Below are positions 1-64,000 of a DNA stretch of 64,000 nt, piece by piece. A program made the position numbers and the translations under genes. Below the pieces are notes generated by a model, which saw only the letters and a list, made by a program, of their open reading frames with translations, searched no databases and had not been told where the DNA came from. Source of the DNA: Candidatus Methanophagales archaeon (GTDB lineage Archaea; Halobacteriota; Syntropharchaeia; Alkanophagales; Methanospirareceae); contig JANPRD010000007.1 of assembly GCA_024699715.1 (NCBI GenBank), positions 59,106 to 123,105 of the forward strand, given 5' to 3'. How positions within the stretch are numbered: the first letter of the stretch is position 1; each line of letters begins with the position of its first letter.

Positions 1-147
1 GTGAGCATCGTTGAAAACGCAACTCAACGCAAAGGTCTTCGCCTGCTCACGCATAACAGCATACCTAACGGCGACGGTGGCATCTCCGCAGGTCAGAATG
101 TGATTGCTGCGCATCTTATCTCCGCTGCTCGCAAGAAGGTGAAGTGA
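1..147 (+). CDS. hypF: HypF carbamoyltransferase, C-terminal end (partial)
   Basis: An open frame runs from the window edge to TGA at 145-147. Its last residues carry a leucine-rich segment followed by GDGGISAGQ, the characteristic end of HypF, which makes the cyanide ligand of the [NiFe]-hydrogenase active site from carbamoyl phosphate. The rest of the gene lies outside the window. It is followed after 4 bases by hypC, so the two are surely co-transcribed. The call rests on about 48 residues and on the neighbouring hyp genes. Confidence 0.75.
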   Translation: MSIVENATQRKGLRLLTHNSIPNGDGGISAGQNVIAAHLISAARKKVK

Positions 148-151
148 AAAA

Positions 152-370
152 ATGTGTTTGGGAATTCCTGCTCGTATAGTGGAGAAGCGGGGTAGAAAGG
201 CGATTGCGGACTTCGGTGGCGTTACCCGTGAGATAGACATCTCTCTCGTTGAAGTGAGCGCTGGAGACTATGTTATTGTGCATGCGGGATTCGCAATAAG
301 CGTGATAGATGAGGAAGAAGCGTTGAAAACGATGGAATTGTGGCGAGAAATGCTTGAAAAATTTGAATAA
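152..370 (+). CDS. hypC: Hydrogenase assembly chaperone HypC/HupF
   Basis: This 72-residue protein begins MCLGIPARIVE. The conserved MC-x-GIP start contains the cysteine that carries the Fe(CN)2CO group together with HypD. The middle (ADFGGVTREIDISLVE, then GDYVIVHAGFAI) is the small beta-barrel typical of HypC/HybG/HupF, and the length is normal. It sits between hypF and a hydrogenase maturation protease. Its presence implies at least one [NiFe] hydrogenase in the genome, although no hydrogenase subunit lies in this window. Confidence 0.93.
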   Translation: MCLGIPARIVEKRGRKAIADFGGVTREIDISLVEVSAGDYVIVHAGFAISVIDEEEALKTMELWREMLEKFE

Positions 371-391
371 AACGCCAAAAAATGTCAAAAA

Positions 392-955
392 ATGCCGAAA
401 ATACTCGTTGCAGGTATCGGAAACAAGTATATGGGCGATGACGGCTTCGGTCCGAGGGTCGTTGATGCCCTTCTTAATCATCTTTCTTCTGCGGATTCGG
501 ATGCGAATGCAGATGTGAATGTGGATGCGGATGTGGATGTGAGGGATGTCGGGCTTTGCGGCGTAACGCTTGCACCAGACCTCGCAGACTACTCTCTCGT
601 AATATTCTTGGATGCGGTTCAGCGAGGAGGCTCGCCAGGAACGCTCTACCGTGCTGAAATAAAGGCGGAAGATGTGAGCATTTGGAACGAAAATGCGGAT
701 GAGGAAGCAATTTTATCGCCCATTAGCATTCATGAGACGAGATTAGAAGAGATTCTGCGGTTCGCAAAAGCAATAGGAACGCTTCCAGAGAAAGTCATTT
801 TCATCGGTTGCGAGATAAAGGAAGTGAAATTGGGCGAAGAAATGAGTGAAGAGGTTGAGAATGCGGTGAAAAAAGCGGTGAATATCGTCTTGGAGGAGGT
901 CTCTCGGTATATTTCATGTAGCAGAGTGAATGAAATGAAGTTAAAAAATGAATGA
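392..955 (+). CDS. Hydrogenase maturation protease (HycI/HyaD family, peptidase M52)
   Basis: The 187-residue protein opens with GIGNKYMGDDGFGPRVV, the signature of nickel-sensing endopeptidases that clip the C-terminus of the [NiFe]-hydrogenase large subunit after metal insertion; the Asp in GDDGFG is a nickel-binding residue. A later segment (IFIGCEIKEVKLGEEMSEEV) matches the C-terminal part of the family. Residues about 31-50 are a low-complexity Asp/Ala/Val insert made of repeated gatgcg/gatgtg codons, which is unusual for the family. The stop overlaps the next start by 8 bases. The substrate hydrogenase is not in the window. Confidence 0.9.
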   Translation: MPKILVAGIGNKYMGDDGFGPRVVDALLNHLSSADSDANADVNVDADVDVRDVGLCGVTLAPDLADYSLVIFLDAVQRGGSPGTLYRAEIKAEDVSIWNENADEEAILSPISIHETRLEEILRFAKAIGTLPEKVIFIGCEIKEVKLGEEMSEEVENAVKKAVNIVLEEVSRYISCSRVNEMKLKNE

Positions 956-1520
956 GGAGGAATTCAAAAAAAGATTAAAGGAAAGACTTCAAAGGGAATT
1001 AGGAGACGAAATAGAATTAAGAGACGGAAGAAGAGTTAGAGTTAAAGTAGAAACGAACAAAAATTTAATTTACAAGGTCGTAGTCAATGAGAATTTCGAG
1101 TTTGAGCCGAATAATCCAAGAGAACCAAGACGGGGTAAATATGCCTTCCAAACGGATTTATTGATTAGAAGGGAAGATGATTTGCCTTTAGTTGCTATTG
1201 AAATCAAATATCGCAGTCCTAACACACATCATATATTGACATACTCAACGAAAGCACAAGAACATAAGAAAATTTATCCGTATTTGAGATATGGGTTGGT
1301 AATAGGAGGAGAAAATAGAATCCCTAACAGATTTTTCACCCATAATATTGGGTTTGATTTTGCTTATGCATTGAACAGCGTAGATGATAACATAGAGGAT
1401 TTAGCCGACATAATCAAGAAGCAAATAGAAAGTGCAAATTTACTCTTGCAAGTTCTCAGAAGAGAAAATCAAGTGAAAAAATTCTCCACCATAGTAGAAC
1501 TGAACGAAAGTGGGAGATAA
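948..1520 (+). CDS. Predicted PD-(D/E)XK nuclease-like protein
   Basis: This 190-residue protein is clearly more AT-rich than its neighbours. Its centre reads FQTDLLIRREDDLPLVAIEIKYRSP, which fits the D...E-x-K active-site pattern of the PD-(D/E)XK restriction-endonuclease-like fold (Asp about 71, Glu about 86, Lys about 88). The N-terminus is a charged helix. No methylase or specificity subunit lies next to it. It overlaps the hydrogenase protease by 8 bases, so it shares the transcript, yet its composition suggests later arrival. The fold assignment is by motif only; the function is unknown. Confidence 0.55.
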   Translation: MNEEEFKKRLKERLQRELGDEIELRDGRRVRVKVETNKNLIYKVVVNENFEFEPNNPREPRRGKYAFQTDLLIRREDDLPLVAIEIKYRSPNTHHILTYSTKAQEHKKIYPYLRYGLVIGGENRIPNRFFTHNIGFDFAYALNSVDDNIEDLADIIKKQIESANLLLQVLRRENQVKKFSTIVELNESGR

Positions 1521-1722
1521 AATAAAGGCATTCAGAGCAGAATGCTTCTTCGCTCTCCTCCTCACTCTCACTTGTTCAAGTCATAAGTTGCAGTTCTTCG
1601 CTCACTCTTTCTCTACTTGCTCTAACTACAGTCTCACATACACACAAAACTCGCAGTCGGTTTCAGGACGCCCTCAGAAAGTTTGCTGAAATGGAGCAAA
1701 TCTTCCCCCTTTTCCCAGGAAT

Positions 1723-2856
1723 TCAGCATATCCTCGGAACAGGGTCTCCTACGGGAGGCTCCACAATCCTGTGGCTGCCGACGCAAGTTTTCATCACGAC
1801 GCCCTTCACATCTTTTGTTGCGTATCCGATGATTTCAGCATCTCGCCCCCTCTTGTCCTGCTTGAGCGCATCAAGGACTGCTTCCGCTTTCTCCTTGACG
1901 ACAGCAAGCACAACTTTGCCCTCGTTCCCTATCTCTAAAGGGTCTATTCCGAGCATCTCGCATGCATTTCTCACAGACGCCCTCACAGGAATCTTCTCTT
2001 CCTCAATTATGATGCCGACGCCCGACTTCGCAGCGAACTCGTTCAAAGCATTTGAAAGTCCGCCTCTCGTCGGGTCCTTCATCGCAACTATGCCTCCTTC
2101 TTCCAACGCACCCTCAATCATCTTATTCAGCGGTGCGACATCAGATTTCACATCCGCATGGAATGAGATGCCCTCTCTCGCAGCGAGCAGCGCAACGCCG
2201 TGGTCGCCTATGTAGCCAGAAACGATGATTGCGTCCCCCTCACGAATGTTCGAGTCCAGAAGCCACTCACGCCTCACTTCTCTGAACTTCCGCACTTCAT
2301 CAAAATTCCTCTTCAACGCTTCAGAACGCTTGCCTACCGCAGATGTCGTCACAATCATGCGGTCAACCGCTCCTTTCTCAACAACTTTCGTGTCTCCTGT
2401 GACTATTTCCACGCCCGCTTCTTCGCATGTCTTCCGCATACTTTCCAAAATCCGCTCAAAATCTCTCATTGGAAATCCCTCTTCTATCACAAATGCGACA
2501 GAAATGCACAAAGGCGACGCACCCATCACTGAAATATCATTCACCGTGCCTGCAATTGCGAGCGAGCCGATGTCTCCTCCGGGGAAAAATAGGGGCTTCA
2601 CCGTGTATGAATCTGTTGTGAAAACGACCCCTTCAACGACCGCAGCATCATCCATATCCTCTAATGATACTTCCACCGCACTTCGCATACCATCCTTATC
2701 TCCCACTTTCACGCCCGCTTCTGACTTCTCACTTCTCTCTTTCTCCTCCTCTGTCGACCGCACTTCCGCTGATCGCACAAAATAATTAAGGATGAGATTC
2801 AACAGCTCTCGCATCTTCTCACCGCCCGCTCCGTGTTCCATTCTTATTTCTTTCAT
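1723..2856 (-). CDS. hypE: Hydrogenase expression/formation protein HypE
   Basis: This 377-residue AIR-synthase-like protein dehydrates the HypF-bound thiocarboxamide to thiocyanate, giving the CN ligand of [NiFe] hydrogenase. Visible signatures are the N-terminal MEHGAGGEKM, the GGDIGSLAIAGTVNDISVMGA segment, the DPTRGGLSNALNE motif, and the C-terminal PRIC, whose last Cys carries the modified group. It is somewhat longer than usual because of a charged low-complexity insert at residues about 30-65 (Glu/Lys/Ser/Arg-rich). Its start overlaps the end of the upstream Mrp-like ATPase gene by 38 bases, so the two are translationally linked. It faces the hypFC operon tail to tail. Confidence 0.95.
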   Translation of the reverse strand: MKEIRMEHGAGGEKMRELLNLILNYFVRSAEVRSTEEEKERSEKSEAGVKVGDKDGMRSAVEVSLEDMDDAAVVEGVVFTTDSYTVKPLFFPGGDIGSLAIAGTVNDISVMGASPLCISVAFVIEEGFPMRDFERILESMRKTCEEAGVEIVTGDTKVVEKGAVDRMIVTTSAVGKRSEALKRNFDEVRKFREVRREWLLDSNIREGDAIIVSGYIGDHGVALLAAREGISFHADVKSDVAPLNKMIEGALEEGGIVAMKDPTRGGLSNALNEFAAKSGVGIIIEEEKIPVRASVRNACEMLGIDPLEIGNEGKVVLAVVKEKAEAVLDALKQDKRGRDAEIIGYATKDVKGVVMKTCVGSHRIVEPPVGDPVPRIC

Positions 2857-3670
2857 TCTGCACGCACACCTCCACGATTCTTTTGGAAATCTCTTTCATT
2901 CTCGCAAAGAAATAACTCTCCTTCAGCATATTCACATCTCCCATTCGCTCATCTATCTCATCATCAAACCCTATTTCACCGAGAAAACGCACTCCTAATT
3001 CTTTCGCTGAAATTTCAAATCCACTTTTGCCCCTTTTCATGTTCTCAACAACGCCAAGAATGTGCGAATTCGACGATTTGAGTATGCTCACGACCCGCCT
3101 CACAGTCTCTATGGATGATTTTGCGGGAGTAGTCACGAGGAGAAATTTCGCACCTCGCATTATATTTATCACTTCCATCAGCACCTCTCCAACGCCGGGA
3201 GGCATGTCAACAACGAGAAAGTCAAGCGACCCCCATTTTGTGATTGCGAGCAGCTCAATCATTGCATTTCTCAATGCGATGCCTCTGAATGCAGCAGCGG
3301 AGCGTCCAGTGAAGAAGAACATGCTCATGAATTTTATGCCGTGAATCTCCGGTGGGATGATTCCTTTATCCTCTTTTGGAGAGACATCTTCACCTATTCC
3401 CAAGATCACATGGGCGGAAGGCGCCTCAAAATCAAGGTCAAGAAGCCCAACACGCCACTCCGAGCTGAGAATTAATGCGAGAGAAGATGCAATTAAACTC
3501 TTCCCAACGCCTCCTTTTCCACTTAAAACGACAATTATCCTGCGTATCTCATTCAATCTATTGCGAACTCCCTCCAATCTCGGGTCAATCTCGCCTGAAA
3601 GGACGATTGCTTCGCTCACTTCTCCGCCGCCTTCGCTTCTGCTCTCTCTTTTCCCTTCTCGCATACTCAT
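2819..3670 (-). CDS. Mrp/NBP35-like P-loop ATPase lacking the CxxC motif
   Basis: A deviant Walker A (VLSGKGGVGKSLIASSLA), the DLDFEAPSAHVILG segment and LVVDMPPGVGEVLMEV identify an Mrp/NBP35/ApbC-type SIMIBI ATPase, a family of Fe-S cluster carriers. The usual C-terminal CxxC after the VxENM motif is absent; here it reads VVENMKRGKSGFEIS. It may therefore not hold a cluster. I chose ATG 3670; a GTG two codons upstream is possible. The gene runs directly into hypE, so a role near nickel or iron hydrogenase maturation is a reasonable inference, no more. The N-terminus is a Glu/Arg/Ser-rich low-complexity leader. Confidence 0.8.
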   Translation of the reverse strand: MSMREGKRESRSEGGGEVSEAIVLSGEIDPRLEGVRNRLNEIRRIIVVLSGKGGVGKSLIASSLALILSSEWRVGLLDLDFEAPSAHVILGIGEDVSPKEDKGIIPPEIHGIKFMSMFFFTGRSAAAFRGIALRNAMIELLAITKWGSLDFLVVDMPPGVGEVLMEVINIMRGAKFLLVTTPAKSSIETVRRVVSILKSSNSHILGVVENMKRGKSGFEISAKELGVRFLGEIGFDDEIDERMGDVNMLKESYFFARMKEISKRIVEVCVQNERNKNGTRSGR

Positions 3671-3703
3671 TAACACCCCTACCGCAAAGCTCCATTTGTG
3701 TAG

Positions 3704-3716
3704 GCTATTTTTAAAG
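3704..3716 (-). promoter_or_regulatory. TATA box before the Mrp-like ATPase-hypE operon
   Basis: Read on the minus strand this is ctttaaaaatagc, a good archaeal TATA element about 40 bases before ATG 3670. It would give a short leader of about 15 bases. Confidence 0.5.
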
Positions 3717-3781
3717 CAGATTCTCTCTTTTATCGTGGCGGAGCGTTCTCATTGTGTCTCGCGCACTGCAAGCTCACAACT

Positions 3782-4999
3782 TCAGTCGTCGTGGAGTAGC
3801 TGACCTTTCCTTCTTTTCAGAGGTAAATAACCCCTCTGTTCTGCGATTTCTCGTGTTCTGCCTGTGAGAACGACATCTGCGGACTTCAAACGCTCAACAC
3901 TCCTGCATCCTGTGAGGAACATCGCAATTTTCAATTCCGCCTTCATTTCTCGCACCCTCTCGCAAACACGCTCAACCGCTCTTTCTATGCTCTCCTCTGT
4001 TGCTGCCGAAAATCTGATGTCTGCTACCGATGCGGTTCTCGCTGAGATGTGCTTCTGAGTGAGTCCCTCAACGGCAGCCTTCAAGAAAGGGAGTGCTGCA
4101 CTGCATAAATCTGCGCCGAGAGCGATGCTCTTCGCAACATCAAGACCGCTGCGAATTCCTCCTGTTGCGACGACTTCAACGGGAAGAGATGCGCACTCAA
4201 GAATGCTCTCAACGGTGGAAATGCCCCATTCCCATCCGAATGTGTTTCCGATATGCTCAAGCATGCTGTTATTTTCGGCTTTCGCCCTGTGTATTTCTGC
4301 GACTGCGAGATTAGTGCCGTCGTTGCCACCGACATCTAAAGCGGAGACGCCAGCATCAATAAGACGCAAAGCAACAGCACGAGATATGCCAGCGCCAGTC
4401 TCCTTCGCAATCACGGGGACTTTCAGCGAGCGGCATGCTTCTTCTATCGCAGCGAGGCATCCTCTTGCGTCAGAATCGCCTTCTGGCTGAATCGCCTCCT
4501 GAAAGAAGTTCAGGTGAATTGCAATAGCGTTCGCATCAACCATTTCAATTGCTCGCTCTGCTGCCTCCACGCCCATATCCCGCAGCTGAACGACGCCGAT
4601 GTTCGCATAAACGAATGCATGAGGCGCATATTCCCTGACGATGCTGAACGATTCTTCGTTTTTTTCATCCTCTAATGCTGCTCGCTGCGAGCCTACGCCG
4701 ATGCCTATGCCTTCTCGCTCCGCAACAGATGCGAAAATGCGATTCAGCACCTTCGTTTCGGGATGACCGCCTGTCATTGACGCTATCATAAGAGGCGCAT
4801 CCAGCGAATGCGAGAGGAATTCCACATGCGTCTCAATCTCTGCGATTGAAACCTCAGGTAGTGCGTTGTGAACGAGAAAAACCTCGTCAAAACTGCGAGT
4901 GCGACGCTCCACTTCCTCTTCCAAGCAAATCCGCAACTGCTCTATTTTACGCCTTGATGTCTGCGCAGCGACACTCTCACGCTCTCGCCCTCGCCGCAT
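3782..4999 (-). CDS. fni: Type 2 isopentenyl-diphosphate delta-isomerase (FMN-dependent)
   Basis: The 405-residue protein shows the family layout: RRKIEQLRICLEEEVE start, LDAPLMIASMTGGHPET, the GIGVGSQRAAL segment, ANIGVVQL, and the C-terminal phosphate-binding VVATGGIRSGLDVAKSIALGADL of a TIM barrel. It interconverts isopentenyl and dimethylallyl diphosphate for archaeal ether-lipid synthesis. It is about 40 residues longer than many homologues because of a C-terminal extension (VVLTGRTREIAEQRGYLPL). Enolase starts further upstream on the same strand; the 106-base spacer holds only a cgcttcact-type low-complexity repeat. Confidence 0.93.
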   Translation of the reverse strand: MRRGRERESVAAQTSRRKIEQLRICLEEEVERRTRSFDEVFLVHNALPEVSIAEIETHVEFLSHSLDAPLMIASMTGGHPETKVLNRIFASVAEREGIGIGVGSQRAALEDEKNEESFSIVREYAPHAFVYANIGVVQLRDMGVEAAERAIEMVDANAIAIHLNFFQEAIQPEGDSDARGCLAAIEEACRSLKVPVIAKETGAGISRAVALRLIDAGVSALDVGGNDGTNLAVAEIHRAKAENNSMLEHIGNTFGWEWGISTVESILECASLPVEVVATGGIRSGLDVAKSIALGADLCSAALPFLKAAVEGLTQKHISARTASVADIRFSAATEESIERAVERVCERVREMKAELKIAMFLTGCRSVERLKSADVVLTGRTREIAEQRGYLPLKRRKGQLLHDD

Positions 5000-5105
5000 C
5001 TTTACCCTCTCCGCTTTTCACTTTCTCTGTTTCACTTCCCTCCGCTTCACTTCTCTCCCCCGCTTCACTTCCTTCCACTTCTTCCGTGCCACTTTTGCTC
5101 TTCAC

Positions 5106-6380
5106 TCAGTAGCAGGCATCACTCAACTGCTCCTCAATTCGCAAGAGCTGGTTGTATTTACAAGTCCGCTCACCACGAGCAGGCGCACCCGACTTAATTA
5201 GCTCGGCGGCGATTCCTACGGAGAAGTCCGCAATAAATGCATCTTCAGTGTCGCCGGAGCGGTGGCTCACCACACGCTTGAAACCGCTTTTCTCCGCTAA
5301 AACCGCAGTTTCCATCGTTTCAGTGAGCGTTCCCACCTGATTTAACTTCAAAAGAACGGCATTTCCAGCACCCTTTTCTATGCCTTCTCGCAATCTCTCC
5401 GCAGAAGTCACGAACAAATCATCTCCGACAATAATTTTTTCTGGCATCTCCCTCGTCAATTCTGCGAAAAGCTCGTATGAATCCTCATGAAACGGGTCTT
5501 CTAACAGAATAATAGGATATTTTGCTGCGAGTTCCTTGTAGAATTCAACCATTTCGGCGCCGTCCCTCGCCCTCCCGTCAACCTCGTATTTTTCGGTCTT
5601 GCCGTTGAAGAATGTGGAAGCTGCGGCGTCCATTCCCATTTTCACCTCTCCACCTTCGCCGTAGCCCGCTTCTGCGATTGCCTGCGAGAGAGCGTCCAAA
5701 GCCTCAACCGTCTCACGCATCGGCGGAGCGTAGCCACCTTCGTCACCAACATTCGTCGCAATCTTCCCGTATTTCCGCTCAAGAATTCCCTTTAATGCGT
5801 GGTAAATCTCCGCACCTGCACGCAATTTATCGCTGAATCGCTCAAAACCCGTCGGAATAATCAGAAATTCTTGAATGCTTAACTCGTTTCCTGCATGCTT
5901 ACCGCCATTTATCACATTAAACATCGGCGTCGGCATCTTCTTTCGCTCAATAACGCTTCCAGCGGAGGCATAAATCTGTGCAATTCGCTCGTGCAGCGGG
6001 ACTTTCAGCGCAGAAGCGGAGGCTCGGCAGACAGCAAGCGAGACTGCGAGTATTGCGTTTGCTCCGAGTTTTGACTTTTGAGGCGTGCCGTCAAGCGATA
6101 TGAGCGCTTGGTCAATTTCCCGCTGCTCTTTTGCATCCATTCCGACAATTGCGTCCCGTATTTCGCTGTTCACCGCTTCAACCGCCTTTAAAACGCCCTT
6201 GCCTGAGAAGCGTTTTCCGCCGTCTCGTCGCTCAACAGCCTCTCTTTTGCCCGTTGAAGCACCTGAAGGGACTATTGCCCATCCGAAGAATCCGCTTTCA
6301 GTGCGAACCTCTGCCTCAACTGTCGGATTTCCTCTTGAATCCAGCACCTCCCTCGCCCTCACATCCGAAATCCTCGGCAT
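5106..6380 (-). CDS. eno: Enolase (phosphopyruvate hydratase)
   Basis: The 424-residue enolase starts MPRISDVRAREVLDSRGNP at ATG 6380 and has the usual length. Conserved sites include SGASTGKREAVERRDG, NVGDEGGYAPP, the metal ligand region LLEDPFHEDSYE, and VVSHRSGDTEDAFIAD near the end. It interconverts 2-phosphoglycerate and phosphoenolpyruvate in gluconeogenesis or glycolysis. The open frame continues upstream across the divergent serA start, but that part has no enolase homology and is excluded. In many archaea eno lies in the rpoN-rpoK cluster; here it is about 46 kb away. Confidence 0.97.
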   Translation of the reverse strand: MPRISDVRAREVLDSRGNPTVEAEVRTESGFFGWAIVPSGASTGKREAVERRDGGKRFSGKGVLKAVEAVNSEIRDAIVGMDAKEQREIDQALISLDGTPQKSKLGANAILAVSLAVCRASASALKVPLHERIAQIYASAGSVIERKKMPTPMFNVINGGKHAGNELSIQEFLIIPTGFERFSDKLRAGAEIYHALKGILERKYGKIATNVGDEGGYAPPMRETVEALDALSQAIAEAGYGEGGEVKMGMDAAASTFFNGKTEKYEVDGRARDGAEMVEFYKELAAKYPIILLEDPFHEDSYELFAELTREMPEKIIVGDDLFVTSAERLREGIEKGAGNAVLLKLNQVGTLTETMETAVLAEKSGFKRVVSHRSGDTEDAFIADFSVGIAAELIKSGAPARGERTCKYNQLLRIEEQLSDACY

Positions 6381-6476
6381 TTTGAAAAGGAATACTCCGC
6401 ATACAAATATAGAAGGGAAGAGAAATGTGGCAAGGCGGCGGATGCGAAAGTGAAATAGGGTGCAGGTGAGAGAAGC

Positions 6477-8069
6477 ATGCGTTGGAGGGTGCTTGTCACG
6501 GACCCGCTTGCTGAAGAAGGCATAAAGCGATTGAGCGAGTTCGCAGATGTGAGCGTCGCAGAGGGATTGAGCAGCGAAGAGTTGAAGGCGAAAATCGGCG
6601 AATACGATGCTCTTGTCGTGAGAAGTGGCACGAAGGTCACCGCAGATGTGATTTATGCGGCGAGCAGGCTTAAAGTCGTGGGTCGTGCGGGCGTCGGCGT
6701 CGACAACATAGATGTGGAAGCGGCAACGGAAAAAGGCATTCTCGTTGTGAATGCTCCAGAGGCGAACACAATCTCCGCAGCGGAACACACAATTGCACTC
6801 CTTCTCGCACTTGCCCGCAAGATTCCATCTGCGAATGCCTCGCTTAAAGCGGGTAAGTGGGAGCGAAAGAAGCACATGGGCGTTGAACTGAACGGAAAGA
6901 CGCTCGGCATCTTGGGTTTGGGAAGAGTAGGCACGGAAGTTGCGAAGCGAGCAAAAGCATTTGGCATGAAAATTCTCGCATACGACCCCTACATTTCAAC
7001 TGAGAAGGCTTTACAGCTCGGCGTCTCCTTGCTACCGCTTGAGGAAGTGCTTCGTCGCTCCGACTTCATTTCACTGCACACGCCTCTCACGAAGGAGACT
7101 TACCACCTGCTTGACCGGGATGCTTTTGAAAAAATGAAAGATGGTGTCCGCATCATAAATTGTGCGAGAGGCGGAATAATAGACGAGGATGCTCTTGTTG
7201 AAGCGATAAAAAGCGGAAAGGTTGCGGGCGCCGCTCTTGATGTCTTTGAGGAGGAGCCCCCTCCTTCGGATTCAGAGCTGCTTCGCCTTGAAAATGTCAT
7301 CGTTACGCCGCATTTGGGTGCTTCAACAGAAGAGGCGCAGCGAACGGCAGCACTCGTGATTGCGGAGGAAGTTGAGCGTGCATTGCGAGGCGAGCCTGTG
7401 AGGTATGCGGTGAACATGCCTTACTTGCAGGAAGAGCAGTGGGACGCTTTGCGCCCATTTCTCACGCTTGCCTCAAAACTCGGCAGTCTATGCGCACAAT
7501 TGAAGCCGAAATTGAGCAGAATTGAGCATTTAGAGTTCGCATACGAGGGTAAAATAGGAAAGATGGATAAAGAAACGAGCATGCTAACCGCAGTAGCTTT
7601 GAAATCCATGCTCTCTTTCTTCACTTCTGGCGTTAATATTGTGAATGCGAGGGTGGTTGCGAGGAAAATGGGCATAAAAGTTTCTGAACGAAAGACAGAA
7701 GAGGCGGAGACTTTTCCCTCACTGCTCAGTATTTCCATGCGGACTGAAGATGGGAATGTGAGAACGGTCTCTGGGACGCTATTTGAGGGAGAGCCTCGTG
7801 TTGTGAAGATTGACGGTTACAGGGTTGATGCAGTTCCTTCGGGGTTCATGCTCGTATGCTCCTTTCTGGACAAGCCTCGTGTCATAGGTCCGGTATGCAC
7901 GATTCTCGGCGACCACCGCATAAACATTGCGGGAATGCAGGTCGGAAGGAAAGAGCGGGGCGGTGAGGCGGTCATGGTGCTTAATGTCGACAGCGATGTT
8001 GACGACGCCGTTCTTGAAGAAATCAAGAAAGTGCCTAATATCTTGGATGTGAAATCTGTCAAATTGTAG
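6477..8069 (+). CDS. serA: D-3-phosphoglycerate dehydrogenase
   Basis: The 530-residue protein has the long SerA architecture: an N-terminal substrate domain, a nucleotide-binding GILGLGRVGTEVAKRAKAFG, the catalytic pair in INCARGGIIDEDAL and VTPHLGASTEEAQ, an intervening domain (about 320-450), and a C-terminal ACT domain (VCTILGDHRINIAGMQVGR). It oxidises 3-phosphoglycerate in serine synthesis; the ACT domain usually senses serine. The ATG at 6477 follows a gcaggtgag ribosome-binding site. It is divergent from enolase, which handles the neighbouring metabolite. Confidence 0.96.
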   Translation: MRWRVLVTDPLAEEGIKRLSEFADVSVAEGLSSEELKAKIGEYDALVVRSGTKVTADVIYAASRLKVVGRAGVGVDNIDVEAATEKGILVVNAPEANTISAAEHTIALLLALARKIPSANASLKAGKWERKKHMGVELNGKTLGILGLGRVGTEVAKRAKAFGMKILAYDPYISTEKALQLGVSLLPLEEVLRRSDFISLHTPLTKETYHLLDRDAFEKMKDGVRIINCARGGIIDEDALVEAIKSGKVAGAALDVFEEEPPPSDSELLRLENVIVTPHLGASTEEAQRTAALVIAEEVERALRGEPVRYAVNMPYLQEEQWDALRPFLTLASKLGSLCAQLKPKLSRIEHLEFAYEGKIGKMDKETSMLTAVALKSMLSFFTSGVNIVNARVVARKMGIKVSERKTEEAETFPSLLSISMRTEDGNVRTVSGTLFEGEPRVVKIDGYRVDAVPSGFMLVCSFLDKPRVIGPVCTILGDHRINIAGMQVGRKERGGEAVMVLNVDSDVDDAVLEEIKKVPNILDVKSVKL

Positions 8070-8152
8070 TGGCGTTGTGTGGCGTGCGCGTGGTGCTTTG
8101 AAGCGGGAAGCGAGGAGCAGGAAGCGGTGTAAAGGAGGAGGGTGTGTGTGAA

Positions 8153-8556
8153 ATGGCGGTGAAGAAGTCTTTGAGGGACGCACTGCGAAGGCATCGCCGC
8201 ATAAAGTTTCGCAGGTATCTTTGGCACACGAAGCGCAAGCTGAGGGACAGCGGTTGGCGTCGCCCGAGAGGCATTCACAACAAACTCCGCAGGGAGACGC
8301 AAGGGCAAAGGACGCTTGGTGAAGGTCGGTTACCGCATTAAGAGGGAGTGGCGAGGTCTCCACCCTTCAGGCTTCAGAGAGGTTCTCATTCACAATCATT
8401 GACGAACTGCATAAGGCGAAGGAAATGGCAGAAGCAAAGCAAAAGGAAGGGGATTTCGGCATTGCTGTCAGAATTGCTTCTGGCGTCGGTGCGAAGAAGC
8501 GAGAAATGTTAGTTGCGGAGGCTGAAAGGCTCGGACTGAAGGTGCTTAACCCTTGA
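8153..8556 (+). CDS. rpl32e: 50S ribosomal protein L32e, frame broken twice
   Basis: The first frame from ATG 8153 gives WRRPRGIHNKLRRE, clearly L32e. The protein continues in the next frame from about 8301 (KGKGRLVKVGYRIKREWRGL, then HPSGFREVLIHN) and in the third frame from about 8398 (IDELHKAKEM..., VRIASGVGAKKREM, ending GLKVLNP). Omitting one C near 8300 and one C at 8397 restores a 133-residue L32e of normal content. So either two single-base sequence errors exist or the gene is really disrupted. L32e is usually in the spc ribosomal operon; here it stands alone after serA. Confidence 0.85.
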
Positions 8557-8604
8557 GGTGAAAATGGAAATAAGAAATTTTAGGTTAAGAAATCTTGGGT
8601 TGAA

Positions 8605-9981
8605 ATGCAAATTCTTCTCCTATCCCCTCCAACAATAAGCGCAGTTAAAGCGGTAGTTGGAACAACAGGTCCGCCTCTTGGCTTGGCATATCTTGCATCC
8701 ATGGTGAGGGATGAGCATGATGTTCGGATAGTTGATTCTCTTGCTGAGGATTACAACTATGGAGATGTGGAAAGAATAATAAAAAAATATGACCCTGATG
8801 TTGTCGGAATAACTTCAACAACCTCAATGATTCCAGATGCCTATGCGATTGCGAAAATAGCAAAGAGATACAACGAGAATGTGAAAATAGTAATGGGAGG
8901 TCCCCATGTGACCTTTCTTCCAGAAAGAACATTCCAAGAATGCCCCTACATAGACTTTATAGTAAGAGGTGAGGGCGAACTCACATTCAGAGAGCTGATT
9001 GACTCGCTGGAGAGAGACAGAGACCCGTCCAATATTTTAGGGCTAAGCATCAATTTGCGGGATAAAGTGAGGAACAATCCTCCTCGCCCCCTCATAAAAG
9101 ATATTGATACGATTCCCATGCCCTCTTACGACCTGCTACCTATGGAGAAGTATCAAGCGAATGGTGTCAGATTTGGGACTGTGATGACAAGCAGGGGCTG
9201 TCCATTCAACTGTGCATTCTGTTCCTCTTCTCTTCAATTTGGCAAAAGATGGCGAGGACATAGCGATTCTCGGGTGATTGAAGAATTGAAGCATCTCCAC
9301 GAGAAATACAGGATTCGTGAAATAGAGTTTCTGGATGATACCTTTACATTGAATAAACATAGAGCGATAAGAATAGCCAGAAGAATTGTGAAGGAAGGTC
9401 TTGACATTTCCTGGTCAGCCTCCTCCAGGGTTGATACATTCACGGAAGAGGTTGCAGAGGCGATGAAGAAAAGCGGATGTCATACAATTTATTTTGGCAT
9501 AGAATCAGGCTCTCGGAAAACCCTAAATTTCATCGGTAAAGGAATAACCCCAGAGCAATCAATATCTGCGGTTAAGAAAGCGAAAAGGCATAAGCTGCGT
9601 GCTTTGGGCTCTTTCGTCATAGGATTTCCAGAGGAAACAAAGGAGGATATAAAGAAAACGATAAAATTTTCAAAGAAGGTGGGAGTAGATTTTGCTCAGT
9701 TCACGATAGCTACGCCATATCCTGGAACGAGATTGTGGAAATATGCATCGGCAAAAAAGCTCATATTGACCTTCGATTGGAGAAAATATACTACCTTGGA
9801 TCCTGTGATGAAACTTAAAAACTTCACAAGTCAGCAGATAACAAAACTGCTTCAGAAAGCGTATATATCATTCTACTTGCGTCCATCGTTTCTAATTAAA
9901 GATTTAATCTCAAGAAAAGGCTTCATATTAAGGAGAGCAATTCCTAAAGCCATAAAGATGGCAAAATCTGCGATGGAGTAG
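8605..9981 (+). CDS. B12-binding-domain radical SAM protein
   Basis: This 458-residue protein has an N-terminal cobalamin-binding-like domain (GPPLGLAYLASMV, then VVGITSTTSMIPDAY and IVMGGPHVTFLP, residues about 20-130). A radical SAM core follows with the cluster motif SRGCPFNCAFCSSS, then YFGIESGSRKTLNFIGKG and VIGFPEETKED. Enzymes of this class include B12-dependent methylases and ring-forming oxidoreductases; the substrate cannot be read from sequence. The gene is more AT-rich and uses more AGA/ATA codons than its flanks, which suggests transfer. A truncated relative follows directly (9994-10119). Confidence 0.88.
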   Translation: MQILLLSPPTISAVKAVVGTTGPPLGLAYLASMVRDEHDVRIVDSLAEDYNYGDVERIIKKYDPDVVGITSTTSMIPDAYAIAKIAKRYNENVKIVMGGPHVTFLPERTFQECPYIDFIVRGEGELTFRELIDSLERDRDPSNILGLSINLRDKVRNNPPRPLIKDIDTIPMPSYDLLPMEKYQANGVRFGTVMTSRGCPFNCAFCSSSLQFGKRWRGHSDSRVIEELKHLHEKYRIREIEFLDDTFTLNKHRAIRIARRIVKEGLDISWSASSRVDTFTEEVAEAMKKSGCHTIYFGIESGSRKTLNFIGKGITPEQSISAVKKAKRHKLRALGSFVIGFPEETKEDIKKTIKFSKKVGVDFAQFTIATPYPGTRLWKYASAKKLILTFDWRKYTTLDPVMKLKNFTSQQITKLLQKAYISFYLRPSFLIKDLISRKGFILRRAIPKAIKMAKSAME

Positions 9982-9993
9982 TAGTGATTGGAG

Positions 9994-10119
9994 ATGGCAA
10001 AAATAGTTTTAACGGCAGATAGGGCTTTATTCACAGATTACCACGGTTTTGATTTCTTCGGATTTGGACTGTGCATGCCATACAGGCTCATACCCAAGAT
10101 TGTGGATAAAGAACATTGA
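9994..10119 (+). pseudogene. N-terminal remnant of a second B12-binding radical SAM protein
   Basis: ATG 9994 opens a 41-codon frame, MAKIVLTADRALFTDYHGFD and onward, that resembles the start of archaeal B12-binding radical SAM proteins (VLTADRxLxxDYH...GFG). It ends at TGA 10117-10119 with no continuation in any frame that I could recognise. The bases 10120-10335 hold no recognisable gene. This looks like a decayed tandem neighbour of the intact radical SAM gene, of similar AT-rich composition. Confidence 0.55.
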
Positions 10120-10335
10120 ACTCGGGAGAAGTGGGGTGAAAAAAGCGAATTAGGGCGACAGTCTTTGAGTTCCCTTTATGTTCGCGCAGTTCTTCTACGC
10201 TTTCCATGATTCACGATACCCTGAAGTTATAAGTTTTGTGCCTTTAGTGGATTTCTGACCTGCTCTCAGTTGTGTAAGTCACTGTCATCTTTTTCTTCTT
10301 TTCTTCCTGCCTACTGCCCCTATCAACTACACGCT

Positions 10336-10722
10336 TCACGCAGGCACGAATTTTGTTCCGTAGTAAATGATGCCTTCTTCGCCCTCTTCACCCAATTTTC
10401 TGAACACTGCCCGCACTTTCATCCCCTCGCTCACTTCTTCAGGCTTGCAGACAACCTCCGAAAGCATGCGAGTCCCCTCGTCTAACTCAATTATTGCGAG
10501 TATGTATGGTGATCTACCGACGCTGTTCGGGCGATGAACTATGGTATAGGTGAGAATTTTCCCTGTCCCCTTGAATTTATATCTCTCCATTTTCCCCTTA
10601 CGCCTGCATTTCGGGCATATTTCACGAGGCGGAAAATAGAAAGCGTCGCAATTCTTGCAGTGCGAGCCAACAAGATTGTAGCGAGCTTCCTGCTCCCTCC
10701 AAAATTTCGCAGAGACCGCCAT
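10336..10722 (-). CDS. DUF35 zinc-ribbon/OB-fold protein
   Basis: The 128-residue protein contains a rubredoxin-like zinc ribbon (HCKNCDAFYFPPREICPKCR, CxxC...CxxC) and then an OB domain (GTGKILTYTIVH, APYILAIIEL-like strands). DUF35 proteins form a channeling complex with acetoacetyl-CoA thiolase and HMG-CoA synthase in the archaeal mevalonate pathway. Those partners are not adjacent here, so another acyl-CoA partner is possible. ATG 10722 is preferred because an AAGGGGG ribosome-binding site lies 8 bases before it; a GTG three codons upstream is the alternative. Confidence 0.88.
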   Translation of the reverse strand: MAVSAKFWREQEARYNLVGSHCKNCDAFYFPPREICPKCRRKGKMERYKFKGTGKILTYTIVHRPNSVGRSPYILAIIELDEGTRMLSEVVCKPEEVSEGMKVRAVFRKLGEEGEEGIIYYGTKFVPA

Positions 10723-10777
10723 CCCAAACACCCCCTTTCACACACTTTCGTCCCTCTCTTGTTCTACCCTCACACTC

Positions 10778-11968
10778 TCACGACTCCCGCAACACGCTCC
10801 CGAACCGCAACAACATTTCCTCCAAATGCATACTTCCATTTAAAGCATTACACAGGTTGAAGTCCGTTTCGCTCTCATAAAGAAAAATGTTTGCGAACAT
10901 GCGCCACCACTTCTCCTCTCTTTCAACGCCCTCTCCACCTTGCTCCCCTTGCTCCGCCCTCTTCGCTGTTTTCGCTACTGCCATCTCTGACACTTGACGC
11001 TCTCTCGCCTGCAGCAGTCTCCTCCTCAATTCAGCGTGAATCTCCGCAAGAATCTCCCGCTCCGCCTGCACTGCGGTGAGAAATTTCAAGTGTCGCCTGA
11101 CCTTTTCAGCGTCGCCAAGAAAAGCATCGTTGAGCATTTCCGCAATCCTGCGACGATGCGAGAATGCAGAACGCACAACCGCCTCAACAACATCCCTGTC
11201 TATTCTCCTCGCCGTCCCCTCATCCTCATCCCTTTTCTTTCCTTCCGACGCTCTCGTCGCACTCGCAAAGGAAGCGGAAGCCTCAAGTATGCTCACTGCG
11301 AGACCTGCGTCGCCGTCTGCATGCTCCTCCAAAGCACTCAACGCACCTTCCGTGAGGTGCAAATTTTCCGCCTTTGCGACTTTCAAAAGCAGTCGCCTCA
11401 ATGCATTCTCACCCTTCTCACCTTGCGAACCTTGCTCGGCGTCCAAACGCTTGAAAAAAAGGCAGAGACATCTTGAGCGTATTGCAGGCAGAATTGCTGA
11501 AGGCTTCGTTGTTGAGAAAATGAATCTGCATGTTTTGTTGAACCTTTCCATCGTTCTTCGCAGTGATTGCTGAATATCTGCTGGCAATAAGTCCGCATTG
11601 TTGAAGAAAATGATGCGAAAATTTGCATTTATCGGCTTAAGACCCGCATATTCTCTGATTGCCCGCTTGAAAATCTCTACTGCTGACTTTCTATCGTTGT
11701 AAAACTTGCTGAAATACGCATCTCTTTCAATATATTCACGACGATGCTCGTTGAAATCTGAGCATTCAACCCTCAAAAGATTCTCACGCCAGAAATCACC
11801 GAAGAGCTCACGGGCAATTGCGAAGACGAGCGAAGTCTTTCCCACGCCTCTCTCGCCGAAGAGCAGCAGATTCGGAAGCGTCCTACGCTTCAAAAATGCA
11901 CGCACCCGCTCGCACACCTTCTCTTGACCGAGAATGTCCTCTAAACGCATCGGTCTATACTTCTCCAA
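10778..11968 (-). CDS. RFC small-subunit-like clamp loader paralogue, degenerate Walker B
   Basis: The 396-residue protein begins MEKYRPMRLEDILGQEKV and has the RFC box order: Walker A FGERGVGKTS (residues about 37-46), RRTMERFNKTCRFIFSTT (sensor 1), and the arginine-finger motif AIRSRC. The Walker B is IIFFNNADLL instead of the LDEAD type, so the acidic pair needed for ATP hydrolysis is missing. A charged low-complexity segment lies at about 235-255. It could be a second small subunit that binds but does not hydrolyse ATP, like the special subunits of clamp loaders. The canonical subunits are outside the window. Confidence 0.82.
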   Translation of the reverse strand: MEKYRPMRLEDILGQEKVCERVRAFLKRRTLPNLLLFGERGVGKTSLVFAIARELFGDFWRENLLRVECSDFNEHRREYIERDAYFSKFYNDRKSAVEIFKRAIREYAGLKPINANFRIIFFNNADLLPADIQQSLRRTMERFNKTCRFIFSTTKPSAILPAIRSRCLCLFFKRLDAEQGSQGEKGENALRRLLLKVAKAENLHLTEGALSALEEHADGDAGLAVSILEASASFASATRASEGKKRDEDEGTARRIDRDVVEAVVRSAFSHRRRIAEMLNDAFLGDAEKVRRHLKFLTAVQAEREILAEIHAELRRRLLQARERQVSEMAVAKTAKRAEQGEQGGEGVEREEKWWRMFANIFLYESETDFNLCNALNGSMHLEEMLLRFGSVLRES

Positions 11969-12074
11969 CCAAAGCGGATGACAGCTGTTCTACAGCATTA
12001 TGCATTCTTCCCACGCTCTCCTTCCCTCCGCTTCTCTCCCTGCTCTTCCGACTTTTTCACACACGCTCTCATTT

Positions 12075-12087
12075 CCATATTTAAGGG
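12075..12087 (+). promoter_or_regulatory. TATA box of the DUF99 gene
   Basis: The sequence ccatatttaaggg is centred about 26 bases before ATG 12107, the distance expected for a leaderless archaeal transcript. Confidence 0.55.
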
Positions 12088-12106
12088 AGCAAGAAAAAAG
12101 GAAGAT

Positions 12107-12784
12107 ATGCACTTGAACAAAAAGGGAATAAGGGCGTTAGGAATCGCAGAGAGTTTCGTGAGGGAGCGACCTCGCTCAGTTCTCGCAGGCGTTGTGATGC
12201 GTTCAGACCTTATTATTGACGGTTTCGCATTCACAGAGATAACAGTTGGAGGCATGGATGCAACAGATGGCATTATTAAAATATTCAATTCGCTTGAGCG
12301 TTCTGATATAAATGTGATTATGCTGAATGGATGTGTGATAAGTTGGTTCAATGTCGTGAATTTGAACAAAATTTACGAAGAAACGGGCATTCCGCTCATT
12401 TGCGTCACCTACGAGGCTTCAGAAGGGCTTGAGCCTCACTTTCGTAGGCACTTTGATGGCGAAGACCTGCAAAAAAGGCTTGACGCTTACAGAATGCTTG
12501 GTGAGCGTGTGCCTGTGAGGATTAAGGGCAAGCATGAACAAAGGAAAGGGAAGAAGCAGGAAATCCTAATTCGCATTCTCGGCTTGGAGAAGAGCGAAGC
12601 CGTTCAAATCCTGCGTAAATTCACTTTGCACGGGAGGATTCCAGAGCCGTTAAGAGTGGCAAGGCTTTGTGCAAGGTCTCTCTTAAGGTCTTCTTTCTCT
12701 CACTCCTCTTCTCCCTCCACCACCCCCACTACCTCCTCCTCTCTCCACCTCTTCCCTGTTCTCTCGCTCTCGTCCTTAAATTAA
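12107..12784 (+). CDS. DUF99 family protein
   Basis: Starting at ATG 12107 the 225-residue protein reads [17 protein letters not shown] and has the DUF99 features: [13 protein letters not shown], the [12 protein letters not shown] segment and [17 protein letters not shown]99 is an archaeal family related to the endonuclease V fold; no reaction is known to me. The last about 35 residues are a Ser/Thr/Pro-rich low-complexity tail absent from the family. The gene overlaps the tail of the convergent tfb gene by 9 bases. Confidence 0.85.
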
Positions 12785-13780
12785 GATTTTAATGTCAAGT
12801 TTTTCAGAAAGTTCTCGGTAGCGGTTGCGGATAGTGACTTCAGTGACGCCCGTCGCCTCAGATATTTCCTTTTGAGTTTTGTGCTTACCGCTGAGAATCG
12901 CAGCAATATAAATTGCGGCGGCTGCAACGCCTATCGGACCCTTTCCATTCGTGAGTTTCTTCTCTTGTGCCTTCTTTATAATCTCAATGGCTTTCGCACG
13001 GACATCTCCTCCCAACCCCAAGCGAGAGCAGAATCGTGGGACGAATTCAATCGGTGATGCGGGAGGCAAATGAATGTCCAATTCTCGCAACAAAAATCTG
13101 TAAGCACGGCTTATTTCCCGCTGTGATACCCTTGACACCGCCTTTATTTCCTCAAGTGTGCGAGGAACCCCATACTGCCTGCATGTTATATATAAAATTG
13201 CTGAAGTTATGCCCTCTATGCTGCGACCTCTTATCAAATTCTTCTCCATCACCTTCCTATATAATTTAGCGGCAGCCTCCCTAATGTTCATAGGAAGTTT
13301 CAATGCTGAAGCCATTCTGTCAATTTCAGAGAGAGCATATATGAAAGAGCGCTCACTTGTGTTCGTGATATGTGCGATATGCCATCTGCCGAGGGGTTCA
13401 AGACCCTTTGATGTGACGAGTGTGCTTAAGCCCTTGTCGTGTATTCTGTAAGTCATCGGCGCACCGACCCTTTCTCTGCGTGATGCCTGCTCAAAGTCAA
13501 ATGCTCGCCACTCAGGTCCTAAATCAACAAGATTCTCAGCAATCACGAGACCACAATCGCCACAAAACAGCTCAGCTCGCTCATAGTCCCACACTAAATT
13601 CTTTGAGTGGCATTCCGGACACTCCTTCACTCGCTCAATCCCCTCACGCTCCTCTTGACGCTCCCTACTTTCCTCCTCTCCCGCCACCTTCTTATCCGCT
13701 TCTCCCGCCTCTGACTTCTCTACTTCGCTCCCCTCTTTTTGATTATGATGCCTGCTCGCTTCCGCTGAAAGCGCCCTCAT
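12776..13780 (-). CDS. tfb: Transcription initiation factor B (TFB)
   Basis: The 334-residue protein carries the N-terminal zinc ribbon ([20 protein letters not shown], then GDCG), the B-finger/linker (GPEWRAFD and [17 protein letters not shown]), and two cyclin repeats (residues about 135-230 and 235-330, the second ending with the DNA-recognition helix [19 protein letters not shown]). It bridges TBP, BRE and RNA polymerase at archaeal promoters. The first about 50 residues are a Glu/Lys-rich low-complexity extension, so translation could start later, but the promoter spacing favours ATG 13780. Confidence 0.96.
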
Positions 13781-13783
13781 GAT

Positions 13784-13799
13784 AACTTAAATATAAGTT
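13784..13799. promoter_or_regulatory. Near-palindrome between the tfb TATA box and start
   Basis: AACTTAAATATAAGTT is a 16-base near-perfect inverted repeat (AACTTA/TAAGTT) lying exactly at the expected transcription start of tfb. It could be an operator for a dimeric regulator; the regulator is unknown. Confidence 0.35.
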
Positions 13800-13801
13800 G
13801 C

Positions 13802-13815
13802 ATATATTTAAATAG
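13802..13815 (-). promoter_or_regulatory. TATA box of tfb
   Basis: Read on the minus strand, ctatttaaatatat lies about 28 bases before ATG 13780. This predicts a leaderless or nearly leaderless tfb mRNA. Confidence 0.6.
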
Positions 13816-13845
13816 TTTCTTTATTCACACCAAACAGCCCCCCGC

Positions 13846-15366
13846 TCAAAATTCAGGCGAATCGCCCGCTCTTTCTCCTTTCCGCCGCCTCAAGAACTCA
13901 ACGAAATCTTCAGCGAATTTCGGGAACGCAACTGCATGAACATGCGTGTAGGATGCGAGGCAGTTCTTCTTCATTATGCCGTCAAGTGCCGTCTCGCCTT
14001 TCCTTAAAATGCCCTCTCCTCGCAAGATGCGGTAGGCGAACTCAACATCTTCACGCAAATTTATCCTTGAGCGGTGGAACTCATGCGCCTTAAACCTCTT
14101 CCCTTTCTTACCTAAGAAGCAGTCACGACGAATCTCACCGACTACATAATTCACTATTCTGCGTTCTTCTGTCCATTCTGCTCCGCCTTTTATGACGCCA
14201 CACATATCAAAACGCTTCCCCTTATACTCTATTTCGTCCATTAAATACATTAATCCACCGCATTCCGCATATATCACACCGTCATTCTCGTAAAATTCTC
14301 TTATTGAGAGGCGCATTTGCTCATTCGCTTCCAACTCAGCAGCATAAATCTCTGGAAAACCGCCTCCTATGTAGAGAGCATCGCAGGAAGGCAGCTTTCT
14401 GTCTGAGAGCGGACTGAAAAACACAATCTCCGCACCTGCGAGGGTGAGCAAGTCAAGCGTGTCTTGATAGTAAAAGTTGAAAGCCTCGTCGTAAGCAACT
14501 CCTATTCTGACACTCTCCCCTCCCTTTCCTCTTCTTTCCGCCCCCCTCTCTTCTTCTGCTCTCTCTCTTTCGTTTGCGGTTGTAGTTTTTGCAGTTGCTT
14601 TCGCTGCTGCGGTGGTTGCTCTGAATATTCTTGGGGGAGGCGTCCGCAGTGGAGGTGCGCTCTCCGCAATCTCCAAAACCGCATCTAAATCCACATGCTC
14701 CTTGACTTGCTGTTTGATTTGCTTAAGAACGGTGTTGAACGCAGAGAAACGCTTTGAGCATTCAACCGCAGTGACCAAGCCGAGATGCCGCATTTCAATC
14801 CTAATGCGAGGATTCTCAGGAATTTTGCCCACAACTTTCACACCACAGTATCTCTCTATTGCTTTCTCCGCCTTCTCTCCGTGCCTTTCCGTCCCGATAT
14901 AGTTCAAAATAACACCTGCAATATTCACATCAGGGTCAAAATTTTTGTAACCTGCGACGAGAGCGGCGGCACTCCTCGTCAAACTACGAGCATCTACAAT
15001 CAGAATAACAGGTGCTTGCAGTATTTTTGATATTTGTGCGGTGCTTCCCACATCTGTTTCGTAGTCAAAGCCTTCGTAGAGACCTCTGACGCCCTCAACG
15101 ATAGCGATGTCCGCTCCTTTGCATGCACGAGCGAAGATTTCGAGGATTGCGTCCTTGCTCATTAAAAAGCCGTCAAGGTTGCGTGAGGCTCTTCCTGCGA
15201 CAAGCGAGTGGAAGCCCGTGTCAATGTAGTCGAGAGCGACCTTGAAAGGCTGCACCTCATATCCGAGCTCACGAAGCACTGCGAGGAGACCGATGCAAAT
15301 TGTCGTTTTTCCTGCTGAACTCCTGTCCGCTGCGAGAACTATTCTCGGAATCTCCTCAATACTCAT
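13846..15366 (-). CDS. cfbB: Ni-sirohydrochlorin a,c-diamide synthase CfbB (CbiA family)
   Basis: This 506-residue glutamine-dependent amidase has an N-terminal dethiobiotin-synthetase-like ATPase domain (VLAADRSSAGKTTICIGLL, VEGVRGLYEGFD) and a C-terminal type 1 glutaminase domain with nucleophile region VIYAECGGLMYL and GEIYAAEL-like helix. CobB/CbiA enzymes work on cobyrinate; the neighbouring cfbC and cfbD make the F430 branch the likely role, amidating Ni-sirohydrochlorin. A low-complexity Ala/Thr/Lys/Glu linker (about 245-285) separates the domains. It is the last gene of a cfbD-cfbC-cfbB operon, 3 bases after cfbC. Confidence 0.9.
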   Translation of the reverse strand: MSIEEIPRIVLAADRSSAGKTTICIGLLAVLRELGYEVQPFKVALDYIDTGFHSLVAGRASRNLDGFLMSKDAILEIFARACKGADIAIVEGVRGLYEGFDYETDVGSTAQISKILQAPVILIVDARSLTRSAAALVAGYKNFDPDVNIAGVILNYIGTERHGEKAEKAIERYCGVKVVGKIPENPRIRIEMRHLGLVTAVECSKRFSAFNTVLKQIKQQVKEHVDLDAVLEIAESAPPLRTPPPRIFRATTAAAKATAKTTTANERERAEEERGAERRGKGGESVRIGVAYDEAFNFYYQDTLDLLTLAGAEIVFFSPLSDRKLPSCDALYIGGGFPEIYAAELEANEQMRLSIREFYENDGVIYAECGGLMYLMDEIEYKGKRFDMCGVIKGGAEWTEERRIVNYVVGEIRRDCFLGKKGKRFKAHEFHRSRINLREDVEFAYRILRGEGILRKGETALDGIMKKNCLASYTHVHAVAFPKFAEDFVEFLRRRKGERAGDSPEF

Positions 15367-15369
15367 CTC

Positions 15370-16179
15370 TCACCTTTTCCCACTCCCTTCTCTCTCATTG
15401 AAAATGCTGCGCAGCTCGCTGTCTGAGAGAGGGTGCGGAACTTTCGCATCTTCGTTTGAAAGGATGCGTTCTGCGAGTTCGCCGTAGATTTTCGCCATGT
15501 GGCTTTCAGGCGCACCTTCCACGACCGTCAGCGACGCTCTTTCCATCCTTTGCACGATTTCGTCCTTCGGGATGAAAGCGACGAGTTTCGTGCCTATGCG
15601 TCTCGCAAAACGCTCCAAAATCTCACGCTCTCGCTCAACACCCCTTGCGTTGCATATCACGCCTCCGAGAGGCGCATTAAGCGTTTTCAGACCCCTGCAA
15701 ATGTTATTTGCGGCGTAAAGAGGGAGGTATTCACCCGAAGAGACGATGTAAGATTCGTCAATTAGATGCTCTTTTATGGGTGTTGCGAACCCACCGCAGA
15801 CAATATCGCCGGGAACATCGTAAATCACAATATCAGATGCGTCTAAAATGTCAGAAATCCTGCGTAAATATTCTATTGCGACGATTATGCCACGACCCGC
15901 ACAGCCCACTCCAGGCTCTGGACCTCCTACTTCAACGCATTTCACGCCAAAAACCCCTTCAAACACCACATCTTCCTCCGAAATTCGCTTGTGCTGACGC
16001 AATAAATCAAGAATCGTGGGTATGCGGGTGCCATGCATGAGCGAAAGTGATGAATCACTCTTCGGGTCGCAGCCGATAATTGCCACTTTAAGCCCTTTCT
16101 TGCCGAGATATGCCGCTATGTTTGACGCAATTGAGGATTTACCTATGCCTCCTTTGCCGTATATTGCGATAGATTTCAA
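15370..16179 (-). CDS. cfbC: CfbC, NifH-like reductase component of F430 synthesis
   Basis: The 269-residue NifH homologue has P-loop GKGGIGKS (8-15), GCDPKSDSSLSLMHG, and the two cluster cysteines in PGVGCAGRGI and DIVCGGFATP that hold the bridging [4Fe-4S] cluster of a homodimer. In the F430 pathway CfbC passes electrons to CfbD for the six-electron reduction and cyclisation of Ni-sirohydrochlorin a,c-diamide. There is no nifDK or nif regulatory gene around it; it lies between cfbD and cfbB, which settles the role. Confidence 0.94.
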   Translation of the reverse strand: MKSIAIYGKGGIGKSSIASNIAAYLGKKGLKVAIIGCDPKSDSSLSLMHGTRIPTILDLLRQHKRISEEDVVFEGVFGVKCVEVGGPEPGVGCAGRGIIVAIEYLRRISDILDASDIVIYDVPGDIVCGGFATPIKEHLIDESYIVSSGEYLPLYAANNICRGLKTLNAPLGGVICNARGVEREREILERFARRIGTKLVAFIPKDEIVQRMERASLTVVEGAPESHMAKIYGELAERILSNEDAKVPHPLSDSELRSIFNEREGSGKR

Positions 16180-16254
16180 CTCATTTCACCTTTTTCCGCC
16201 TCTCTTCTTCCCTACATTTCCATACTCTACACCATTCTCTACCGCATTCTTGCT

Positions 16255-17364
16255 CTACTCGCTTCGTCGCTTGCTCAACCTCAAAATCGCATCGCCGAAC
16301 TCTGAAGGTAGAATATGCGTTGCGCCCATCGTCTTCGGATGCAAGTCCAACTCAAGCACGACATGGTGATGTCCGAGAGATTTCAGCGGTTCTACTGTTC
16401 TCGGACCGTTTGTCACCGAAAAAATCTCAAAGCCAGAGGGAATTGGAAGGACGGCGTGAGGCACTCCTACAAGAACGGCGAAGTCGTAATCCGCATATTC
16501 CTCACAAATTATCTTCGCTGCTCGCTCCCCTGCAACAGCATACTCGTCTAAACCGCCGGTTATGTGGTGTATTTTTATGTTTTCTGCGTTCAGTTCATTC
16601 AATATTCGCTCTGCGTAGCCACGAATCCGCTTTAAGCCGACATTTTTGTTGAGGTTTGCGATGTTCACGACCTGCTCCTCTTTCGCAACTTTGTTCAAAG
16701 CACGCAAGATGTCTGCGAACATGAAAGCGGTCTCCTTCTTCGCATTCAGCACGCAAACGCCACGCTTTCCCTCACGAAGCAGCTCCAAGAGGCGCTCAGC
16801 GACCGCAATTTTTGAATCGCCCTTTGAAGGCGGTATGTATTCGCTGGATGCTGCGCCCACACGCTTCTCAATTTCTGTTGCGCGTTCAAGCACACGCTTC
16901 TGCCTCTCAAACTCCTCCTCTGAAATGATTCCAGCGAGCATAGCAGCCTCAAGTGTTCTGATGACGCCTACGGTGTTGTCTCGGTAGCCAGCATGCACTT
17001 TCACTGTAATGACCTTGCACTTAACGCCGCTGTCAGCGACGGCTTTCTCCAAATCTTCGCCGATAATCATGGAAGAGCATGTGCCGACGACGCCCATTAG
17101 CGAGGGCTTGAAACGCTCTTCTGCGAAGCGAAGCGCATTCACAAGCAATTTATGACCTCCAAAAACGAAATCGCTCTCCTCCATCGCTGTCGTAAGCACC
17201 CTCATTCCGTCCTCCTCAAGCATTCTGCTGTGCCTGAAGCAGCATCCCGCAGGTCCGTGAAGAATCGCAACATCAACATCCAAATCACGAAGCGTGTATA
17301 GCGCCGCAACTATCGCACTCGGTCTCGGATGCCACACCATCCGCTCAACATTCTCCTCTGACAT
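16255..17364 (-). CDS. cfbD: CfbD, NifD-like catalytic component of F430 synthesis
   Basis: The 369-residue protein belongs to the nitrogenase component 1-like family: AILHGPAGCCFRHSRM near the N-terminus, GVVGTCSSMIIGEDLE in the middle and VLVGVPHAVLPIP near the end. With CfbC it forms Ni-hexahydroseco-F430. It is shorter than NifD and lacks FeMo-cofactor ligands, as expected for CfbD. It is the first gene of the cfbDCB operon. The upstream spacer 17365-17525 carries an AT-rich stretch read on the minus strand as gtgttatatggtg, a weak promoter candidate. Confidence 0.93.
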   Translation of the reverse strand: MSEENVERMVWHPRPSAIVAALYTLRDLDVDVAILHGPAGCCFRHSRMLEEDGMRVLTTAMEESDFVFGGHKLLVNALRFAEERFKPSLMGVVGTCSSMIIGEDLEKAVADSGVKCKVITVKVHAGYRDNTVGVIRTLEAAMLAGIISEEEFERQKRVLERATEIEKRVGAASSEYIPPSKGDSKIAVAERLLELLREGKRGVCVLNAKKETAFMFADILRALNKVAKEEQVVNIANLNKNVGLKRIRGYAERILNELNAENIKIHHITGGLDEYAVAGERAAKIICEEYADYDFAVLVGVPHAVLPIPSGFEIFSVTNGPRTVEPLKSLGHHHVVLELDLHPKTMGATHILPSEFGDAILRLSKRRSE

Positions 17365-17525
17365 CCCTCATTCTCCCCCTCACTTAACTCTTTCACCATA
17401 TAACACACTAAATGCAAAAATACTTCACCACAAGTGAGCGAGATACAAGCGTGATGAATGGAGCGATTTAGATGTTATGGGGGAATTCACCAAGCCCAAT
17501 CGCTAACAATGCTCTATTTAATTTG

Positions 17526-18749
17526 CTAAGTGCCGAACATCTTGTAAAAGCCCATCAAATCCGAAAGAATAGGGATTAAATCCTTCCCTCTGAGCCTGCC
17601 CAAGCCTCCAGAAGCGGCTGCGAACTCGTCAAATTTCTGAACGGTGTCTGTGCGGACGCCATCTCCGCAAATCACAACAGGAACAGGGTCTGCACTGTGC
17701 CTTCTCAGGGAAACAGGTGTGCTGTGGTCCGCAGTCACAACAACATACGCATCAATTTCCCTAAAAAGTGAGATCATCTCGGCATCTATTCGCTCTATCA
17801 TGCGAACTTTCCCATCAAAATCGCCATCATGACCGAAATTATCCGTCGCTTTCACATGAACGAAAACGAAATCATGCGTCTTTAGTGCTTCTATTGCGGA
17901 TTCCGCCTTCGCTTTCAGGTTCGTGTTCGCATTTCCCGTCGCACCTTCAACATCAATCGTCGGGATGCCGAGGAATTTTGCGACGCCCTTGTAAAGTGAA
18001 GCGCCTGCGATGCAACATGCCTTGAAGCCGAAGCGTTCTTGGAAAGGCTCAACGCTCTCGTGTGCGCCTGCTCCTCGCAAAAGCAGGATATTTGCTACGG
18101 GGACGCCCTTTCGCCGTCGCTCCTCGTTTTCAGGATGCTCGCTCAAAATCTCGTGTGAGCGTCGCACAAATTCATTCACGATTCTTGCGGTTCGCTCCGC
18201 ATTTCTTTCGCTGCGAGTCGGGATGCACTTTCTCGGAGGCAAGCCCTCCTCATGCGGGTCAACATCTGAGACAAATCTTGAAAGTCCCTCGCCTCTGAAC
18301 ACGACTGCGCAGCGATGCTCAACTGTATGCTTCACAATGACCTCAACACCGTTAATTTCAATGCCGTTGAGAGCGTCTGCGAGTGCCTTGCTTCCGAAGC
18401 GACCTGCTCTTCTGTCGAGAATGCGCATGCTCCCGTCTTCTGCGACGGTTGCGAAGTTTCCTCTGAAAGCGATGTCTCCTTCTTTGAGTTCAATGCCTGC
18501 GCCGAGAGCCTCAAAAGTGCCTCTCCCAGGGTAGCACTGAAAAGGGTCGTAGCCGAGCAGAGCGAGGTGCGCAGTGTCGCTACCGGGCACAATCCCGGGT
18601 GAAATGACATCCATCTGCCCGTTTATGCCTTCCCTTGCGAGCTCATCCGAATTCGGCTTCTTCGCCACCTGCAAAGGCGTTTTTCCCCCTCTTTCAGCAA
18701 AAGGTCTGTCGCCAAGACCGTCACAAACAAGCAGAATCGCCTTACCCAT
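17526..18749 (-). CDS. apgM: 2,3-bisphosphoglycerate-independent phosphoglycerate mutase, archaeal type
   Basis: Beginning MGKAILLVCDGLGDRP, this 407-residue protein shows the alkaline-phosphatase-superfamily metal sites: DGLGD at the start, the catalytic-serine region GIVPGSDTAHLALLGYDP, VHVKATDNFGHDGDFDGK and VTADHSTPVSLRRHSADP. It interconverts 3- and 2-phosphoglycerate and links metabolically to enolase and SerA elsewhere in the window. ATG 18749 is chosen over a start 8 codons upstream because archaeal homologues begin at this motif. It lies downstream of the pupylation-like operon on the same strand. Confidence 0.95.
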   Translation of the reverse strand: MGKAILLVCDGLGDRPFAERGGKTPLQVAKKPNSDELAREGINGQMDVISPGIVPGSDTAHLALLGYDPFQCYPGRGTFEALGAGIELKEGDIAFRGNFATVAEDGSMRILDRRAGRFGSKALADALNGIEINGVEVIVKHTVEHRCAVVFRGEGLSRFVSDVDPHEEGLPPRKCIPTRSERNAERTARIVNEFVRRSHEILSEHPENEERRRKGVPVANILLLRGAGAHESVEPFQERFGFKACCIAGASLYKGVAKFLGIPTIDVEGATGNANTNLKAKAESAIEALKTHDFVFVHVKATDNFGHDGDFDGKVRMIERIDAEMISLFREIDAYVVVTADHSTPVSLRRHSADPVPVVICGDGVRTDTVQKFDEFAAASGGLGRLRGKDLIPILSDLMGFYKMFGT

Positions 18750-18939
18750 CTCTACTCTCTCTACTTTCTTCAAGAAAAAGGCACTCTCCTACTGCAAATC
18801 CTCACACAACTAACTTACTCCAACCCCGCTCCTTGCGAGAAGGTCAAAAATGAAAAGGAAAATAGGCAGCCGCTCAAACCTTTTCCTCCTGTCCCCTTTC
18901 TTTTGTCCTTCCTTTTTCTCGCTCCTCACTACACTTACA

Positions 18940-19245
18940 CTATTCACCGGCGGTAGCGTAAATCTCGTAGGGCATGATTTTCTTATTTACTTTCTTTTTG
19001 CCTCGCAGTTTGCTGATGAGGTCTACTGCTTTCTCTTTCTTCTCTCGTTCCTTCAAACGCTCAAGTAGAGCAGAAAATCCTTTGTCTCCCTCCTCGCCCT
19101 CCGCTGTCTTCTCCTCCGCATGTGCGGTTGCCTCTTCCTCCTCGTATTCTTCCTCTAACTCCTCCTCCGCATCCGCACAAAGCACCCACCCGTTCAGAGA
19201 GCGACACGCAGCAGCCACCGCAGCAGGGCATGCTCGCAAACTCAC
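18940..19245 (-). CDS. Small acidic protein ending in Ala-Gly-Glu, candidate Pup-like modifier
   Basis: GTG 19245 follows GGAGGAG after 4 bases and opens a 101-residue frame. Residues 1-25 are Ala/Cys-rich, about 26-53 are extremely acidic (ADAEEELEEEYEEEE and on), about 54-82 form a predicted amphipathic helix (GFSALLERLKEREKKEKAVD), and the last residues are MPYEIYATAGE. Pup is a small, mostly disordered, acidic protein with a helix that binds the Mpa coiled coil and a C-terminal Gly-Gly-Gln/Glu. Size, charge, helix and terminal Gly-Glu are similar, and it closes an operon with an Mpa-like ATPase and two PafA/Dop homologues. I found no direct sequence match to Pup beyond this. An overlapping Gly/Cys-rich frame at the 5' end is less likely. 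Confidence 0.6.
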   Translation of the reverse strand: MSLRACPAAVAAACRSLNGWVLCADAEEELEEEYEEEEATAHAEEKTAEGEEGDKGFSALLERLKEREKKEKAVDLISKLRGKKKVNKKIMPYEIYATAGE

Positions 19246-19279
19246 ACAACTCCTCCTCTGACCGCTCCATTTCCATCGC

Positions 19280-19915
19280 TCAAAAAATCACCTTCTCTGG
19301 ATATAACCTTTTCGCTTCCGTCAAAATACCGCTCAAATCTTCCTCTTGCGATGCAGCGAACACATCCCCCAACTCGCTCTTATTCAGCATGAAAGGCTCA
19401 TCCAACATTATCTTCGCCTCGTTCAGAATGAGCGAAGACCAGCTCACACTCTTCACATGCTCGTTGAAATGCTTCAGCATCCCAGCCCTGAAGAAGTCCC
19501 GAGTGTCCTCAGGAGCATTCCGTAACGCATACCTCACACGCTCAAACAGGCGAGACCAGCGAATCGGCAACTTGCGCTGCGCAAACTTCAACGACTCACG
19601 AGGCGAGAAAAGGCTTCTGCCCTCGCCTGCACCACTCTCAGCAATGCCCTCCTCCTCTTGCTTTACGCCTTCGCCCCCCTCTCCGAAACCGTCGCCACGC
19701 ACATAAAAAAGGACGCCCTCGTCAAGCAGAGCGAACTGGTTGCAGATGAAAATGCCTTCTGAAATCCGCTTCGGCTGGTAATTCACGAGCAAAGCCAACT
19801 TCGTCACCCAGTCCACGCCGTCCACAAACTCCTCAACCCTACGCTCTGCGAACTTCTCAAGCAATTCCTCAAACGCTTTCAGACCGATGCCCTCCCATTT
19901 CTCCTCTTCTCTCAA
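19280..19915 (-). CDS. PafA/Dop-like protein, separate C-terminal domain
   Basis: This 211-residue protein aligns by eye with the C-terminal third of the neighbouring long ligase homologue: DGVDWVTKLALLV matches RRVEWVLKLWVI there, and NAPEDTRDFFRAGMLKHFNE with VSWSSLILN matches PPKNSRAELRMRLASEFKNA with VGWNKITM. In PafA and Dop the C-terminal domain carries this P-x-x-(T/S)R-x pattern and a WD-like segment. Its ATG overlaps the stop of the upstream catalytic-domain gene as ATGA, so the two halves are translationally coupled. A Gly/Glu-rich insert lies at about 70-95. Either this is a true two-subunit enzyme or a single shift has split one gene. Confidence 0.7.
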   Translation of the reverse strand: MREEEKWEGIGLKAFEELLEKFAERRVEEFVDGVDWVTKLALLVNYQPKRISEGIFICNQFALLDEGVLFYVRGDGFGEGGEGVKQEEEGIAESGAGEGRSLFSPRESLKFAQRKLPIRWSRLFERVRYALRNAPEDTRDFFRAGMLKHFNEHVKSVSWSSLILNEAKIMLDEPFMLNKSELGDVFAASQEEDLSGILTEAKRLYPEKVIF

Positions 19916-21009
19916 GACTTCCTCTCCTCTCTCGCTTCCCTCACCGCTACCGACTGCTTCTTCGCTGCTGCTACCGCCTCGCCAGATGAAAGCATCTCTT
20001 CAATTTTCGCAAGGTAAAACTGCAGGATTGAGACCGCATCCGTCTGCTCACCGTTTTTCAGACGCACTCGCCACTCGCACTCTTGCGTGTCCGCAGAGAT
20101 TCGCTTAAATGTTTGAACGGGGTCTTCTATCTCTGGAGCGTCGTCAAGGAAGCCGAGCTCAAATGCACGAATCACGAGGGCTTGCGTGATGTCTCGCAGG
20201 AATATTGCGTATTCGGAGCGGAGCGCCTCAAAGTGAATGTCGTGCAATCTGAAGTATTTCTTTGAGGCATGCGGTTGGTCTCTCGTGTTCAAAATTCCCC
20301 TTGCTGATGTCGTTGATAGCGAAGATAAACGCATGACGAACATTGCACGGGGCGAAATTACAAATTTAATGCCACTCTTCTTCACAATTTCGCCAGAAAT
20401 CACATCCCCCGCACCCGTGAATATGATTCTTGTGACGACCCACGGAATCAAAGCACGCTCAACACGACGCCAATCCTTGCATGCCCTTCGCTCCGTTAGG
20501 AAATTACCGTGAGTTGCGTATGTGTTCGTCTTCACTCGCTTCTCCTCAGCGCCTTTCCTTACTCCGCCACCGCTTAAGCCAACAGCACCGCCAGCAGTCT
20601 TCACAAAGAAGTTCGCAACATTGTTTTTGTGAATTAAAACACGCTTCTTCAACGCAAGTGAAGCACCCACCGATGCGACGAATGCGTAGATTTCAGACGC
20701 TTTCTCGTATGCAACCGCATCAAAAGGGTCGTTGTAAGAGGGAGTGGAAATCTCAAGATGCCCGAGGTCGTTGTATATGCGGCAGCCGTTCTCACCGTAA
20801 GAGTTAGTTATTTTGAACTCGTGGCTCTCTTGCGAGACTTCAGTGCTTATGTCCCATCTCACCAATTTTGAGAAGCCTTTACGACGCAGACCTTGAATCG
20901 CAGCATTCACAAGCAGGTTCGGATTGAACGCCGCAGACGCACTCACAGGGTATTCCTGCTCCACTCCCCTTATCTTGCGAAGCGTCCCTCCCGCTCCTAA
21001 TGCAACCAT
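19912..21009 (-). CDS. PafA/Dop family (Pup ligase/depupylase-like) protein, catalytic domain
   Basis: From ATG 21009, which has AGAGG 6 bases before it, the protein has 365 residues. It shows the carboxylate-amine ligase features of the Pup ligase family: RGVEQEYPV (Glu-x-Glu, residues 17 and 19), NGCRIYNDLGHLEISTPSYN (about 74-93), LIHKNNVAN, YATHGNFLTERR, IIFTGAGDV, ISPRAMFVMR and GILNTRDQPHA. In PafA the corresponding HEN motif has Glu; here it is HGN. Known members ligate Pup to lysine or deamidate/remove it. The frame also extends upstream to 21222 over the end of the preceding gene, without homology. The C-terminal domain is encoded by the next, overlapping ORF. Confidence 0.82.
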   Translation of the reverse strand: MVALGAGGTLRKIRGVEQEYPVSASAAFNPNLLVNAAIQGLRRKGFSKLVRWDISTEVSQESHEFKITNSYGENGCRIYNDLGHLEISTPSYNDPFDAVAYEKASEIYAFVASVGASLALKKRVLIHKNNVANFFVKTAGGAVGLSGGGVRKGAEEKRVKTNTYATHGNFLTERRACKDWRRVERALIPWVVTRIIFTGAGDVISGEIVKKSGIKFVISPRAMFVMRLSSLSTTSARGILNTRDQPHASKKYFRLHDIHFEALRSEYAIFLRDITQALVIRAFELGFLDDAPEIEDPVQTFKRISADTQECEWRVRLKNGEQTDAVSILQFYLAKIEEMLSSGEAVAAAKKQSVAVREAREERKS

Positions 21010-21160
21010 CTTGAACCTCTTACTCCCCTCCTCTTTCCCACTCCGCAACACAGCACTCAAAAACACACTCAAATGCATCAGGTATGTTCTGCCGAGCCAT
21101 CTTCTCAGTCCTGAGTATCCACCCACACTTCTGCCCACTCTGCCACCACCGCTACCGCTA

Positions 21161-23086
21161 CTACTCGCCACCTCTCCTTCGTTGCTGCTCCTCGTCCTCT
21201 TCGCTCTCATCCTCGTCCTCATGCGAGACGCTTTCGCTTCTACTCACTCTTGTTGCCCGCTCTCTTGTGAAAATGCATCCTTCTTCCGAACCCTCTGCAT
21301 CCTCTTCCTCGTCTTCTTCGTCCTCTTCGCAACCCTCGCTCCTCTTTATTTCCTCAATTTTACGCTGAATCGTCTCTTCATTCCATCCGTCAAGCTCGTC
21401 AAAGCGGTAAGTCTTGTTGTTCGCATAAAGTAAGTAGTCCAAATACGGATTTCTTGATATTCTGCTCCTTATTTCACGAATAATCTCCTCTTCCCATCCA
21501 CTTATTTCATCCTCTTCTGCGAGCAAACGCACAAGAATCTGCCTTGAAGGCTCACCGCCACGCCCTCTACCCTCTCGCAAGAAAACAACCATCGCATTCG
21601 GCATCCTCGCAAGCTCCGGATAACGCTCAAAAAGCAGCGCATACTCCTCCGTTCCGGGACGAGTGAGCTCTATCTGCACCTTCGGCTCTCGCTTCATCGT
21701 TATTTTGTTCCAGCCGACAGCAGCGTTCTTGAATTCCGATGCGAGACGCATTCTCAACTCCGCTCTTGAGTTCTTCGGCGGGAATAGCAGAGCCTCCGCA
21801 ATGTCTTCATCCGTGAGAATTCGTTCAACTCCTATCTTATCGGCGACTCGCTCATACAAATCGTAATCGCAGAGGTTCGTGAAGTCAAAAGACGCCGCTA
21901 TCTGCTTCTCCAGCCTCTCGTCCATCAAATACATGCTCCTGTAATCAAACTTGCCACGAGGACTGCACTTGTATTCAAATTCGTCTATCTCATGCGTTAT
22001 TACCCATAACTTCAGCACCCATTCCACCCTCCGAACAACATATTTGTCCTCAATAAGTCCTTGATGAAACTTCTCGCAGAGCTTTTTGAATGTGTTAAGT
22101 GCATATTTATCCCAATATGATACCTCACGCTCCTCAAATAACTCCTCAATAGGCTCAAGATAATACGATTCTATGTATTCCAAGGCGGAAACTTTCCTAC
22201 CGTTTCGCAATCTTATCCACCAATCGCCTGAAATGTTTGCGGAGATGTCCTTGAATGTTTGCAGTGGGTTCCAGATGTCCTCAACATGCCTTATTTTTCC
22301 CGCCTCAATCGCAGAAAGCACGTATGATGTGATTGCGTTGTTCAGCAGTCTCGTGACTTCAGAGCGGACACCCTCTCCAGATGTGACATGCACCCTGTAT
22401 TTGTCCTTCGTGGTGAGCGGTTCGTCCCTTGAAGAGAGAATCGGCCACTGCGACGGCGACTCCGTGAACACTCTGCGGGCGACCATCGCCTTCGGCGAAA
22501 TCACATATACAATGCCTTCTCGCTCCGCTATGAAACCGCCTGCTCCGAAAAATATCTTGCGAAGCACCAAAAATGGAATGAAAAGATGTTCCTTACCTAC
22601 ATATCTCTTCCTCTCAACAACATAAGATTCGTGTGTGCCTCTGCTGTATCGCTTGTCAAGTTCAACATTCGCCTTCCATGCCTGAATACTCGCTTCCCTT
22701 GAGCCTCTACGCATCTTCTTGTATTTCTTGTTCGCCTCTTCAACACCTATTTGCATGTAAATCTCCGACGCTTTGTCGTATTTAAGCACCTCAAAAGCGT
22801 TCTTGCACTCAGGCGTCGCAATCTCAAGATGCCCTCCTGTGCAGATGTAAATGCGAGAGCCGTTGCGTAGGAAGCCGTCGTTCCTCCGGCACAATTTCGT
22901 TGAAACCGCCCGCTCACCGTCAAAGAAAGTGTAGTTCTCAAGTGCGTGAATGACCTCGTCAACATGGTAAAATCTCGCATATCGGTAGAGTTCTGGCGAT
23001 TCTGAGGATATGCCGACCCTGAATTCATGCTCCAAACCCTGCCACTTGTTCAAATCTTCCCTCTCTCTTCCCACCTCTCCAGACAT
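21161..23086 (-). CDS. PafA/Dop family protein with acidic tail ending Gly-Gly-Glu
   Basis: ATG 23086 gives 641 residues; the frame reaches 23173 without homology. Ligase-family signatures are KWQGLEHEFRVG (Glu 19 and Glu 21), NGSRIYICTGGHLEIATPE (75-93), WKANVEL, RGTHESYVVERK, IFFGAGGF, VISPKAMVARR and ILSSRDEPLTTKDKY. The KNN motif of PafA is KAN here, while HES keeps the acidic residue. A complete C-terminal domain follows to about 570. The last about 60 residues are highly acidic (EEDEEDEEEDAEGSEEG and on) and end QQRRRGGE, exactly the type of C-terminus that Pup uses for conjugation. Which reaction it performs is unknown. Confidence 0.82.
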   Translation of the reverse strand: MSGEVGREREDLNKWQGLEHEFRVGISSESPELYRYARFYHVDEVIHALENYTFFDGERAVSTKLCRRNDGFLRNGSRIYICTGGHLEIATPECKNAFEVLKYDKASEIYMQIGVEEANKKYKKMRRGSREASIQAWKANVELDKRYSRGTHESYVVERKRYVGKEHLFIPFLVLRKIFFGAGGFIAEREGIVYVISPKAMVARRVFTESPSQWPILSSRDEPLTTKDKYRVHVTSGEGVRSEVTRLLNNAITSYVLSAIEAGKIRHVEDIWNPLQTFKDISANISGDWWIRLRNGRKVSALEYIESYYLEPIEELFEEREVSYWDKYALNTFKKLCEKFHQGLIEDKYVVRRVEWVLKLWVITHEIDEFEYKCSPRGKFDYRSMYLMDERLEKQIAASFDFTNLCDYDLYERVADKIGVERILTDEDIAEALLFPPKNSRAELRMRLASEFKNAAVGWNKITMKREPKVQIELTRPGTEEYALLFERYPELARMPNAMVVFLREGRGRGGEPSRQILVRLLAEEDEISGWEEEIIREIRSRISRNPYLDYLLYANNKTYRFDELDGWNEETIQRKIEEIKRSEGCEEDEEDEEEDAEGSEEGCIFTRERATRVSRSESVSHEDEDESEEDEEQQRRRGGE

Positions 23087-23251
23087 ATCGCTCACTTCTC
23101 TCCCTTTCCCCCTCCTTCTTGAATGTGGGGAGAAGAAGGGTAAGAGCCTTCTGAGACTCACAACACTTCTCACACCCTCACCACTCTATTCACTTTTCTC
23201 TAACACGCCACTGCACTGCACCACCGCCGCCACCCGCCACATGCAGCGAGG

Positions 23252-24883
23252 TCAGAAGTGCATGCCCGTCTCCACTTCAGCGCTCTCGCTCTCAAAGCCT
23301 GAGGCGAGCATTTCTTCCGCTCTGCGTTGCACGAACCTGTCAAAGCCTTCTCGCAGGTGCTCAAAAGTGACGCCAATGTCTTCAGCACGCTTGTATTTCT
23401 TCGCAAGCTGCGATGCCCGCTCCTCTGCGTCAAGAAGAGAAGCGATGCCCTCCTCCGACCACATTTTGAGCAGCGATTCCTCACGAATGATTCCCTTCTT
23501 CACCTTGAATATTGTTCGCTCTTCAAGGGCTTTGTCCTTCGCATAGTTGAATATTTGAGCGATAAATCTTCCAGTTACGGTCTCTCCACGCTTTATTCGC
23601 CCTATGTCCGTCTCCACATACTCATCCCTGAACATATATCTGACAAGTTCATCCACAAGGAACTTCCTCGCTGCCTCTTCAGAGCCTTGCTCCTCAACCA
23701 AGAACTTGTCTAAAGGCACTTTCTTCACATAAATCTCGCATATTGAGCGGGCAGCTCGCTCGTCAGGCTTCGGCACCTCTATTATCTTGTCAAATCTCGC
23801 TCTGAATGCGGAGTCAATGAGGTGCAAGCGGTTCGTCGCTCCAATTACGGTGAGATGCGGATGCAGCGAGTAGAAGCCGTCAAGCAAATCTAAGAGCTGA
23901 CCTGTGACACGCTCAGGGGCGCCTGAACTTCCCGCATACATGCCTCGCTCTTGTGCGAGAGCGTCAATCTCGTCAAAGAAAATGACGCCGTATTCGCATT
24001 CACCATCCTCAAGCTTCCTGTTCGCAAGCTGGAAAACGCCTCTGACATTCCGCTCGGATTCGCCGAGCCACATGCTGAAAAGCTCGCCTGCTCCGACCTT
24101 TATGAAAACTGAATTCGGCAGTGCGGTTGCGAGAGCCTTCGCACACATCGTCTTTCCACAGCCTGGAGGTCCGTAAAGCAGAATCCTTCTTGATGCTTCA
24201 CCGTAAGAAGAGTAATCATCAGGGTTCAAAATAGGAAGAATAATGCTTCTTATAAGCTCTTTTTTCACTTCCTCAAGCCCACCGATGTCGTTAAAACTCA
24301 CACCCGGATTCTTCGTGACCTCATATCTCGTGAATTCCTTCGTCTTGTAGCTCTTTTTAATGTCAGCAACGCCGGGAAGCATGCCAACTTTGACGCCTTC
24401 TTTGACCATTTCCCGCTCCTTCTCACTCAATCTCTTGCATATTTTGGCGTGACCTCTGCCCGTAGAGATGACGCCGACCCATTCTCCGTTCTTCTCTTGC
24501 CATATTTCTTCAACTTCGCCGACCTCAAGGTTGACCGTTCGGTCATAGACGCTTGTAATACCTATCGTGAAGCCGCTCGGACTATTTTTGTCAGGAATCT
24601 TTCCGATGAAAACATATTTTCCTTCCTCAATTTTTGCGATTTCCTCATCGCTGAGCGGACCGTAAGGAAGCACCTTCAACGCTCCATTCACATAAACAAC
24701 GGCGCCGTCTTCCCGACGCTCAACAACAAACCCGCAGTCGAGAGGCGGCGTCCTCGCCCTGAAAACGAGCTTTTCTAAATCCTCCTTGTATGCGGATAAC
24801 TCTTCATATTTCCGCCTCAATCGCCTGTATTCGCTCTCCAATCGCTCATACTCATGCCTCGGAATGAAGTCCTCTCGCTCCAT
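23252..24883 (-). CDS. Mpa/ARC-type proteasomal AAA ATPase
   Basis: This 543-residue protein has the Mpa/ARC layout: N-terminal coiled coil (about 8-48), tandem OB region (about 50-170), then one AAA domain with Walker A GPPGCGKT (238-245), Walker B FFDEIDAL (302-309), sensor GATNR and arginine finger RARFDK. The C-terminal part (FLVDELVRYMFRDEYVETD, then RGETVTGRFIAQIFNYAKDK) matches the insert that separates Mpa/ARC from PAN. Mpa unfolds pupylated proteins for the 20S proteasome. The C-terminus GMHF lacks the proteasome-docking hydrophobic-Tyr-X. It is the first gene of the operon; no 20S gene is in the window. Confidence 0.85.
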   Translation of the reverse strand: MEREDFIPRHEYERLESEYRRLRRKYEELSAYKEDLEKLVFRARTPPLDCGFVVERREDGAVVYVNGALKVLPYGPLSDEEIAKIEEGKYVFIGKIPDKNSPSGFTIGITSVYDRTVNLEVGEVEEIWQEKNGEWVGVISTGRGHAKICKRLSEKEREMVKEGVKVGMLPGVADIKKSYKTKEFTRYEVTKNPGVSFNDIGGLEEVKKELIRSIILPILNPDDYSSYGEASRRILLYGPPGCGKTMCAKALATALPNSVFIKVGAGELFSMWLGESERNVRGVFQLANRKLEDGECEYGVIFFDEIDALAQERGMYAGSSGAPERVTGQLLDLLDGFYSLHPHLTVIGATNRLHLIDSAFRARFDKIIEVPKPDERAARSICEIYVKKVPLDKFLVEEQGSEEAARKFLVDELVRYMFRDEYVETDIGRIKRGETVTGRFIAQIFNYAKDKALEERTIFKVKKGIIREESLLKMWSEEGIASLLDAEERASQLAKKYKRAEDIGVTFEHLREGFDRFVQRRAEEMLASGFESESAEVETGMHF

Positions 24884-24918
24884 CTCTCCTTCTCCCCTTT
24901 TAACATTTATTTCCGCTC

Positions 24919-24931
24919 CTATAAAAATGCT
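24919..24931 (-). promoter_or_regulatory. TATA-like element before the Mpa/ARC operon
   Basis: Read on the minus strand, gcatttttatagg lies about 40 bases before ATG 24883. It would serve the five-ORF tagging operon. The whole intergenic stretch 24884-25152 otherwise holds only the divergent promoter. Confidence 0.45.
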
Positions 24932-24958
24932 CTGATGCCCATTCCGCTATTCAACGCA

Positions 24959-24973
24959 TATTGTATATATAGA
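24959..24973 (+). promoter_or_regulatory. TATA box toward the phoU-cooC genes
   Basis: The sequence tattgtatatataga is a strong archaeal TATA element on the plus strand. It would start transcription near 24995, leaving a leader of about 150 purine-rich bases before ATG 25153. Confidence 0.5.
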
Positions 24974-25152
24974 AAGCAAAAGATAGAAATAGAAGGACTG
25001 ATTGTAAGTAGAGGTAGTTAGTTGTGCGTGGCTTTTAGTGTATTTGCGGTGGCTTGAAGGGGGCGTTTGGGGAAAGAAGGTTGGAGAAAGAAGGAGAGGA
25101 AGGGAGAGGAGGCGGCGGCGAAAGGAAGAACGAGGAATGGCGGTGGATAGGA

Positions 25153-26232
25153 ATGAGGAAGGAGAAGAGGCGAGTGCAGCTCACTGGAGGAAGCACATAC
25201 ATCGTTTCGCTGCCGATAAAATGGGTGCGTGAGCTCGGCTTGAAGAAGGGCGACGAGGTTCTCCTGCTCAGGCACGGAAAGAAATCGCTTGTGCTAATGC
25301 CAGTGGGCAAAGCGGTTCAGAGCGAAGGAGGCGAGAAGAGGCGAGCGGAGTTGAATATCTCTGAGAGCGAGGGGTTTGAGGAGAATTTCAGGTATTTGAT
25401 TGCCCTTTACCTTGTTGGCTACGACGAGATTGTGCTGCGTGCTGCGAGAGGCTTCAACGCAGAGGAGCGAAAGCGGATAAAGGCGGAAGTCCGCAAGCGT
25501 CTAATTGGAATGGAGGTCGTAGGCGAGTCCGCAACTGAAATACAACTGCAAAGCTTCCTCAAATACGAGGATTTCACGCTCTGCGATGCGGTAAAGAGCA
25601 TGACTGAAAGCGTTGTTGCGATGCTGAATGATGCCCTCCTTGCTGTTGAGCGGGGAGATGTGAACCTTGCTTTGGATGTGATTGAGCGGGACAATGAAAT
25701 TGACAGGTTCTACCTTCTAATCGTGAGGCAGTTGAAGGCGGTCATCAGCGACTACGAACTCGCTCAAAAGATTGGAATCGGAACGCCACGAAACTCTCTC
25801 GGCTACCGAATTATTGTGAAGAGCATAGAACGCATCGCAGACCACATCGAAAACATCGCAAAACACGCAATACTCAATGAAAAAGCACAAGCGTCAGAAG
25901 GAAAGCTTCAACCACTGAGCATCTCTGCGGAGAGGGTGAGAGAGATTCGTGAAATAGGAGATGCGGTGAGAGAAGTCTTCCTGAAAACGATGGATGCCCT
26001 CTCCAAAATGGACATGAAGCGCTCTAATGATGCGATAAGGGATGCAAATGCGGTCATATCTGCGGTTGAAGATGTGAATGAGAGCGTTCTTTCGGAGGAA
26101 AGCGACGCAACTACAAAGATTCACACGCTTTCTATCCTTGACAGCCTCGCAAGAATCGCAAAATACTGCACGGATATTGCAGAAGTAACGATAAATATGT
26201 GCATTAAATCCGCAGATGAGATTGAATTTTGA
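25153..26232 (+). CDS. PhoU-domain phosphate uptake regulator with N-terminal AbrB domain
   Basis: Starting at ATG 25153 (GGTGG before it) the 359-residue protein begins MRKEKRRVQLTGGSTYIVSL, an archaeal SpoVT/AbrB-like DNA-binding motif, and continues with two PhoU three-helix repeats (NDALLAVERGDVNLALDVIE and SIERIADHIENIAKHAIL; then LSKMDMKRSNDAIRDANAV and LDSLARIAKYCTDIAEV). AbrB-PhoU fusions are common in archaea and are thought to control phosphate transport genes. The upstream frame 25054-25152 is low-complexity and excluded. It overlaps or abuts cooC, so they may be co-transcribed. Confidence 0.9.
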   Translation: MRKEKRRVQLTGGSTYIVSLPIKWVRELGLKKGDEVLLLRHGKKSLVLMPVGKAVQSEGGEKRRAELNISESEGFEENFRYLIALYLVGYDEIVLRAARGFNAEERKRIKAEVRKRLIGMEVVGESATEIQLQSFLKYEDFTLCDAVKSMTESVVAMLNDALLAVERGDVNLALDVIERDNEIDRFYLLIVRQLKAVISDYELAQKIGIGTPRNSLGYRIIVKSIERIADHIENIAKHAILNEKAQASEGKLQPLSISAERVREIREIGDAVREVFLKTMDALSKMDMKRSNDAIRDANAVISAVEDVNESVLSEESDATTKIHTLSILDSLARIAKYCTDIAEVTINMCIKSADEIEF

Positions 26233-26252
26233 ATGCGCTGCTCGCAGGGAAG

Positions 26253-27014
26253 ATGAAAGCGGGAGGTAGAGTGCTGAGCGTTTCTGGCAAGGGAGGCACG
26301 GGAAAGACGCTAATTGCGGCGTTGCTCATTCGTGAGATTTTAGCGCTTCGTGAAGATGCCTGCGTTCTTGCTGTGGATGCGGATGCTGACGCCAATCTTG
26401 CGGATGCACTCGGCGTTTCATTCTTTAAAACCGTCGGAGACATCAGAGAGGAGATTCTTGAGAGGAAGCATCGTGAATTCTTTGACCTGCGGACACGCTT
26501 TGAGGCTGAAATCGCATCTATTCTTGTGGAAGAGCGTGGCTTTGACCTGCTTGTGATGGGGCGCCCAGAAGGTCCTGGCTGCTACTGCCCCGTTAATCAT
26601 ATATTGAGAAAGGCGATTGACACACTTTCGCAGAATTACGACTACACCGTGATTGACTGCGAAGCGGGTTTGGAGCATTTGAGCAGGAGAACGACGCAAA
26701 ATGTGGATTTGATGATTGTTGTGCTTGACGAGACGATGAAAAGCATAAAAACTGCGGTTAATTTGATGAAAATAGCGTCAGAAATAGATGCGGAAGTGGA
26801 AGAAATGATTTTCGTCGCTAACAAAATAACGACAGAGGAGGCGAAGGAAAGAGTTTTGCTCTCCGCTCGCAGGTTCGGCATTGAAATCGCTGCTTTCATT
26901 CCTTACGACCCACTCGTCGCAGAATACGACATTAAAGGTGAGCCTGTTGTGAGGCTTCCTGAGGATGCGCCTTCCGTGAGAGCGGTGCGTGAGCTCGTGA
27001 AGCGAATTATTTGA
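26253..27014 (+). CDS. cooC: CooC-type nickel-insertion ATPase
   Basis: This MinD-like ATPase of 253 residues has the deviant Walker A SVSGKGGTGKTLIAALL, ADADANLADALG, and the nickel/zinc-binding GPGCYCPVNH (CxC), plus VIDCEAGLEHLSRRTT. CooC loads nickel into carbon monoxide dehydrogenase, here presumably the CODH/acetyl-CoA synthase of the Wood-Ljungdahl pathway, which is outside the window. ATG 26253 follows a good ribosome-binding site (CAGGGAAG); a TTG at 26229 overlapping the phoU stop is the alternative. Confidence 0.9.
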   Translation: MKAGGRVLSVSGKGGTGKTLIAALLIREILALREDACVLAVDADADANLADALGVSFFKTVGDIREEILERKHREFFDLRTRFEAEIASILVEERGFDLLVMGRPEGPGCYCPVNHILRKAIDTLSQNYDYTVIDCEAGLEHLSRRTTQNVDLMIVVLDETMKSIKTAVNLMKIASEIDAEVEEMIFVANKITTEEAKERVLLSARRFGIEIAAFIPYDPLVAEYDIKGEPVVRLPEDAPSVRAVRELVKRII

Positions 27015-27143
27015 GGCGAAAAGGAAAGGCGACGAAGAAGGGAGAGCGAGTGGAAGCACGAAAAGGTGTGGAGAAAGAGAGGAGAAGGAGAAAGGGAAGG
27101 GGAAGGAGGAAAAAAATGCGGTTCGCAATCGGAGGTGAGCGGA

Positions 27144-27731
27144 ATGAAACTCCTGTTCATCACTTCAAACGAGCATAAGGTGCGTGAAATACGGGATTTA
27201 GCGTTGAAAATGAATGCGAACATAGAAATAGAGCATATTCGTGTCGCATATCCCGAAATTCAGCATGAAGATATTGAATTTGTTGCGGAAAGTTCTGCGA
27301 AATTCATAAGGAAGGAAGGGTTAGTAGGAGAAGAGGAGCCATTTTTTATTGAGGATTCTGGGCTTTTCATACATGCTTTGAATGGTTTTCCTGGTGCATT
27401 CTCCTCGTATGTGTTCAAAAAGATTGGAAATGAGGGCATTCTCAAGCTTCTTCGTGGCGTTGAAGACAGAAGGGCGTTATTCAAGAGCGTTGTTGCGTTC
27501 TCTCCGAGAGGGTTCGTCGTGAAGACATTCGTTGGCGTTGTTGAGGGTAGAATCGCATCTGAGAAGAGAGGTGCTTCAGGTTTCGGCTTTGACCCCATTT
27601 TTGAGTTCGGTGGCAGGACATTCGCAGAAATGAGCGTCGCAGAGAAGAATGCGGTCTCACACAGAGGAAGAGCATTCAGGAAATTTTTGAATTTCATCCT
27701 TTCGTCAGCGTCAATGCGAGAAGCGGACTAA
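27144..27731 (+). CDS. XTP/dITP diphosphatase (RdgB/HAM1 family)
   Basis: From ATG 27144 (GGAGGTGAGC before it) the 195-residue protein reads MKLLFITSNEHKVREI and has the HAM1 motifs: FFIEDSGLFIHALNGFPG (metal and purine site), GASGFGFDPIFEF and SHRGRAFRKF. It removes non-canonical purine nucleotides such as dITP and XTP. The length is normal. The open frame upstream to 27066 is purine-rich spacer. It ends 4 bases into the convergent DHHA1 gene. Confidence 0.94.
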   Translation: MKLLFITSNEHKVREIRDLALKMNANIEIEHIRVAYPEIQHEDIEFVAESSAKFIRKEGLVGEEEPFFIEDSGLFIHALNGFPGAFSSYVFKKIGNEGILKLLRGVEDRRALFKSVVAFSPRGFVVKTFVGVVEGRIASEKRGASGFGFDPIFEFGGRTFAEMSVAEKNAVSHRGRAFRKFLNFILSSASMREAD

Positions 27732-28384
27732 TGAGATTTTCGTTGCTCGCCGACGATGCGATTGACCTCTTCAATGAACGCTTTTTCTGTGCCTGCGGGT
27801 ATTGAGGCGCCTGCTGCCGACGGGTGACCTCCGCCGAAACCTCCGACTTTGAGGGCTGCGACGCTCACTGCGGTTGAGAGGTCAACAACGCCCTTCAGAA
27901 GCGTTCCGCACCTCGCAGAAATTTTCGTCTCGTTCTCTGGCTTACCAATCGTGTTCAGCACAACAACAGGCTTATCCACAAAAATATATCTTGCGAGTAT
28001 GCCTGCGAGGACGCCTGTGATGCCACGCTCACGCACAAAGAAGTAGTATAGATTAGGCATCTCTTTCACCGCTGAAACAGCAGAGCTGCGGGACTCACGC
28101 ACACGCCTCAACTCCAACACAAGTTTCGTCTGAAATTTTCTGTGCAGCCTGCGGGCATCCTCAAGCACACTCTCGTCTCTTAGGCAGAGAGCGATTCCGA
28201 TTCCGCCCTTCCCGAACCTGCCGCAAGCGTCAATTATGCGCATGAACTCTTCAGCGGATGCAATAACCTCCTCGTTCAGAATGAATGTGGTGCCGAACAG
28301 CGCATCCTCATATAACCTCAACGCCTTCTCGCTGACGCTCTCCGCCTCTTCCCCTCGCCTCATTCCTCGTTCCCTCTTTTTCAC
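27728..28384 (-). CDS. RecJ-like nuclease, DHHA1 domain half
   Basis: The 218-residue protein is the C-terminal half of an archaeal RecJ-like DHH phosphoesterase: YYFFVRERGITGVLAGILAR, ARCGTLLKGVVDLSTAVS, and the DHHA1 signature VGGFGGGHPSAAGASIPAG that binds nucleic acid and contributes to the active site. The catalytic DHH half is the upstream ORF, whose stop overlaps this ATG as ATGA. In related archaea the two domains are normally one polypeptide. It could be a genuine two-subunit enzyme or a shift of one base. Confidence 0.85.
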   Translation of the reverse strand: MKKRERGMRRGEEAESVSEKALRLYEDALFGTTFILNEEVIASAEEFMRIIDACGRFGKGGIGIALCLRDESVLEDARRLHRKFQTKLVLELRRVRESRSSAVSAVKEMPNLYYFFVRERGITGVLAGILARYIFVDKPVVVLNTIGKPENETKISARCGTLLKGVVDLSTAVSVAALKVGGFGGGHPSAAGASIPAGTEKAFIEEVNRIVGEQRKSH

Positions 28385-29379
28385 TCTCTCCCTCGCCTCT
28401 TTCCTGTGGGATGCGGTGTGTGCAAGAGAGCGACTAAAGCGTCTGCTATTCTCCGCTGTTCCTCCTCAGTCAGTTCAGAAATTTTCTGCTCCGCAGGCAC
28501 ACCCACATCCTCGCAGAAGGATTCCACCATTTCTGGCGAGCCTGCGAGTTCCGTGTAGGGGTCGGTTGAGAAAAGCAGAGCTTCACGCAGACTTTCTCCG
28601 CTGAGCTTGAGTCCCTTCCTCGCAGAGACGACGCCTGCATTCAACGCCTCATCCAGAATTTGCCTGTTCACACCTTCACTCAATTGCTGACGGTCGCCGA
28701 GGGCGCCTGCGAGTGCCAAGCCTGCGAGGTCTGTGTTATTTCCGAGATACTTCGCAACGAGGTATGCGAGGCTCGCAGCGCAAAATGCGTCCTCGTCCTT
28801 TCCTGTAACCGCAACGGGATTCAAGAGCGTTATTGAAGGCACTTCACATACTAAATCTCTTACTTCACTCGCTCCTCCTGCCCCACCTGCTCCTTCCACT
28901 TCTTGCGATGTGAAAATTGCCACTGTCTTATTTAGCAACACAGAAGGTGAAAACGCAGCGAGAGCGGAAGAATGTTCGTTAGTAGCGTTAGTAGAAAAAG
29001 AGGAGGTCTCAAGCGTTCTCGGCAACTGCGGAGGTTCGTTTGGAGGAGGAGGTGCGTGGTGGTCAATAATCACGATATTTTTTCCGGAGAGCTGCTCAAG
29101 CACTGCATCCAACTGTGCAGTTCCCATGTCGCAGAGGAGAATCAAGCCATCCTCCGCTCTCAACGCTTGAAGTAATTGAGGCGACAGCTTGGGGACGATG
29201 CTCGTGTGGAAAGGAATTCCTTTACGGAGGAATGCGTTGCAGAGAATTCCCGCAGATGTGAGACCGTCTGCGTCGTAGTGCGAGAATATTCTGACGAAGC
29301 CCGCCTCCTCCGCTCTGCACAGAATCGCCTCCGCAACCGCCCTGATTTCTTCCTCCATGAAATCCTCCCAATTATGCAT
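28381..29379 (-). CDS. RecJ-like nuclease, DHH catalytic half
   Basis: The 332-residue protein carries IFSHYDADGLTSAGIL and IIDHHAPPPP, two of the metal-binding motifs of DHH phosphoesterases (RecJ, GINS-associated nuclease). A Ser/Thr/Gly-rich stretch follows at about 120-165, then LLNPVAVTGKDEDAFCAASLAY and LAGALGDRQQLSEGVN. Archaeal RecJ-like proteins degrade single-stranded DNA or RNA and associate with the replisome. The DHHA1 domain is in the next ORF (ATGA overlap). Confidence 0.87.
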   Translation of the reverse strand: MHNWEDFMEEEIRAVAEAILCRAEEAGFVRIFSHYDADGLTSAGILCNAFLRKGIPFHTSIVPKLSPQLLQALRAEDGLILLCDMGTAQLDAVLEQLSGKNIVIIDHHAPPPPNEPPQLPRTLETSSFSTNATNEHSSALAAFSPSVLLNKTVAIFTSQEVEGAGGAGGASEVRDLVCEVPSITLLNPVAVTGKDEDAFCAASLAYLVAKYLGNNTDLAGLALAGALGDRQQLSEGVNRQILDEALNAGVVSARKGLKLSGESLREALLFSTDPYTELAGSPEMVESFCEDVGVPAEQKISELTEEEQRRIADALVALLHTPHPTGKRRGRE

Positions 29380-29431
29380 TCATGCGTTAAAATATACACG
29401 CCTCGTGAAGGGAAAGGCGAAGGGAAGGCTC

Positions 29432-29450
29432 TGTTTAAAAGATTTAAAGG
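29432..29450 (+). promoter_or_regulatory. Promoter of tRNA-Arg
   Basis: The sequence tgtttaaaagatttaaagg contains two overlapping TATA-like cores 25-35 bases before the tRNA-Arg 5' end, as usual for archaeal tRNA promoters. Confidence 0.55.
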
Positions 29451-29471
29451 TCATTTACAGAAATATAAAAT

Positions 29472-29546
29472 GGGCGTGTGGCCTAGCCAGGACAGGGCGG
29501 CAGCCTCCTAAGCTGCAAGTCGCGGGTTCGAATCCCGTCACGCCCG
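29472..29546 (+). tRNA. tRNA-Arg (CCU)
   Basis: The 75-base sequence folds as a cloverleaf: acceptor GGGCGTG/CACGCCC, anticodon stem GCAGC/GCTGC with loop CTCCTAA (anticodon CCT, codon AGG), and T arm GCGGGTTCGAATCCCGT. The discriminator base is G and CCA is not encoded. No intron is visible. Confidence 0.96.
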
Positions 29547-29574
29547 CTCCCTCTTTGCCTCCTGCATGCTTCGC

Positions 29575-29859
29575 TCACTGCTCTCGTCGCTCTCCGCTAC
29601 CTTTTTGCTCCGCTATCTTTTTGCTATCAATCACGACGACATCTCTGACTGCGGACACCGCCTCAAAGGGGATGACGATGAAATCGCTCTGCTTTTTGAA
29701 CCTGCTTGTGTCCAATTCCAAAGAGGGCTTCACAAAAATTTTCTGAAGGAAGCCCGTCTCTGCGTCTGCGGTGATGCTGTGCAACGAGCCTATTTCTGTG
29801 CCATCGGAGTCCACAACCTTCTTATTCATTAAATCCTGCAAGAACACCCGCGCACGCAT
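29575..29859 (-). CDS. PRC-barrel domain protein
   Basis: The 94-residue protein is a single PRC-barrel: ARVFLQDLMNKKVVDSDGTEIGSL, then KQSDFIVIPFEAVSAVRDVVV. Such small archaeal PRC-barrel proteins are thought to assist RNA processing, cell division or photosynthesis-like assembly in different lineages; archaeal CdpB-type proteins are one example. Its role here is unknown. A TATA-like caatttaaagg lies about 25 bases before ATG 29859 on the minus strand. Confidence 0.85.
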   Translation of the reverse strand: MRARVFLQDLMNKKVVDSDGTEIGSLHSITADAETGFLQKIFVKPSLELDTSRFKKQSDFIVIPFEAVSAVRDVVVIDSKKIAEQKGSGERREQ

Positions 29860-29953
29860 ACGCTTATTTTATTCAGGCACATCCTTTAAATTGTTATGAG
29901 GAAAGGCAAAGGGAAGAAAGCCCAAAGGAGGCACCAAGCAGAACACCGCACAA

Positions 29954-30026
29954 GGGGCAGTAGGGTAGCCAGGTATCCTTCGGGCTTTGGGAGCCCGCGA
30001 CCCCAGTTCAAATCTGGGCTGCCCCA
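29954..30026 (+). tRNA. tRNA-Pro (UGG)
   Basis: A 73-base cloverleaf: acceptor GGGGCAG/CTGCCCC, anticodon stem CGGGC/GCCCG with loop TTTGGGA (anticodon TGG), and T arm CCCAGTTCAAATCTGGG. Discriminator A; no encoded CCA. The shared TTTAAA at about 29886-29891 could serve this gene and the divergent PRC-barrel gene. Confidence 0.96.
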
Positions 30027-30112
30027 TGCTTGCGTTCCGCTCTCGTTCTTCTCCTCTTATCCGCATGCTCTCTTGCCTCCTACGCATTAATCACCCCGCT
30101 TTCTCATTCTTC

Positions 30113-30138
30113 ACATAAATTTTCATATAAATTTTATG
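30113..30138 (+). promoter_or_regulatory. Promoter region of the mcr operon
   Basis: An AT-rich block with two TATA-like cores (cataaatttt and catataaatt) lies about 140 bases before mcrB. Transcription would start near 30160 and leave an unusually long leader of about 110 bases, containing no ORF of note. The mcrB ribosome-binding site is gggaggt at about 30259. Confidence 0.5.
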
Positions 30139-30273
30139 ATTTTTAGGAAAAATTAGGAAAGTATGTGTAATGGGGTCGTCTCAAATTTGGGAAGGAGTGG
30201 AAAAGAGAAAGGGACTTTAAGTGACTTTTTCAAATCTGGAATGCGAAAGGTGAGAGAAGGGAGGTAAAAAGCG

Positions 30274-31596
30274 ATGGCGCAGAAATTGGAGGAGAAAGTG
30301 GACTTGTATGACGAGAGGGGCAACCTCCTCGTGAGGGATGTTCCTCTCTGGGCGATTTCACCGCTGAGGAATCCAGCGATAAAGAAGATAGTGAGTCTGG
30401 TGGTGCGAGCGGGAGCGATAGACCTCGCAGGACTGGAGACGAGGCTGAAGACAGGGCGAATAGGCGGAAAGGGCATGGTGGTAAGAGGTCTGGAGATGGA
30501 CTTGGACCTCGTGGGCAAAGCGGATGAGATAGCGAAGGAGATAGAGGACTTGCTGAGAGTTGAGGAGGGAGACGACACTGAGGTGAAGGTGCTTGCAGGT
30601 GGCAAGAGGATTCTTGCGGTCTGTCCGTCTGCGAGGATTCTTTCTGACTATTCAGCGGCATACACGGCAATAATGGCTGCACTGACGCAGGCGATAATGG
30701 ATGTGTGCAATGTGGACATGTGGCACGCACACATAATCAAGGCGGGCGTCTGGGGCATGTATCCGCAGGACCCCGACGCAACAGGTTCGGCGGTGAAGAT
30801 GCTTGTCGACGTTCCCATCAGGAACGAGGGTATGGGCTATGTGTTGAGGAACATTCCGGTGAACCACATCGCTGCGACGGTCAGGAAGCGAGCTATACCT
30901 GGTGCGTGTCTGTCAATGACGCTTGAGGAGGCTGCGTGCTACGAGATGGGAGATGCGATTGGACCATTTGAGCGAGGTCACCTCTTGGACTTCGCATACG
31001 AGGGTCTGAATGCGAACAACTTGCTATACACGCTGATTAAGGAGAATGCGAACGGGACACTTGCGGATGTCGTGTATGCGACGGTTGAGAAGGCGAAGGC
31101 GGACGGCGTGATAAAAGAGAAGAAGAAGATGCCTTCAGGCTTCGTTGTGTATGGCACTGATGACTTGCAGTTGTGGAACGCATACACATGTGCGGGACTT
31201 CTTGCGGCTGTCTGTGTGAACTGTGCTGCGATGAGAGCGGGGCAGGCAGTCCCGTCAAACATCATGTACTTCTGCGACCTGATTGAGCACGAGACTGGGC
31301 TGCCTGGACCTGACTACGGCAGGGCACAAGCAACTTCCGTGTCGTCGTCGTTCTTCTCACACTCGATTTACGGTGGTGGCGGTCCTGGTGTGTTCCACGG
31401 CAACCACATCGTGACAAGACACTCAAAGGGTCCGTTCATACCGTGCTTCACGGCTGCGATGTGCTTGGATGCGGACACGCTATACTTCACGCCAGCGAGG
31501 ACATCTGCGCTCTACGGAGAGGTGCTCGGCGCAATTCCTGAGTTCGCAGAGCCGATGAAGGCGATTGCGGAGGGAGCGAAGCAGATAATGAAGTAG
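30274..31596 (+). CDS. mcrB: Methyl-coenzyme M reductase subunit beta
   Basis: The 440-residue McrB has normal length. Recognisable parts are KVDLYDERGNLLVRDVPLWA at the start, DMWHAHIIKAGVWGMYPQDP, and the active-site region FSHSIYGGGGPGVFHGNHIV near residue 370, whose Tyr contacts the thiols of coenzymes M and B. MCR catalyses the last step of methanogenesis or, in reverse, methane activation, with F430. This gene heads mcrBDGA. Codon use is regular and resembles the other highly expressed C1 genes. Confidence 0.98.
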   Translation: MAQKLEEKVDLYDERGNLLVRDVPLWAISPLRNPAIKKIVSLVVRAGAIDLAGLETRLKTGRIGGKGMVVRGLEMDLDLVGKADEIAKEIEDLLRVEEGDDTEVKVLAGGKRILAVCPSARILSDYSAAYTAIMAALTQAIMDVCNVDMWHAHIIKAGVWGMYPQDPDATGSAVKMLVDVPIRNEGMGYVLRNIPVNHIAATVRKRAIPGACLSMTLEEAACYEMGDAIGPFERGHLLDFAYEGLNANNLLYTLIKENANGTLADVVYATVEKAKADGVIKEKKKMPSGFVVYGTDDLQLWNAYTCAGLLAAVCVNCAAMRAGQAVPSNIMYFCDLIEHETGLPGPDYGRAQATSVSSSFFSHSIYGGGGPGVFHGNHIVTRHSKGPFIPCFTAAMCLDADTLYFTPARTSALYGEVLGAIPEFAEPMKAIAEGAKQIMK

Positions 31597-31620
31597 GAGG
31601 GTCAAAAGGAGGAAGAAGCG

Positions 31621-32064
31621 ATGGTGGAACCCACCGCCTCCACCCACATTTCTGAAGGGCAGGAAGGAGGAGAGCAGCAGCAGGAAGAACAGCAGAGGGT
31701 ATTACCGGAGGTGCAGATAGTGCCTCACCGCTTGCTCAGTGAGAAGACAGGCATGAAGCTTGTGGAGGAGCTGAAGACCGTGGGGCTTGTCTCAAGGGTG
31801 GCTTACGCAGGTCCTGGCGACACGATTGGATACATCTGGGTGGAGGTATTCGGGTTCCACGAAAAAACGATGGAGAGGATAAGGGCAGCCTGCGATAAAT
31901 ATCTTCCCTTTGGATATGATCTGAGCGTCGGTAGGTTCACGAAATACCGAAAAACCGTCTCGGATTATATCCGGGAAGATATGATGAGGAGGCTGCGTGA
32001 GAAGTTGGCTGAATTGGCTGAAAAAGGTGGAGAAGGAGAGGAGAAAGAAGAAGGAAGGAGGTAA
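31621..32064 (+). CDS. mcrD: Methyl-coenzyme M reductase operon protein D
   Basis: The 147-residue protein has the McrD core: VQIVPHRLLSEKTGMKLVEE, VSRVAYAGPGDTIGYIWVEV and KYLPFGYDLSVGRFTKYRKT VSDY (continuing). McrD binds MCR during assembly or activation and may deliver F430. The first about 28 residues are Gln/Glu-rich and the C-terminus is a Lys/Glu-rich helix, both unlike methanogen McrD. It lies 24 bases after mcrB and 6 bases before mcrG. Confidence 0.93.
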   Translation: MVEPTASTHISEGQEGGEQQQEEQQRVLPEVQIVPHRLLSEKTGMKLVEELKTVGLVSRVAYAGPGDTIGYIWVEVFGFHEKTMERIRAACDKYLPFGYDLSVGRFTKYRKTVSDYIREDMMRRLREKLAELAEKGGEGEEKEEGRR

Positions 32065-32070
32065 GGAGAA

Positions 32071-32910
32071 ATGCCACAGTATTGTGCTGGTAGTAGCCAC
32101 ATAGCGGAGAACAGACGGAAATACATGAACCCCGAGTACAAGTTTGAGAAGTTGCGAGACATACCTGAGGAGGACGTTGTGAGGCTGCTTTCGCACAGGG
32201 CGCCAGGCGAGGAATACAAGAGCATTCACCCGCCTTTGGAGGAGATGGAGGAGCCTGAGTGTGTGGTTCGTGAGCTGGTTCCGCCGACTGAGGGTGCGAA
32301 GGCTGGCGACCGCATCAGGTTCATTCAGTTCACAGATTCGATGTTCTTCGCACCCATCACGCCGAGGCAGAGACCATGGGTATATTACAACAGGTGGAGA
32401 GGCATAGATGTCGGTGTGCTTTCGGGCAGAACGATTATTGAGTGCAGGGAGCGAGATTTGGAGAAGATAGCGAAGGAGTTGCTTGACTCCGAGCTTACGG
32501 ATGCTGCACGCACGGGATTGAGAGGCAGAACAGTTCACGGACACTCAGTCAGGTTGGACGAGCATGGATTGATGTTTGATGCTTTGAGGAGGTATCAGTA
32601 TGACGAGGCGACGGGCGAGGTCATCTATGTGAAGGACGCTGTCGGCGGTCCTTTGGACAAGCCAATTTCATTCGGGAAGCCGCTTCCTGAGGATGAGCTT
32701 CGTAAGAGAACGACGATGTATCGGAATGCACAGGGCGGTGTCTGGATAGAGGCTGACGACCCAGAGGTGAATGATGTCATCTCTGAGGTTCACTGGAACA
32801 GGACAGTCGGCGGATTCCAGCCTTGGAGGAAGAGGGAAGAGATTCCGGGCAACAAGGACATCGGCGTCCCCGGCTTGAAGCTGTATGTGCCTCGTGGCGG
32901 TGTAGAATAG
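32071..32910 (+). CDS. mcrG: Methyl-coenzyme M reductase subunit gamma
   Basis: The 279-residue McrG starts MPQYCAGSSHIAENRRKYMN and includes HRAPGEEYKSIHPPLEEMEE, VRLDEHGLMFDALRRYQYDE and KRTTMYRNAQGGVWIEADDP. It completes the alpha2-beta2-gamma2 MCR together with mcrA and mcrB. No mcrC lies between D and G as it does in many methanogens; McrC is encoded at 50058. A perfect hairpin lies in the 116-base gap to mcrA. Confidence 0.97.
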   Translation: MPQYCAGSSHIAENRRKYMNPEYKFEKLRDIPEEDVVRLLSHRAPGEEYKSIHPPLEEMEEPECVVRELVPPTEGAKAGDRIRFIQFTDSMFFAPITPRQRPWVYYNRWRGIDVGVLSGRTIIECRERDLEKIAKELLDSELTDAARTGLRGRTVHGHSVRLDEHGLMFDALRRYQYDEATGEVIYVKDAVGGPLDKPISFGKPLPEDELRKRTTMYRNAQGGVWIEADDPEVNDVISEVHWNRTVGGFQPWRKREEIPGNKDIGVPGLKLYVPRGGVE

Positions 32911-32925
32911 AAATATCTGGAAGTG

Positions 32926-32943
32926 CTTCTCAAAATTGAGAAG
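32926..32943. promoter_or_regulatory. Perfect hairpin in the mcrG-mcrA spacer
   Basis: CTTCTCAA and TTGAGAAG pair perfectly over 8 bases with AA between, 16 bases after the mcrG stop. No T-run follows, so a processing or stability element is more likely than a terminator. The rest of the spacer is purine-rich and ends with GGAGGAGGTG before mcrA. Confidence 0.45.
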
Positions 32944-33026
32944 GGAGAAAAAAGCGAAAGAGAAGGGAAAGGTATGGAAAGAATCTGGGTATAGGAGGAA
33001 AGAAAAGGAGGAGGTGTGAATAGGAA

Positions 33027-34712
33027 ATGCCATACAAGGAGTTGCAGCACAGTTTCTTGAGGGCGATGTCTGAGAAGTTTGCGGAGAAGCCTGAGGACAC
33101 GAAGACGAAGTTCTTTGTGTATGGCGGTTGGAAGCAGTCTGTGAGGAAGAAGGAGTTCGTTGAGGATGCGCAGAAGATTGTGGACAGGAGGGTGAGCAAG
33201 ACACCCGCATACAACCCTGATGTTGGGATGCCTCAGGGTCAGCGACTTTTAATGTCTTACATGCTAAATCACACTGACATCTTCGTAGATTACAATGACT
33301 TGCATTTCGTGAACAACGCTGCGATGCAGCAGTGCTGGGATGACATGCGCAGGACAATCCTACTCGGATTGGATGATGCTCACAGGTTGCTTGAGACGAG
33401 GCTCGGAAAGGAAGTCACGCCTGACACGATTAACCACTACATGGAGGTGCTGAACCACGCACTTCCCGGCGGTGCGGTCGTTCAGGAGCACATGGTAGAG
33501 ATTAAGCCTGCGCTCGTCTGGGACTGCTACGCAAAGCTCTTCACGGGAGATGACGACCTTGCGGATGCTTTGGACAGGAGATTCCTCATAGACATAAACA
33601 AGGAGTTCGCAGCGGGTTGGGAGAAGCCGCTTGAGCAGGCGGAGCAGATAAAAGGAGCGATTGGAAAGACGACATGGCAGGTCCTGAGGATGCCTACGAT
33701 TGTCGGACACATCTGCGACGGCGGGACGATGTTCAGATGGGTCGGCATGCAGGTCGGTATGACGATGATTAACGCATACAAGATGTGCGCTGGCGAGTCC
33801 GCAACTGGAGAGTTCGCTTTCTATGCGAAGCACGCAGCGGTCATTCAGTTGGCGAACTACATGCCCGTCCGCAGGGCGAGGTCGCACAACGAGCCTGGAG
33901 GAATTCCGCTCGGCATAACTGCTGACTGCACACGCTCCATGGCTCTGTTCCCGTTTGACCTTGCTCGTGCGGAGCTTGAGGCGATTGCAGTCGCTGCTCT
34001 GCTCTATGACCAGATATGGTTCGGCTCCTACATGAGCGGTGGTGTCGGCTTCACGCAGTATGCCTCTGCAACATACACGGACAACATCCTTGAGGACTTC
34101 TGCTACAAGGGTGACGAGATTGCAATAGACATGTATGGAGAGCGAGGAAAGGCGCCTGTGAACATGGACACGATTGAGCGCCTCGTAAGGGCGGAGAGCG
34201 ACTACTGCCTGACGCAGTATGAGGCATACCCGACAACTGCAGAGAGCCACTTCGGAGGTTCTGTGCGTGCATGTTGCGTGGCTGCGGGCGCTGGAACTGC
34301 GGTAGCAAGTGCGACTGCTTCAGCGCAGGCTGCGATAAACGGCTGGGCGCTCTCCCAGCTCCTGCACTATGAGCGTGTCGGAAGACTTGGATTCTACGGA
34401 TACGACCTGCAAGACCAGGCGAACAACCCGAACTCATTCTCATACAGGAGCGACGAGGGTCTGCCTTTCGAGATGAGAGGCGTGAACTACCCAATCTATG
34501 CGATGAATGTCGGTCACCAGAGCGCTTACTGCGGTCTCGTGCAGGGCGCACACGCAGCTCACAAGGACGCTTGGGTGCTCTCACCGCTCATAAAAGTCGC
34601 ATTCGCAGACAGAGACCTGCCTTTCGACTGGGGCTACGTCACCAGAGAGTTCGGCAGAGGCGCTCTCAGAGAGTTCAAGCCCGCAGGCACCAGAGAGACT
34701 ATTATTCCTTAA
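33027..34712 (+). CDS. mcrA: Methyl-coenzyme M reductase subunit alpha (ANME-1-like)
   Basis: The 561-residue McrA shows [11 protein letters not shown] (methyl-His site, His 269), [13 protein letters not shown] (methyl-Arg region), [19 protein letters not shown], and [12 protein letters not shown] with the thioglycine Gly 458. Aligning by that Gly, the methyl-Gln position of methanogens is Val 413 (GSVRACC) and the methyl-Cys position is Ala 465 (DQANN). Val there is known from the ANME-1 enzyme, where it makes room for 17(2)-methylthio-F430. ANME-1 McrA also has a CC-x4-C-x5-C patch; here the CC (416-417) is present but the other two Cys are not. It ends the mcr operon. Confidence 0.98.
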
Positions 34713-34740
34713 ACAACAAAGAAGAGGAGGCATCGCCCCT

Positions 34741-34780
34741 TTCCTATTTTTTCCTTTTTCCTATTTTTTCCCTTTTTATC
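34741..34780 (+). terminator. T-rich terminator of the mcr operon
   Basis: Four T-runs (ttcctattttttcc type) in 40 bases begin about 28 bases after the mcrA stop. This is the usual archaeal oligo-T termination signal. Confidence 0.6.
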
Positions 34781-34837
34781 TTCCCGTTGCTTGTAAGACC
34801 TCTTCTGAAGGAGAAGGGCAAGATTGCGGGTGTATAG

Positions 34838-34852
34838 TTAAGTTTAAATACG
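34838..34852 (+). promoter_or_regulatory. TATA box before the orphan structured element
   Basis: The sequence ttaagtttaaatacg fits a BRE-TATA element and would start transcription at about 34870, at the beginning of the IS605-like structured element. It is not followed by a protein gene for over 200 bases. Confidence 0.45.
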
Positions 34853-34860
34853 CTGCTAGA

Positions 34861-35006
34861 TGAACTTATCTTGTAGTCCACTCCTTAAGAAGAGTGGCGG
34901 GGCATGTGACCGTCCCGAATGGTGCATGAGCTCGGAGCGTGTTCGGGTGAACGCCAAACCTCGCTTCCACGTTGGGAGCCCCTTGATAGCAGGGGGAGGA
35001 GGTCAC
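34861..35006 (+). ncRNA. Orphan structured element resembling an IS200/IS605 (TnpB) right end or omega RNA
   Basis: This non-coding stretch ends with a GC hairpin (CCCCT, 7-base loop, AGGGG at 34979-34995) followed by GGAGGAGGTCAC. Hairpin plus a terminal GGTCAC-like end downstream of a GAACGCC-type motif is typical of the right end of IS200/IS605-type elements, which also encodes the scaffold of the TnpB guide RNA. No tnpA or tnpB frame remains here. With the TATA box in front, the remnant could still be transcribed. A second element at 55323-55438 shares the last ten bases. The assignment is by remembered pattern, not by search. Confidence 0.45.
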
Positions 35007-35072
35007 TTTTTCGTGAAAGGGTATTATATAACAAAGGGGAAATTGGAATGGGAAATATGAGGTGATTGAGAA

Positions 35073-35297
35073 ATGGTAATATTGACGGCAATAATTCATA
35101 AAGAAGAGGATATGTATGTTGCTGAGTGTCCTGAGATTGGAACCGTGAGCCAAGGTAAAACTATTGAAGAGGCAATACATAATTTAAAAGAAGCAACTGA
35201 GTTGTATCTTGAAGAGTTTCCGCTGGAGGAAAAGGGGCATCCGCTCATTACAACTTTTGAGATAGAAATGGGGGATAGGAAAGTTGCCAAAGCTTAG
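35073..35297 (+). CDS. hicB: HicB-like antitoxin
   Basis: This 74-residue protein (VILTAIIHKEEDMYVAECPE, then GTVSQGKTIEEAIHNLKEATELYL) is the compact partial-RNase-H fold of HicB antitoxins. It has no clear C-terminal DNA-binding domain, as in many archaeal HicB. It overlaps the toxin gene by 14 bases. GAGGTGAT lies 6 bases before the start. Both genes are AT-rich compared with the flanking mcr and sppA genes, which suggests horizontal arrival next to the IS605-like remnant. Confidence 0.88.
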   Translation: MVILTAIIHKEEDMYVAECPEIGTVSQGKTIEEAIHNLKEATELYLEEFPLEEKGHPLITTFEIEMGDRKVAKA

Positions 35298-35514
35298 AAA
35301 TGTTTCTGGAGAAGAAGTTGTCAAAATCTTGTGTAATAAGTTTGGCTTTCAAGTAACTGGAAGAAAGGGAAGTCATGTTAGATTATCAAAAATGACACCA
35401 GAAGGTAAGGTTGGAACCGTAGTTCCAATGCATAAAGAATTGAAAATCGGTACTTTAAGGGGAATTTTAAAGCTTGCAAAGGTTGATATCGAAGAGTTTT
35501 CCAGATATCTATAA
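35284..35514 (+). CDS. hicA: HicA-like mRNA interferase toxin
   Basis: The 76-residue protein has the dsRBD-like HicA pattern: VSGEEVVKILCNKFGFQVTG, GRKGSHVRLSK with the catalytic His, and VPMHKELKIGTLRGILKLAK. HicA cleaves mRNA and is neutralised by HicB. Translation starts at TTG 35284 inside the antitoxin gene. Confidence 0.9.
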   Translation: MPKLRNVSGEEVVKILCNKFGFQVTGRKGSHVRLSKMTPEGKVGTVVPMHKELKIGTLRGILKLAKVDIEEFSRYL

Positions 35515-35583
35515 GATGTGCTCGTCGCCCGCAACTCTTCGCTTCGGTGCTTTCGCACTCGACAACATGCGGGTATCACATCT
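35514..35583. repeat. Nested inverted repeat downstream of hicBA
   Basis: Three nested complementary pairs occur: AGATGTG with CACATCT (35514-35520/35577-35583), CCCGCA with TGCGGG (35528-35533/35568-35573), and GTGC-TTTC-GCAC (35547-35558). TTTT follows. It may act as the hicBA terminator or be a small mobile-element end. Confidence 0.45.
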
Positions 35584-35607
35584 TTTAAACTGACAGTTAC
35601 AAAGAAA

Positions 35608-35739
35608 ATGAGATATTTGGCTTATGCCAGGGGTGAGCAGAAAGAGACAGGACTTGATGTCATTGTGGAATTTGAAAAAAGGAAAAGTCTGCTTGAACTT
35701 GTGGGAATAGAACAAGAATTAGAAGATAATTGGGAATAA
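35608..35739 (+). CDS. Small AT-rich ORF after hicBA, unrecognised
   Basis: ATG 35608 gives 43 residues (MRYLAYARGEQKETGLDVIV and a Glu/Leu-rich end). I do not recognise a family. The end, ELVGIEQELEDNWE, resembles the flexible tail of some VapB-type antitoxins, so it may be the remnant of another toxin-antitoxin gene. No strong ribosome-binding site is visible. Confidence 0.3.
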   Translation: MRYLAYARGEQKETGLDVIVEFEKRKSLLELVGIEQELEDNWE

Positions 35740-35847
35740 AGATAGATTTACATACAGAAAAACAAAAATATATAAACGAAAATAGTGGGAAGGAGAAGCT
35801 GAAAGGAAAAAAGAAGGTAAAATGAATATCTGTTGGGATGAAAGGCC

Positions 35848-36693
35848 TTAACACAGCACTTCATATTCAATTTCACGCACATTCCCGTCTTCAAGCCTCA
35901 AAATTACGACATTTGTCTCGTTCAGGTCAATTCCTGCGATTCTTGCTGCCTCGCTCACCGCATCGTCCAAGTCGCCGATTTTGTCAACGAGTCCCATTTT
36001 GAAGCCTTCTTCGCCTGTGAACCAACCGCCGTGTGTGAGGTTTTGACGCACATCTTCGCTTAAGTTCCGCTTCTCGCATACGCAACGCAGAAAAACATCC
36101 AGAACGCTCTTCAGCCGCTCCTTTATGTATGCACGCTCACGCTCATCAAGCCGTTTGTCCGCAAACATGTCCTTGAACTCGCCTGAAGAGAGCGATGAGA
36201 TTTCCTTCGCTGGCTTCGTTGCGTTCGCAGGCACTTCAAACGGAAACTCAAAAGAAGCGCCTACGCCACCAACAACAGACATCGGCGTCGCAAGGATTTC
36301 ATCCGCAGCAGAAGCAACTAAATAAGCCCCTGACGCTCCGACATCCGCAATAGAAGCGACGACAGGCTTCTTCGCTGCGACTTTCCGAACCTCGTTGAAC
36401 AGTTCCCAAGATGCTCCCGCATCACCGCCTCCGCTGTTTATTCGCAGGACGACCGCCTTCACCGCATCATCCTCCTCCGCATGAACGAGCAGTTTCCTGA
36501 TTTGCGAGGGTGATGCGTCGCCACCGTAAGAAATCTCGCCTTCCACCTCCACTATTGCTATTTTCGCTTTCGTCGGTGGATGCCACTCCACCACTTCCGG
36601 TGCAGAAAAAATGAAAGTAAGAGCCAGAATACCAAATAATACTACCACTCCCGAAATCACTACCGCTAATACTATCTTCCTTCCCCTGCTCAC
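35848..36693 (-). CDS. sppA: Signal peptide peptidase SppA (peptidase S49)
   Basis: The 281-residue protein has one N-terminal membrane helix (VLAVVISGVVVLFGILALTF), then the ClpP-fold domain: VVLRINSGGGDAGASWELFN, the Ser nucleophile motif DVGASGAYLVASAADEILAT, and the Lys-containing segment after the barrel (KPAKEISSLSSGEFKD). It degrades cleaved signal peptides in or at the membrane. Length and order are normal for archaeal SppA. It is a single-gene unit on the minus strand. Confidence 0.93.
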   Translation of the reverse strand: MSRGRKIVLAVVISGVVVLFGILALTFIFSAPEVVEWHPPTKAKIAIVEVEGEISYGGDASPSQIRKLLVHAEEDDAVKAVVLRINSGGGDAGASWELFNEVRKVAAKKPVVASIADVGASGAYLVASAADEILATPMSVVGGVGASFEFPFEVPANATKPAKEISSLSSGEFKDMFADKRLDERERAYIKERLKSVLDVFLRCVCEKRNLSEDVRQNLTHGGWFTGEEGFKMGLVDKIGDLDDAVSEAARIAGIDLNETNVVILRLEDGNVREIEYEVLC

Positions 36694-36797
36694 TTCCTCA
36701 AAACCCCTCTTCTTTTTGCCTCTATTTCCTGCTTCTCTCTTTTTTGCCTTCCCGTTTTCCTCACTCGCTTGTTCTCACTTCCTTTTCTTCGCCCGCA

Positions 36798-38012
36798 CTA
36801 AAATCCCGCATGCATCCGCTCAAGCAGAGCGAGCAAATTCTCACGATTCACTTCTCTCGGATTCCTTGCGAGGTAGCCTTTCTCCGCAAGCACCGCATCC
36901 GCAATCGCAGGCAAGTCCTCACGAGACACATCCAAATCTGCGAGGCATCTCGGCAGCTCAAGTCGCTGAAGCATGCTTTGAGCGTGAGCAACTGCCTTCG
37001 CAGCGGCATCCGCATCTGAAAGCGAGGAGACATCCTCCCCGAAAGCGGAGGCGACGCACTTCAACTTCGCAGCAACCTCAGGCACAGAGGCGTTGAACTC
37101 CATCACATAAGGAATCGTGAGGGCTGTTGCGACGCCGTGAGGCTGCGAGTAGCGAGTGCCGATTGTGTGAGCGATTGCATGCCCCAGCACGACGCCTGCG
37201 TTACCGAATGCGACACCCGCAAGGAACGCTGCGAGTGCCATTTCCAAGCGAGCGTCAAGGTCTTGTGGCGACGAGAATGCTCTCTCCAAGTTCGCTGCGA
37301 CCTTGAAAATGGCTGCGTATGCGAATGCATCCGTCAGTGGGTTCGCTCCTTTTGACATTAATGCTTCCAAAGCATGGCTCAAGGCGTCCATTCCTGTCGA
37401 GGCGGTGACACGAGGAGGCATCGTCGCAGTCAGCTCGGCATCCAAGAAAGCGACATCCGCAAGGTTGTAAGGAGATGCGATTGCCTTCTTCTTTCCCTCA
37501 ACGACAACGAGTGCGTAAGGCGTCGCCTCCGCACCTGTGCCTGCGGTCGTCGGCATTAAAATCTTCGGCACGGGTCTCCTCTCTATCTTGTTCGCTCCCA
37601 AGAATTCACGAGCAGGCTTTTCATTCGTCACCGCTGCAGATGCCACTTTCGCCATGTCAAGCACGCTTCCCCCGCCTAATCCCACGACGATGTCGGGCGA
37701 TGTGCGACGGGCAAATTCCGCAACGCTCTCCGCAACTTCCAAACTCGGCTCTGGCTTCACGCCCCTGAACACCTCAGTCTCAAGACCTGCGGACTTCAAC
37801 GCTTCCTCCACTCGCCCAGAGAACCTCGCTGCGACTTCCTCGTCTGTCACGAGCAACGCCTTGCTTCCCTCCGCTTTCTTTCCAGCAGAAGCGAGCAGAG
37901 AACTCGCCTCAACGCCCAAACTCTCGAGAATGCCCTTCCCAAAGACCACACGAGGCATCTGAACCGCTGGCATTTCACTCAAAATTGAAACGCAATCAAT
38001 AAGTCCTTGCAT
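36798..38012 (-). CDS. Iron-containing (type III) alcohol dehydrogenase
   Basis: From ATG 38012 the protein has 404 residues: MPRVVFGKGILESLG, the NAD-binding VVGLGGGSVLDMAKVA, PTTAGTGAEATPYALVVVEG, and the metal-site histidines in MDALSHALEAL, LGHAIAHTIGTRYSQPHGVA. It probably interconverts an aldehyde and a primary alcohol with NAD(P); the substrate is not predictable. The frame extends 48 codons upstream, but that part is unlike the family and would overlap the divergent gene at 38075. Confidence 0.92.
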   Translation of the reverse strand: MQGLIDCVSILSEMPAVQMPRVVFGKGILESLGVEASSLLASAGKKAEGSKALLVTDEEVAARFSGRVEEALKSAGLETEVFRGVKPEPSLEVAESVAEFARRTSPDIVVGLGGGSVLDMAKVASAAVTNEKPAREFLGANKIERRPVPKILMPTTAGTGAEATPYALVVVEGKKKAIASPYNLADVAFLDAELTATMPPRVTASTGMDALSHALEALMSKGANPLTDAFAYAAIFKVAANLERAFSSPQDLDARLEMALAAFLAGVAFGNAGVVLGHAIAHTIGTRYSQPHGVATALTIPYVMEFNASVPEVAAKLKCVASAFGEDVSSLSDADAAAKAVAHAQSMLQRLELPRCLADLDVSREDLPAIADAVLAEKGYLARNPREVNRENLLALLERMHAGF

Positions 38013-38074
38013 GCTTTCAGTCTTCTTCTCTCTCTGCCCTGTCTGCCACACGGCTTTTCGGAGGCGGAAAAGTT

Positions 38075-38860
38075 TTGTGCGAAGAAGTGAAAATTTGCTG
38101 CGTGGCAGAGGAGAGAGCGGAAGCGGGAGAAGAGCGTAAGCGCTCGGCACTCGCACATTTCGTTGAAGAACTGCTGAAGAAAGCGAGCGGAAAAATTGTC
38201 AAAATCTACCTTTTCGGTAGTTTAGCGAAGGGAACTGCGAGAGAAGAGAGCGATGTGGATGTGCTTATCGTCACGAATGGCGACAAAACTGTTGAAGATT
38301 TGGCGTGTGAGGCGAGTTTTGACACTGCTTTGGCTTACAGTGTGTCTGTTGAGCCGTTTGTCATGTCAATTTACGAGTTTAATGCGAGGAAAGGCAGTTT
38401 CTTTCTGCGAGAAGTGGAGGAATGTGGTGAGGTGATTTACGAAATGGATAAGAGTGAGGCGAATTTGCTTGAGGCGCAGGGATATTTGGACTTAGCGGAG
38501 GAATTTTTGAATTATGCGAAGGATGCGCTGGAGCGAAAAGCGTTAAGACCTGCGATAGATGAGGGGTATAATGCCGTTGAACTGCTCGTGAAAGCGTTAA
38601 TTCTGCTGAAAGGTGAGCATTTGGCATCGTCTCACGGTGGAATTGTGCAGCAGTTCGGAAAACTCTACATTCTGAGCGGGGAAATTGAGCGAAGTGTGGG
38701 CAAGGAATTGCGTAAAGCACTTGTTGAGAGGAACAAGGCGAGATACGACCCGAAAGCGGAAATAACGGAAGAGAACGCTCGCTTAATTGTAAAATTGGGT
38801 GAGAAACTTGTGAAAGAGGTTGAAAAGAGGATTTTCGGTGAAAACTCTGGCGACAAATAA
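38075..38860 (+). CDS. Fused MNT nucleotidyltransferase-HEPN protein
   Basis: The 261-residue protein starts at TTG. Residues about 20-115 are a minimal nucleotidyltransferase with IYLFGSLAKGTAREESDVDV (GS-x-x-G...DxD), and residues about 135-255 are a HEPN helical domain (LLEAQGYLDLAEEFLNYAKD and LVERNKARYDPKAEIT). As separate genes MNT and HEPN form toxin-antitoxin pairs in which MNT AMPylates the HEPN RNase; fused versions also occur. Activity of this HEPN is uncertain because the R-x4-6-H motif is not complete in the sequence (RNKARY). Confidence 0.82.
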   Translation: MCEEVKICCVAEERAEAGEERKRSALAHFVEELLKKASGKIVKIYLFGSLAKGTAREESDVDVLIVTNGDKTVEDLACEASFDTALAYSVSVEPFVMSIYEFNARKGSFFLREVEECGEVIYEMDKSEANLLEAQGYLDLAEEFLNYAKDALERKALRPAIDEGYNAVELLVKALILLKGEHLASSHGGIVQQFGKLYILSGEIERSVGKELRKALVERNKARYDPKAEITEENARLIVKLGEKLVKEVEKRIFGENSGDK

Positions 38861-38909
38861 TGAAGTGTGATTAAAATTCTTATTGATTGTTTGCCAAATG
38901 CACCTACAC

Positions 38910-39470
38910 TTACTTCTCAAGGCGAGATGCGATTTCCACTGCCTTCTTTCGCCACTCTTCTCCTATCGGATTTTCAGATGCGACGATTGTCACAAGATTT
39001 TCAGATGTGCGAATGGGCAATCTCACTCTTGCGCCTTCGGGCAGAATCCTGTCCAAGCCGTCAAGGATGCGTGCAGTCAAATCTTCTTTGAAGTCGTAGA
39101 CGACGAGCTCCTTCATCCGCTCCACTTCATCCATGCTCAAATCATAGCCGATGTCAAGACGGCTTATCTGCCATATCTTATCGCCGTATTTCGCCCAAAG
39201 CAGAGAGAGAAGCCTCGGAGCCAACTTCTCATCCCGAATACGCATCTTGTCCTTGCCGAAATCCACCATGTCTACAACACGAACAGGCTTCGGCACGTCC
39301 CCTATCTTCACAGATATGATGAACACATGCTCACGGAGATTGCAATACATGTGCGTCTTCTCCAAACTCGTCCTCACGCCCATGTCCCTCAATATGTCGG
39401 AGCAGAGCTTCTCGTAGGACTTCCTACCAAAATCTTCGCCCCCTCCTTCAATCTCTACCTCCACTTCCAT
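38910..39470 (-). CDS. Methanogenesis marker protein 17
   Basis: The 186-residue protein begins MEVEVEIEGGGEDFGRKSYE and contains VRTSLEKTHMYCNLREHVF, KPVRVVDMVDFGKDKMRIRD and LVVYDFKEDLTARILDGLDR, which I recognise as methanogenesis marker 17, a protein found in organisms with MCR and of unknown function. It follows the marker 14 gene on the same strand with a 78-base spacer. Both lie next to the divergent mtr operon. Confidence 0.85.
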   Translation of the reverse strand: MEVEVEIEGGGEDFGRKSYEKLCSDILRDMGVRTSLEKTHMYCNLREHVFIISVKIGDVPKPVRVVDMVDFGKDKMRIRDEKLAPRLLSLLWAKYGDKIWQISRLDIGYDLSMDEVERMKELVVYDFKEDLTARILDGLDRILPEGARVRLPIRTSENLVTIVASENPIGEEWRKKAVEIASRLEK

Positions 39471-39548
39471 TTCTTACCATCTCCCCCTCTCCTTCCTTCA
39501 CTCCATTAGTCTTCACTTTTTCCTTTCGCATCAAGCACTTTACTTTTC

Positions 39549-41012
39549 TTATTTTTCCTTTCGTTGCAGTTTCAGACGCTTGCCCATGACGCATCCACCG
39601 CCTTGAACACCGCCTATCGGGTTCTCTGGCGTGCCGAACTGGTGCATGCATCTGCCGAGAACGGCTGCTCCCCTTGCGAGACCGTCGTCTGCGAAGACAA
39701 CCTCGTCGTCCATTTTCCTGCCGAAAAGCGCACTCAATTTCTCAAGCGTCAAGAACGGCTTCCTTCCCGTGATGCCCGCTCTGCCCGTTATTCCTATTTT
39801 CGTGTTCCGCATCAGAAGACCCTCTTCCATCGCAATCTCCACGAGACGCTCAACGAGGCACGCAGAAAGCTCATCCGCAACCGCATTGAGACAATGAATT
39901 CCTTCGCTACGAGCAATTTCCTCACCAATTTCAGCAATCTTCGGAAGTTCTGAGCGATTTACACCCGCATCTACCCCTATTAAAACGACATTATTCTTGC
40001 GTGCTGCATCAATATTCACGGGAACACCTCCCATTCTCGTCCTCCCTTTCACTTTCTCAACGACCAAATGATTGAAAATCTCCTCTACATATTCCTTCAC
40101 AACCTTCTCCTTCACTCTACGCCTTCCGAATCTTGCACCTGCGCCACCTGCTTTCCGCTGAAAGTCAAGCATCGTCGGGAAATTCTCGTCAACTACTTTT
40201 GAGACAAGCGCATCAGGAATCGCACCTGCGAGACCGCAGAAAGAGCCGATGACATGCGCATAAGGCAGCTCATCGTCAGTGATGCGCCCTGCGAGCGTCG
40301 TCCCGAAGTCAAGCGAAAGCACAGGATTTCGGTAGTCAACGCCGACCCATTTCGCAGCCTCCTTCAGACCTGCGGTGACGAGCTCGCCTTCCATTTCGTT
40401 GCCGACGATTGGCTCGCCAGAAGGCGGGATGTTCCCTGCGACCGCACCGTCAAAATAAGTCTTATCCATCCTTGAGAACGCTCTCAGCTCCGCTGGAATG
40501 TTCTCTATTGTCATCGGCGAAATCATTTTGCGAGGCGGGACGCCTGCGAGCATGCATCCCTTCGCAAGTGCTTGAATGACGCCCTCAACCTCTTTAACGG
40601 TTGAGAAGCATGCGGTTACGCCCGTTGAACGCACAACAAAATGTATATCTGCAACGCTTATTCCGACAGAACGAGCGCATTCCTCAAGTGTGTGGCACAC
40701 AAGCTCTGCGATTGAACGCTCTGAAAGTTCAACAGCATGAACCGTCTGACAGAAAACGCCCTCTTGTGCCTTCGCCTCCCTCGTCATTTTCACCGTTTTG
40801 TTCAGCACATAGGTCTTTCCGCTCTTCAAGTCCGTCGCAGTGAGTATTGCTTTTGTCGTTGTGTTTCCGAGTTCAACAGAAGCGACGATGAATATCGGGC
40901 GGAGTGAGAGGTCGCCTCTTGAGAGCCGCAGAATATAATGCAGGTCGCTGTAGCTCATTCTTTGGGGCTTCAGCACCCTCGGATTATGCCTCTCCCTTCC
41001 GAATAGCATCAA
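39549..41012 (-). CDS. Methanogenesis marker protein 14
   Basis: This 487-residue protein has ASVELGNTTTKAILTATDL (ASKHA-like phosphate-binding start), VVRSTGVTACFSTVKEVEGV, MISPMTIENIPAELRAFSRM, VLSLDFGTTLAGRITDDELP and VVLIGVDAGVNRSELPKIAE, all typical of marker 14. It is restricted to MCR-containing archaea and is related to activator ATPases, but its role is unknown. ATG 41012 is supported by a TATA box (minus strand gatatttaatatg at about 41028-41042) at leaderless distance. Confidence 0.88.
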   Translation of the reverse strand: MMLFGRERHNPRVLKPQRMSYSDLHYILRLSRGDLSLRPIFIVASVELGNTTTKAILTATDLKSGKTYVLNKTVKMTREAKAQEGVFCQTVHAVELSERSIAELVCHTLEECARSVGISVADIHFVVRSTGVTACFSTVKEVEGVIQALAKGCMLAGVPPRKMISPMTIENIPAELRAFSRMDKTYFDGAVAGNIPPSGEPIVGNEMEGELVTAGLKEAAKWVGVDYRNPVLSLDFGTTLAGRITDDELPYAHVIGSFCGLAGAIPDALVSKVVDENFPTMLDFQRKAGGAGARFGRRRVKEKVVKEYVEEIFNHLVVEKVKGRTRMGGVPVNIDAARKNNVVLIGVDAGVNRSELPKIAEIGEEIARSEGIHCLNAVADELSACLVERLVEIAMEEGLLMRNTKIGITGRAGITGRKPFLTLEKLSALFGRKMDDEVVFADDGLARGAAVLGRCMHQFGTPENPIGGVQGGGCVMGKRLKLQRKEK

Positions 41013-41027
41013 TTTTTCTCTTTTTGC

Positions 41028-41042
41028 TCATATTAAATATCC
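41028..41042 (-). promoter_or_regulatory. TATA box of the marker 14-marker 17 operon
   Basis: Read on the minus strand it is gatatttaat, centred about 24 bases before ATG 41012. It lies back to back with the mtr promoter. Confidence 0.5.
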
Positions 41043-41094
41043 TTATGGGAAAAAAGATGGGGGTCGTTTCTTTCGCTGGCGACAAAATAGAAAG

Positions 41095-41106
41095 ATTTTT
41101 ATATGT
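41095..41106 (+). promoter_or_regulatory. TATA box of the mtr operon
   Basis: The sequence tttttatatgtc is centred about 25 bases before ATG 41126, which supports a leaderless mtrE start there rather than at ATG 41045 or further upstream. Confidence 0.55.
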
Positions 41107-41125
41107 CATCTGCGGAGTATTTCGT

Positions 41126-42109
41126 ATGCCATTTGCAGTGCTGTTCGGATTGTTGTTGCTCATCGCCTTTCTGGCGTTCGTCGCATGCTTCTTCGAAGAT
41201 GCGGAGTCTGACGTGGGCTCGCAGAGCAATCCGAACTCGCAGGTGCAGCTCGCAGCTCAGGTCGGATATGTGCATCGCTTCTACAACAAGGCGATTTCAG
41301 GCGAGCCGCTCTCCAATTGCATGTATTCAACGACTGCATGCACCGTCGCATGGGTGCTTCTCCGACAGTTTGAGCCGATGTTTCCCGCTGGCGAGCAGTG
41401 GAAGGCTGCGATACTTGCGATTCCTCTCGGCGTCCTCGCAGGTGAAATCTTACATCTCATATTCGCAACGACCGCTCATCTCGGCAGAACTTCAGGACAG
41501 AGCAGATTCCAACAGCCGCTATACTTGGATGTCTTCTACGGTCATCTGCTCCCAATAATGACACACGGCTTCATGACGACATTTTGCATCACTTGCATCG
41601 CATACCTGCAAGCAAACCTTGGGACGCTTTCAGGCATTCCTGAGTTGAATCATCCGTTCCCGCTGCCACTTCTCGGATTCATCTGGGGCATCACCGTCGG
41701 CAGCATAGGCTCTTCAACAGGCGACATCCATTACGGCACTGAAAGAGAATTCCAGGACCGCCCGTTTGGAGAAGGCAAGCGAGTTGTCTACCATGGGATG
41801 ATCACGAGGTATGCGGACTGCGGCATCAGGACGCAGAAGGACATCGTCGGCTTCTGCATAAAATACGGATGTCCCCTCACGGGAATGACATTCGGCATGA
41901 TTATCCTCTTTGAGAACTGGCGAACCGTGCTCGGCATGCTCGGCGGAGGATTCCTCACGGCAAATCTCACGGTGAATCCCGCTGCTGGAGCTGCGGCTGC
42001 AGCAATAGGCATCGCTATCGGTCTCATCATCGGAATAGCGCTGATATTCGGGAACTTGTATCTTGTGAGGTGGGCGCGTAAGCGGTATGGACCGTTTGTA
42101 GGGGAGTAA
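41126..42109 (+). CDS. mtrE: Tetrahydromethanopterin S-methyltransferase subunit E
   Basis: MtrE is a multi-helix membrane subunit of the Na+-pumping Mtr complex that moves the methyl group between tetrahydromethanopterin and coenzyme M. This 327-residue protein has the signature EDAESDVGSQSNPNSQVQLA after the first helix, FNKAISGEPLS-like segment (FYNKAISGEPLS), GSIGSSTGDIHYGTEREFQD and several Gly-rich helices. It is slightly longer than the usual about 300 residues. The frame is open further upstream, but the TATA spacing favours ATG 41126. Confidence 0.96.
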   Translation: MPFAVLFGLLLLIAFLAFVACFFEDAESDVGSQSNPNSQVQLAAQVGYVHRFYNKAISGEPLSNCMYSTTACTVAWVLLRQFEPMFPAGEQWKAAILAIPLGVLAGEILHLIFATTAHLGRTSGQSRFQQPLYLDVFYGHLLPIMTHGFMTTFCITCIAYLQANLGTLSGIPELNHPFPLPLLGFIWGITVGSIGSSTGDIHYGTEREFQDRPFGEGKRVVYHGMITRYADCGIRTQKDIVGFCIKYGCPLTGMTFGMIILFENWRTVLGMLGGGFLTANLTVNPAAGAAAAAIGIAIGLIIGIALIFGNLYLVRWARKRYGPFVGE

Positions 42110-42128
42110 TCATGGAGGTGAGAGAGAA

Positions 42129-42890
42129 ATGGACCCGATAGCGGCGTTGTTGATATTGGTGTGTGTGATTGTGGGCGGACTGCTCGCATCTCTCGGCGTT
42201 CACATGATTCCAGTCGGAGGCGCACCAGCAGCAATGGGCACCGCAACAGGCATTGCAACAGGCACCGTTCAGCTCATGTTCGGCGCTGCTCTCACAGGTC
42301 TTTTCACAGCATCCACAGTGGCGACTTTCTTTGAGACGCCTTCTCCGCTTGCTTTAGTTCTTGTCGCTCTTTCTGGTGCGGTGGGTGCGATGCTGATGTT
42401 GAGTTTCACGATGCTCTTCGCAAACATGCTCTATGTGTTCGGTGCGGGTGTCGTTCCCGTCTCTGGGCGTGTTGAAGTTGACCCAATCACGAAGGAGCCG
42501 CAAGCACCTTACAAGACGCCTCAGACGGATGGGCATGGCGTTCCGAATGTGAGCTACATTTCAGGATGGATTGGTGCGTTCTTGGGAGGCTTCGGTGGCG
42601 CTCTCATGTATTTCGTGCTGAAAAACTACGCATTCCCCGCATCGCTCTTCGCAGAGCTCGGAGCGGATGCTGAGATGGTTTCAGCCGCCGCCGCTGGCAT
42701 CGCAGCCGCAGGCATATTCGTGGCGAATGCCATTCTTTCCGCTTACAACATCGGCGGAACAATTGAAGGTTTCCACGACCCGAAGTTCAAGCGACTGCCG
42801 AAGGCTCTCATCTCCTGTGCTGTCGTTTCAGCGCTCTGCGGACTCTGTGTCATCATAGCGTCTTGGGGTCTGATGGGAGGTGGTGTCTGA
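42129..42890 (+). CDS. mtrD: Tetrahydromethanopterin S-methyltransferase subunit D
   Basis: The 253-residue integral membrane protein contains LGVHMIPVGGAPAAMGTATG, the FGAGVVPVSGRVEVDPITKE loop, GHGVPNVSYISGWIGAFLGG and AYNIGGTIEGFHDPKFKRLP, characteristic of MtrD. About six hydrophobic helices are seen. With MtrC and MtrE it forms the sodium-translocating part of the complex. GGAGGTGAG precedes the ATG. Confidence 0.97.
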   Translation: MDPIAALLILVCVIVGGLLASLGVHMIPVGGAPAAMGTATGIATGTVQLMFGAALTGLFTASTVATFFETPSPLALVLVALSGAVGAMLMLSFTMLFANMLYVFGAGVVPVSGRVEVDPITKEPQAPYKTPQTDGHGVPNVSYISGWIGAFLGGFGGALMYFVLKNYAFPASLFAELGADAEMVSAAAAGIAAAGIFVANAILSAYNIGGTIEGFHDPKFKRLPKALISCAVVSALCGLCVIIASWGLMGGGV

Positions 42891-43766
42891 ATGACCGTTC
42901 CGACCGCTCCTGTGGAGGAGGAAGAGAAGAAGCCTGGGAAGGGTTGGCCACCAACGGAGACGAAATTAGGCATAATTGCGGCAGTTCTCGGCATCATAAT
43001 GACGATATTGCCTTTTCTGCCCGCATGCATCAAAGCCATCGGTCTCACTTTCGTGCTTGTTTGGGGTGCTGACGCCGTTCGCAAGACTTCTCGCTACGGT
43101 CTCGGCACTGGCGTCCCATCAATAGGCGTCCTCGCAGTCGGCTACGGCGTCATCGGTGCAATCGCAGGCATGGGCATCGCAAATGTCGGCGGGGATTTCA
43201 CACTCGGCGGTGTTGAGGTGCTAAATGTCGGCGTTCTCGGCGGTATTGCGATTGCTGCGCTCATCGGATACATTTCAGGCATATTCTCGAACAGTGAGAA
43301 GTTCATTTCAATGAAAATCCCCGGATTAGAGCGAGGCATGACCGAGCTTGGTGTTGCAGGGACGCTTGCATTCCTGCTTGAGAGTTCAATGGTCGCAGGG
43401 ACACTCAAACTTGACGCTGTTTTGGAAGATGTATTCCTCAGTGGTGTAATAGCATTCATGTTCATTCTCTCTGCGCTTGCGATGTTCCACCCGTTCAACG
43501 CATGTTTAGGTCCGGATGAGGACAGGGGTCGCACATTACTCCTCTCATTTGAGATTTCAGGGCTGATTTGCATCATTCTCGGCATCGTCTCAGTCGCTCT
43601 CGGAGCTGAATGGCTCGGCTCACAATCGCTCGGACTGGCGAATGCAGTTGGACTCATTCTCTACGGCATCGTCGTCTGGGTCGTCTTCTATGCGAAGTTT
43701 GTGCGTCGTTCATTTGAGGCATCTTACGAGGTCGTCGGCACAGGTCTCATAAAAACGGTGAAGTGA
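42891..43766 (+). CDS. mtrC: Tetrahydromethanopterin S-methyltransferase subunit C
   Basis: This 291-residue membrane protein follows the mtrD stop directly. It has VWGADAVRKTSRYGLGTGVP, SIGVLAVGYGVIGAIAGMGI, and FHPFNACLGPDEDRGRTLLL, typical of MtrC, with about eight helices. It is part of the membrane sector of the methyltransferase. No anomalies were noted. Confidence 0.97.
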   Translation: MTVPTAPVEEEEKKPGKGWPPTETKLGIIAAVLGIIMTILPFLPACIKAIGLTFVLVWGADAVRKTSRYGLGTGVPSIGVLAVGYGVIGAIAGMGIANVGGDFTLGGVEVLNVGVLGGIAIAALIGYISGIFSNSEKFISMKIPGLERGMTELGVAGTLAFLLESSMVAGTLKLDAVLEDVFLSGVIAFMFILSALAMFHPFNACLGPDEDRGRTLLLSFEISGLICIILGIVSVALGAEWLGSQSLGLANAVGLILYGIVVWVVFYAKFVRRSFEASYEVVGTGLIKTVK

Positions 43767-43835
43767 GCGGAGTGAGGAGTGCGTGAGAGCGTGAGAGGTG
43801 AGAGAGTAAGAGCGGAGAGCGGGGGGTTGAGAAAA

Positions 43836-44144
43836 ATGGGCGTGATAGTTCTGAACGAGGAATTGGGCATCGTCTTTGACACGGATTCGATGAAGGTGGG
43901 AGAGGCAAAACCGGGCTTCTACAAGATAAATCTATCGCCGATAGAGGAGCAGATAAATGTGCTTGAGACTGCGGTTGAGGACTTGTTCAACTGTCTTGAC
44001 CCGACGACGAGCTTTGCGATGGCGCAGCCGAACAGAGAAGGTGCGTTGAGCAGGGCGGGCTTCATCACGATGTTCTGGGTCGGTCTCATATTTGGCTTGC
44101 TTTTCATCGCAATAATGCTGTTCGGCATGGGAGGTGGTGTGTGA
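43836..44144 (+). CDS. mtrB: Tetrahydromethanopterin S-methyltransferase subunit B
   Basis: MtrB is a small single-helix subunit. The 102-residue protein has VIVLNEELGIVFDTDSMKVG, LSPIEEQINVLETAVEDLFN and a C-terminal helix (FWVGLIFGLLFIAIMLFGMG). ATG 43836 follows gggggg after 7 bases; the upstream frame to 43779 is a gagcg/gtgag repeat spacer. Its stop overlaps the mtrA start. Confidence 0.95.
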   Translation: MGVIVLNEELGIVFDTDSMKVGEAKPGFYKINLSPIEEQINVLETAVEDLFNCLDPTTSFAMAQPNREGALSRAGFITMFWVGLIFGLLFIAIMLFGMGGGV

Positions 44145-44869
44145 TGCCTGAGAAGGTGGAACCCCCTTCAGGATGGCCTTTCGTGACAGGCGACTACGAG
44201 GTCGGTGACCCGAAGAGCTGTGTGGCTTTGTCATCCACAGGAAGCCATTTCAAACTCGCTGATTTCCCGGGTGTCGCCATTGTAGGCTCTGACAAGACGG
44301 AGAACATAGGCATAGAGAAGATAATAGCGAACATCATTTCAAATCCGAACATACGATTCCTTATTGTTGCGGGTGCTGAGGTTCCAGGACATAAAAGCGG
44401 AGAATCTCTCGTTGCGCTCTGGAAGAACGGTGTTGACCCGTCCTCTCACAAGATCATAGGGACGACAGGGGCGATACCTTTCATAGAGAACCTTCCAGTT
44501 GAGGCGGTTGAGCGATTCAGAAAGCAGGTAGAGGTCATAGACATGATAGGCGTGGAAGACCCCGCAACGATTAATGCGAAGATTGAGGAGTTGAAGGCGA
44601 GAGACCCTGGAGCATATCCGGAGGAGCCGATGATTGTGAAGCTCGGCGGTGAGGAGGAGGCTGCCGCTGCTGCGCTTGAAGTGCCTTTGGCGATGCCCGC
44701 AGAACCCTACATGGGCATCATCTCCGACGCAACTGAAAGCATAAGATACAAAGCACAGCTGATTGCAAGAGACCACAAACTCACCTCAGGCATATCCAAA
44801 AACTCAATCATCGGCGTCGTCGCAGGGCTGATATTCGCAGCTCTCGTCTCTCTGCCGTTCTTGCTTTAA
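44141..44869 (+). CDS. mtrA: Tetrahydromethanopterin S-methyltransferase subunit A, corrinoid-binding
   Basis: MtrA carries the cobamide that shuttles the methyl group. The 242-residue protein has PPSGWPFVTGDYEVGDPKSC, KTENIGIEKIIANIISNPNI, RFLIVAGAEVPGHKSGESL and GTTGAIPFIENLPVEAVERF, then a C-terminal membrane helix. In characterised methanogen MtrA the cobalt-ligating His lies in a L-H-x-NG context (LHANG, LHKNG); here the same place reads ALWKNG, so Trp replaces the His. The codon is clearly TGG. The start overlaps the mtrB stop (GTGATG). Confidence 0.96.
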   Translation: MMPEKVEPPSGWPFVTGDYEVGDPKSCVALSSTGSHFKLADFPGVAIVGSDKTENIGIEKIIANIISNPNIRFLIVAGAEVPGHKSGESLVALWKNGVDPSSHKIIGTTGAIPFIENLPVEAVERFRKQVEVIDMIGVEDPATINAKIEELKARDPGAYPEEPMIVKLGGEEEAAAAALEVPLAMPAEPYMGIISDATESIRYKAQLIARDHKLTSGISKNSIIGVVAGLIFAALVSLPFLL

Positions 44870-44935
44870 GGAAGAGCGGGGAGAATAGTGTTGAGAGAAG
44901 TGGGAGAAAGTGGGAAAAAGGGAGGTGTGATTTGA

Positions 44936-45142
44936 ATGCCACCACAGCGAGTTGAGCAGCAGACGCCTGAGACTGCTGTAATCACCGCAAAAATTGAAGA
45001 CATGCGCAAAATGATAACGCTCATCGGTCGTGAGTCAAGGTTCGGAGCGGGTCTCTGGGTGGGATTCGTGAAAGGTCTCGCAATCGGCATATTCGTCAGC
45101 ATGCTACTCGTCGGCATTAAACTCGTCCTGCTCGCTTCCTGA
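44936..45142 (+). CDS. mtrF: Tetrahydromethanopterin S-methyltransferase subunit F
   Basis: The 68-residue protein has PETAVITAKIEDMRKMITLI, GRESRFGAGLWVGFVKGLAI and one C-terminal membrane helix, as expected for MtrF. In some methanogens MtrF is similar to the MtrA C-terminal region. It is separated from mtrA by 66 bases of purine-rich spacer with GGAGGTGTG before the ATG. Confidence 0.93.
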   Translation: MPPQRVEQQTPETAVITAKIEDMRKMITLIGRESRFGAGLWVGFVKGLAIGIFVSMLLVGIKLVLLAS

Positions 45143-45229
45143 GTGTGCGAGCGTGAGCGTGTGCGTGTGAGAGCGTGAGAGGTGAGAGGAGAGAGAGGGA
45201 AGAGAGAAAAGAGAGGATGGGTGAAGGAG

Positions 45230-45472
45230 ATGGCTGAGGAAAAAGAGAAAGAGGAAGTGGGAGAGAAGAAGGCGGAGGAGGTAGCGATTCCGATAGCGGT
45301 GACGCCGCCTGAATACAGGAAGCTGATAGAGCGATTGAAGGCGATGGACGAGAAGGTGGAGTTCGTGATGGGCGAGTTGAGCCAGCGGCAGGGCGAGAAA
45401 ATCGGCTTCACGATAGGCATCCTCTACGGTCTCATCGTCGGAACGCTCCTGTATGTGCTTTTCATCCTTTGA
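45230..45472 (+). CDS. mtrG: Tetrahydromethanopterin S-methyltransferase subunit G
   Basis: MtrG is a small membrane-anchored subunit. From ATG 45230 (GAAGGAG in front) the 80-residue protein has a Glu/Lys-rich start, VTPPEYRKLIERLKAMDEKV, ELSQRQGEKIGFTIGILYGL and a C-terminal helix. The spacer 45143-45229 is a gtgtgcgagcgtgag-type repeat. Confidence 0.93.
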   Translation: MAEEKEKEEVGEKKAEEVAIPIAVTPPEYRKLIERLKAMDEKVEFVMGELSQRQGEKIGFTIGILYGLIVGTLLYVLFIL

Positions 45473-45556
45473 GCGTCATTCTCCTGAAGAACGAAGAGGC
45501 GGATAAAAGAAAAGGGAGAAATATGTGTGTGGGGAAATTTAGGGTGGTGATGCATC

Positions 45557-46546
45557 GTGTATGTCTTTGACAGGAAGCAAGAGGTGTATGAGATAGCGGG
45601 AGTGAAAATAGGCGGTCAGCCCGGAGAATATGCGACCGTTCTCGCAGGCACGATATTTTATGCGAAGCACTACATCGTTGAGGACGCAGATAAGGGCATA
45701 TTCGACAAGAAGGAGGCTGAGCGACTGATAAAAATGCAGGAGGAGATGTCAGATGTCACTGGAAATCCAATCATGCTTCAGATATTCTCTGAGTCGCCTG
45801 AAGCGATGGAGAAGGAGATAGAGTTCTGTGCGGAAGTGAGCGACGCTCCTTTCCTCATAGATTCAACCGTCGCTGAGGCGAAGATTGCGGGCATGAAATA
45901 CTGCGATGAAGTCGGTCTCTCAGATAGAGCAATATACAACTCAATAAACGTGAGCTGCTCGCAGGAAGAGCTTGAAGAGATAAAGAACTCAAAGATAAGT
46001 GCTGCGATTCTGCTGGGTTTCAACCCCAAAGATACGACGGTCGCAGGCAAAATTGACCTCATGGAAACAGGAGCGGGGACATTTGAGAAGGGATTACTTG
46101 CACTCGCTCGTGAGGACTTGGGCATCACAAAACCGCTTTTCGACCCTGCAACGCTACCAATCGGTGCTGGCTGCGGCTCCTCTTGCCTTTCTGGATTCGT
46201 TGTGAAGTCAAAATACGGAATTCCAGTGGGATTGGGCATCCATAATGCGCCCTCTGCGTGGGTCTGGCTGAAGAGATACAGGAAGGAGCATGCGAAGAAG
46301 GTGAAGAAGAACGGAAAAACCGTCTGGGAGGGCATAGGCGCTGAAGTGTTCCATCTATGCGATGTCGGCTCAAACATCATTCCGATACTGCTCGGACAGG
46401 ATTTCGTCATGTACGGACCCATAGAGAACGCACCACTCGTATTCCCGCTCTGCGGAATGATTGACATGATCGTTGCGGAAGCAGCTCAAAGCGAGCACGG
46501 CTTGCAGACAAACGAACCTCATCCTTACTTCAAGATGTCTGAGTGA
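45557..46546 (+). CDS. mtrH: Tetrahydromethanopterin S-methyltransferase subunit H
   Basis: MtrH is the soluble catalytic subunit that exchanges the methyl group between methyl-tetrahydromethanopterin and the MtrA corrinoid. The 329-residue TIM barrel begins at GTG (MYVFDRKQEVYEIAGVKIGG) and contains FLIDSTVAEAKIAGMKYCDE, SINVSCSQEELEEIKNSK, and HNAPSAWVWLKRY. It ends the mtrEDCBAFGH operon; a T-run terminator follows. Confidence 0.97.
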   Translation: MYVFDRKQEVYEIAGVKIGGQPGEYATVLAGTIFYAKHYIVEDADKGIFDKKEAERLIKMQEEMSDVTGNPIMLQIFSESPEAMEKEIEFCAEVSDAPFLIDSTVAEAKIAGMKYCDEVGLSDRAIYNSINVSCSQEELEEIKNSKISAAILLGFNPKDTTVAGKIDLMETGAGTFEKGLLALAREDLGITKPLFDPATLPIGAGCGSSCLSGFVVKSKYGIPVGLGIHNAPSAWVWLKRYRKEHAKKVKKNGKTVWEGIGAEVFHLCDVGSNIIPILLGQDFVMYGPIENAPLVFPLCGMIDMIVAEAAQSEHGLQTNEPHPYFKMSE

Positions 46547-46560
46547 GTCGCTCCGCACCT

Positions 46561-46586
46561 TTTCCCTCATTTTTTCTCTTTTTTCC
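46561..46586 (+). terminator. T-rich terminator after the mtr operon
   Basis: The stretch tttccctcattttttctcttttttcc begins about 15 bases after the mtrH stop and fits an archaeal oligo-T terminator. Confidence 0.55.
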
Positions 46587-46640
46587 AAACGCTGCTCGCT
46601 GTGCGAATTCGCTGTGCGAACGCTGTGTGAATTATCATTC

Positions 46641-46655
46641 ATTTATTTATTTATT
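46641..46655 (+). promoter_or_regulatory. TATA box of the U32 gene
   Basis: The sequence atttatttatttatt is centred about 30 bases before ATG 46679 and supports a nearly leaderless transcript. Confidence 0.45.
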
Positions 46656-46678
46656 GAGTGCGAAGCAAGGATAGAAGA

Positions 46679-47692
46679 ATGCGATTGATAGTTCCGCATC
46701 CGGGACATTTTGAGGCGTTGAAGGAGATTGTCGCCGTGAAAGCGTCAGAGGGGTTAAGCGAAGTGAAAGAAGTGTTCATGGCAGGCGCTCCAGACATCTG
46801 CGGAAGCGGGAGGGCGACACTGCACGCAACCCTCGTCTCTGAAATAAAGGAGCAGACGGAATTTGCGCACCAGCACGGCATCCGCATGAATATTATCGTG
46901 AATCCCTCTTGCTTGGGCGGTCAGCACCTCACTTACGAAGGCTTCAAAATGCTTGAGTGGTATTTCAACGAGTTGAACAAAGCAGGCGTGGACGGTGTCA
47001 CGGTTGCCGAGCCGTTTTTGGTTGAGATGTTGCGAGAATATCCGATGGAGACAGTTGTGAGCTGCGTTTCGCATGTTGATTCGCCTCAAAAGGCTGCTTT
47101 CTATGAAGAATTGGGTGCGGATGCAATAACAGTTGACACGAACATTAACAGGGATTTTGAGATGCTTGAGGCGATTAAGCGTGCTGTTAGCTGTCGTATT
47201 CGTGTGATTGTGAATGAAGGATGCCTATACAAATGCCCTTTCAGATACGCACACTTCAACCTCTTCTCGCATGTGACTGCGACACGCTCCCCTCTCTACG
47301 GTCAAAATCGTGCGGACATATTCAGCGACTACTACTTCGACAGATGCATATCAATAAGAGTGCGAGACCCCTCACAAATAATGAAATCCCCTTGGATTCG
47401 TCCTGAAGACTTGAGCGAATATGAGCGAATAGGTATTGAAGATTTCAAAATTGCGGGAAGGGCGAACACAGTTCATTGGATTATAAATTGCATTCGTGCT
47501 TATTCTGCCCGTGAATATGAGGGAAACCTGCTTGATTTGCTTGATTGTCCTGCTGAATTGAGGTATATTTTTTATATTGACAACAAGGCACTTGAAGGAT
47601 GCATTCAGAAATGGAAGAGTTGCGGTCGCAAATGCGATTCTTGCGGTTTCTGCGCTGAACTGACGAAGAAAGTGCTGAAATGGCGTGAGTAA
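46679..47692 (+). CDS. U32-family (peptidase U32/UbiU-V-like) protein
   Basis: The 337-residue TIM-barrel protein has VIVNEGCLYKCPFRYAHFN, a U32-family cysteine motif, and a C-terminal cysteine cluster (CIQKWKSCGRKCDSCGFCAE) that could hold an Fe-S cluster. U32 members include collagenase-like peptidases, but characterised ones such as UbiU/UbiV, RlhA and TrhP are Fe-S proteins that hydroxylate cofactors or RNA without oxygen. Here it lies between mtrH and atwA, so a role in C1-enzyme maturation can be proposed but not shown. ATG 46679 is favoured by promoter spacing. Confidence 0.85.
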   Translation: MRLIVPHPGHFEALKEIVAVKASEGLSEVKEVFMAGAPDICGSGRATLHATLVSEIKEQTEFAHQHGIRMNIIVNPSCLGGQHLTYEGFKMLEWYFNELNKAGVDGVTVAEPFLVEMLREYPMETVVSCVSHVDSPQKAAFYEELGADAITVDTNINRDFEMLEAIKRAVSCRIRVIVNEGCLYKCPFRYAHFNLFSHVTATRSPLYGQNRADIFSDYYFDRCISIRVRDPSQIMKSPWIRPEDLSEYERIGIEDFKIAGRANTVHWIINCIRAYSAREYEGNLLDLLDCPAELRYIFYIDNKALEGCIQKWKSCGRKCDSCGFCAELTKKVLKWRE

Positions 47693-47831
47693 GCGAGGAA
47701 AGGCTTAGACGAAGGTGTGTGGGGCGTGTGGGGCGAGGTGAGTGAAGGTGAGGTGGAAAGTGGGTGGAAGGTGGCGAAGTGGGCGTAGAAAAGATGGAGA
47801 AGAGTGGAGAGGTGAGGATGGAGGATAAGAG

Positions 47832-48209
47832 ATGAGTAGAGAGGGAGTGGAGGGTGTGAAAGAAGGAAGAAAGCGGTTGGAGAGTGGATTAAGAGGGCTT
47901 TTTGGGAACATTTTCGTGCCGGAGGCGAAGGTATTTGTGATGAGATGTGGATGTTTTGGATTTTATGCGGACATAAGAGGTCTTCGCTACTCAGAAATCT
48001 CTGCATGGAGGGGGAAAGTGAGAGGCATTTTGGAGGGGATAAGTGAGGATTTAGGGTTGAGGGCGGAATTTTTGTATGCAAGGAGGTTGCCAGGCTCGGA
48101 GGAAGTCGTTGCACTGACAGCGAGGCAGCTATGCGAGAGGTGCAAGCGAGAGGTCGCATCCTCAATTAAGAGACCGGATGTTGTGGTGCTGAAGATGCTG
48201 AAGAGGTAG
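47832..48209 (+). CDS. Unrecognised small protein upstream of atwA
   Basis: This 125-residue protein has an excellent ribosome-binding site (GGAGGATAAGAG) and sits 120 bases before atwA on the same strand. It contains VFVMRCGCFGFYADIRGLRY and, near the end, LCERCKREVASSIKRPDVVV; the two Cys pairs (CGC, CERC) might bind a metal. I do not recognise the family. Its position between Mtr, AtwA and McrC genes suggests a partner in MCR activation or assembly. Confidence 0.7.
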   Translation: MSREGVEGVKEGRKRLESGLRGLFGNIFVPEAKVFVMRCGCFGFYADIRGLRYSEISAWRGKVRGILEGISEDLGLRAEFLYARRLPGSEEVVALTARQLCERCKREVASSIKRPDVVVLKMLKR

Positions 48210-48329
48210 AAGGTGAGAAAGGAAAAGGAAAGAGGGGGGAGAGGTTTGGGTGTGATGTGGGTGTGATGTGAGGGGAAGTAAGAGGTAATCACTACTGAAA
48301 GAGAAAAAGGAGTAATAGGAGGTGAGGAG

Positions 48330-49937
48330 ATGGCTGGAGAGAAGGAGACGATAGTGAAAGTGGAGAGAGTGAGCAAGGAATTTGAAGGGAAGGGAGTGCT
48401 GCGGGATGTGAGCGTTGATATAAAGGAAGGAGAAGCGCTCGGTCTGCTCGGAAAGAGCGGTTCTGGCAAGTCGATTCTGCTGCACATGATTAGAGGTTCT
48501 AAAGAATATGCGCCGACGAGCGGAAGGGTGATATACAGGGTTGCGGTGTGTCCCTCATGTTTGGATGTGCAAGCACCGAGCAAAGCGGGGAAGCAGTGTG
48601 AGAAATGCGAAGATAAGTATGAACTGCGAGTGATAGACTACTGGTCTGAGAGCGACAAGGATTTGCGTCGTGCATTGAGGCGGAGGATTGCAATCATGCT
48701 TCAGCGCACATTCGGGCTGTATAGTGAAGAGACGGTGATATTCAATGTGATGCAGGCTTTAGAGGCGCGGGGTTATCCAGCAGGAAAGAGGTTGCGCCGT
48801 GCATACGAGCTGCTGAAGGCTGTGGACATGCTTCATCGGGTGACATTTCCTGCGAGGGACTTGAGCGGTGGTGAGAAGCAGCGTGTCGTGCTTGCGAGGC
48901 AGCTCGCCCTTGACCCCGTGATTTTGCTTGCGGATGAGCCTACTGGAACGCTTGACCCTGAGACGGCGAAGCTCGTCCACAGGTCTTTGAAGCGAGTTTC
49001 TGAGAGCGGGATGACGATGCTCGTGACATCGCACTGGCCTTCTGTGATAAAGGAGCTTGCGCAAAAGGCAATATGGCTCGACCACGGCGAGGTTGTTGAA
49101 TATGGCGATGCAGCCGATGTTGTCGCTCATTTTGAGGAGCAAGTGGGAGAGATAGAGAGAGAGAAAGATGTGAAGGTCGGCGAGCCGAAGATTCGTGTGG
49201 TTCACTGCAAGAAATATTACTACTCGCTGCATCGTGGCATCGTTAAGGCGGTGGACGATGTCTCTTTTGAGGTGCGAGAGGGTGAAATCTTCGGATTGCT
49301 CGGTAAGAGCGGTGCGGGAAAGACATCACTCGCAAGAATCATCGCAGGTATTGACCCCCTTACTGGAGGCTCTGTGCTTGTTCGTTCTGGTGACCGCTGG
49401 ATAGATGTCGGCAGGCAAGCAGAAAAAGGGACAGTTTGGATTTCGTGGGCGGCAACCACGCCGGGAAGAGGTGAAGTTTTGAGTCATGTTGCGATGCTCC
49501 ACCAGGAATACTCGTTATATGCGGGAAAAACAGTCTTGGAGAACCTCACTTCTTGCATCGGCTTGCGAATGCCTGAGGAGCTCGCAAGGATGAAGGCGAA
49601 GTTCATACTGACAGGCGTCGGATTCACAGAGGAGGAGGCGGAGGAGATTCTTCCGAAGACGCATGACGAGCTGAGTGTCGGAGAGAGGCAGAGAGTCGCA
49701 CTCGCCCAAGTATTGATGAAAGAGCCAGATATTGCAATCCTTGACGAGCCTACAGGAACGATGGACCCCATCACAAAGAAGTATGTCGCAACGACAATAA
49801 GGGCTGCTCGTGAGAATCTCGGCGTCACTTTCCTCATCGTAACTCACGATGTTGACTTCGCTTACGATGTCTGCGACAGAATCGCTCACATGAAAGACGG
49901 TAAAATCGTGAAGATAGAGGATTTGAGGGCTTCCTAA
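48330..49937 (+). CDS. atwA: MCR activation component A2 (AtwA), twin ABC ATPase
   Basis: The 535-residue protein has two ABC domains: Walker A LGKSGSGKSILLHM with signature LSGGEKQRVVLARQ (about 30-265) and LGKSGAGKTSLARI with signature LSVGERQRVALAQV (about 290-530). A zinc-binding insert (CPSCLDV...CEKCEDKYE, about 72-98) is typical of AtwA. AtwA uses ATP to reductively activate MCR by returning F430 nickel to Ni(I). It lies upstream of mcrC, which belongs to the same activation complex. Confidence 0.96.
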   Translation: MAGEKETIVKVERVSKEFEGKGVLRDVSVDIKEGEALGLLGKSGSGKSILLHMIRGSKEYAPTSGRVIYRVAVCPSCLDVQAPSKAGKQCEKCEDKYELRVIDYWSESDKDLRRALRRRIAIMLQRTFGLYSEETVIFNVMQALEARGYPAGKRLRRAYELLKAVDMLHRVTFPARDLSGGEKQRVVLARQLALDPVILLADEPTGTLDPETAKLVHRSLKRVSESGMTMLVTSHWPSVIKELAQKAIWLDHGEVVEYGDAADVVAHFEEQVGEIEREKDVKVGEPKIRVVHCKKYYYSLHRGIVKAVDDVSFEVREGEIFGLLGKSGAGKTSLARIIAGIDPLTGGSVLVRSGDRWIDVGRQAEKGTVWISWAATTPGRGEVLSHVAMLHQEYSLYAGKTVLENLTSCIGLRMPEELARMKAKFILTGVGFTEEEAEEILPKTHDELSVGERQRVALAQVLMKEPDIAILDEPTGTMDPITKKYVATTIRAARENLGVTFLIVTHDVDFAYDVCDRIAHMKDGKIVKIEDLRAS

Positions 49938-49974
49938 TATCTACTGCCACATACACTCTCGACACCGACCTGAC

Positions 49975-49997
49975 ATTTTCTTTATTTTCTTTTTTCC
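49975..49997 (+). terminator. T-rich terminator after atwA
   Basis: The stretch ttttctttattttcttttttcc lies about 40 bases after the atwA stop. A short repeated atgcaaagc follows before the mcrC promoter. Confidence 0.5.
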
Positions 49998-50030
49998 AAT
50001 GCAAAGCCTATGCAAGGCATGCAAAGCGAT

Positions 50031-50043
50031 AAATGTATAAAAG
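50031..50043 (+). promoter_or_regulatory. TATA box of mcrC
   Basis: The sequence aaatgtataaaag lies about 21-27 bases before ATG 50058, which suggests a leaderless mcrC transcript separate from atwA. Confidence 0.5.
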
Positions 50044-50057
50044 TGCAATAGAGGCGG

Positions 50058-50684
50058 ATGATAGGGAGAGAGCCGCAGTTGGTATTTTGCAGGAGGGGGC
50101 AGGGTCTCGGTCTCGGAGGCGGTCTCGCACAGCGAGGGACAATCGGAAGGGCGTTAAAGAACGATGTAATTGCGGTTGCGATGTCTCCGGGCAGCAGGCA
50201 TGTGCCGAAGCCCGTGTGCGAAATCACAACAGAGCTGAGGGATAAAGGCATAAATGTGAGCGAATTAGTGCTGAATGCTGGCGACGGAACGCCTGCAGAT
50301 GCCCCCCAGATGGGAGGACACGGCGTCGTTTTTGGTCTTGAACCCCGTGAGATTGAGGCTATTAATAGGCATAAACTCGCCATCCTGCATCATGGAAATG
50401 TGAAAATGCACTTCATTTACAAAGTCCGTTTCGTGCTGAAGCGTGTGAAGACGCCTGCGATTGTCCTCTCGCAATGTCCTGCGGATTTCAGCGATTTCGA
50501 GGCAATCGGCGTCAGCACAATCCGAAAGGATGGAGAAACGCCCGGAAAACTCGTAGATATTGTCTCTGGCATCATCCGTCATGAAAGCTGCCCGCAAGAA
50601 AAGCTGAATGAAATCGTTGCGAAGGTGAGGAAGTGGCTCCGCATTATTGAGGAGGAGGAAAAAGCGTCTGCGAGTCGTAAGTAA
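50058..50684 (+). CDS. mcrC: Methyl-coenzyme M reductase operon protein C
   Basis: The 208-residue protein has GLGLGGGLAQRGTIGRALKN, VIAVAMSPGSRHVPKPVCEI, LVLNAGDGTPADAPQMGGHG and VGVSTI-like GVSTIRKDGETPGKL, all McrC features. McrC is part of the MCR activation complex with AtwA and holds L-cluster-like metal centres in studied methanogens. In methanogen mcrBDCGA operons it lies between D and G; here it is 15 kb downstream of mcrA. Confidence 0.94.
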   Translation: MIGREPQLVFCRRGQGLGLGGGLAQRGTIGRALKNDVIAVAMSPGSRHVPKPVCEITTELRDKGINVSELVLNAGDGTPADAPQMGGHGVVFGLEPREIEAINRHKLAILHHGNVKMHFIYKVRFVLKRVKTPAIVLSQCPADFSDFEAIGVSTIRKDGETPGKLVDIVSGIIRHESCPQEKLNEIVAKVRKWLRIIEEEEKASASRK

Positions 50685-50733
50685 GTGCATGCTTGCTGCA
50701 AGCGAGTGAGCGTGTGAGCAAGTGAGCGAGTGA

Positions 50734-51318
50734 GTGAGCGAAAAGAATGAGTATATGCAGTGTATGGTATCGGAGATAGCGTTACTCTGGGACGGAATGA
50801 CATATTTACAGCGATACCTCACCGCAAAGGGATTTGAGAGTGAGGTTGTTGCGCATCCTGCGTTGCTCCTGCTGAAGCATTTCAAAATTGCGATTGTCCC
50901 TGCTGGCTTCGCAGACAGGAGATTCTCAAAAATGCTCGGCGTTCTGAGGGCGTGCAGAGAGAGCATAGAAAATTTTGTTCAAGCGGGAGGAACGCTGATT
51001 GTTTCGGGAGCAATTAGCGAGGAAGCGGATGCTTACAATTGGCTTCCATTTCAGTTGAAATACAAACATAAATTTGGATATGTGCGTGTTGAAAGGGTGG
51101 CGGAACACGCCGCAGCGATGCTCGTTGAGCGAGGGATGTGCATGTGCGACGGATATTTTGATGTTGTGCGAGGCGGTGAAATCATTTTGAAGGGCAACAA
51201 CTGCCCCATTCTTGTCGCTTCAAGCGTCGGAAGTGGAGCTGGAGAAATCATCGCAACAACTGTCCATGAGTTCCCATCAGAGAGATTCATCGCTTATTAC
51301 TTAAGGCGAAAGCACTAA
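50734..51318 (+). CDS. Uncharacterised protein with glutamine-amidotransferase-like fold
   Basis: The 194-residue protein reads LKHFKIAIVPAGFADRRFSK, FVQAGGTLIVSGAISEEADA and a C-terminal VGSGAGEIIATTVHEFPSER. The order of strands and the G-G-T-L-I-V-S-G-A turn resemble class I glutamine amidotransferase-like domains, but no nucleophile Cys elbow is obvious. I do not know its function. It may start at GTG 50734 or at a later ATG; the upstream stretch is a gtgagcgagtgag repeat. It is followed closely by the hexuloisomerase gene. Confidence 0.6.
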   Translation: MSEKNEYMQCMVSEIALLWDGMTYLQRYLTAKGFESEVVAHPALLLLKHFKIAIVPAGFADRRFSKMLGVLRACRESIENFVQAGGTLIVSGAISEEADAYNWLPFQLKYKHKFGYVRVERVAEHAAAMLVERGMCMCDGYFDVVRGGEIILKGNNCPILVASSVGSGAGEIIATTVHEFPSERFIAYYLRRKH

Positions 51319-51331
51319 AGCGGGAGGGGAA

Positions 51332-51958
51332 ATGGGTAGATTTTCAGATGAAGTTGTGAAGCAGTGCAGGATACTGCTGGAATATTTGCGTGAGTATGCT
51401 GATTTAGTGAATTCGCAGAGAGATAAATTTGAGCAGATTTATGAATTGTTAGAGCGAAGCAAAGCGATTCATGTGTATGGAATCGGCAGGTCTGGCAGTG
51501 CTGCGGTGAGTCTTGCCCTGCGATTGAAGCACTTCAACTACAATGTGTGGTTCATCGGGGATGTCGTTAAGGAAAGGATTCGCAAAGACGACACGGTCAT
51601 CCTTTTCTCAGGCTCAGGCGAGACAGCAGAGATTGTGAATATTGCGGAGAGTGCGAAGCGGGAGGGCGCTAAAATCGTTGCAATTTGCTCTTACGAGGAC
51701 AGCGCACTCGGAAAGCTCGCAGATGTCTTCTTCTACCTTCCGGGAGGTCTTCGCAAGGGTGAAGGCTGGAAGTATGTTGAGGCTCAACTCACGGAGAAAG
51801 CATCCCCCTTCTACGGCGCCGGCGAGTTTGAGGTTCTCGCTTACCTCTTTCAAGAAACTCTCGTCACCGCTCTCGGCAAGTTCAAGGGAATACTTCCTGA
51901 TGCCGTCGTGAGGGAGCATTTCAGAGACGAGAGGGTGAAAAGAAAGAGAGATGAGTGA
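51332..51958 (+). CDS. hxlB: 6-phospho-3-hexuloisomerase
   Basis: This 208-residue SIS-domain protein has IHVYGIGRSGSAAVSLALRL and VILFSGSGETAEIVNIAESA, and the C-terminal FKGILPDAVVREHFRDERV typical of archaeal Phi. It isomerises arabino-3-hexulose 6-phosphate and fructose 6-phosphate; with hexulose-phosphate synthase it gives archaea ribulose 5-phosphate in place of the pentose phosphate pathway. The synthase partner is not in the window. Confidence 0.9.
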   Translation: MGRFSDEVVKQCRILLEYLREYADLVNSQRDKFEQIYELLERSKAIHVYGIGRSGSAAVSLALRLKHFNYNVWFIGDVVKERIRKDDTVILFSGSGETAEIVNIAESAKREGAKIVAICSYEDSALGKLADVFFYLPGGLRKGEGWKYVEAQLTEKASPFYGAGEFEVLAYLFQETLVTALGKFKGILPDAVVREHFRDERVKRKRDE

Positions 51959-52067
51959 AGGGAGCGAGTGAAGAGAGCGGGGGATGAAGAGAAGATAATT
52001 TGAACGGAAAAAGAGGGGCAGGGGGAGGGAGCCTAAGCCTCTAAAAGGCGGATTAACAGTGCCAGCA

Positions 52068-52388
52068 TCACTTTCGCCTGCGGACAGTTATAGGGATAAC
52101 GCCACGCTCAAATTCCTCTATTGCGATCTCAATAGGGTCTGTTTTATCCGTGTTAATGAGAATAGGAGCGCCCATCGCTATTTGCAACGCCCTCGCACCG
52201 ATGATGCGAGCCTTTTCGTATTTTGTGTATCTCTCCCGCCAAATTTCCATGCGCTCCGTCCGCTCTTCTCCTGCCGTCTCTCCTTCCGCCTGCTGAAATG
52301 CTCTTTCTCGTCCCTCCGCAGAAGAGGCATCAGCAGTCTCTTCAGCACGCATCTCCCGCATCGCTCCCCGCATCGCTCTCATCGCCAC
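52068..52388 (-). CDS. rpoK: DNA-directed RNA polymerase subunit K
   Basis: The C-terminal about 60 residues ([20 protein letters not shown], then GAPILINT...[18 protein letters not shown]) are RpoK, the archaeal Rpb6/omega homologue that stabilises the polymerase clamp. The first about 45 residues are Met/Arg/Glu/Ala-rich low-complexity sequence absent from the family; an internal start is possible. It closes the rpl18e-rpl13-rps9-rpoN cluster after the tRNA-Pro gene. Confidence 0.92.
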
Positions 52389-52492
52389 AGCCTCCTTTGA
52401 GGATGTGTTAAATGGTGCGTTTGCATGTTAAGAAAAAGGCATCTGTAAGAGGCGTCAGTGCGTTAGCAAAGGTCATGAAAAAGGGGAGGTGG

Positions 52493-52566
52493 TGGGGTTG
52501 CTGAGATTTGAACTCAGGTCTCGGCGTCCCGAACGCCGAAGGATGACCAAGCTACCCCACAACCCC
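52493..52566 (-). tRNA. tRNA-Pro (CGG)
   Basis: Read on the minus strand, the 74-base cloverleaf has acceptor GGGGTTG/CAACCCC, anticodon stem CGGCG/CGCCG with loop TTCGGGA (anticodon CGG), T arm CTGAGTTCAAATCTCAG and discriminator A. No intron is visible. It lies between rpoN and rpoK, on the same strand, in the position where a tRNA-Pro is often found in archaea. Confidence 0.95.
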
Positions 52567-52656
52567 ACATCTGCACTTATTTTTCTGCCTTTTTCTGCCT
52601 TTCGCTCACCACCACACACCCACGCACACCACGCACACACCACAACAACACGACGC

Positions 52657-52836
52657 TCACCACACGATTTCATCTATCAGTTCCGCATGTGAGAGGAGCA
52701 TTCGCCTGCAACAGTAGCGGTCTATGCCGAGCTCGTCAAGCACCTTCTTCGGCTCTTCCGTTTTTATGCGCTCCTTGAACTCTTCCCAGACATCCGCAAT
52801 CACTTTACCGCAAGTGAAGCACCGCACAGGAATCAT
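52657..52836 (-). CDS. rpoN: DNA-directed RNA polymerase subunit N
   Basis: This 59-residue protein reads [20 protein letters not shown] and ends [18 protein letters not shown]. It has the Rpb10 zinc site: CFTCG and RYCCRRM. RpoN is a small essential subunit joining RpoD and RpoL in the polymerase assembly platform. It is close to the minimal family length, lies 63 bases after rps9, and is in the expected archaeal order. Confidence 0.95.
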
Positions 52837-52899
52837 TTCTATTCACCTTCTTCCTTTTCCCTTTCCTTCTGTTACCGCTCTGTTGTTAAGCCTCCGAGC

Positions 52900-53319
52900 T
52901 TACCTGTAAGATTTCTGACGGCGAGCTCTTGCTCCTTTACGGAGGAATTTCTTCGGCTCTGCCCTTCTTGTGTCGCTCACGAGGAGTGTGCGGTCATATC
53001 TCAGGAATGCGGCTTTCAACTGCTCATTTTCAGTCCAAGCGACGAGACCTCTCGCAATCGCAGTGCGAGTCGCCTCCGCTTGACCCATGAAGCCGCCTCC
53101 TCTGACATTCACCTCAATGTCAATGCTTGCGAGGTCTATGCCGAGTTGAGAAGCGATGAAAAGTGGCTCCGCAATCTTCTCACGAACAACCTCAGGCTCT
53201 AAGATCTGCAAAGGCTTCTTGTTTATTCTGACATTTCCACTGCCTTCTTTCAGCGTTGCTCTCGCCACCGCCGTTTTGCGTTTTCCGACCGCATTCACAA
53301 TCCTCTTCTTGGACGCCAT
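52900..53319 (-). CDS. rps9: 30S ribosomal protein S9 (uS9)
   Basis: The 139-residue protein has [40 protein letters not shown] and the basic C-terminus [11 protein letters not shown] whose end reaches the P-site tRNA. Its start overlaps the end of rpl13 by 25 bases. Normal length for archaeal S9. Confidence 0.97.
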
Positions 53320-53783
53320 CCTAAGTGCTTGCTCACCTCCCCCAAGAGAACGAACTTTGCGAGGCTCAGCCGAGAACGGGCGGATGCCTGCGGTATGCTC
53401 ACCCGCTCCGCATCCTTATATTCTTCAGGCACACCAAGATAAACTTTAACCCTTGAGAGAGCATCCCTTCCCCGTGCCTTCTTGTAAGGGAGCATGCCCC
53501 TTATTGTGCGCTTCAAGATGCGGTCTGGCGCCTTCGGGAAGTAGGGTCCCTTCTCTTTAGAGCCAATCTCACGCATCTTTCGGTATTCAGCGAAAATGTT
53601 CTCTTTTGAGCCGCTTATGACAACTTTCTCGGCGTTCAAAATGACGAAACGCTTTTTCGGGTCCTTGAGAAGCTCCTTCGCAACAACGCTTGCGAGCCTG
53701 CCCAAGATATGCCCTGAGCCGTCAATTACAATTTCTTCACTCTCCGAAGCCCTCTTCGCTTCCGCTGCTGCTTGCGCTTGCAT
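53295..53783 (-). CDS. rpl13: 50S ribosomal protein L13 (uL13)
   Basis: The 162-residue protein has [40 protein letters not shown] and [20 protein letters not shown], the L13 signature. A 16-residue Ala/Glu-rich N-terminal extension is present. It lies 18 bases after rpl18e. Confidence 0.96.
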
Positions 53784-53801
53784 CGCCTCGCCACCACCTC
53801 T

Positions 53802-54179
53802 TCAAGCCATTATTTTAATGCGAGAGCCTTTAGGGTTTTCCCGCATGAGCTCTTCAATGGTGAGGCATCTGCCCCCGCTCTCACGAATGCTTGCAAACGC
53901 TTTCTGGCTGAAAGCAAGCGCTGCGACCGTCACTCGCTTCTCCAGCCTTCCAGCGCCGAGCACCTTGCCAGGCACTAAAACCGTGTCGCCATCCTCCGCA
54001 TATCTGTTTATTCGGCTCAAATTCACCTCCGCATAACTCCTTCTCGGTCGCTCTAAGCGCTCCGCAATATCCCGCCATATCTTTGCGTCGTTCTCTCTGG
54101 ATGCCTTTCGCAACTCGTCCAAAAGCCTCAATATACTCGGGTTCGTTTTCCTCGCCTTCGCCCGCTCACGAGCTCGCAT
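53802..54179 (-). CDS. rpl18e: 50S ribosomal protein L18e (eL18)
   Basis: The 125-residue protein contains [40 protein letters not shown] and [20 protein letters not shown], typical archaeal L18e. It leads the ribosomal/RNA polymerase cluster rpl18e-rpl13-rps9-rpoN-rpoK; a TATA-like element (minus strand taggctttaaatctg) lies about 45 bases upstream. Confidence 0.96.
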
Positions 54180-54315
54180 TTCACTGACCCTCCATTTTCC
54201 TTCCTCATTCTTAATCAGATTTAAAGCCTACGAGCTTCTCTGTTTGGAGGGTAGTTAATAATCCGCAGGGAGTAAAATGAGGAAAAAATGAATTGAAGTA
54301 GCGAGAAGTCATGTC

Positions 54316-55230
54316 TCATATCAACGACCTCAAATAGAACTTGAATTTTCCGAGTTTTCCGCCGTAGTTTCCTGCGGATATTTTCACGACGCCCCTCATT
54401 TCCGCAACGCTCTCAATCGCAGCACGCAACGCCTTCTTAACGACGCTTTCAGAGACGCCGTCAACGACAATCTCAGGAATCGCAGATACGCCTTCAGGCA
54501 CTTTCGTCTCCGCAAGCTTTCCTCGCAGCGTCGGACAGAAAGGGTGGTTCGTCGTCGGACCAATTTCAGGGAACTTCGTCTCTGGCTTTGAACCCGCTGC
54601 ACACACGCCGAAGGGGGCAATCGCACCGTCAACCGCATTCACAGCATCAACAGCTCGCTCACCAGCAGCGAGAGCATCCTCAATACGCTCGCAGAAAAGC
54701 CATATATTACCTCCCATGACACCTTTTCCATACTTGAAGAAGCGTTCAACGATGAATTCTCCCATCATTATCGGTATTTTGATGATTTCTCTGCCGAATT
54801 TCTCGCAAATTTCCTCATAGCCATCGCCACAATGCCCTATTTTTCGCAGCGTGTCTATGCTTCCCTCCTCTTTAATCTCACAACCTTCGCAGCGAAGTGA
54901 AAAAGCGTCAAAAACAGCAGTCGTAGGAACGACAAGAATGCCCTGCCTCACACGCTTCGCAACCTCGTGTTCGAGTTTTTGAAGCGCTTTCGCCTCTCCG
55001 CCCTCCGTGCCGACCCAGATTTGAATGATTGCCCCTTTCCTGCCGTCAGGCGTCTCTTCCTCGCCGAGAAACTTCTCAATCCCCGCTTCTGATTCGCCGA
55101 AAACGGTGCAGGGCAGTGCGGTCGCTCCCCTCACGGCGTAAGTGAGCCATTTCTCGTCATTTGCAGTGACGCATAAACGCACGAAGAGACCCTCAAATGC
55201 CTCACAAAATGTGTCTTCAACCTCCGTCAT
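54316..55230 (-). CDS. ftr: Formylmethanofuran:tetrahydromethanopterin formyltransferase
   Basis: This 304-residue Ftr moves the formyl group between methanofuran and tetrahydromethanopterin in the C1 pathway. Recognised segments are EDTFCEAFEGLFVRLCVTAN, the RGATALPCTVFGESEAGIE region, KIPIMMGEFIVERFFKYGKG and SKPETKFPEIGPTTNHPFCP. It is a cytosolic homotetramer of normal length. It stands alone on the minus strand. Confidence 0.96.
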   Translation of the reverse strand: MTEVEDTFCEAFEGLFVRLCVTANDEKWLTYAVRGATALPCTVFGESEAGIEKFLGEEETPDGRKGAIIQIWVGTEGGEAKALQKLEHEVAKRVRQGILVVPTTAVFDAFSLRCEGCEIKEEGSIDTLRKIGHCGDGYEEICEKFGREIIKIPIMMGEFIVERFFKYGKGVMGGNIWLFCERIEDALAAGERAVDAVNAVDGAIAPFGVCAAGSKPETKFPEIGPTTNHPFCPTLRGKLAETKVPEGVSAIPEIVVDGVSESVVKKALRAAIESVAEMRGVVKISAGNYGGKLGKFKFYLRSLI

Positions 55231-55322
55231 TCCCTCTCCTCAATTTTCAAAATAGGATACGGTAAAGGATGTGGGTGGGGAAAGATAAGTATCATCTATT
55301 GCTCGCTATGCGTAGGGCGGTG

Positions 55323-55438
55323 CCTGCCCGAAGCCCTCGCTGAGCCGCTGCCCGAGCTGAAAGAGCCGACAGGTAAGCTCAGATGGATGAAATGGGAACC
55401 TCCTGCTGGAGGATGCCCAGGTGAGGGCAGGAGGTCAC
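55323..55438 (+). ncRNA. Structured intergenic element ending AGGAGGTCAC
   Basis: The stretch has a 7-base closing helix (CCTGCCC 55323-55329 with GGGCAGG 55425-55431) and two consecutive hairpins near the 3' end (CCTCC-TGCT-GGAGG and GCCC-AGGTGA-GGGC). The second hairpin competes with the closing helix. It ends with AGGAGGTCAC, the same ten bases that end the IS605-like element at 35006. It may be a transposon end, a guide-RNA-like remnant or an untranslated regulatory RNA before the cytochrome gene. The 55231-55322 stretch in front shows nothing else. Confidence 0.35.
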
Positions 55439-55442
55439 AAAA

Positions 55443-55475
55443 CCAAAAAATATTTTTAATTATATTTCAAACTTT
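55443..55475 (+). promoter_or_regulatory. AT-rich promoter region of the multihaem cytochrome gene
   Basis: The stretch aaaaaatatttttaattatatttcaaac contains a TATA-like ttaattatattt about 70 bases before ATG 55533. The ribosome-binding site is gaggtgat. The region is far more AT-rich than the genes around it. Confidence 0.4.
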
Positions 55476-55532
55476 TTTAAAAAGCCGAAGAGCTTTTATT
55501 TTGATATTTCAAATATTTTTGAGGTGATTGGT

Positions 55533-56606
55533 ATGGATACGAAATACTTTTCGATTGCAGTAGCGTTGACGACAGTGGTGGCGGTAGTTTTTTTAGCAGT
55601 GGCGATTGGAGCAACAAGCGCACAGGTGATGCCGGGTTCTGCGCACTCTAAGCTGAGCTGTACTGACTGTCATGGCAGTGCACCCTTTGCAGAGATAAAT
55701 ATTTCCTCAATTGAAACATGCAAGAAGTGCCATCCGAAGGAAGTAGAAGAAACGATGAGTTCAAAGCATGCAGGTCTGGGTGCAACACGCCCGGATACGA
55801 TGCCGAATACATGCCTCGTATGTCATAACCCGCATCAAGGAGTTTACAAGGACGGGAAATGGGAAGACCAGACCGTAGCAGAGTACAATAAATTTGCTTT
55901 TAAGCTGAAAGAAGCCGGAATAATTGAAACTGAACACACATGGAGAACTTTCAGCAGTATGAACGAGTTCTGTCTGGACTGCCATGGAAGGGGAGATCAT
56001 GGAAAGAATGTCTCTGACCCGAGCAAAGTTACGGGTAAAGAAGGTGTGTGGTTCCAGCATGATTGGTATGGGAATGACAGACCCATTCCGGAAATAGAGG
56101 GGCTTGGCGATGAGCGGGGTGCGCTGCCGATGGACGACCCGGACTTCATATCTTACAACGTGTGGAAGATGGAGAAGAAGCATTACGGTGCCGGGAATGC
56201 ACCTTACGGTAGCGCTAACTACACAGAAGGAATAGAGAACTGCAGTCATGCATGTCATTACGGCGGTGAATTGCTTGTTATGCACGGTAAAAAGGTTCCT
56301 CCTTCGGGCTATGAATGCAGCGACTGCCACCCAAAGACAAAAGATACGGTATTGAAGATAGAAACTGGGAGTCATGCCAGTTATCTCACGCAGGACTGCA
56401 CCGTCTGTCACAAGCCGCACTTATTCACGGTGGTCTCAGCGGCAACACCTGCTCCCACGGCAACAGCAGCACCAACAGCAGCGCCGACAGCAACGCCAAC
56501 TGCTACTCCGACACCGACGCCACCCGGGTTTGAGGTATTATTCGCAGTTGTTGGAGTTGGTATAGCAACTGTGATATATACAAATATGAAGCGAAGAGGG
56601 AGGTAA
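55533..56606 (+). CDS. Multihaem c-type cytochrome with PGF-CTERM anchor
   Basis: The 357-residue protein has a signal/TM segment (about 8-30), six CxxCH haem sites (at about 43, 63, 94, 147, 262 and 289) and one CSHACH site (about 237) of the CX3CH type, so up to seven haems. A Pro/Thr/Ala linker (about 304-330) leads to PGFEVLFAVVGVGIATVIY and NMKRRGR, an archaeosortase PGF-CTERM signal. It is thus an exported, cell-surface-anchored electron carrier. In ANME archaea such proteins take part in extracellular electron transfer to partners. The AT-rich composition differs from the flanking genes. Confidence 0.9.
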   Translation: MDTKYFSIAVALTTVVAVVFLAVAIGATSAQVMPGSAHSKLSCTDCHGSAPFAEINISSIETCKKCHPKEVEETMSSKHAGLGATRPDTMPNTCLVCHNPHQGVYKDGKWEDQTVAEYNKFAFKLKEAGIIETEHTWRTFSSMNEFCLDCHGRGDHGKNVSDPSKVTGKEGVWFQHDWYGNDRPIPEIEGLGDERGALPMDDPDFISYNVWKMEKKHYGAGNAPYGSANYTEGIENCSHACHYGGELLVMHGKKVPPSGYECSDCHPKTKDTVLKIETGSHASYLTQDCTVCHKPHLFTVVSAATPAPTATAAPTAAPTATPTATPTPTPPGFEVLFAVVGVGIATVIYTNMKRRGR

Positions 56607-56610
56607 AACT

Positions 56611-56633
56611 CCCCTTTTATTTTTTTATTTTAT
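56611..56633 (+). terminator. T-rich terminator of the cytochrome gene
   Basis: The stretch ccccttttatttttttattttat begins 5 bases after the cytochrome stop and looks like an archaeal oligo-T terminator. Confidence 0.55.
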
Positions 56634-56809
56634 ACTCATCACAACGACGAAGCCAACGAAGTCAGTCGCATCAACTGGCGTATTAATATCAACACTTCCA
56701 CTATTTTTGGCAAGCTGGCACTCTTCTTTCATTTTACTAACAAGCATCCTCTCGCATTCGCATGCTCAGGCAAAAGCACAAAGCCGACCTCTCTAACCTC
56801 AGGCGTCAC
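56625..56809 (-). pseudogene. Two overlapping short frames, likely remnant of one gene
   Basis: On the minus strand GTG 56809 opens 26 codons (TPEVREVGFVLLPEHANARG and on) that end with an ATGA overlap to a 35-codon frame from ATG 56732 (KEECQLAKNSGSVDINTPVD, then ATDFVGFVVVMSIK). Read together they look like the end of a single protein broken by one base. I do not recognise the family. They lie directly downstream of the K+ channel gene on the same strand. Confidence 0.35.
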
Positions 56810-56821
56810 TTTATTTTTACC

Positions 56822-57808
56822 CTAAATTTTTTCCTCAGAAATATACAATAACTCATCATTTGCTTTTAATACAATCTTCCCGTCAGGATTAATCATAACA
56901 TTATCACCACGAACAACGCCAACAGCAATCGCATTATACCTTTCTTTCAATAAACTCATAACTTCCGCAAATGTTTTACCTTCAAATTCACTCATTTCAC
57001 ATTGATATACATCCATTCCTCTCGTCGCCATCAATTCACCCAGAAAATCAGCAAGCTTAGGCACAAAAACGGAGCGGGAGAGGAAAAGCCCGAAGAACTC
57101 CTCTGTTGATAAAACTTGCTCCACTCCTATTTTCTTCAACGCTTGAATCACCTTCGGGTCCGAAACAACGCAAGAAATCCTCGCATTTTCATTCATTTTC
57201 TTCACTGAAATCGCACATAACAGCGTCTCTACATCATTTCTGCCCGAAATTAAAACAAATTTCGCATCTTTAACATTCGCTCTCTCCAAACTCTCATCAC
57301 TACTCGGCTCTCCACGCACAAAAATGAGGTTCTTATGCTCCACAGGTATCGAATCAACAGCAGCAAGAACTACAACCTCTTTGCCTTCAGAAAGCAACTC
57401 CCGCAGCGCAATCTCCACCTTCCTGTCCCAACCGCAGAGAATTACATGCCCTTTCATGTTTGAACGAATGAATGCTCGCCTTTTTAATGTTTTTTCTATG
57501 AGAATATCTGTGAAGTTTGCGAGGAACACGCCCATGAATCCTATACCGCTGAGCATTACAACGATGGAAATGAGCTTTCCCTGCGTTGTTTTTGGTGTTA
57601 TGTCGCCGTATCCGACGGTAGTTGTTGTCGTTATTGACCAATAAATTGCATCAAAAATCGTTTTTACGGCGGGTTCAAAGACATAAAAGAGGAAGGAGGA
57701 GAGCGTCCAGAGGAGTAGCATGTAGATTGCTGCGTAAAGCAGAGCCTTTCTTTCCTTGAACACTGAGAAGAAACTGCTGAACAACCGTAGGAGAAGCACT
57801 ACCGCCAC
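56822..57808 (-). CDS. MthK-like potassium channel with RCK domain
   Basis: The 328-residue protein has two membrane helices flanking a pore with the K+ filter TTTTTVGYGDITP, followed by a TrkA-N/RCK Rossmann domain (GHVILCGWDRKVEIALRELL, about 105-230) and a TrkA-C domain to the end. Homologues such as MthK open on Ca2+ binding to the RCK ring. It lies between the cytochrome and surface-glycan genes; it could set membrane potential or osmotic balance. Confidence 0.92.
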   Translation of the reverse strand: MAVVLLLRLFSSFFSVFKERKALLYAAIYMLLLWTLSSFLFYVFEPAVKTIFDAIYWSITTTTTVGYGDITPKTTQGKLISIVVMLSGIGFMGVFLANFTDILIEKTLKRRAFIRSNMKGHVILCGWDRKVEIALRELLSEGKEVVVLAAVDSIPVEHKNLIFVRGEPSSDESLERANVKDAKFVLISGRNDVETLLCAISVKKMNENARISCVVSDPKVIQALKKIGVEQVLSTEEFFGLFLSRSVFVPKLADFLGELMATRGMDVYQCEMSEFEGKTFAEVMSLLKERYNAIAVGVVRGDNVMINPDGKIVLKANDELLYISEEKI

Positions 57809-57869
57809 AACAAAAATTCAAAACGGAACTATTTTTCTTTTTCGCAATAAGAGTGGAGGTGCGTGGGCG

Positions 57870-58625
57870 TTGGCTCTGGCGAAGGAAAAGAAGCAAATTT
57901 CGGTTGTGATTCCTGCGTTCAACGAGGAGGCGTTCATCCGCTCAACACTGAAATGCTTAGAGAGGCAGACGCTACCACGCAACGCCTACGAAATTATTGT
58001 CGTTGACGGTGGAAGCACCGACCGCACGGTTGAGATTGCCTCCGAGTTCGCAGACATCGTTCTTCTGCAAAGGAGCAAGTTCGTCGGCGGAGCAAGAAAC
58101 GACGGCGTCAGGGTGGCGAGTGCTGACATAATTGCAACGACTGACGCTGACATCCTCGTGCCTCGCAACTGGCTTGAACGCATTATTTCTGACTTCAAAC
58201 GCAAGGATGTTGTCGCCGTTTACGGACCGATTGAGCCGATTGAGCAGCGCATGAAATACAAAATCATGCTTGAATTGTTCAACAAACTCTCGCATTTCGC
58301 AAATAAAACACACATATTCTACACTACTGTCGGTGCGAACACTGCATTTCGGCGAGATGCTTTCCTTAAAGTCGGAGGATATGATGAAATTCCAGCGAAT
58401 GACGACTACGGAATTGCGAAAAAGCTTAAAAAAGAAGGCAGAATCCTCTACGATGCGAGGTTGAAAGTGAAGTTTTCCATGCGAAGGATGGAGAAGTTCG
58501 GCGTCTCTCGTGCCTTACTGCTCTGGGCGGAGAACGCTTGGGCGGCAAAGCGTGGAAAAACGCCAAAAGTCGCTTACACTCGGCAAAATTACTCGCAACA
58601 GAACGCAAAGCAGAGGACGAAATAA
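57870..58625 (+). CDS. Glycosyltransferase family 2 protein
   Basis: The protein shows the GT-A pattern: ISVVIPAFNEEAFIRSTLKC, IIVVDGGSTDRTVEIA, the DTD-like DADILVPRNW, and NTAFRRDAFLKVGGYDEIPA, then ANDDYGIAKKL. It transfers a sugar from a nucleotide donor, likely to a dolichyl lipid or surface glycan. TTG 57870 is chosen because GGAGGTG lies 6 bases before it and it avoids overlapping the divergent channel gene; 251 residues result. The substrate is unknown. Confidence 0.85.
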   Translation: MALAKEKKQISVVIPAFNEEAFIRSTLKCLERQTLPRNAYEIIVVDGGSTDRTVEIASEFADIVLLQRSKFVGGARNDGVRVASADIIATTDADILVPRNWLERIISDFKRKDVVAVYGPIEPIEQRMKYKIMLELFNKLSHFANKTHIFYTTVGANTAFRRDAFLKVGGYDEIPANDDYGIAKKLKKEGRILYDARLKVKFSMRRMEKFGVSRALLLWAENAWAAKRGKTPKVAYTRQNYSQQNAKQRTK

Positions 58626-58647
58626 GCAAAATGAGAGGCATTAGGCA

Positions 58648-59361
58648 CTATCTTATCTGTTCTATGTAGACAGTTCCGTATTTTTTGAGTTGTCTCGCTG
58701 CGATTAAATATCTGTAAAGGGATTTCAAAGCGAATGTGAGGCTTCTTACACGCCTTTCGCTGCCGAAATTTGCGAGTTTCGGAGAATTTGAGAATATTAT
58801 TTTGCCGAATTTCTTGAGATGAATGGAGAAGAAGTTGTCGTCCATGAAGAGCGGGAGTTTCTTGCCTGCTACGCAGCGAATGAGGGCATCTCGCTCCAGA
58901 ATTGCGTTCTGACCGTTCAAGGAGACGACGCCGAGTTGAAAAGGAGAGATGAACCTGCCGTAGAGGTAATACCAGCGCTCAAGGAGCTTACCACGCAGTT
59001 TCGGGAATTTTGTGATGCCTGAGAGTGCGACCACCCTGCTCCGAGCGTTAAGCGATGCGAATTCATCGTAGAAGTGCTGTAAAAGTGAGCGATTCGGTGC
59101 GTAGCAGTCCGCATCTGTCGTGTATATGAGCCTTGCACTCGCATTTTTCGCCCCAAATACCCTCGCATATGCGATTCCTCGCTCTCTCACAACAAAAACT
59201 TTGTCAGCATACTCATCCGCAATTTGCACTGTTTTGTCCTTGCTACCTCCATCCACAACAATAATTTCATGCGGGAAATTTTGTGCTGAAAGCGACTTTA
59301 AACACCGCTCTATGTATGCTTCCTCGTTCAAAGTCGGAACAACAACTGAAATTTTTGGCAT
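58648..59361 (-). CDS. Glycosyltransferase family 2 protein
   Basis: This 237-residue protein has ISVVVPTLNEEAYIERCLKS, EIIVVDGGSKDKTVQIADEY, YTTDADCYAPNRSLLQ and a LPLFMDDNFFSIHLKKFGKI acceptor segment. ATG 59361 directly precedes the conserved start (MPKISVVV). It is convergent with the first glycosyltransferase and lies directly downstream of the flippase-like gene, so these genes probably build one lipid-linked glycan. Confidence 0.87.
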   Translation of the reverse strand: MPKISVVVPTLNEEAYIERCLKSLSAQNFPHEIIVVDGGSKDKTVQIADEYADKVFVVRERGIAYARVFGAKNASARLIYTTDADCYAPNRSLLQHFYDEFASLNARSRVVALSGITKFPKLRGKLLERWYYLYGRFISPFQLGVVSLNGQNAILERDALIRCVAGKKLPLFMDDNFFSIHLKKFGKIIFSNSPKLANFGSERRVRSLTFALKSLYRYLIAARQLKKYGTVYIEQIR

Positions 59362-59414
59362 CTTGCTCCCCTTTGCTCTCCTCCTCTCCGTCCTTTGTCT
59401 CACATTTCACACGC

Positions 59415-60662
59415 TCACACACGCACACGCTCGCATGCTTTCAGCTCGCCGAGAACGAACAAGCTTGTGATGCCCCCGATGAAGAGGTTCAAATAATAGA
59501 CGACGAGGCGCCAGAGTAGCGTGAAAACGCCGAGAATGTGCATACCGACGACATTTGCGTAAAGCGAAGCGATTCCGATTTCTGCGACGCCACTGCTTCC
59601 CGGTGTCGTAGGAAGAGCGACGAGGACAAGCAGGAGGAACTGTGCAGCAAACGAGAAAAGCCAAACAGGTGGAGCATTCAGTCCGAGCAGAATGAGCGAA
59701 GGAATGCAGAAATCCACCGTCCAGAGCGCTGCAGAGAGGAATAGAGCGAAAAGAATGACCTTACGACCTTCTTCACGAATCGCAACGACAGCAGCGCAGA
59801 AGTTCTCCAATTCCTGAAATGCTCTTTCTCGCACCCTTTTAAGCGTGGCTCTACCCCGCGAGCTCCGCTCCGCAAACCGCTCAATTGCGCTGAAAATTCG
59901 CTCAAACACCCCGCACACGCTCTCAGGCTTTGAGACGCAGAAGGTAACAGCGACGACACCCACGCAGAAAACAACGCCAAAAAACATGCAAAATGCCTTT
60001 AAAATTGCGCTTGAAGTTGCATGCCAAAGGAAAAGTGAGCCGAGAAATGCGCCTACCATCACAACAAAAAAGTCAAACACCCGCTCTCCGAACACTACAA
60101 CCGTGCTGTCGCCGACTGAAAGACCTTTCTTGTTCAGCAGATATATGCGAATCGGCTCTCCTCCGAATTGGGATGGCGTGATGCAAGCCCCAAAAAGGCT
60201 CGCAAACACAATTTTTAATGAATCACTGAACTTCAAACGCTGACGCTTCCACCGCCGTCTGCGCTGCTTTTCAACCGCTTCCCCGCTCATGCAGACGCCA
60301 CAGTTGCAGTGATTGTGATTTTCTCTCGCAGGGCGGAATTTTGCGCTATTTCTCCTCTCGCTGACGAAATCACTCAATATTTTCAGCCTTAAACTCCAAA
60401 TAGTGAGTGCAAATATATGAATGAGAAATGCAAGGAGGAGGAAAATTGGATTTACTTGCCCCAAAGCGATGAAAGTTTCTCGTGAAGTGGTGAGATTTAA
60501 GAGCAAAAGGAGTGTGAAAATGCTTATTGAAATTGAAATGAAGAGGAGAAGAAATCTCCTTCTGCGTCCTCCGAGAGCATTTAACTTGCCTCCTACCGCT
60601 TCGTCGTTGCTGCTCTCATCTGTTCCTCTCTCACTTCCCATACGCCACCCCTGCTCATGCAC
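59415..60662 (-). CDS. Flippase-like/UPF0104 membrane protein
   Basis: The 415-residue protein has about eight hydrophobic helices and UPF0104 (lysylphosphatidylglycerol synthase TM, AglD-like) segments: FGACITPSQFGGEPIRIYLL, the STVVVFGERVFDFFVV helix and ALPTTPGSSGVAEIGIASLY. Members are proposed to flip or transfer lipid-linked sugars. A His/Cys-rich cytosolic insert (HNHCNCGVC, residue about 120) followed by a very basic RRRRWKRQR stretch is not typical. The N-terminal about 30 residues are low-complexity. Confidence 0.82.
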   Translation of the reverse strand: MHEQGWRMGSERGTDESSNDEAVGGKLNALGGRRRRFLLLFISISISIFTLLLLLNLTTSRETFIALGQVNPIFLLLAFLIHIFALTIWSLRLKILSDFVSERRNSAKFRPARENHNHCNCGVCMSGEAVEKQRRRRWKRQRLKFSDSLKIVFASLFGACITPSQFGGEPIRIYLLNKKGLSVGDSTVVVFGERVFDFFVVMVGAFLGSLFLWHATSSAILKAFCMFFGVVFCVGVVAVTFCVSKPESVCGVFERIFSAIERFAERSSRGRATLKRVRERAFQELENFCAAVVAIREEGRKVILFALFLSAALWTVDFCIPSLILLGLNAPPVWLFSFAAQFLLLVLVALPTTPGSSGVAEIGIASLYANVVGMHILGVFTLLWRLVVYYLNLFIGGITSLFVLGELKACERVRV

Positions 60663-60765
60663 AGGTAAATGTAAAGGTCTGTAAAGATTCTAAAATTCGG
60701 TTGCCATTAAAGAAAAAGAGAACTGAAAGTTAAGTGAGAAGGAAAGGATGTAGGAAGGGTGAGCG

Positions 60766-62263
60766 GTGTTGCTTGAGAGTTTGAGCAAGTCTTTGCGAGG
60801 AGCGGTGCGGAAGGTTGTGAGGGCGAATCGCATAGACAAGAAGACGGTAGAGGAGCTTGTGAGGGACATTCAGCGAGCGCTGATTCAGGCGGATGTGAAG
60901 ATTTCACTCGTGAAAGAGCTCTCAAATCGTGTTCGTGAGCGGGCTTTGCGAGAAACTGCGACGCTTAATCCGAGGGCGCATGTTGTGAAAGTTGTCTACG
61001 AGGAGCTTTTGAGGATTGTCGGTCGCAGCGCCGAAATTCCTCTTAAACCGCAGAAAATAATTGTCTTCGGGCTGAACGGCTCTGGTAAGACGCTTTCTTG
61101 TGCGAAGCTCGCTTTGTTTTTCAAGAATAAGGGGCTTAAGCCCGCCGTGATTTGTGCGGATGTCTACCGTCCTGCTGCGTCAGAGCAGCTGAAACAACTC
61201 TGCGAGCAAATCGGCGTCCCTTTCTACGACGGCGGCATCTCCTCTCACTCACCCGCAACCGACAACCGCAACCACAGCAGCAGCGGAAGGCAACGGTGCG
61301 GAGAACGAAGAGGCGTTTTCTCACAAGACAGCGGCGGTGAAGGTTGCGTTGGAAGGCTTGCGTAAATTTGAGAAATACGATGTGAAAATCATAGACACTG
61401 CTGGGAGGCACGCTCTTGAGGAAGATATGATTGAGGAGTTGCGGGCGTTGAACGAGGCGGTGAAACCTGAGCAACGCCTTCTCGTTCTTGATGCTGCAAT
61501 CGGTCAGCAGGCTTCAAAACAGGCGAAAGCGTTTGACGAGGCTGTCGGCATCACAGGCATCATTCTCACAAAAATGGACGGAACCGCAAAGGGAGGCGGG
61601 GCGCTCTCCGCAGTTTCGGAGACGAATGCCGGAATTGCCTTTCTCGGAACAGGCGAGAAAGTTGAGGACTTTGAGCGTTTTCATCCAGACAGGTTCATTT
61701 CACGCCTTCTCGGCATGGGCGACCTGCAGTCGCTTGTTGAGATTGCGGAAGAAGCACTGAAGCGTGAGCAGAAAGCTGCATCGGGAGCGAAGAGGAGGGC
61801 GGGTGCTGTTACAGGTGTCGGCGGAGAAGAAGCGTTGTTGAGCGAGGAAGACATTTTGCGAGGTAAATTCACGCTGAAAGACCTTTACAAGCAGTTGGAA
61901 GCGCTGCGAAAAATGGGACCTTTGAAGAAATTAATGCAGATGCTACCACTCGGAGGGCTTGATATTGACCTTAACGATGAGATGTTTCAGGTAACTGAAG
62001 AGAAATTGAAGAAATTCAAGGCGATGATGGATTCAATGACCGAAGAAGAGTTAAATGAACCTCGCATAATTAATGCATCTCGCATACGCAGAATAGCTCG
62101 TGGCTCCGGAACGACAACAGCAGAGGTCAGCGAACTGCTGAAATACCACCGAATGATGCAACGAATGCTGAAGGGCTTGGGCGCAGCAGAGAGGGGAAGA
62201 GTGCGTGGCAGTGGCGGACTCATGCGAGGCATGCCTCTTAAAATTTTGAAAAAACTGCGTTAG
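60766..62263 (+). CDS. srp54: Signal recognition particle GTPase SRP54, frame broken once
   Basis: The first frame from GTG 60766 gives the N domain and the G1 motif FGLNGSGKTLSCAKLALFF up to IGVPFYDGG. The second frame continues with IIDTAGRHALEEDMIEELRA, LTKMDGTAKGGGALSAVSE, TGEKVEDFERFHPDRFISRL and the Met-rich M domain (MQMLPLGGLDIDLNDEMFQV) to TGA 62261-62263. Skipping one C in the ccc at 61252-61254 joins them into a 498-residue SRP54 with a Thr/Ala/Glu insert (PQPTTATTAAAEGNGAENEE) between G-domain motifs. SRP54 is essential, so a sequence error or a genuine shift must be considered. Confidence 0.88.
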
Positions 62264-62469
62264 CTGTTAAGTGGCGTCCGGCGGGATTGTGAGGCAGTGT
62301 TGGACTGCGTCGGGCAGTGTTGGGTAAGCCTCTCCGAAGAAGTGAGAAATGCTTGCGGAGGGCATTGGTGCGAGGCGTCGCAGAGAGAGATGGAAGCGGC
62401 AGAAGGCTCCGCAAGCGAGTGAGTGGCGGTGTGAAGGGAGCGTGAGAGTGAGCGGGTGTGTGCGGGCAA
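62264..62469. other. Low-complexity intergenic stretch
   Basis: Between srp54 and the alba promoter there is no convincing gene. The first part has a repeated gggcagtgttgg-like motif; a gaggc/gcctc pair could form a stem around it. The second part is a gagtgagtggcgg/gtgagagtgagcg-type repeat. Confidence 0.3.
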
Positions 62470-62483
62470 CATATTTAAATAGG
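62470..62483 (+). promoter_or_regulatory. TATA box of alba
   Basis: The sequence catatttaaatagg is a strong TATA element about 40 bases before GTG 62516, giving a short leader that contains GAGCGGAAG. Confidence 0.55.
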
Positions 62484-62515
62484 GATGCGTTCAATTTCAC
62501 AACGGTGAGCGGAAG

Positions 62516-62794
62516 GTGGCAGAGGAGAACGTGATATACATCGGGAATAAGAATGTGATGAGCTATGTGCTGGCGGTGGTGACGCAGTTCAACAACGGCT
62601 GCGAGGAGGTCGTTCTTAAGGCGAGGGGGCGTGCAATCTCTCGTGCAGTGGACACCGCAGAGGTCATCAGAAACAAGTTCCTGCCGAATGTGCAGATAAA
62701 GGAAATACGAACAGGCACGGAGGAACTTGAAGGGGAAGGGGGACAGAAAATCAGCGTATCCTCCATAGAAATCGTGCTGAGCACAAAGCAATAG
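62516..62794 (+). CDS. alba: Alba chromatin protein
   Basis: The 92-residue protein reads [20 protein letters not shown], then [22 protein letters not shown] and a C-terminal [11 protein letters not shown] strand, the Alba fold with the conserved [12 protein letters not shown]-binding segment. It coats DNA and RNA in archaea and is normally abundant. GTG start; normal length. Confidence 0.95.
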
Positions 62795-62820
62795 ATGTGA
62801 AATCCGAGAAATAGCCCCTT

Positions 62821-62858
62821 CCCTTTTGTATATTTTTATACCATTTTTACGATTTTTT
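62821..62858 (+). terminator. T-rich terminator after alba
   Basis: Several T-runs (tgtatatttttataccatttttacgatttttt type) begin about 25 bases after the alba stop. The remaining bases to 62992 are purine-rich leader of pyrB. Confidence 0.5.
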
Positions 62859-62992
62859 CACTCTCTCCTTTTTCTCTTATTCATAATTTTCACTTTACTT
62901 TCATGAATTTCCAAAGAGATGTTTTGTGCGAGAGGGAGGAAAAAGAGGGGGAAAGGGAAAACAAGAAAAGGAGAGTGTGCGTTTAAATTTTG

Positions 62993-63955
62993 ATGCGGCG
63001 GTTCAAGAAGAGGCACATAATTTCAACACGGGAATTCACGAGGGATGAGATTGACTGCGTTTTAGAGCGTGCATCGGAATTGGAAGTGTATGCGAGAGGG
63101 GAGAGAAGGAGCGAGATGCTCGCAGGGAAAATCCTCGCAAACTTGTTTTACGAGCCTTCCACACGAACACGCATTTCTTTTGAAGTTGCGATGAAGCGTT
63201 TGGGTGGCGATGTTGTGAATTTCTCTGCTGCTTCAGCGTCGGTGGCGAAAGGTGAGAACCTCGCAGACACGATTCGTGTCGTGAGTTCGTTCTGCGATGT
63301 CATAGCGTTGAGGCATCCAAAAGAGGGAGCGTCAAGAATGGCGGCAGCGTTCTCTTCTGTTCCCGTGATTAATGCGGGGGACGGCGCAGGACACCACCCG
63401 ACGCAAACGCTCCTCGACCTCTACACGCTGAAAAAGGAGGGGAGGCTTGAGAATCTCAGGATTGCTCTCGTCGGTGATTTGAAATATGGGCGGACAGTCC
63501 ATTCGCTCGCTTACGCTCTCGCACTATACAACGCAAAAATATTCCTTGTATCACCACCGTCGTTGAGGATGCCAGAGGAAATAAAGAAGGATTTGAGGGA
63601 AAAGGGGGCAAAAATCTACGAAGTAGAGGATATTTATGATGTGATAGGGGATGTGGATGTGTTGTATGTTGTGAGGATACAGCGAGAACGCTTCCCAGAC
63701 CCGACGGAATATATGAAAGTTGCGGGTTCTTACCGCATAACCGCCGAACTTTTGCGTGAGAACAGGGATGTGATAGTGATGCATCCGCTCCCGAAGACAG
63801 ATGAGGTTGAGCGTTCTGTGGATGCACTTCCGCAAGCAAAATACTTTGAGCAGGCTTTTTACGGCGTCCCCGTGAGAATGGCTGTCCTCTCTTTACTGCT
63901 ACTCGGTGAAAACGGTGAAAAGCGTGAAAACAAAATAACAGCAGAAGCGGATTGA
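62993..63955 (+). CDS. pyrB: Aspartate carbamoyltransferase catalytic subunit
   Basis: ATG 62993 gives 320 residues with the transcarbamylase motifs: FYEPSTRTRISFEVAMKRLG (carbamoyl-phosphate site), GDGAGHHPTQTLLDLYTL, RIALVGDLKYGRTVHSLAYA and VMHPLPKTDEV (aspartate loop). It forms carbamoyl aspartate in pyrimidine synthesis. A low-complexity Glu/Lys tail follows the usual end. The regulatory subunit pyrI would normally be next, but the window ends. Confidence 0.96.
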   Translation: MRRFKKRHIISTREFTRDEIDCVLERASELEVYARGERRSEMLAGKILANLFYEPSTRTRISFEVAMKRLGGDVVNFSAASASVAKGENLADTIRVVSSFCDVIALRHPKEGASRMAAAFSSVPVINAGDGAGHHPTQTLLDLYTLKKEGRLENLRIALVGDLKYGRTVHSLAYALALYNAKIFLVSPPSLRMPEEIKKDLREKGAKIYEVEDIYDVIGDVDVLYVVRIQRERFPDPTEYMKVAGSYRITAELLRENRDVIVMHPLPKTDEVERSVDALPQAKYFEQAFYGVPVRMAVLSLLLLGENGEKRENKITAEAD

Positions 63956-64000
63956 CTTCTTCCTCTTTTCTGCCTTCGTAAAGCAGAAATCCCTATTCAT

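What the first reader, a model, noticed from the sequence alone, without database searches (positions are those of the whole stretch)
18940..24883. Candidate archaeal pupylation-like protein-tagging operon
One minus-strand operon encodes an Mpa/ARC-type AAA ATPase, two PafA/Dop-family ligase homologues (one split) and a small acidic protein ending in Gly-Glu. This matches the parts of the bacterial Pup system (mpa, dop/pafA, pup). The sequence directly shows the GHLEI-S/A-TP, RDEP/RDQP and Glu-x-Glu motifs of the ligase family and the Mpa-specific C-terminal insert. Pupylation is known mainly from actinobacteria and some other bacteria; I know of no description in methane-oxidising archaea. 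Which protein is the tag and which enzyme attaches or removes it is inference.
Basis: partly seen in the sequence, partly recalled or inferred. Interest (0 to 1): 0.95.

Follow-up and report, generated by a model that had tools for sequence, protein, structure and literature searches.

The report
Archaeal Pup-like protein tagging system
Methane-oxidising ANME-1 archaea carry a conserved gene set, with enzymes related to those of the bacterial Pup system, that likely attaches a small protein to other proteins and would mark them for the proteasome; one enzyme has a cysteine where the bacterial enzymes have an essential aspartate, so the chemistry may differ.

Summary
The minus-strand cluster 24883-18940 encodes a proteasome-type AAA ATPase, a PafA/Dop-family enzyme (PafL), a second one broken into two frames (DopL) and a small acidic protein. 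Of 392 sampled genomes of the phylum, 52 have PafA/Dop-family genes: 50 of 51 of the window's family and both of another family of its order. The small protein occurs in 48 of these 52 and in none of the other 340. Its last 14 residues hardly vary (KKIMPYEIYATSGE) while codons do, and the final residue is Glu or, in two unlike sequence groups, Gln: the ending of bacterial Pup, to which it has no detectable sequence relation.

Most likely this is an archaeal counterpart of pupylation: PafL ligates the tag, DopL deamidates and removes it, the ATPase delivers tagged proteins to the 20S proteasome. All activity is inferred; which enzyme ligates is the weakest step.

It differs from the bacterial system: the tag's middle is basic, not acidic; PafL has an invariant Cys for an Asp that PafA needs; DopL lacks the Dop-loop; the archaeal enzymes group apart. 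The searches named found no paper describing it. New variant of a known kind.

The parts
23252..24883 (-). Proteasome-type AAA ATPase (Mpa/ARC-like), 543 aa: N-terminal coiled-coil-like segment, Pro-Pro hinge, about 190 residues before the AAA domain, C-terminus ...TGMHF
   Evidence: PF00004 E 2.3e-34; TIGR03689 residues 26-472 co-linear but under cut-off; C-terminus TGMH[FYL] in 45 of 46 archaeal copies, TGQYL in 30 of 30 bacterial Mpa frames over 500 aa
21161..23086 (-). PafL: PafA/Dop-family enzyme, predicted tag ligase, 641 aa from ATG 23086 (670 from GTG 23173); Cys for the catalytic Asp; extra C-terminal domain; the acidic tail differs in a near-identical copy
19912..21009 (-). DopL, N-terminal part (365 aa from the ATG that relatives align to; frame open from 21222): PafA/Dop-family enzyme, predicted deamidase/deconjugase, keeps the catalytic Asp
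   Evidence: PF03136 E 7.9e-53; Dop model 153.7 bits against PafA model 126.4; alignment
19280..19915 (-). DopL, C-terminal part (211 aa); one gene with the preceding part in the 48 relatives' copies aligned
   Evidence: PF03136 E 5.8e-9; matches residues 359-546 of the intact relative in L059
18940..19276 (-). Pup-like tag candidate: acidic N-terminus, basic middle, near-invariant tail ...KKIMPYEIYATAGE-stop; frame open 18940-19245, true start probably 19276 with a one-base frame difference near 19226-19228
   Evidence: relatives; codon table; C-termini

Best explanation
A four-gene cluster conserved in ANME-1 archaea encodes two PafA/Dop-family enzymes, a proteasome-type ATPase and a small protein ending in Gly-Glu or Gly-Gln, and it likely works as an archaeal counterpart of bacterial pupylation, in which the small protein would be joined through its last glutamate to lysines of other proteins. 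Predicted steps: (1) where the tag ends in Gln, DopL deamidates it to Glu; (2) PafL phosphorylates the terminal Glu side chain with ATP and transfers it to a lysine; (3) the ATPase binds the tag, unfolds the target and passes it to the 20S proteasome, whose genes are present; (4) DopL can take the tag off again. Shown: gene content, order, co-occurrence, family membership, predicted fold of PafL, conserved Mg/ATP/phosphate ligands, protein-level constraint on the tag's tail, Glu/Gln-only ending. Inferred: every activity, which enzyme is ligase and which deligase, docking to the proteasome. PafL replaces by Cys an Asp that mycobacterial PafA needs, so its last step must run differently; I take the Cys as the base or nucleophile that handles the lysine attack. 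The confidence given is for the tagging system whichever enzyme ligates; of that 0.8, PafL as the ligase takes about 0.58 and the swapped roles 0.22.
Against: PafL has Cys for the Asp that M. tuberculosis PafA requires for pupylation (PMC5358908, passages). The tag has no detectable relation to Pup: no PF05639 over cut-off in the genome, hhalign probability 0.1%, no Pup chain among the PDB matches; its middle is basic (+10) where Pup's is acidic (-11). The NCBIfam equivalog cut-offs for PafA, Dop and Mpa are missed by far. The AAA tree and the N-terminal profile comparison do not place the ATPase with Mpa; its C-terminus lacks the penultimate Tyr of GQYL. No conjugate has been seen. In G051, G076 and G103 the tag gene is on another contig although 3.4-7.2 kb beyond DopL are held. 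One family genome, G219, lacks the system.
Confidence: 0.8

Rival explanations
1. The roles are swapped: DopL, which keeps the Asp, is the ligase, and PafL, with its Cys, is a thiol-dependent deconjugase that cuts the isopeptide like a cysteine deubiquitinase. (A variant inside the main tagging reading.)
For: The Asp replaced in PafL is needed for ligation in PafA and is kept in 48 of 48 DopL. A Cys at the place where an Asp nucleophile was proposed for Dop (passages) would suit amide hydrolysis. PafL is no closer to PafA than to Dop (PDB profile E 5.4e-22 against 3.5e-29). The tree does not pair PafL with PafA.
Against: DopL is clearly closer to Dop than to PafA (PDB profile E 4.7e-44 against 1.3e-24; model best E 4.8e-59 against 6.8e-45 among 17 copies). 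PafL keeps the PafA-length loop and the ATPEC motif.
Confidence: 0.22
2. The small protein is not a covalent tag but a non-covalent adaptor or regulator of the ATPase, and the two enzymes modify another molecule (a gamma-glutamyl ligase on a small-molecule or peptide substrate).
For: The PafA family belongs with glutamate-cysteine-ligase-like enzymes (PMC2588565, section 5 part 1). The tag shares no detectable sequence with Pup. In G051, G076 and G103 it is not beside the enzymes.
Against: The strongest constraint lies on the extreme C-terminus, ending in Glu or Gln only, which an adaptor would not need; co-occurrence with the enzymes is near perfect.
Confidence: 0.1
3. Tagging is real but serves disassembly or regulation through the ATPase without proteasomal degradation, as in Corynebacterium glutamicum, which has no proteasome core. 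(A variant of the last step, overlapping the main reading.)
For: The ATPase ends in TGMHF, without the penultimate Tyr of GQYL (motif described in PMC8223512, passages), and the lineage also keeps PAN (43 of 51 family genomes). Non-degradative precedent: PMC12288473, passages.
Against: The 20S subunit genes are present, and a conserved ...TG-x-x-x C-terminus is what a docking tail would look like.
Confidence: 0.2

Closest known systems
Actinobacterial pupylation (Mpa/ARC, Dop, Pup, PafA)
   Same: Two PafA/Dop-family enzymes, a small protein with an acidic part that ends in Gly-Glu or Gly-Gln, a proteasome-type AAA ATPase, genes side by side, 20S proteasome genes in the genome
   Different: Archaeal host; gene order ATPase-PafL-DopL-tag instead of Mpa-Dop-Pup-PafA (L102); tag unrelated in sequence and with inverted charge in its middle; Cys for Asp in PafL; no Dop-loop in DopL (GhExE-to-NG distance 53 against 77 in Dop); separate branch of the family tree; the 20S genes lie on other contigs
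PafA (Pup ligase)
   Same: PF03136 family, fold, Mg/ATP/phosphate ligands, PafA-length loop and ATPEC motif in PafL
   Different: Asp of PafA (68 of 68 bacterial) is Cys in PafL (49 of 49); C-terminal extension of about 120 residues; TIGR03686 159.5 bits against a cut-off of 551.3
Dop (depupylase/deamidase)
   Same: DopL is closest to Dop among known families and keeps its Asp and all listed ligands
   Different: No Dop-loop; an insert of its own before the THGN motif; TIGR03688 under its cut-off of 492.3
SAMP/Urm1-type archaeal ubiquitin-like modifiers
   Same: Archaeal small-protein conjugation; one ThiF/E1-like gene is present in the window's genome
   Different: Those use beta-grasp proteins and E1-type adenylation (recalled; SAMPs named in PMC3511204, passages); here the enzymes are of the glutamine-synthetase fold and the tag matches no Pfam family over its cut-off in the first member shown

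Membership tests
Pup_ligase superfamily PF03136 (PafA/Dop family) | Pfam model over gathering score | tested here: met
   195.8, 180.4 and 35.9 bits against 25
Pup_ligase superfamily PF03136 (PafA/Dop family) | PafA/Dop fold | tested here: met
Pup_ligase superfamily PF03136 (PafA/Dop family) | GhExE motif and Mg/ATP/phosphate ligands | tested here: met
   all seven in 49 of 49 PafL and 48 of 48 DopL; the third paralogue has Lys for Arg227 in 3 of 3
PafA (Pup--protein ligase) | catalytic Asp (Asp57 of M. tuberculosis PafA) | tested here: not met
   Cys in 49 of 49 PafL; Asp in 68 of 68 bacterial PafA
PafA (Pup--protein ligase) | TIGR03686 equivalog cut-off 551.3 bits | tested here: not met
   159.5 bits
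PafA (Pup--protein ligase) | branch with actinobacterial PafA | tested here: not met
   AU p 0.0002 against PafA held with PafL and P3; quick tree, long branches, actinobacteria only
Dop (depupylase) | catalytic Asp | tested here: met
   48 of 48 DopL and the window copy
Dop (depupylase) | Dop-loop of about 40 residues | tested here: not met
   distance GhExE to NG: 53 (53-59) in 48 DopL, 77 (74-127) in 36 bacterial Dop measured of 37, 37 in 68 PafA
Dop (depupylase) | TIGR03688 equivalog cut-off 492.3 bits | tested here: not met
   153.7 bits window part, 181.9 intact relative
Pup (PF05639) | sequence relation to Pup | tested here: not met
   (best 12.4 bits, elsewhere in the genome, cut-off 27)
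Pup (PF05639) | C-terminal Gly-Glu/Gln | tested here: met
   50 of 50 and 78 of 78
Pup (PF05639) | gene beside a PafA-family gene | tested here: met
   directly after DopL in 37 of the 48 genomes that have it (33 with all four in order, plus G150, G170, G229, G273)
Pup (PF05639) | covalently joined to lysines | not testable with these tools
   needs biochemistry or proteomics
Mpa/ARC proteasomal ATPase | TIGR03689 equivalog cut-off 504.75 bits | tested here: not met
   168.8 bits, co-linear 26-472
Mpa/ARC proteasomal ATPase | C-terminal GQYL | tested here: not met
   TGMH[FYL] in 45 of 46; shares only the TG before the last three residues with TGQYL
Mpa/ARC proteasomal ATPase | coiled coil plus two OB domains | tested here: inconclusive
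   N-region 190-196 aa in 10 archaeal, 164-232 in 18 bacterial Mpa, 144 in one PAN; hhalign weak to both; no model obtained
Mpa/ARC proteasomal ATPase | branch with bacterial Mpa | tested here: inconclusive
   unresolved AAA tree

The most novel reading that the evidence does not exclude
Archaea invented a protein-tagging system of their own on the PafA/Dop chassis: an unrelated tag with the same Gly-Glu/Gln ending, an independent split into ligase and deligase, and a ligase that works through an invariant active-site cysteine, passing the tag's glutamate to lysine by a thioester, as ubiquitin E2/E3 enzymes do.
Probability: 0.2. Interest if true: 0.97.

Novelty: new variant of a known kind. 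Interest (0 to 1): 0.88.

Why it matters
Pupylation is described from actinobacteria and a few other bacterial lineages. A conserved counterpart in anaerobic methane-oxidising archaea, most of which also keep PAN, would give archaea a second kind of covalent tag and show that a Pup-type tag can have an unrelated sequence. The Asp-to-Cys change makes the disputed role of that Asp (base or nucleophile) testable by nature's own variant. The separate archaeal and actinobacterial enzyme pairs would let one ask whether ligase and deligase evolved twice from one ancestor. A remnant mass for existing ANME-1 proteomes makes the central claim checkable without a culture.

Tried and rejected
Tag = the 641-residue enzyme's GGE tail: rejected, because a 99% identical copy ends differently and relatives vary. 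Replacement of PAN by the Pup-type ATPase: suggested by the lack of a PAN-level match in the window's genome, rejected, since 43 of 51 family genomes and both genomes of the other family have one (E <= 1e-120). Mobile origin of the cluster: a PhoU-domain gene lies on 42 of the 61 fetched stretches searched, so the place looks inherited; six other neighbours of the window were found on none of them. Phage origin: the one phage-collection hit (MT835496) carries actinobacterial-type genes and looks mislabelled. Tag relation to Pup: searches gave nothing. ATPase placement by AAA tree (one Cdc48 row is an outsize branch) and N-terminal profiles: unresolved; the search used an alignment that holds bacterial Mpa rows and is not counted as evidence. 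My expectation that loop length tells PafA from Dop weakened, because the third paralogue (which groups with PafL) has the Dop length. A possible loss of a metal ligand in DopL (Ser for the second Glu of the motif) was dropped: that residue is not in the list of PMC8599861. The fold of PafL's C-terminal extension was not tested by itself. Literature: the searches (open-licence library only, no preprints) listed no paper that by its title or start of abstract describes pupylation in ANME archaea; two searches listed one unrelated paper each, not opened; one search showed 20 of 2,221. Two ANME-1 genome papers hold none of the words pupyl-, proteasom-, ubiquitin, PafA in their main text (PMC9894754, PMC9012536, word search only). 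Recalled or by eye and from no call: SAMP chemistry, E2/E3 thioester chemistry, F430 gene names, the PAC2-like gene.
Full report
WHAT WAS CLAIMED AND WHAT IS THERE. All frames are there. Pfam places both enzymes in Pup_ligase PF03136 (E 1.7e-57; 7.9e-53 and 5.8e-9 for the two halves). The names shown for its nearest relatives are mostly Methanophagales, i.e. ANME-1; genome G133, the closest of the first 20 relatives fetched (PafL 87.6% identical), shares a contig length and a gene position with Ca. Methanoxibalbensis ujae.

DISTRIBUTION. PF03136 was sought in 392 genomes drawn evenly from the phylum: 52 have it, namely 50 of 51 of the window's family and 2 of 2 of another family of the order; none of the other 339. 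One family genome, G219, has none. The small protein's profile (A1, 30 rows) was sought in the same 392: 48 have it, all among the 52, none among the other 340 (Fisher p 2e-57, which ignores kinship). The four without it are G174 (contig ends 90 bases after DopL), G209 and G317 (contig ends inside DopL) and G312 (only third-paralogue scraps).

GENE ORDER. I fetched the loci of all 52 (and the window). ATPase-PafL-DopL stand in line on one strand in 46, some cut by contig ends; in G150, G160 and G229 they are split over contigs, G170's contig begins 457 bases before PafL, G273 shows no PafL frame between ATPase and DopL, and G312 has none of them. All four genes in order: 33 of 52, window included. 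The tag follows DopL directly in four more (G150, G170, G229, G273). In 11 genomes it is on another contig: in G051, G076 and G103 with 3.4-7.2 kb held beyond DopL, in G147 with 1.3 kb, in the other seven with under 0.8 kb.

THE TAG. 50 copies from the 48 genomes (79-123 aa) were read: the part before the last 45 residues has a median charge of -15, the next 33 residues +10, the last twelve -2. In the last 15 codons the residues hardly change while codons do: the penultimate Gly uses GGG 15, GGC 13, GGT 12, GGA 10; Ala, Thr, Tyr and Glu likewise vary silently; the last residue is Glu in 49 (GAA 31, GAG 18) and Gln in one. C-termini: SGE 47, AGE 2, SGQ 1 of 50. In the 5.8-billion protein set a single-sequence search gave 16 proteins and a profile search 78, the 16 among them (in one search only the candidates sharing most words were scored); of the 78, 67 end SGE, 8 AGE, 3 SGQ. 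The SGQ proteins are of two unlike kinds: P0170 has the sequence of the G128 copy but for its start residue, P0188 and P0189 are of another type. So Gln probably arose at least twice, and nothing but Glu or Gln was seen. This is the pattern of bacterial Pup (here 26 GGQ and 15 GGE of 41 found by a C-terminal pattern), where Dop deamidates the Gln form (PMC3511204 and PMC12288473, passages). The names that sources give for these proteins are 'hypothetical protein', once 'ribosomal protein L4'.

NOT PUP BY SEQUENCE. PF05639 reaches no cut-off in the genome (best 12.4 bits elsewhere, cut-off 27). Profile against profile (A1 against 20 actinobacterial Pup, A5): probability 0.1%. PDB and Pfam give only weak matches; the window copy's RRP7 hit (E 0.0007) is under its cut-off and weakens to 0.011 with P0122. 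Pup's corresponding segment is acidic (-11), the archaeal one basic (+10).

DESCENT. A quick tree of 51 rows (12 PafL, 12 DopL, 3 third paralogues, 12 each of the bacterial PafA and Dop frames drawn at random) puts all archaeal enzymes on one side and actinobacterial PafA plus Dop on the other (SH-aLRT 100); holding PafA with PafL and the third paralogue is rejected (AU p 0.0002), so is the crossed pairing (p 0.00009). Branches are long and only actinobacteria stand for bacteria, so an independent ligase/deligase split is a lead, not a result.

THE ATPASE. It matches the Mpa model over nearly its whole length but under cut-off, and the PAN model slightly better over the AAA part. It aligns with bacterial Mpa at 25-28% identity and ends TGMHF, TGMHY or TGMHL in 45 of 46 archaeal copies (one frame ends otherwise), against TGQYL in all 30 bacterial Mpa frames over 500 aa. 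The AAA tree and N-terminal profiles do not decide and no model could be run. The lineage keeps PAN (43 of 51 family genomes at E <= 1e-120; the window's genome, 80% complete, is among the 8 without). The window's genome also has a long frame with two AAA stretches (Cdc48-like, inferred) and one E1-like gene. The 20S subunit genes are present (three matches, two of equal score).

MECHANISM. Best reading: PafL activates the tag's terminal Glu with ATP and joins it to lysine, DopL deamidates Gln forms and removes tags, the ATPase delivers. Ligase assignment rests on exclusion (DopL is Dop-type and has the Asp, so PafL ligates) and on PafL's full ATP site, which DopL shares. Against it stands the missing Asp. 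Cys may act as base or as nucleophile with a thioester; both are untested. The swapped assignment stays open at about one in five.

KNOWN OR NEW. Homes of pupylation named in 2008 are actinobacteria, Nitrospirae, Verrucomicrobia, Planctomycetes and a deltaproteobacterium (PMC2588565, abstract and section 5 part 1). Database entries already bear automatic names such as 'Pup--protein ligase' and 'PafA2 family protein' for the archaeal enzymes. None of the eight searches listed a paper that by title or start of abstract describes the system, and no name seen links the small protein with it. Hence a new variant of a known kind: same logic and enzyme family, different tag, different active site, different domain of life.

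Noticed in passing
genome G000 contig C1:196025-197314 (L040 5918-7423): A third PF03136 paralogue of about 500 aa, also with Cys for the catalytic Asp and with Lys for the phosphate-binding Arg, on another contig than the tag; best matches to it lie in 7 of the 52 genomes, among the stretches fetched. Function unknown.
   Followed up: partly
25054-26232: A divergent gene with an AbrB/MazE-type and two PhoU domains upstream of the cluster; a homologue lies on 42 of 61 fetched stretches. It may regulate the cluster or simply be a stable neighbour.
   Followed up: partly
13846-17364: NifH-like, nitrogenase-like and CbiA/GATase genes side by side, which looks like coenzyme F430 synthesis (recalled).
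   Followed up: no
L102 (MT835496): A record named Bacteriophage sp. from human faeces carries Mpa-, Dop-, Pup- and PafA-like genes of actinobacterial type, and by eye a PAC2-like one: probably a mislabelled chromosome piece.
   Followed up: partly
L101 (NZ_LT559118): An 11.85-Mb 'plasmid' of Nonomuraea in PLSDB carries a pafA-like gene: probably the chromosome.
   Followed up: no
L081 (G229 C191): A 13.6-kb contig that reads PafL end, DopL and tag twice in inverted orientation, probably an assembly fold-back.
   Followed up: no
G219: The only one of 51 family genomes (92% complete) without a PF03136 match; it has no tag match either: loss or a gap in the assembly.
   Followed up: no
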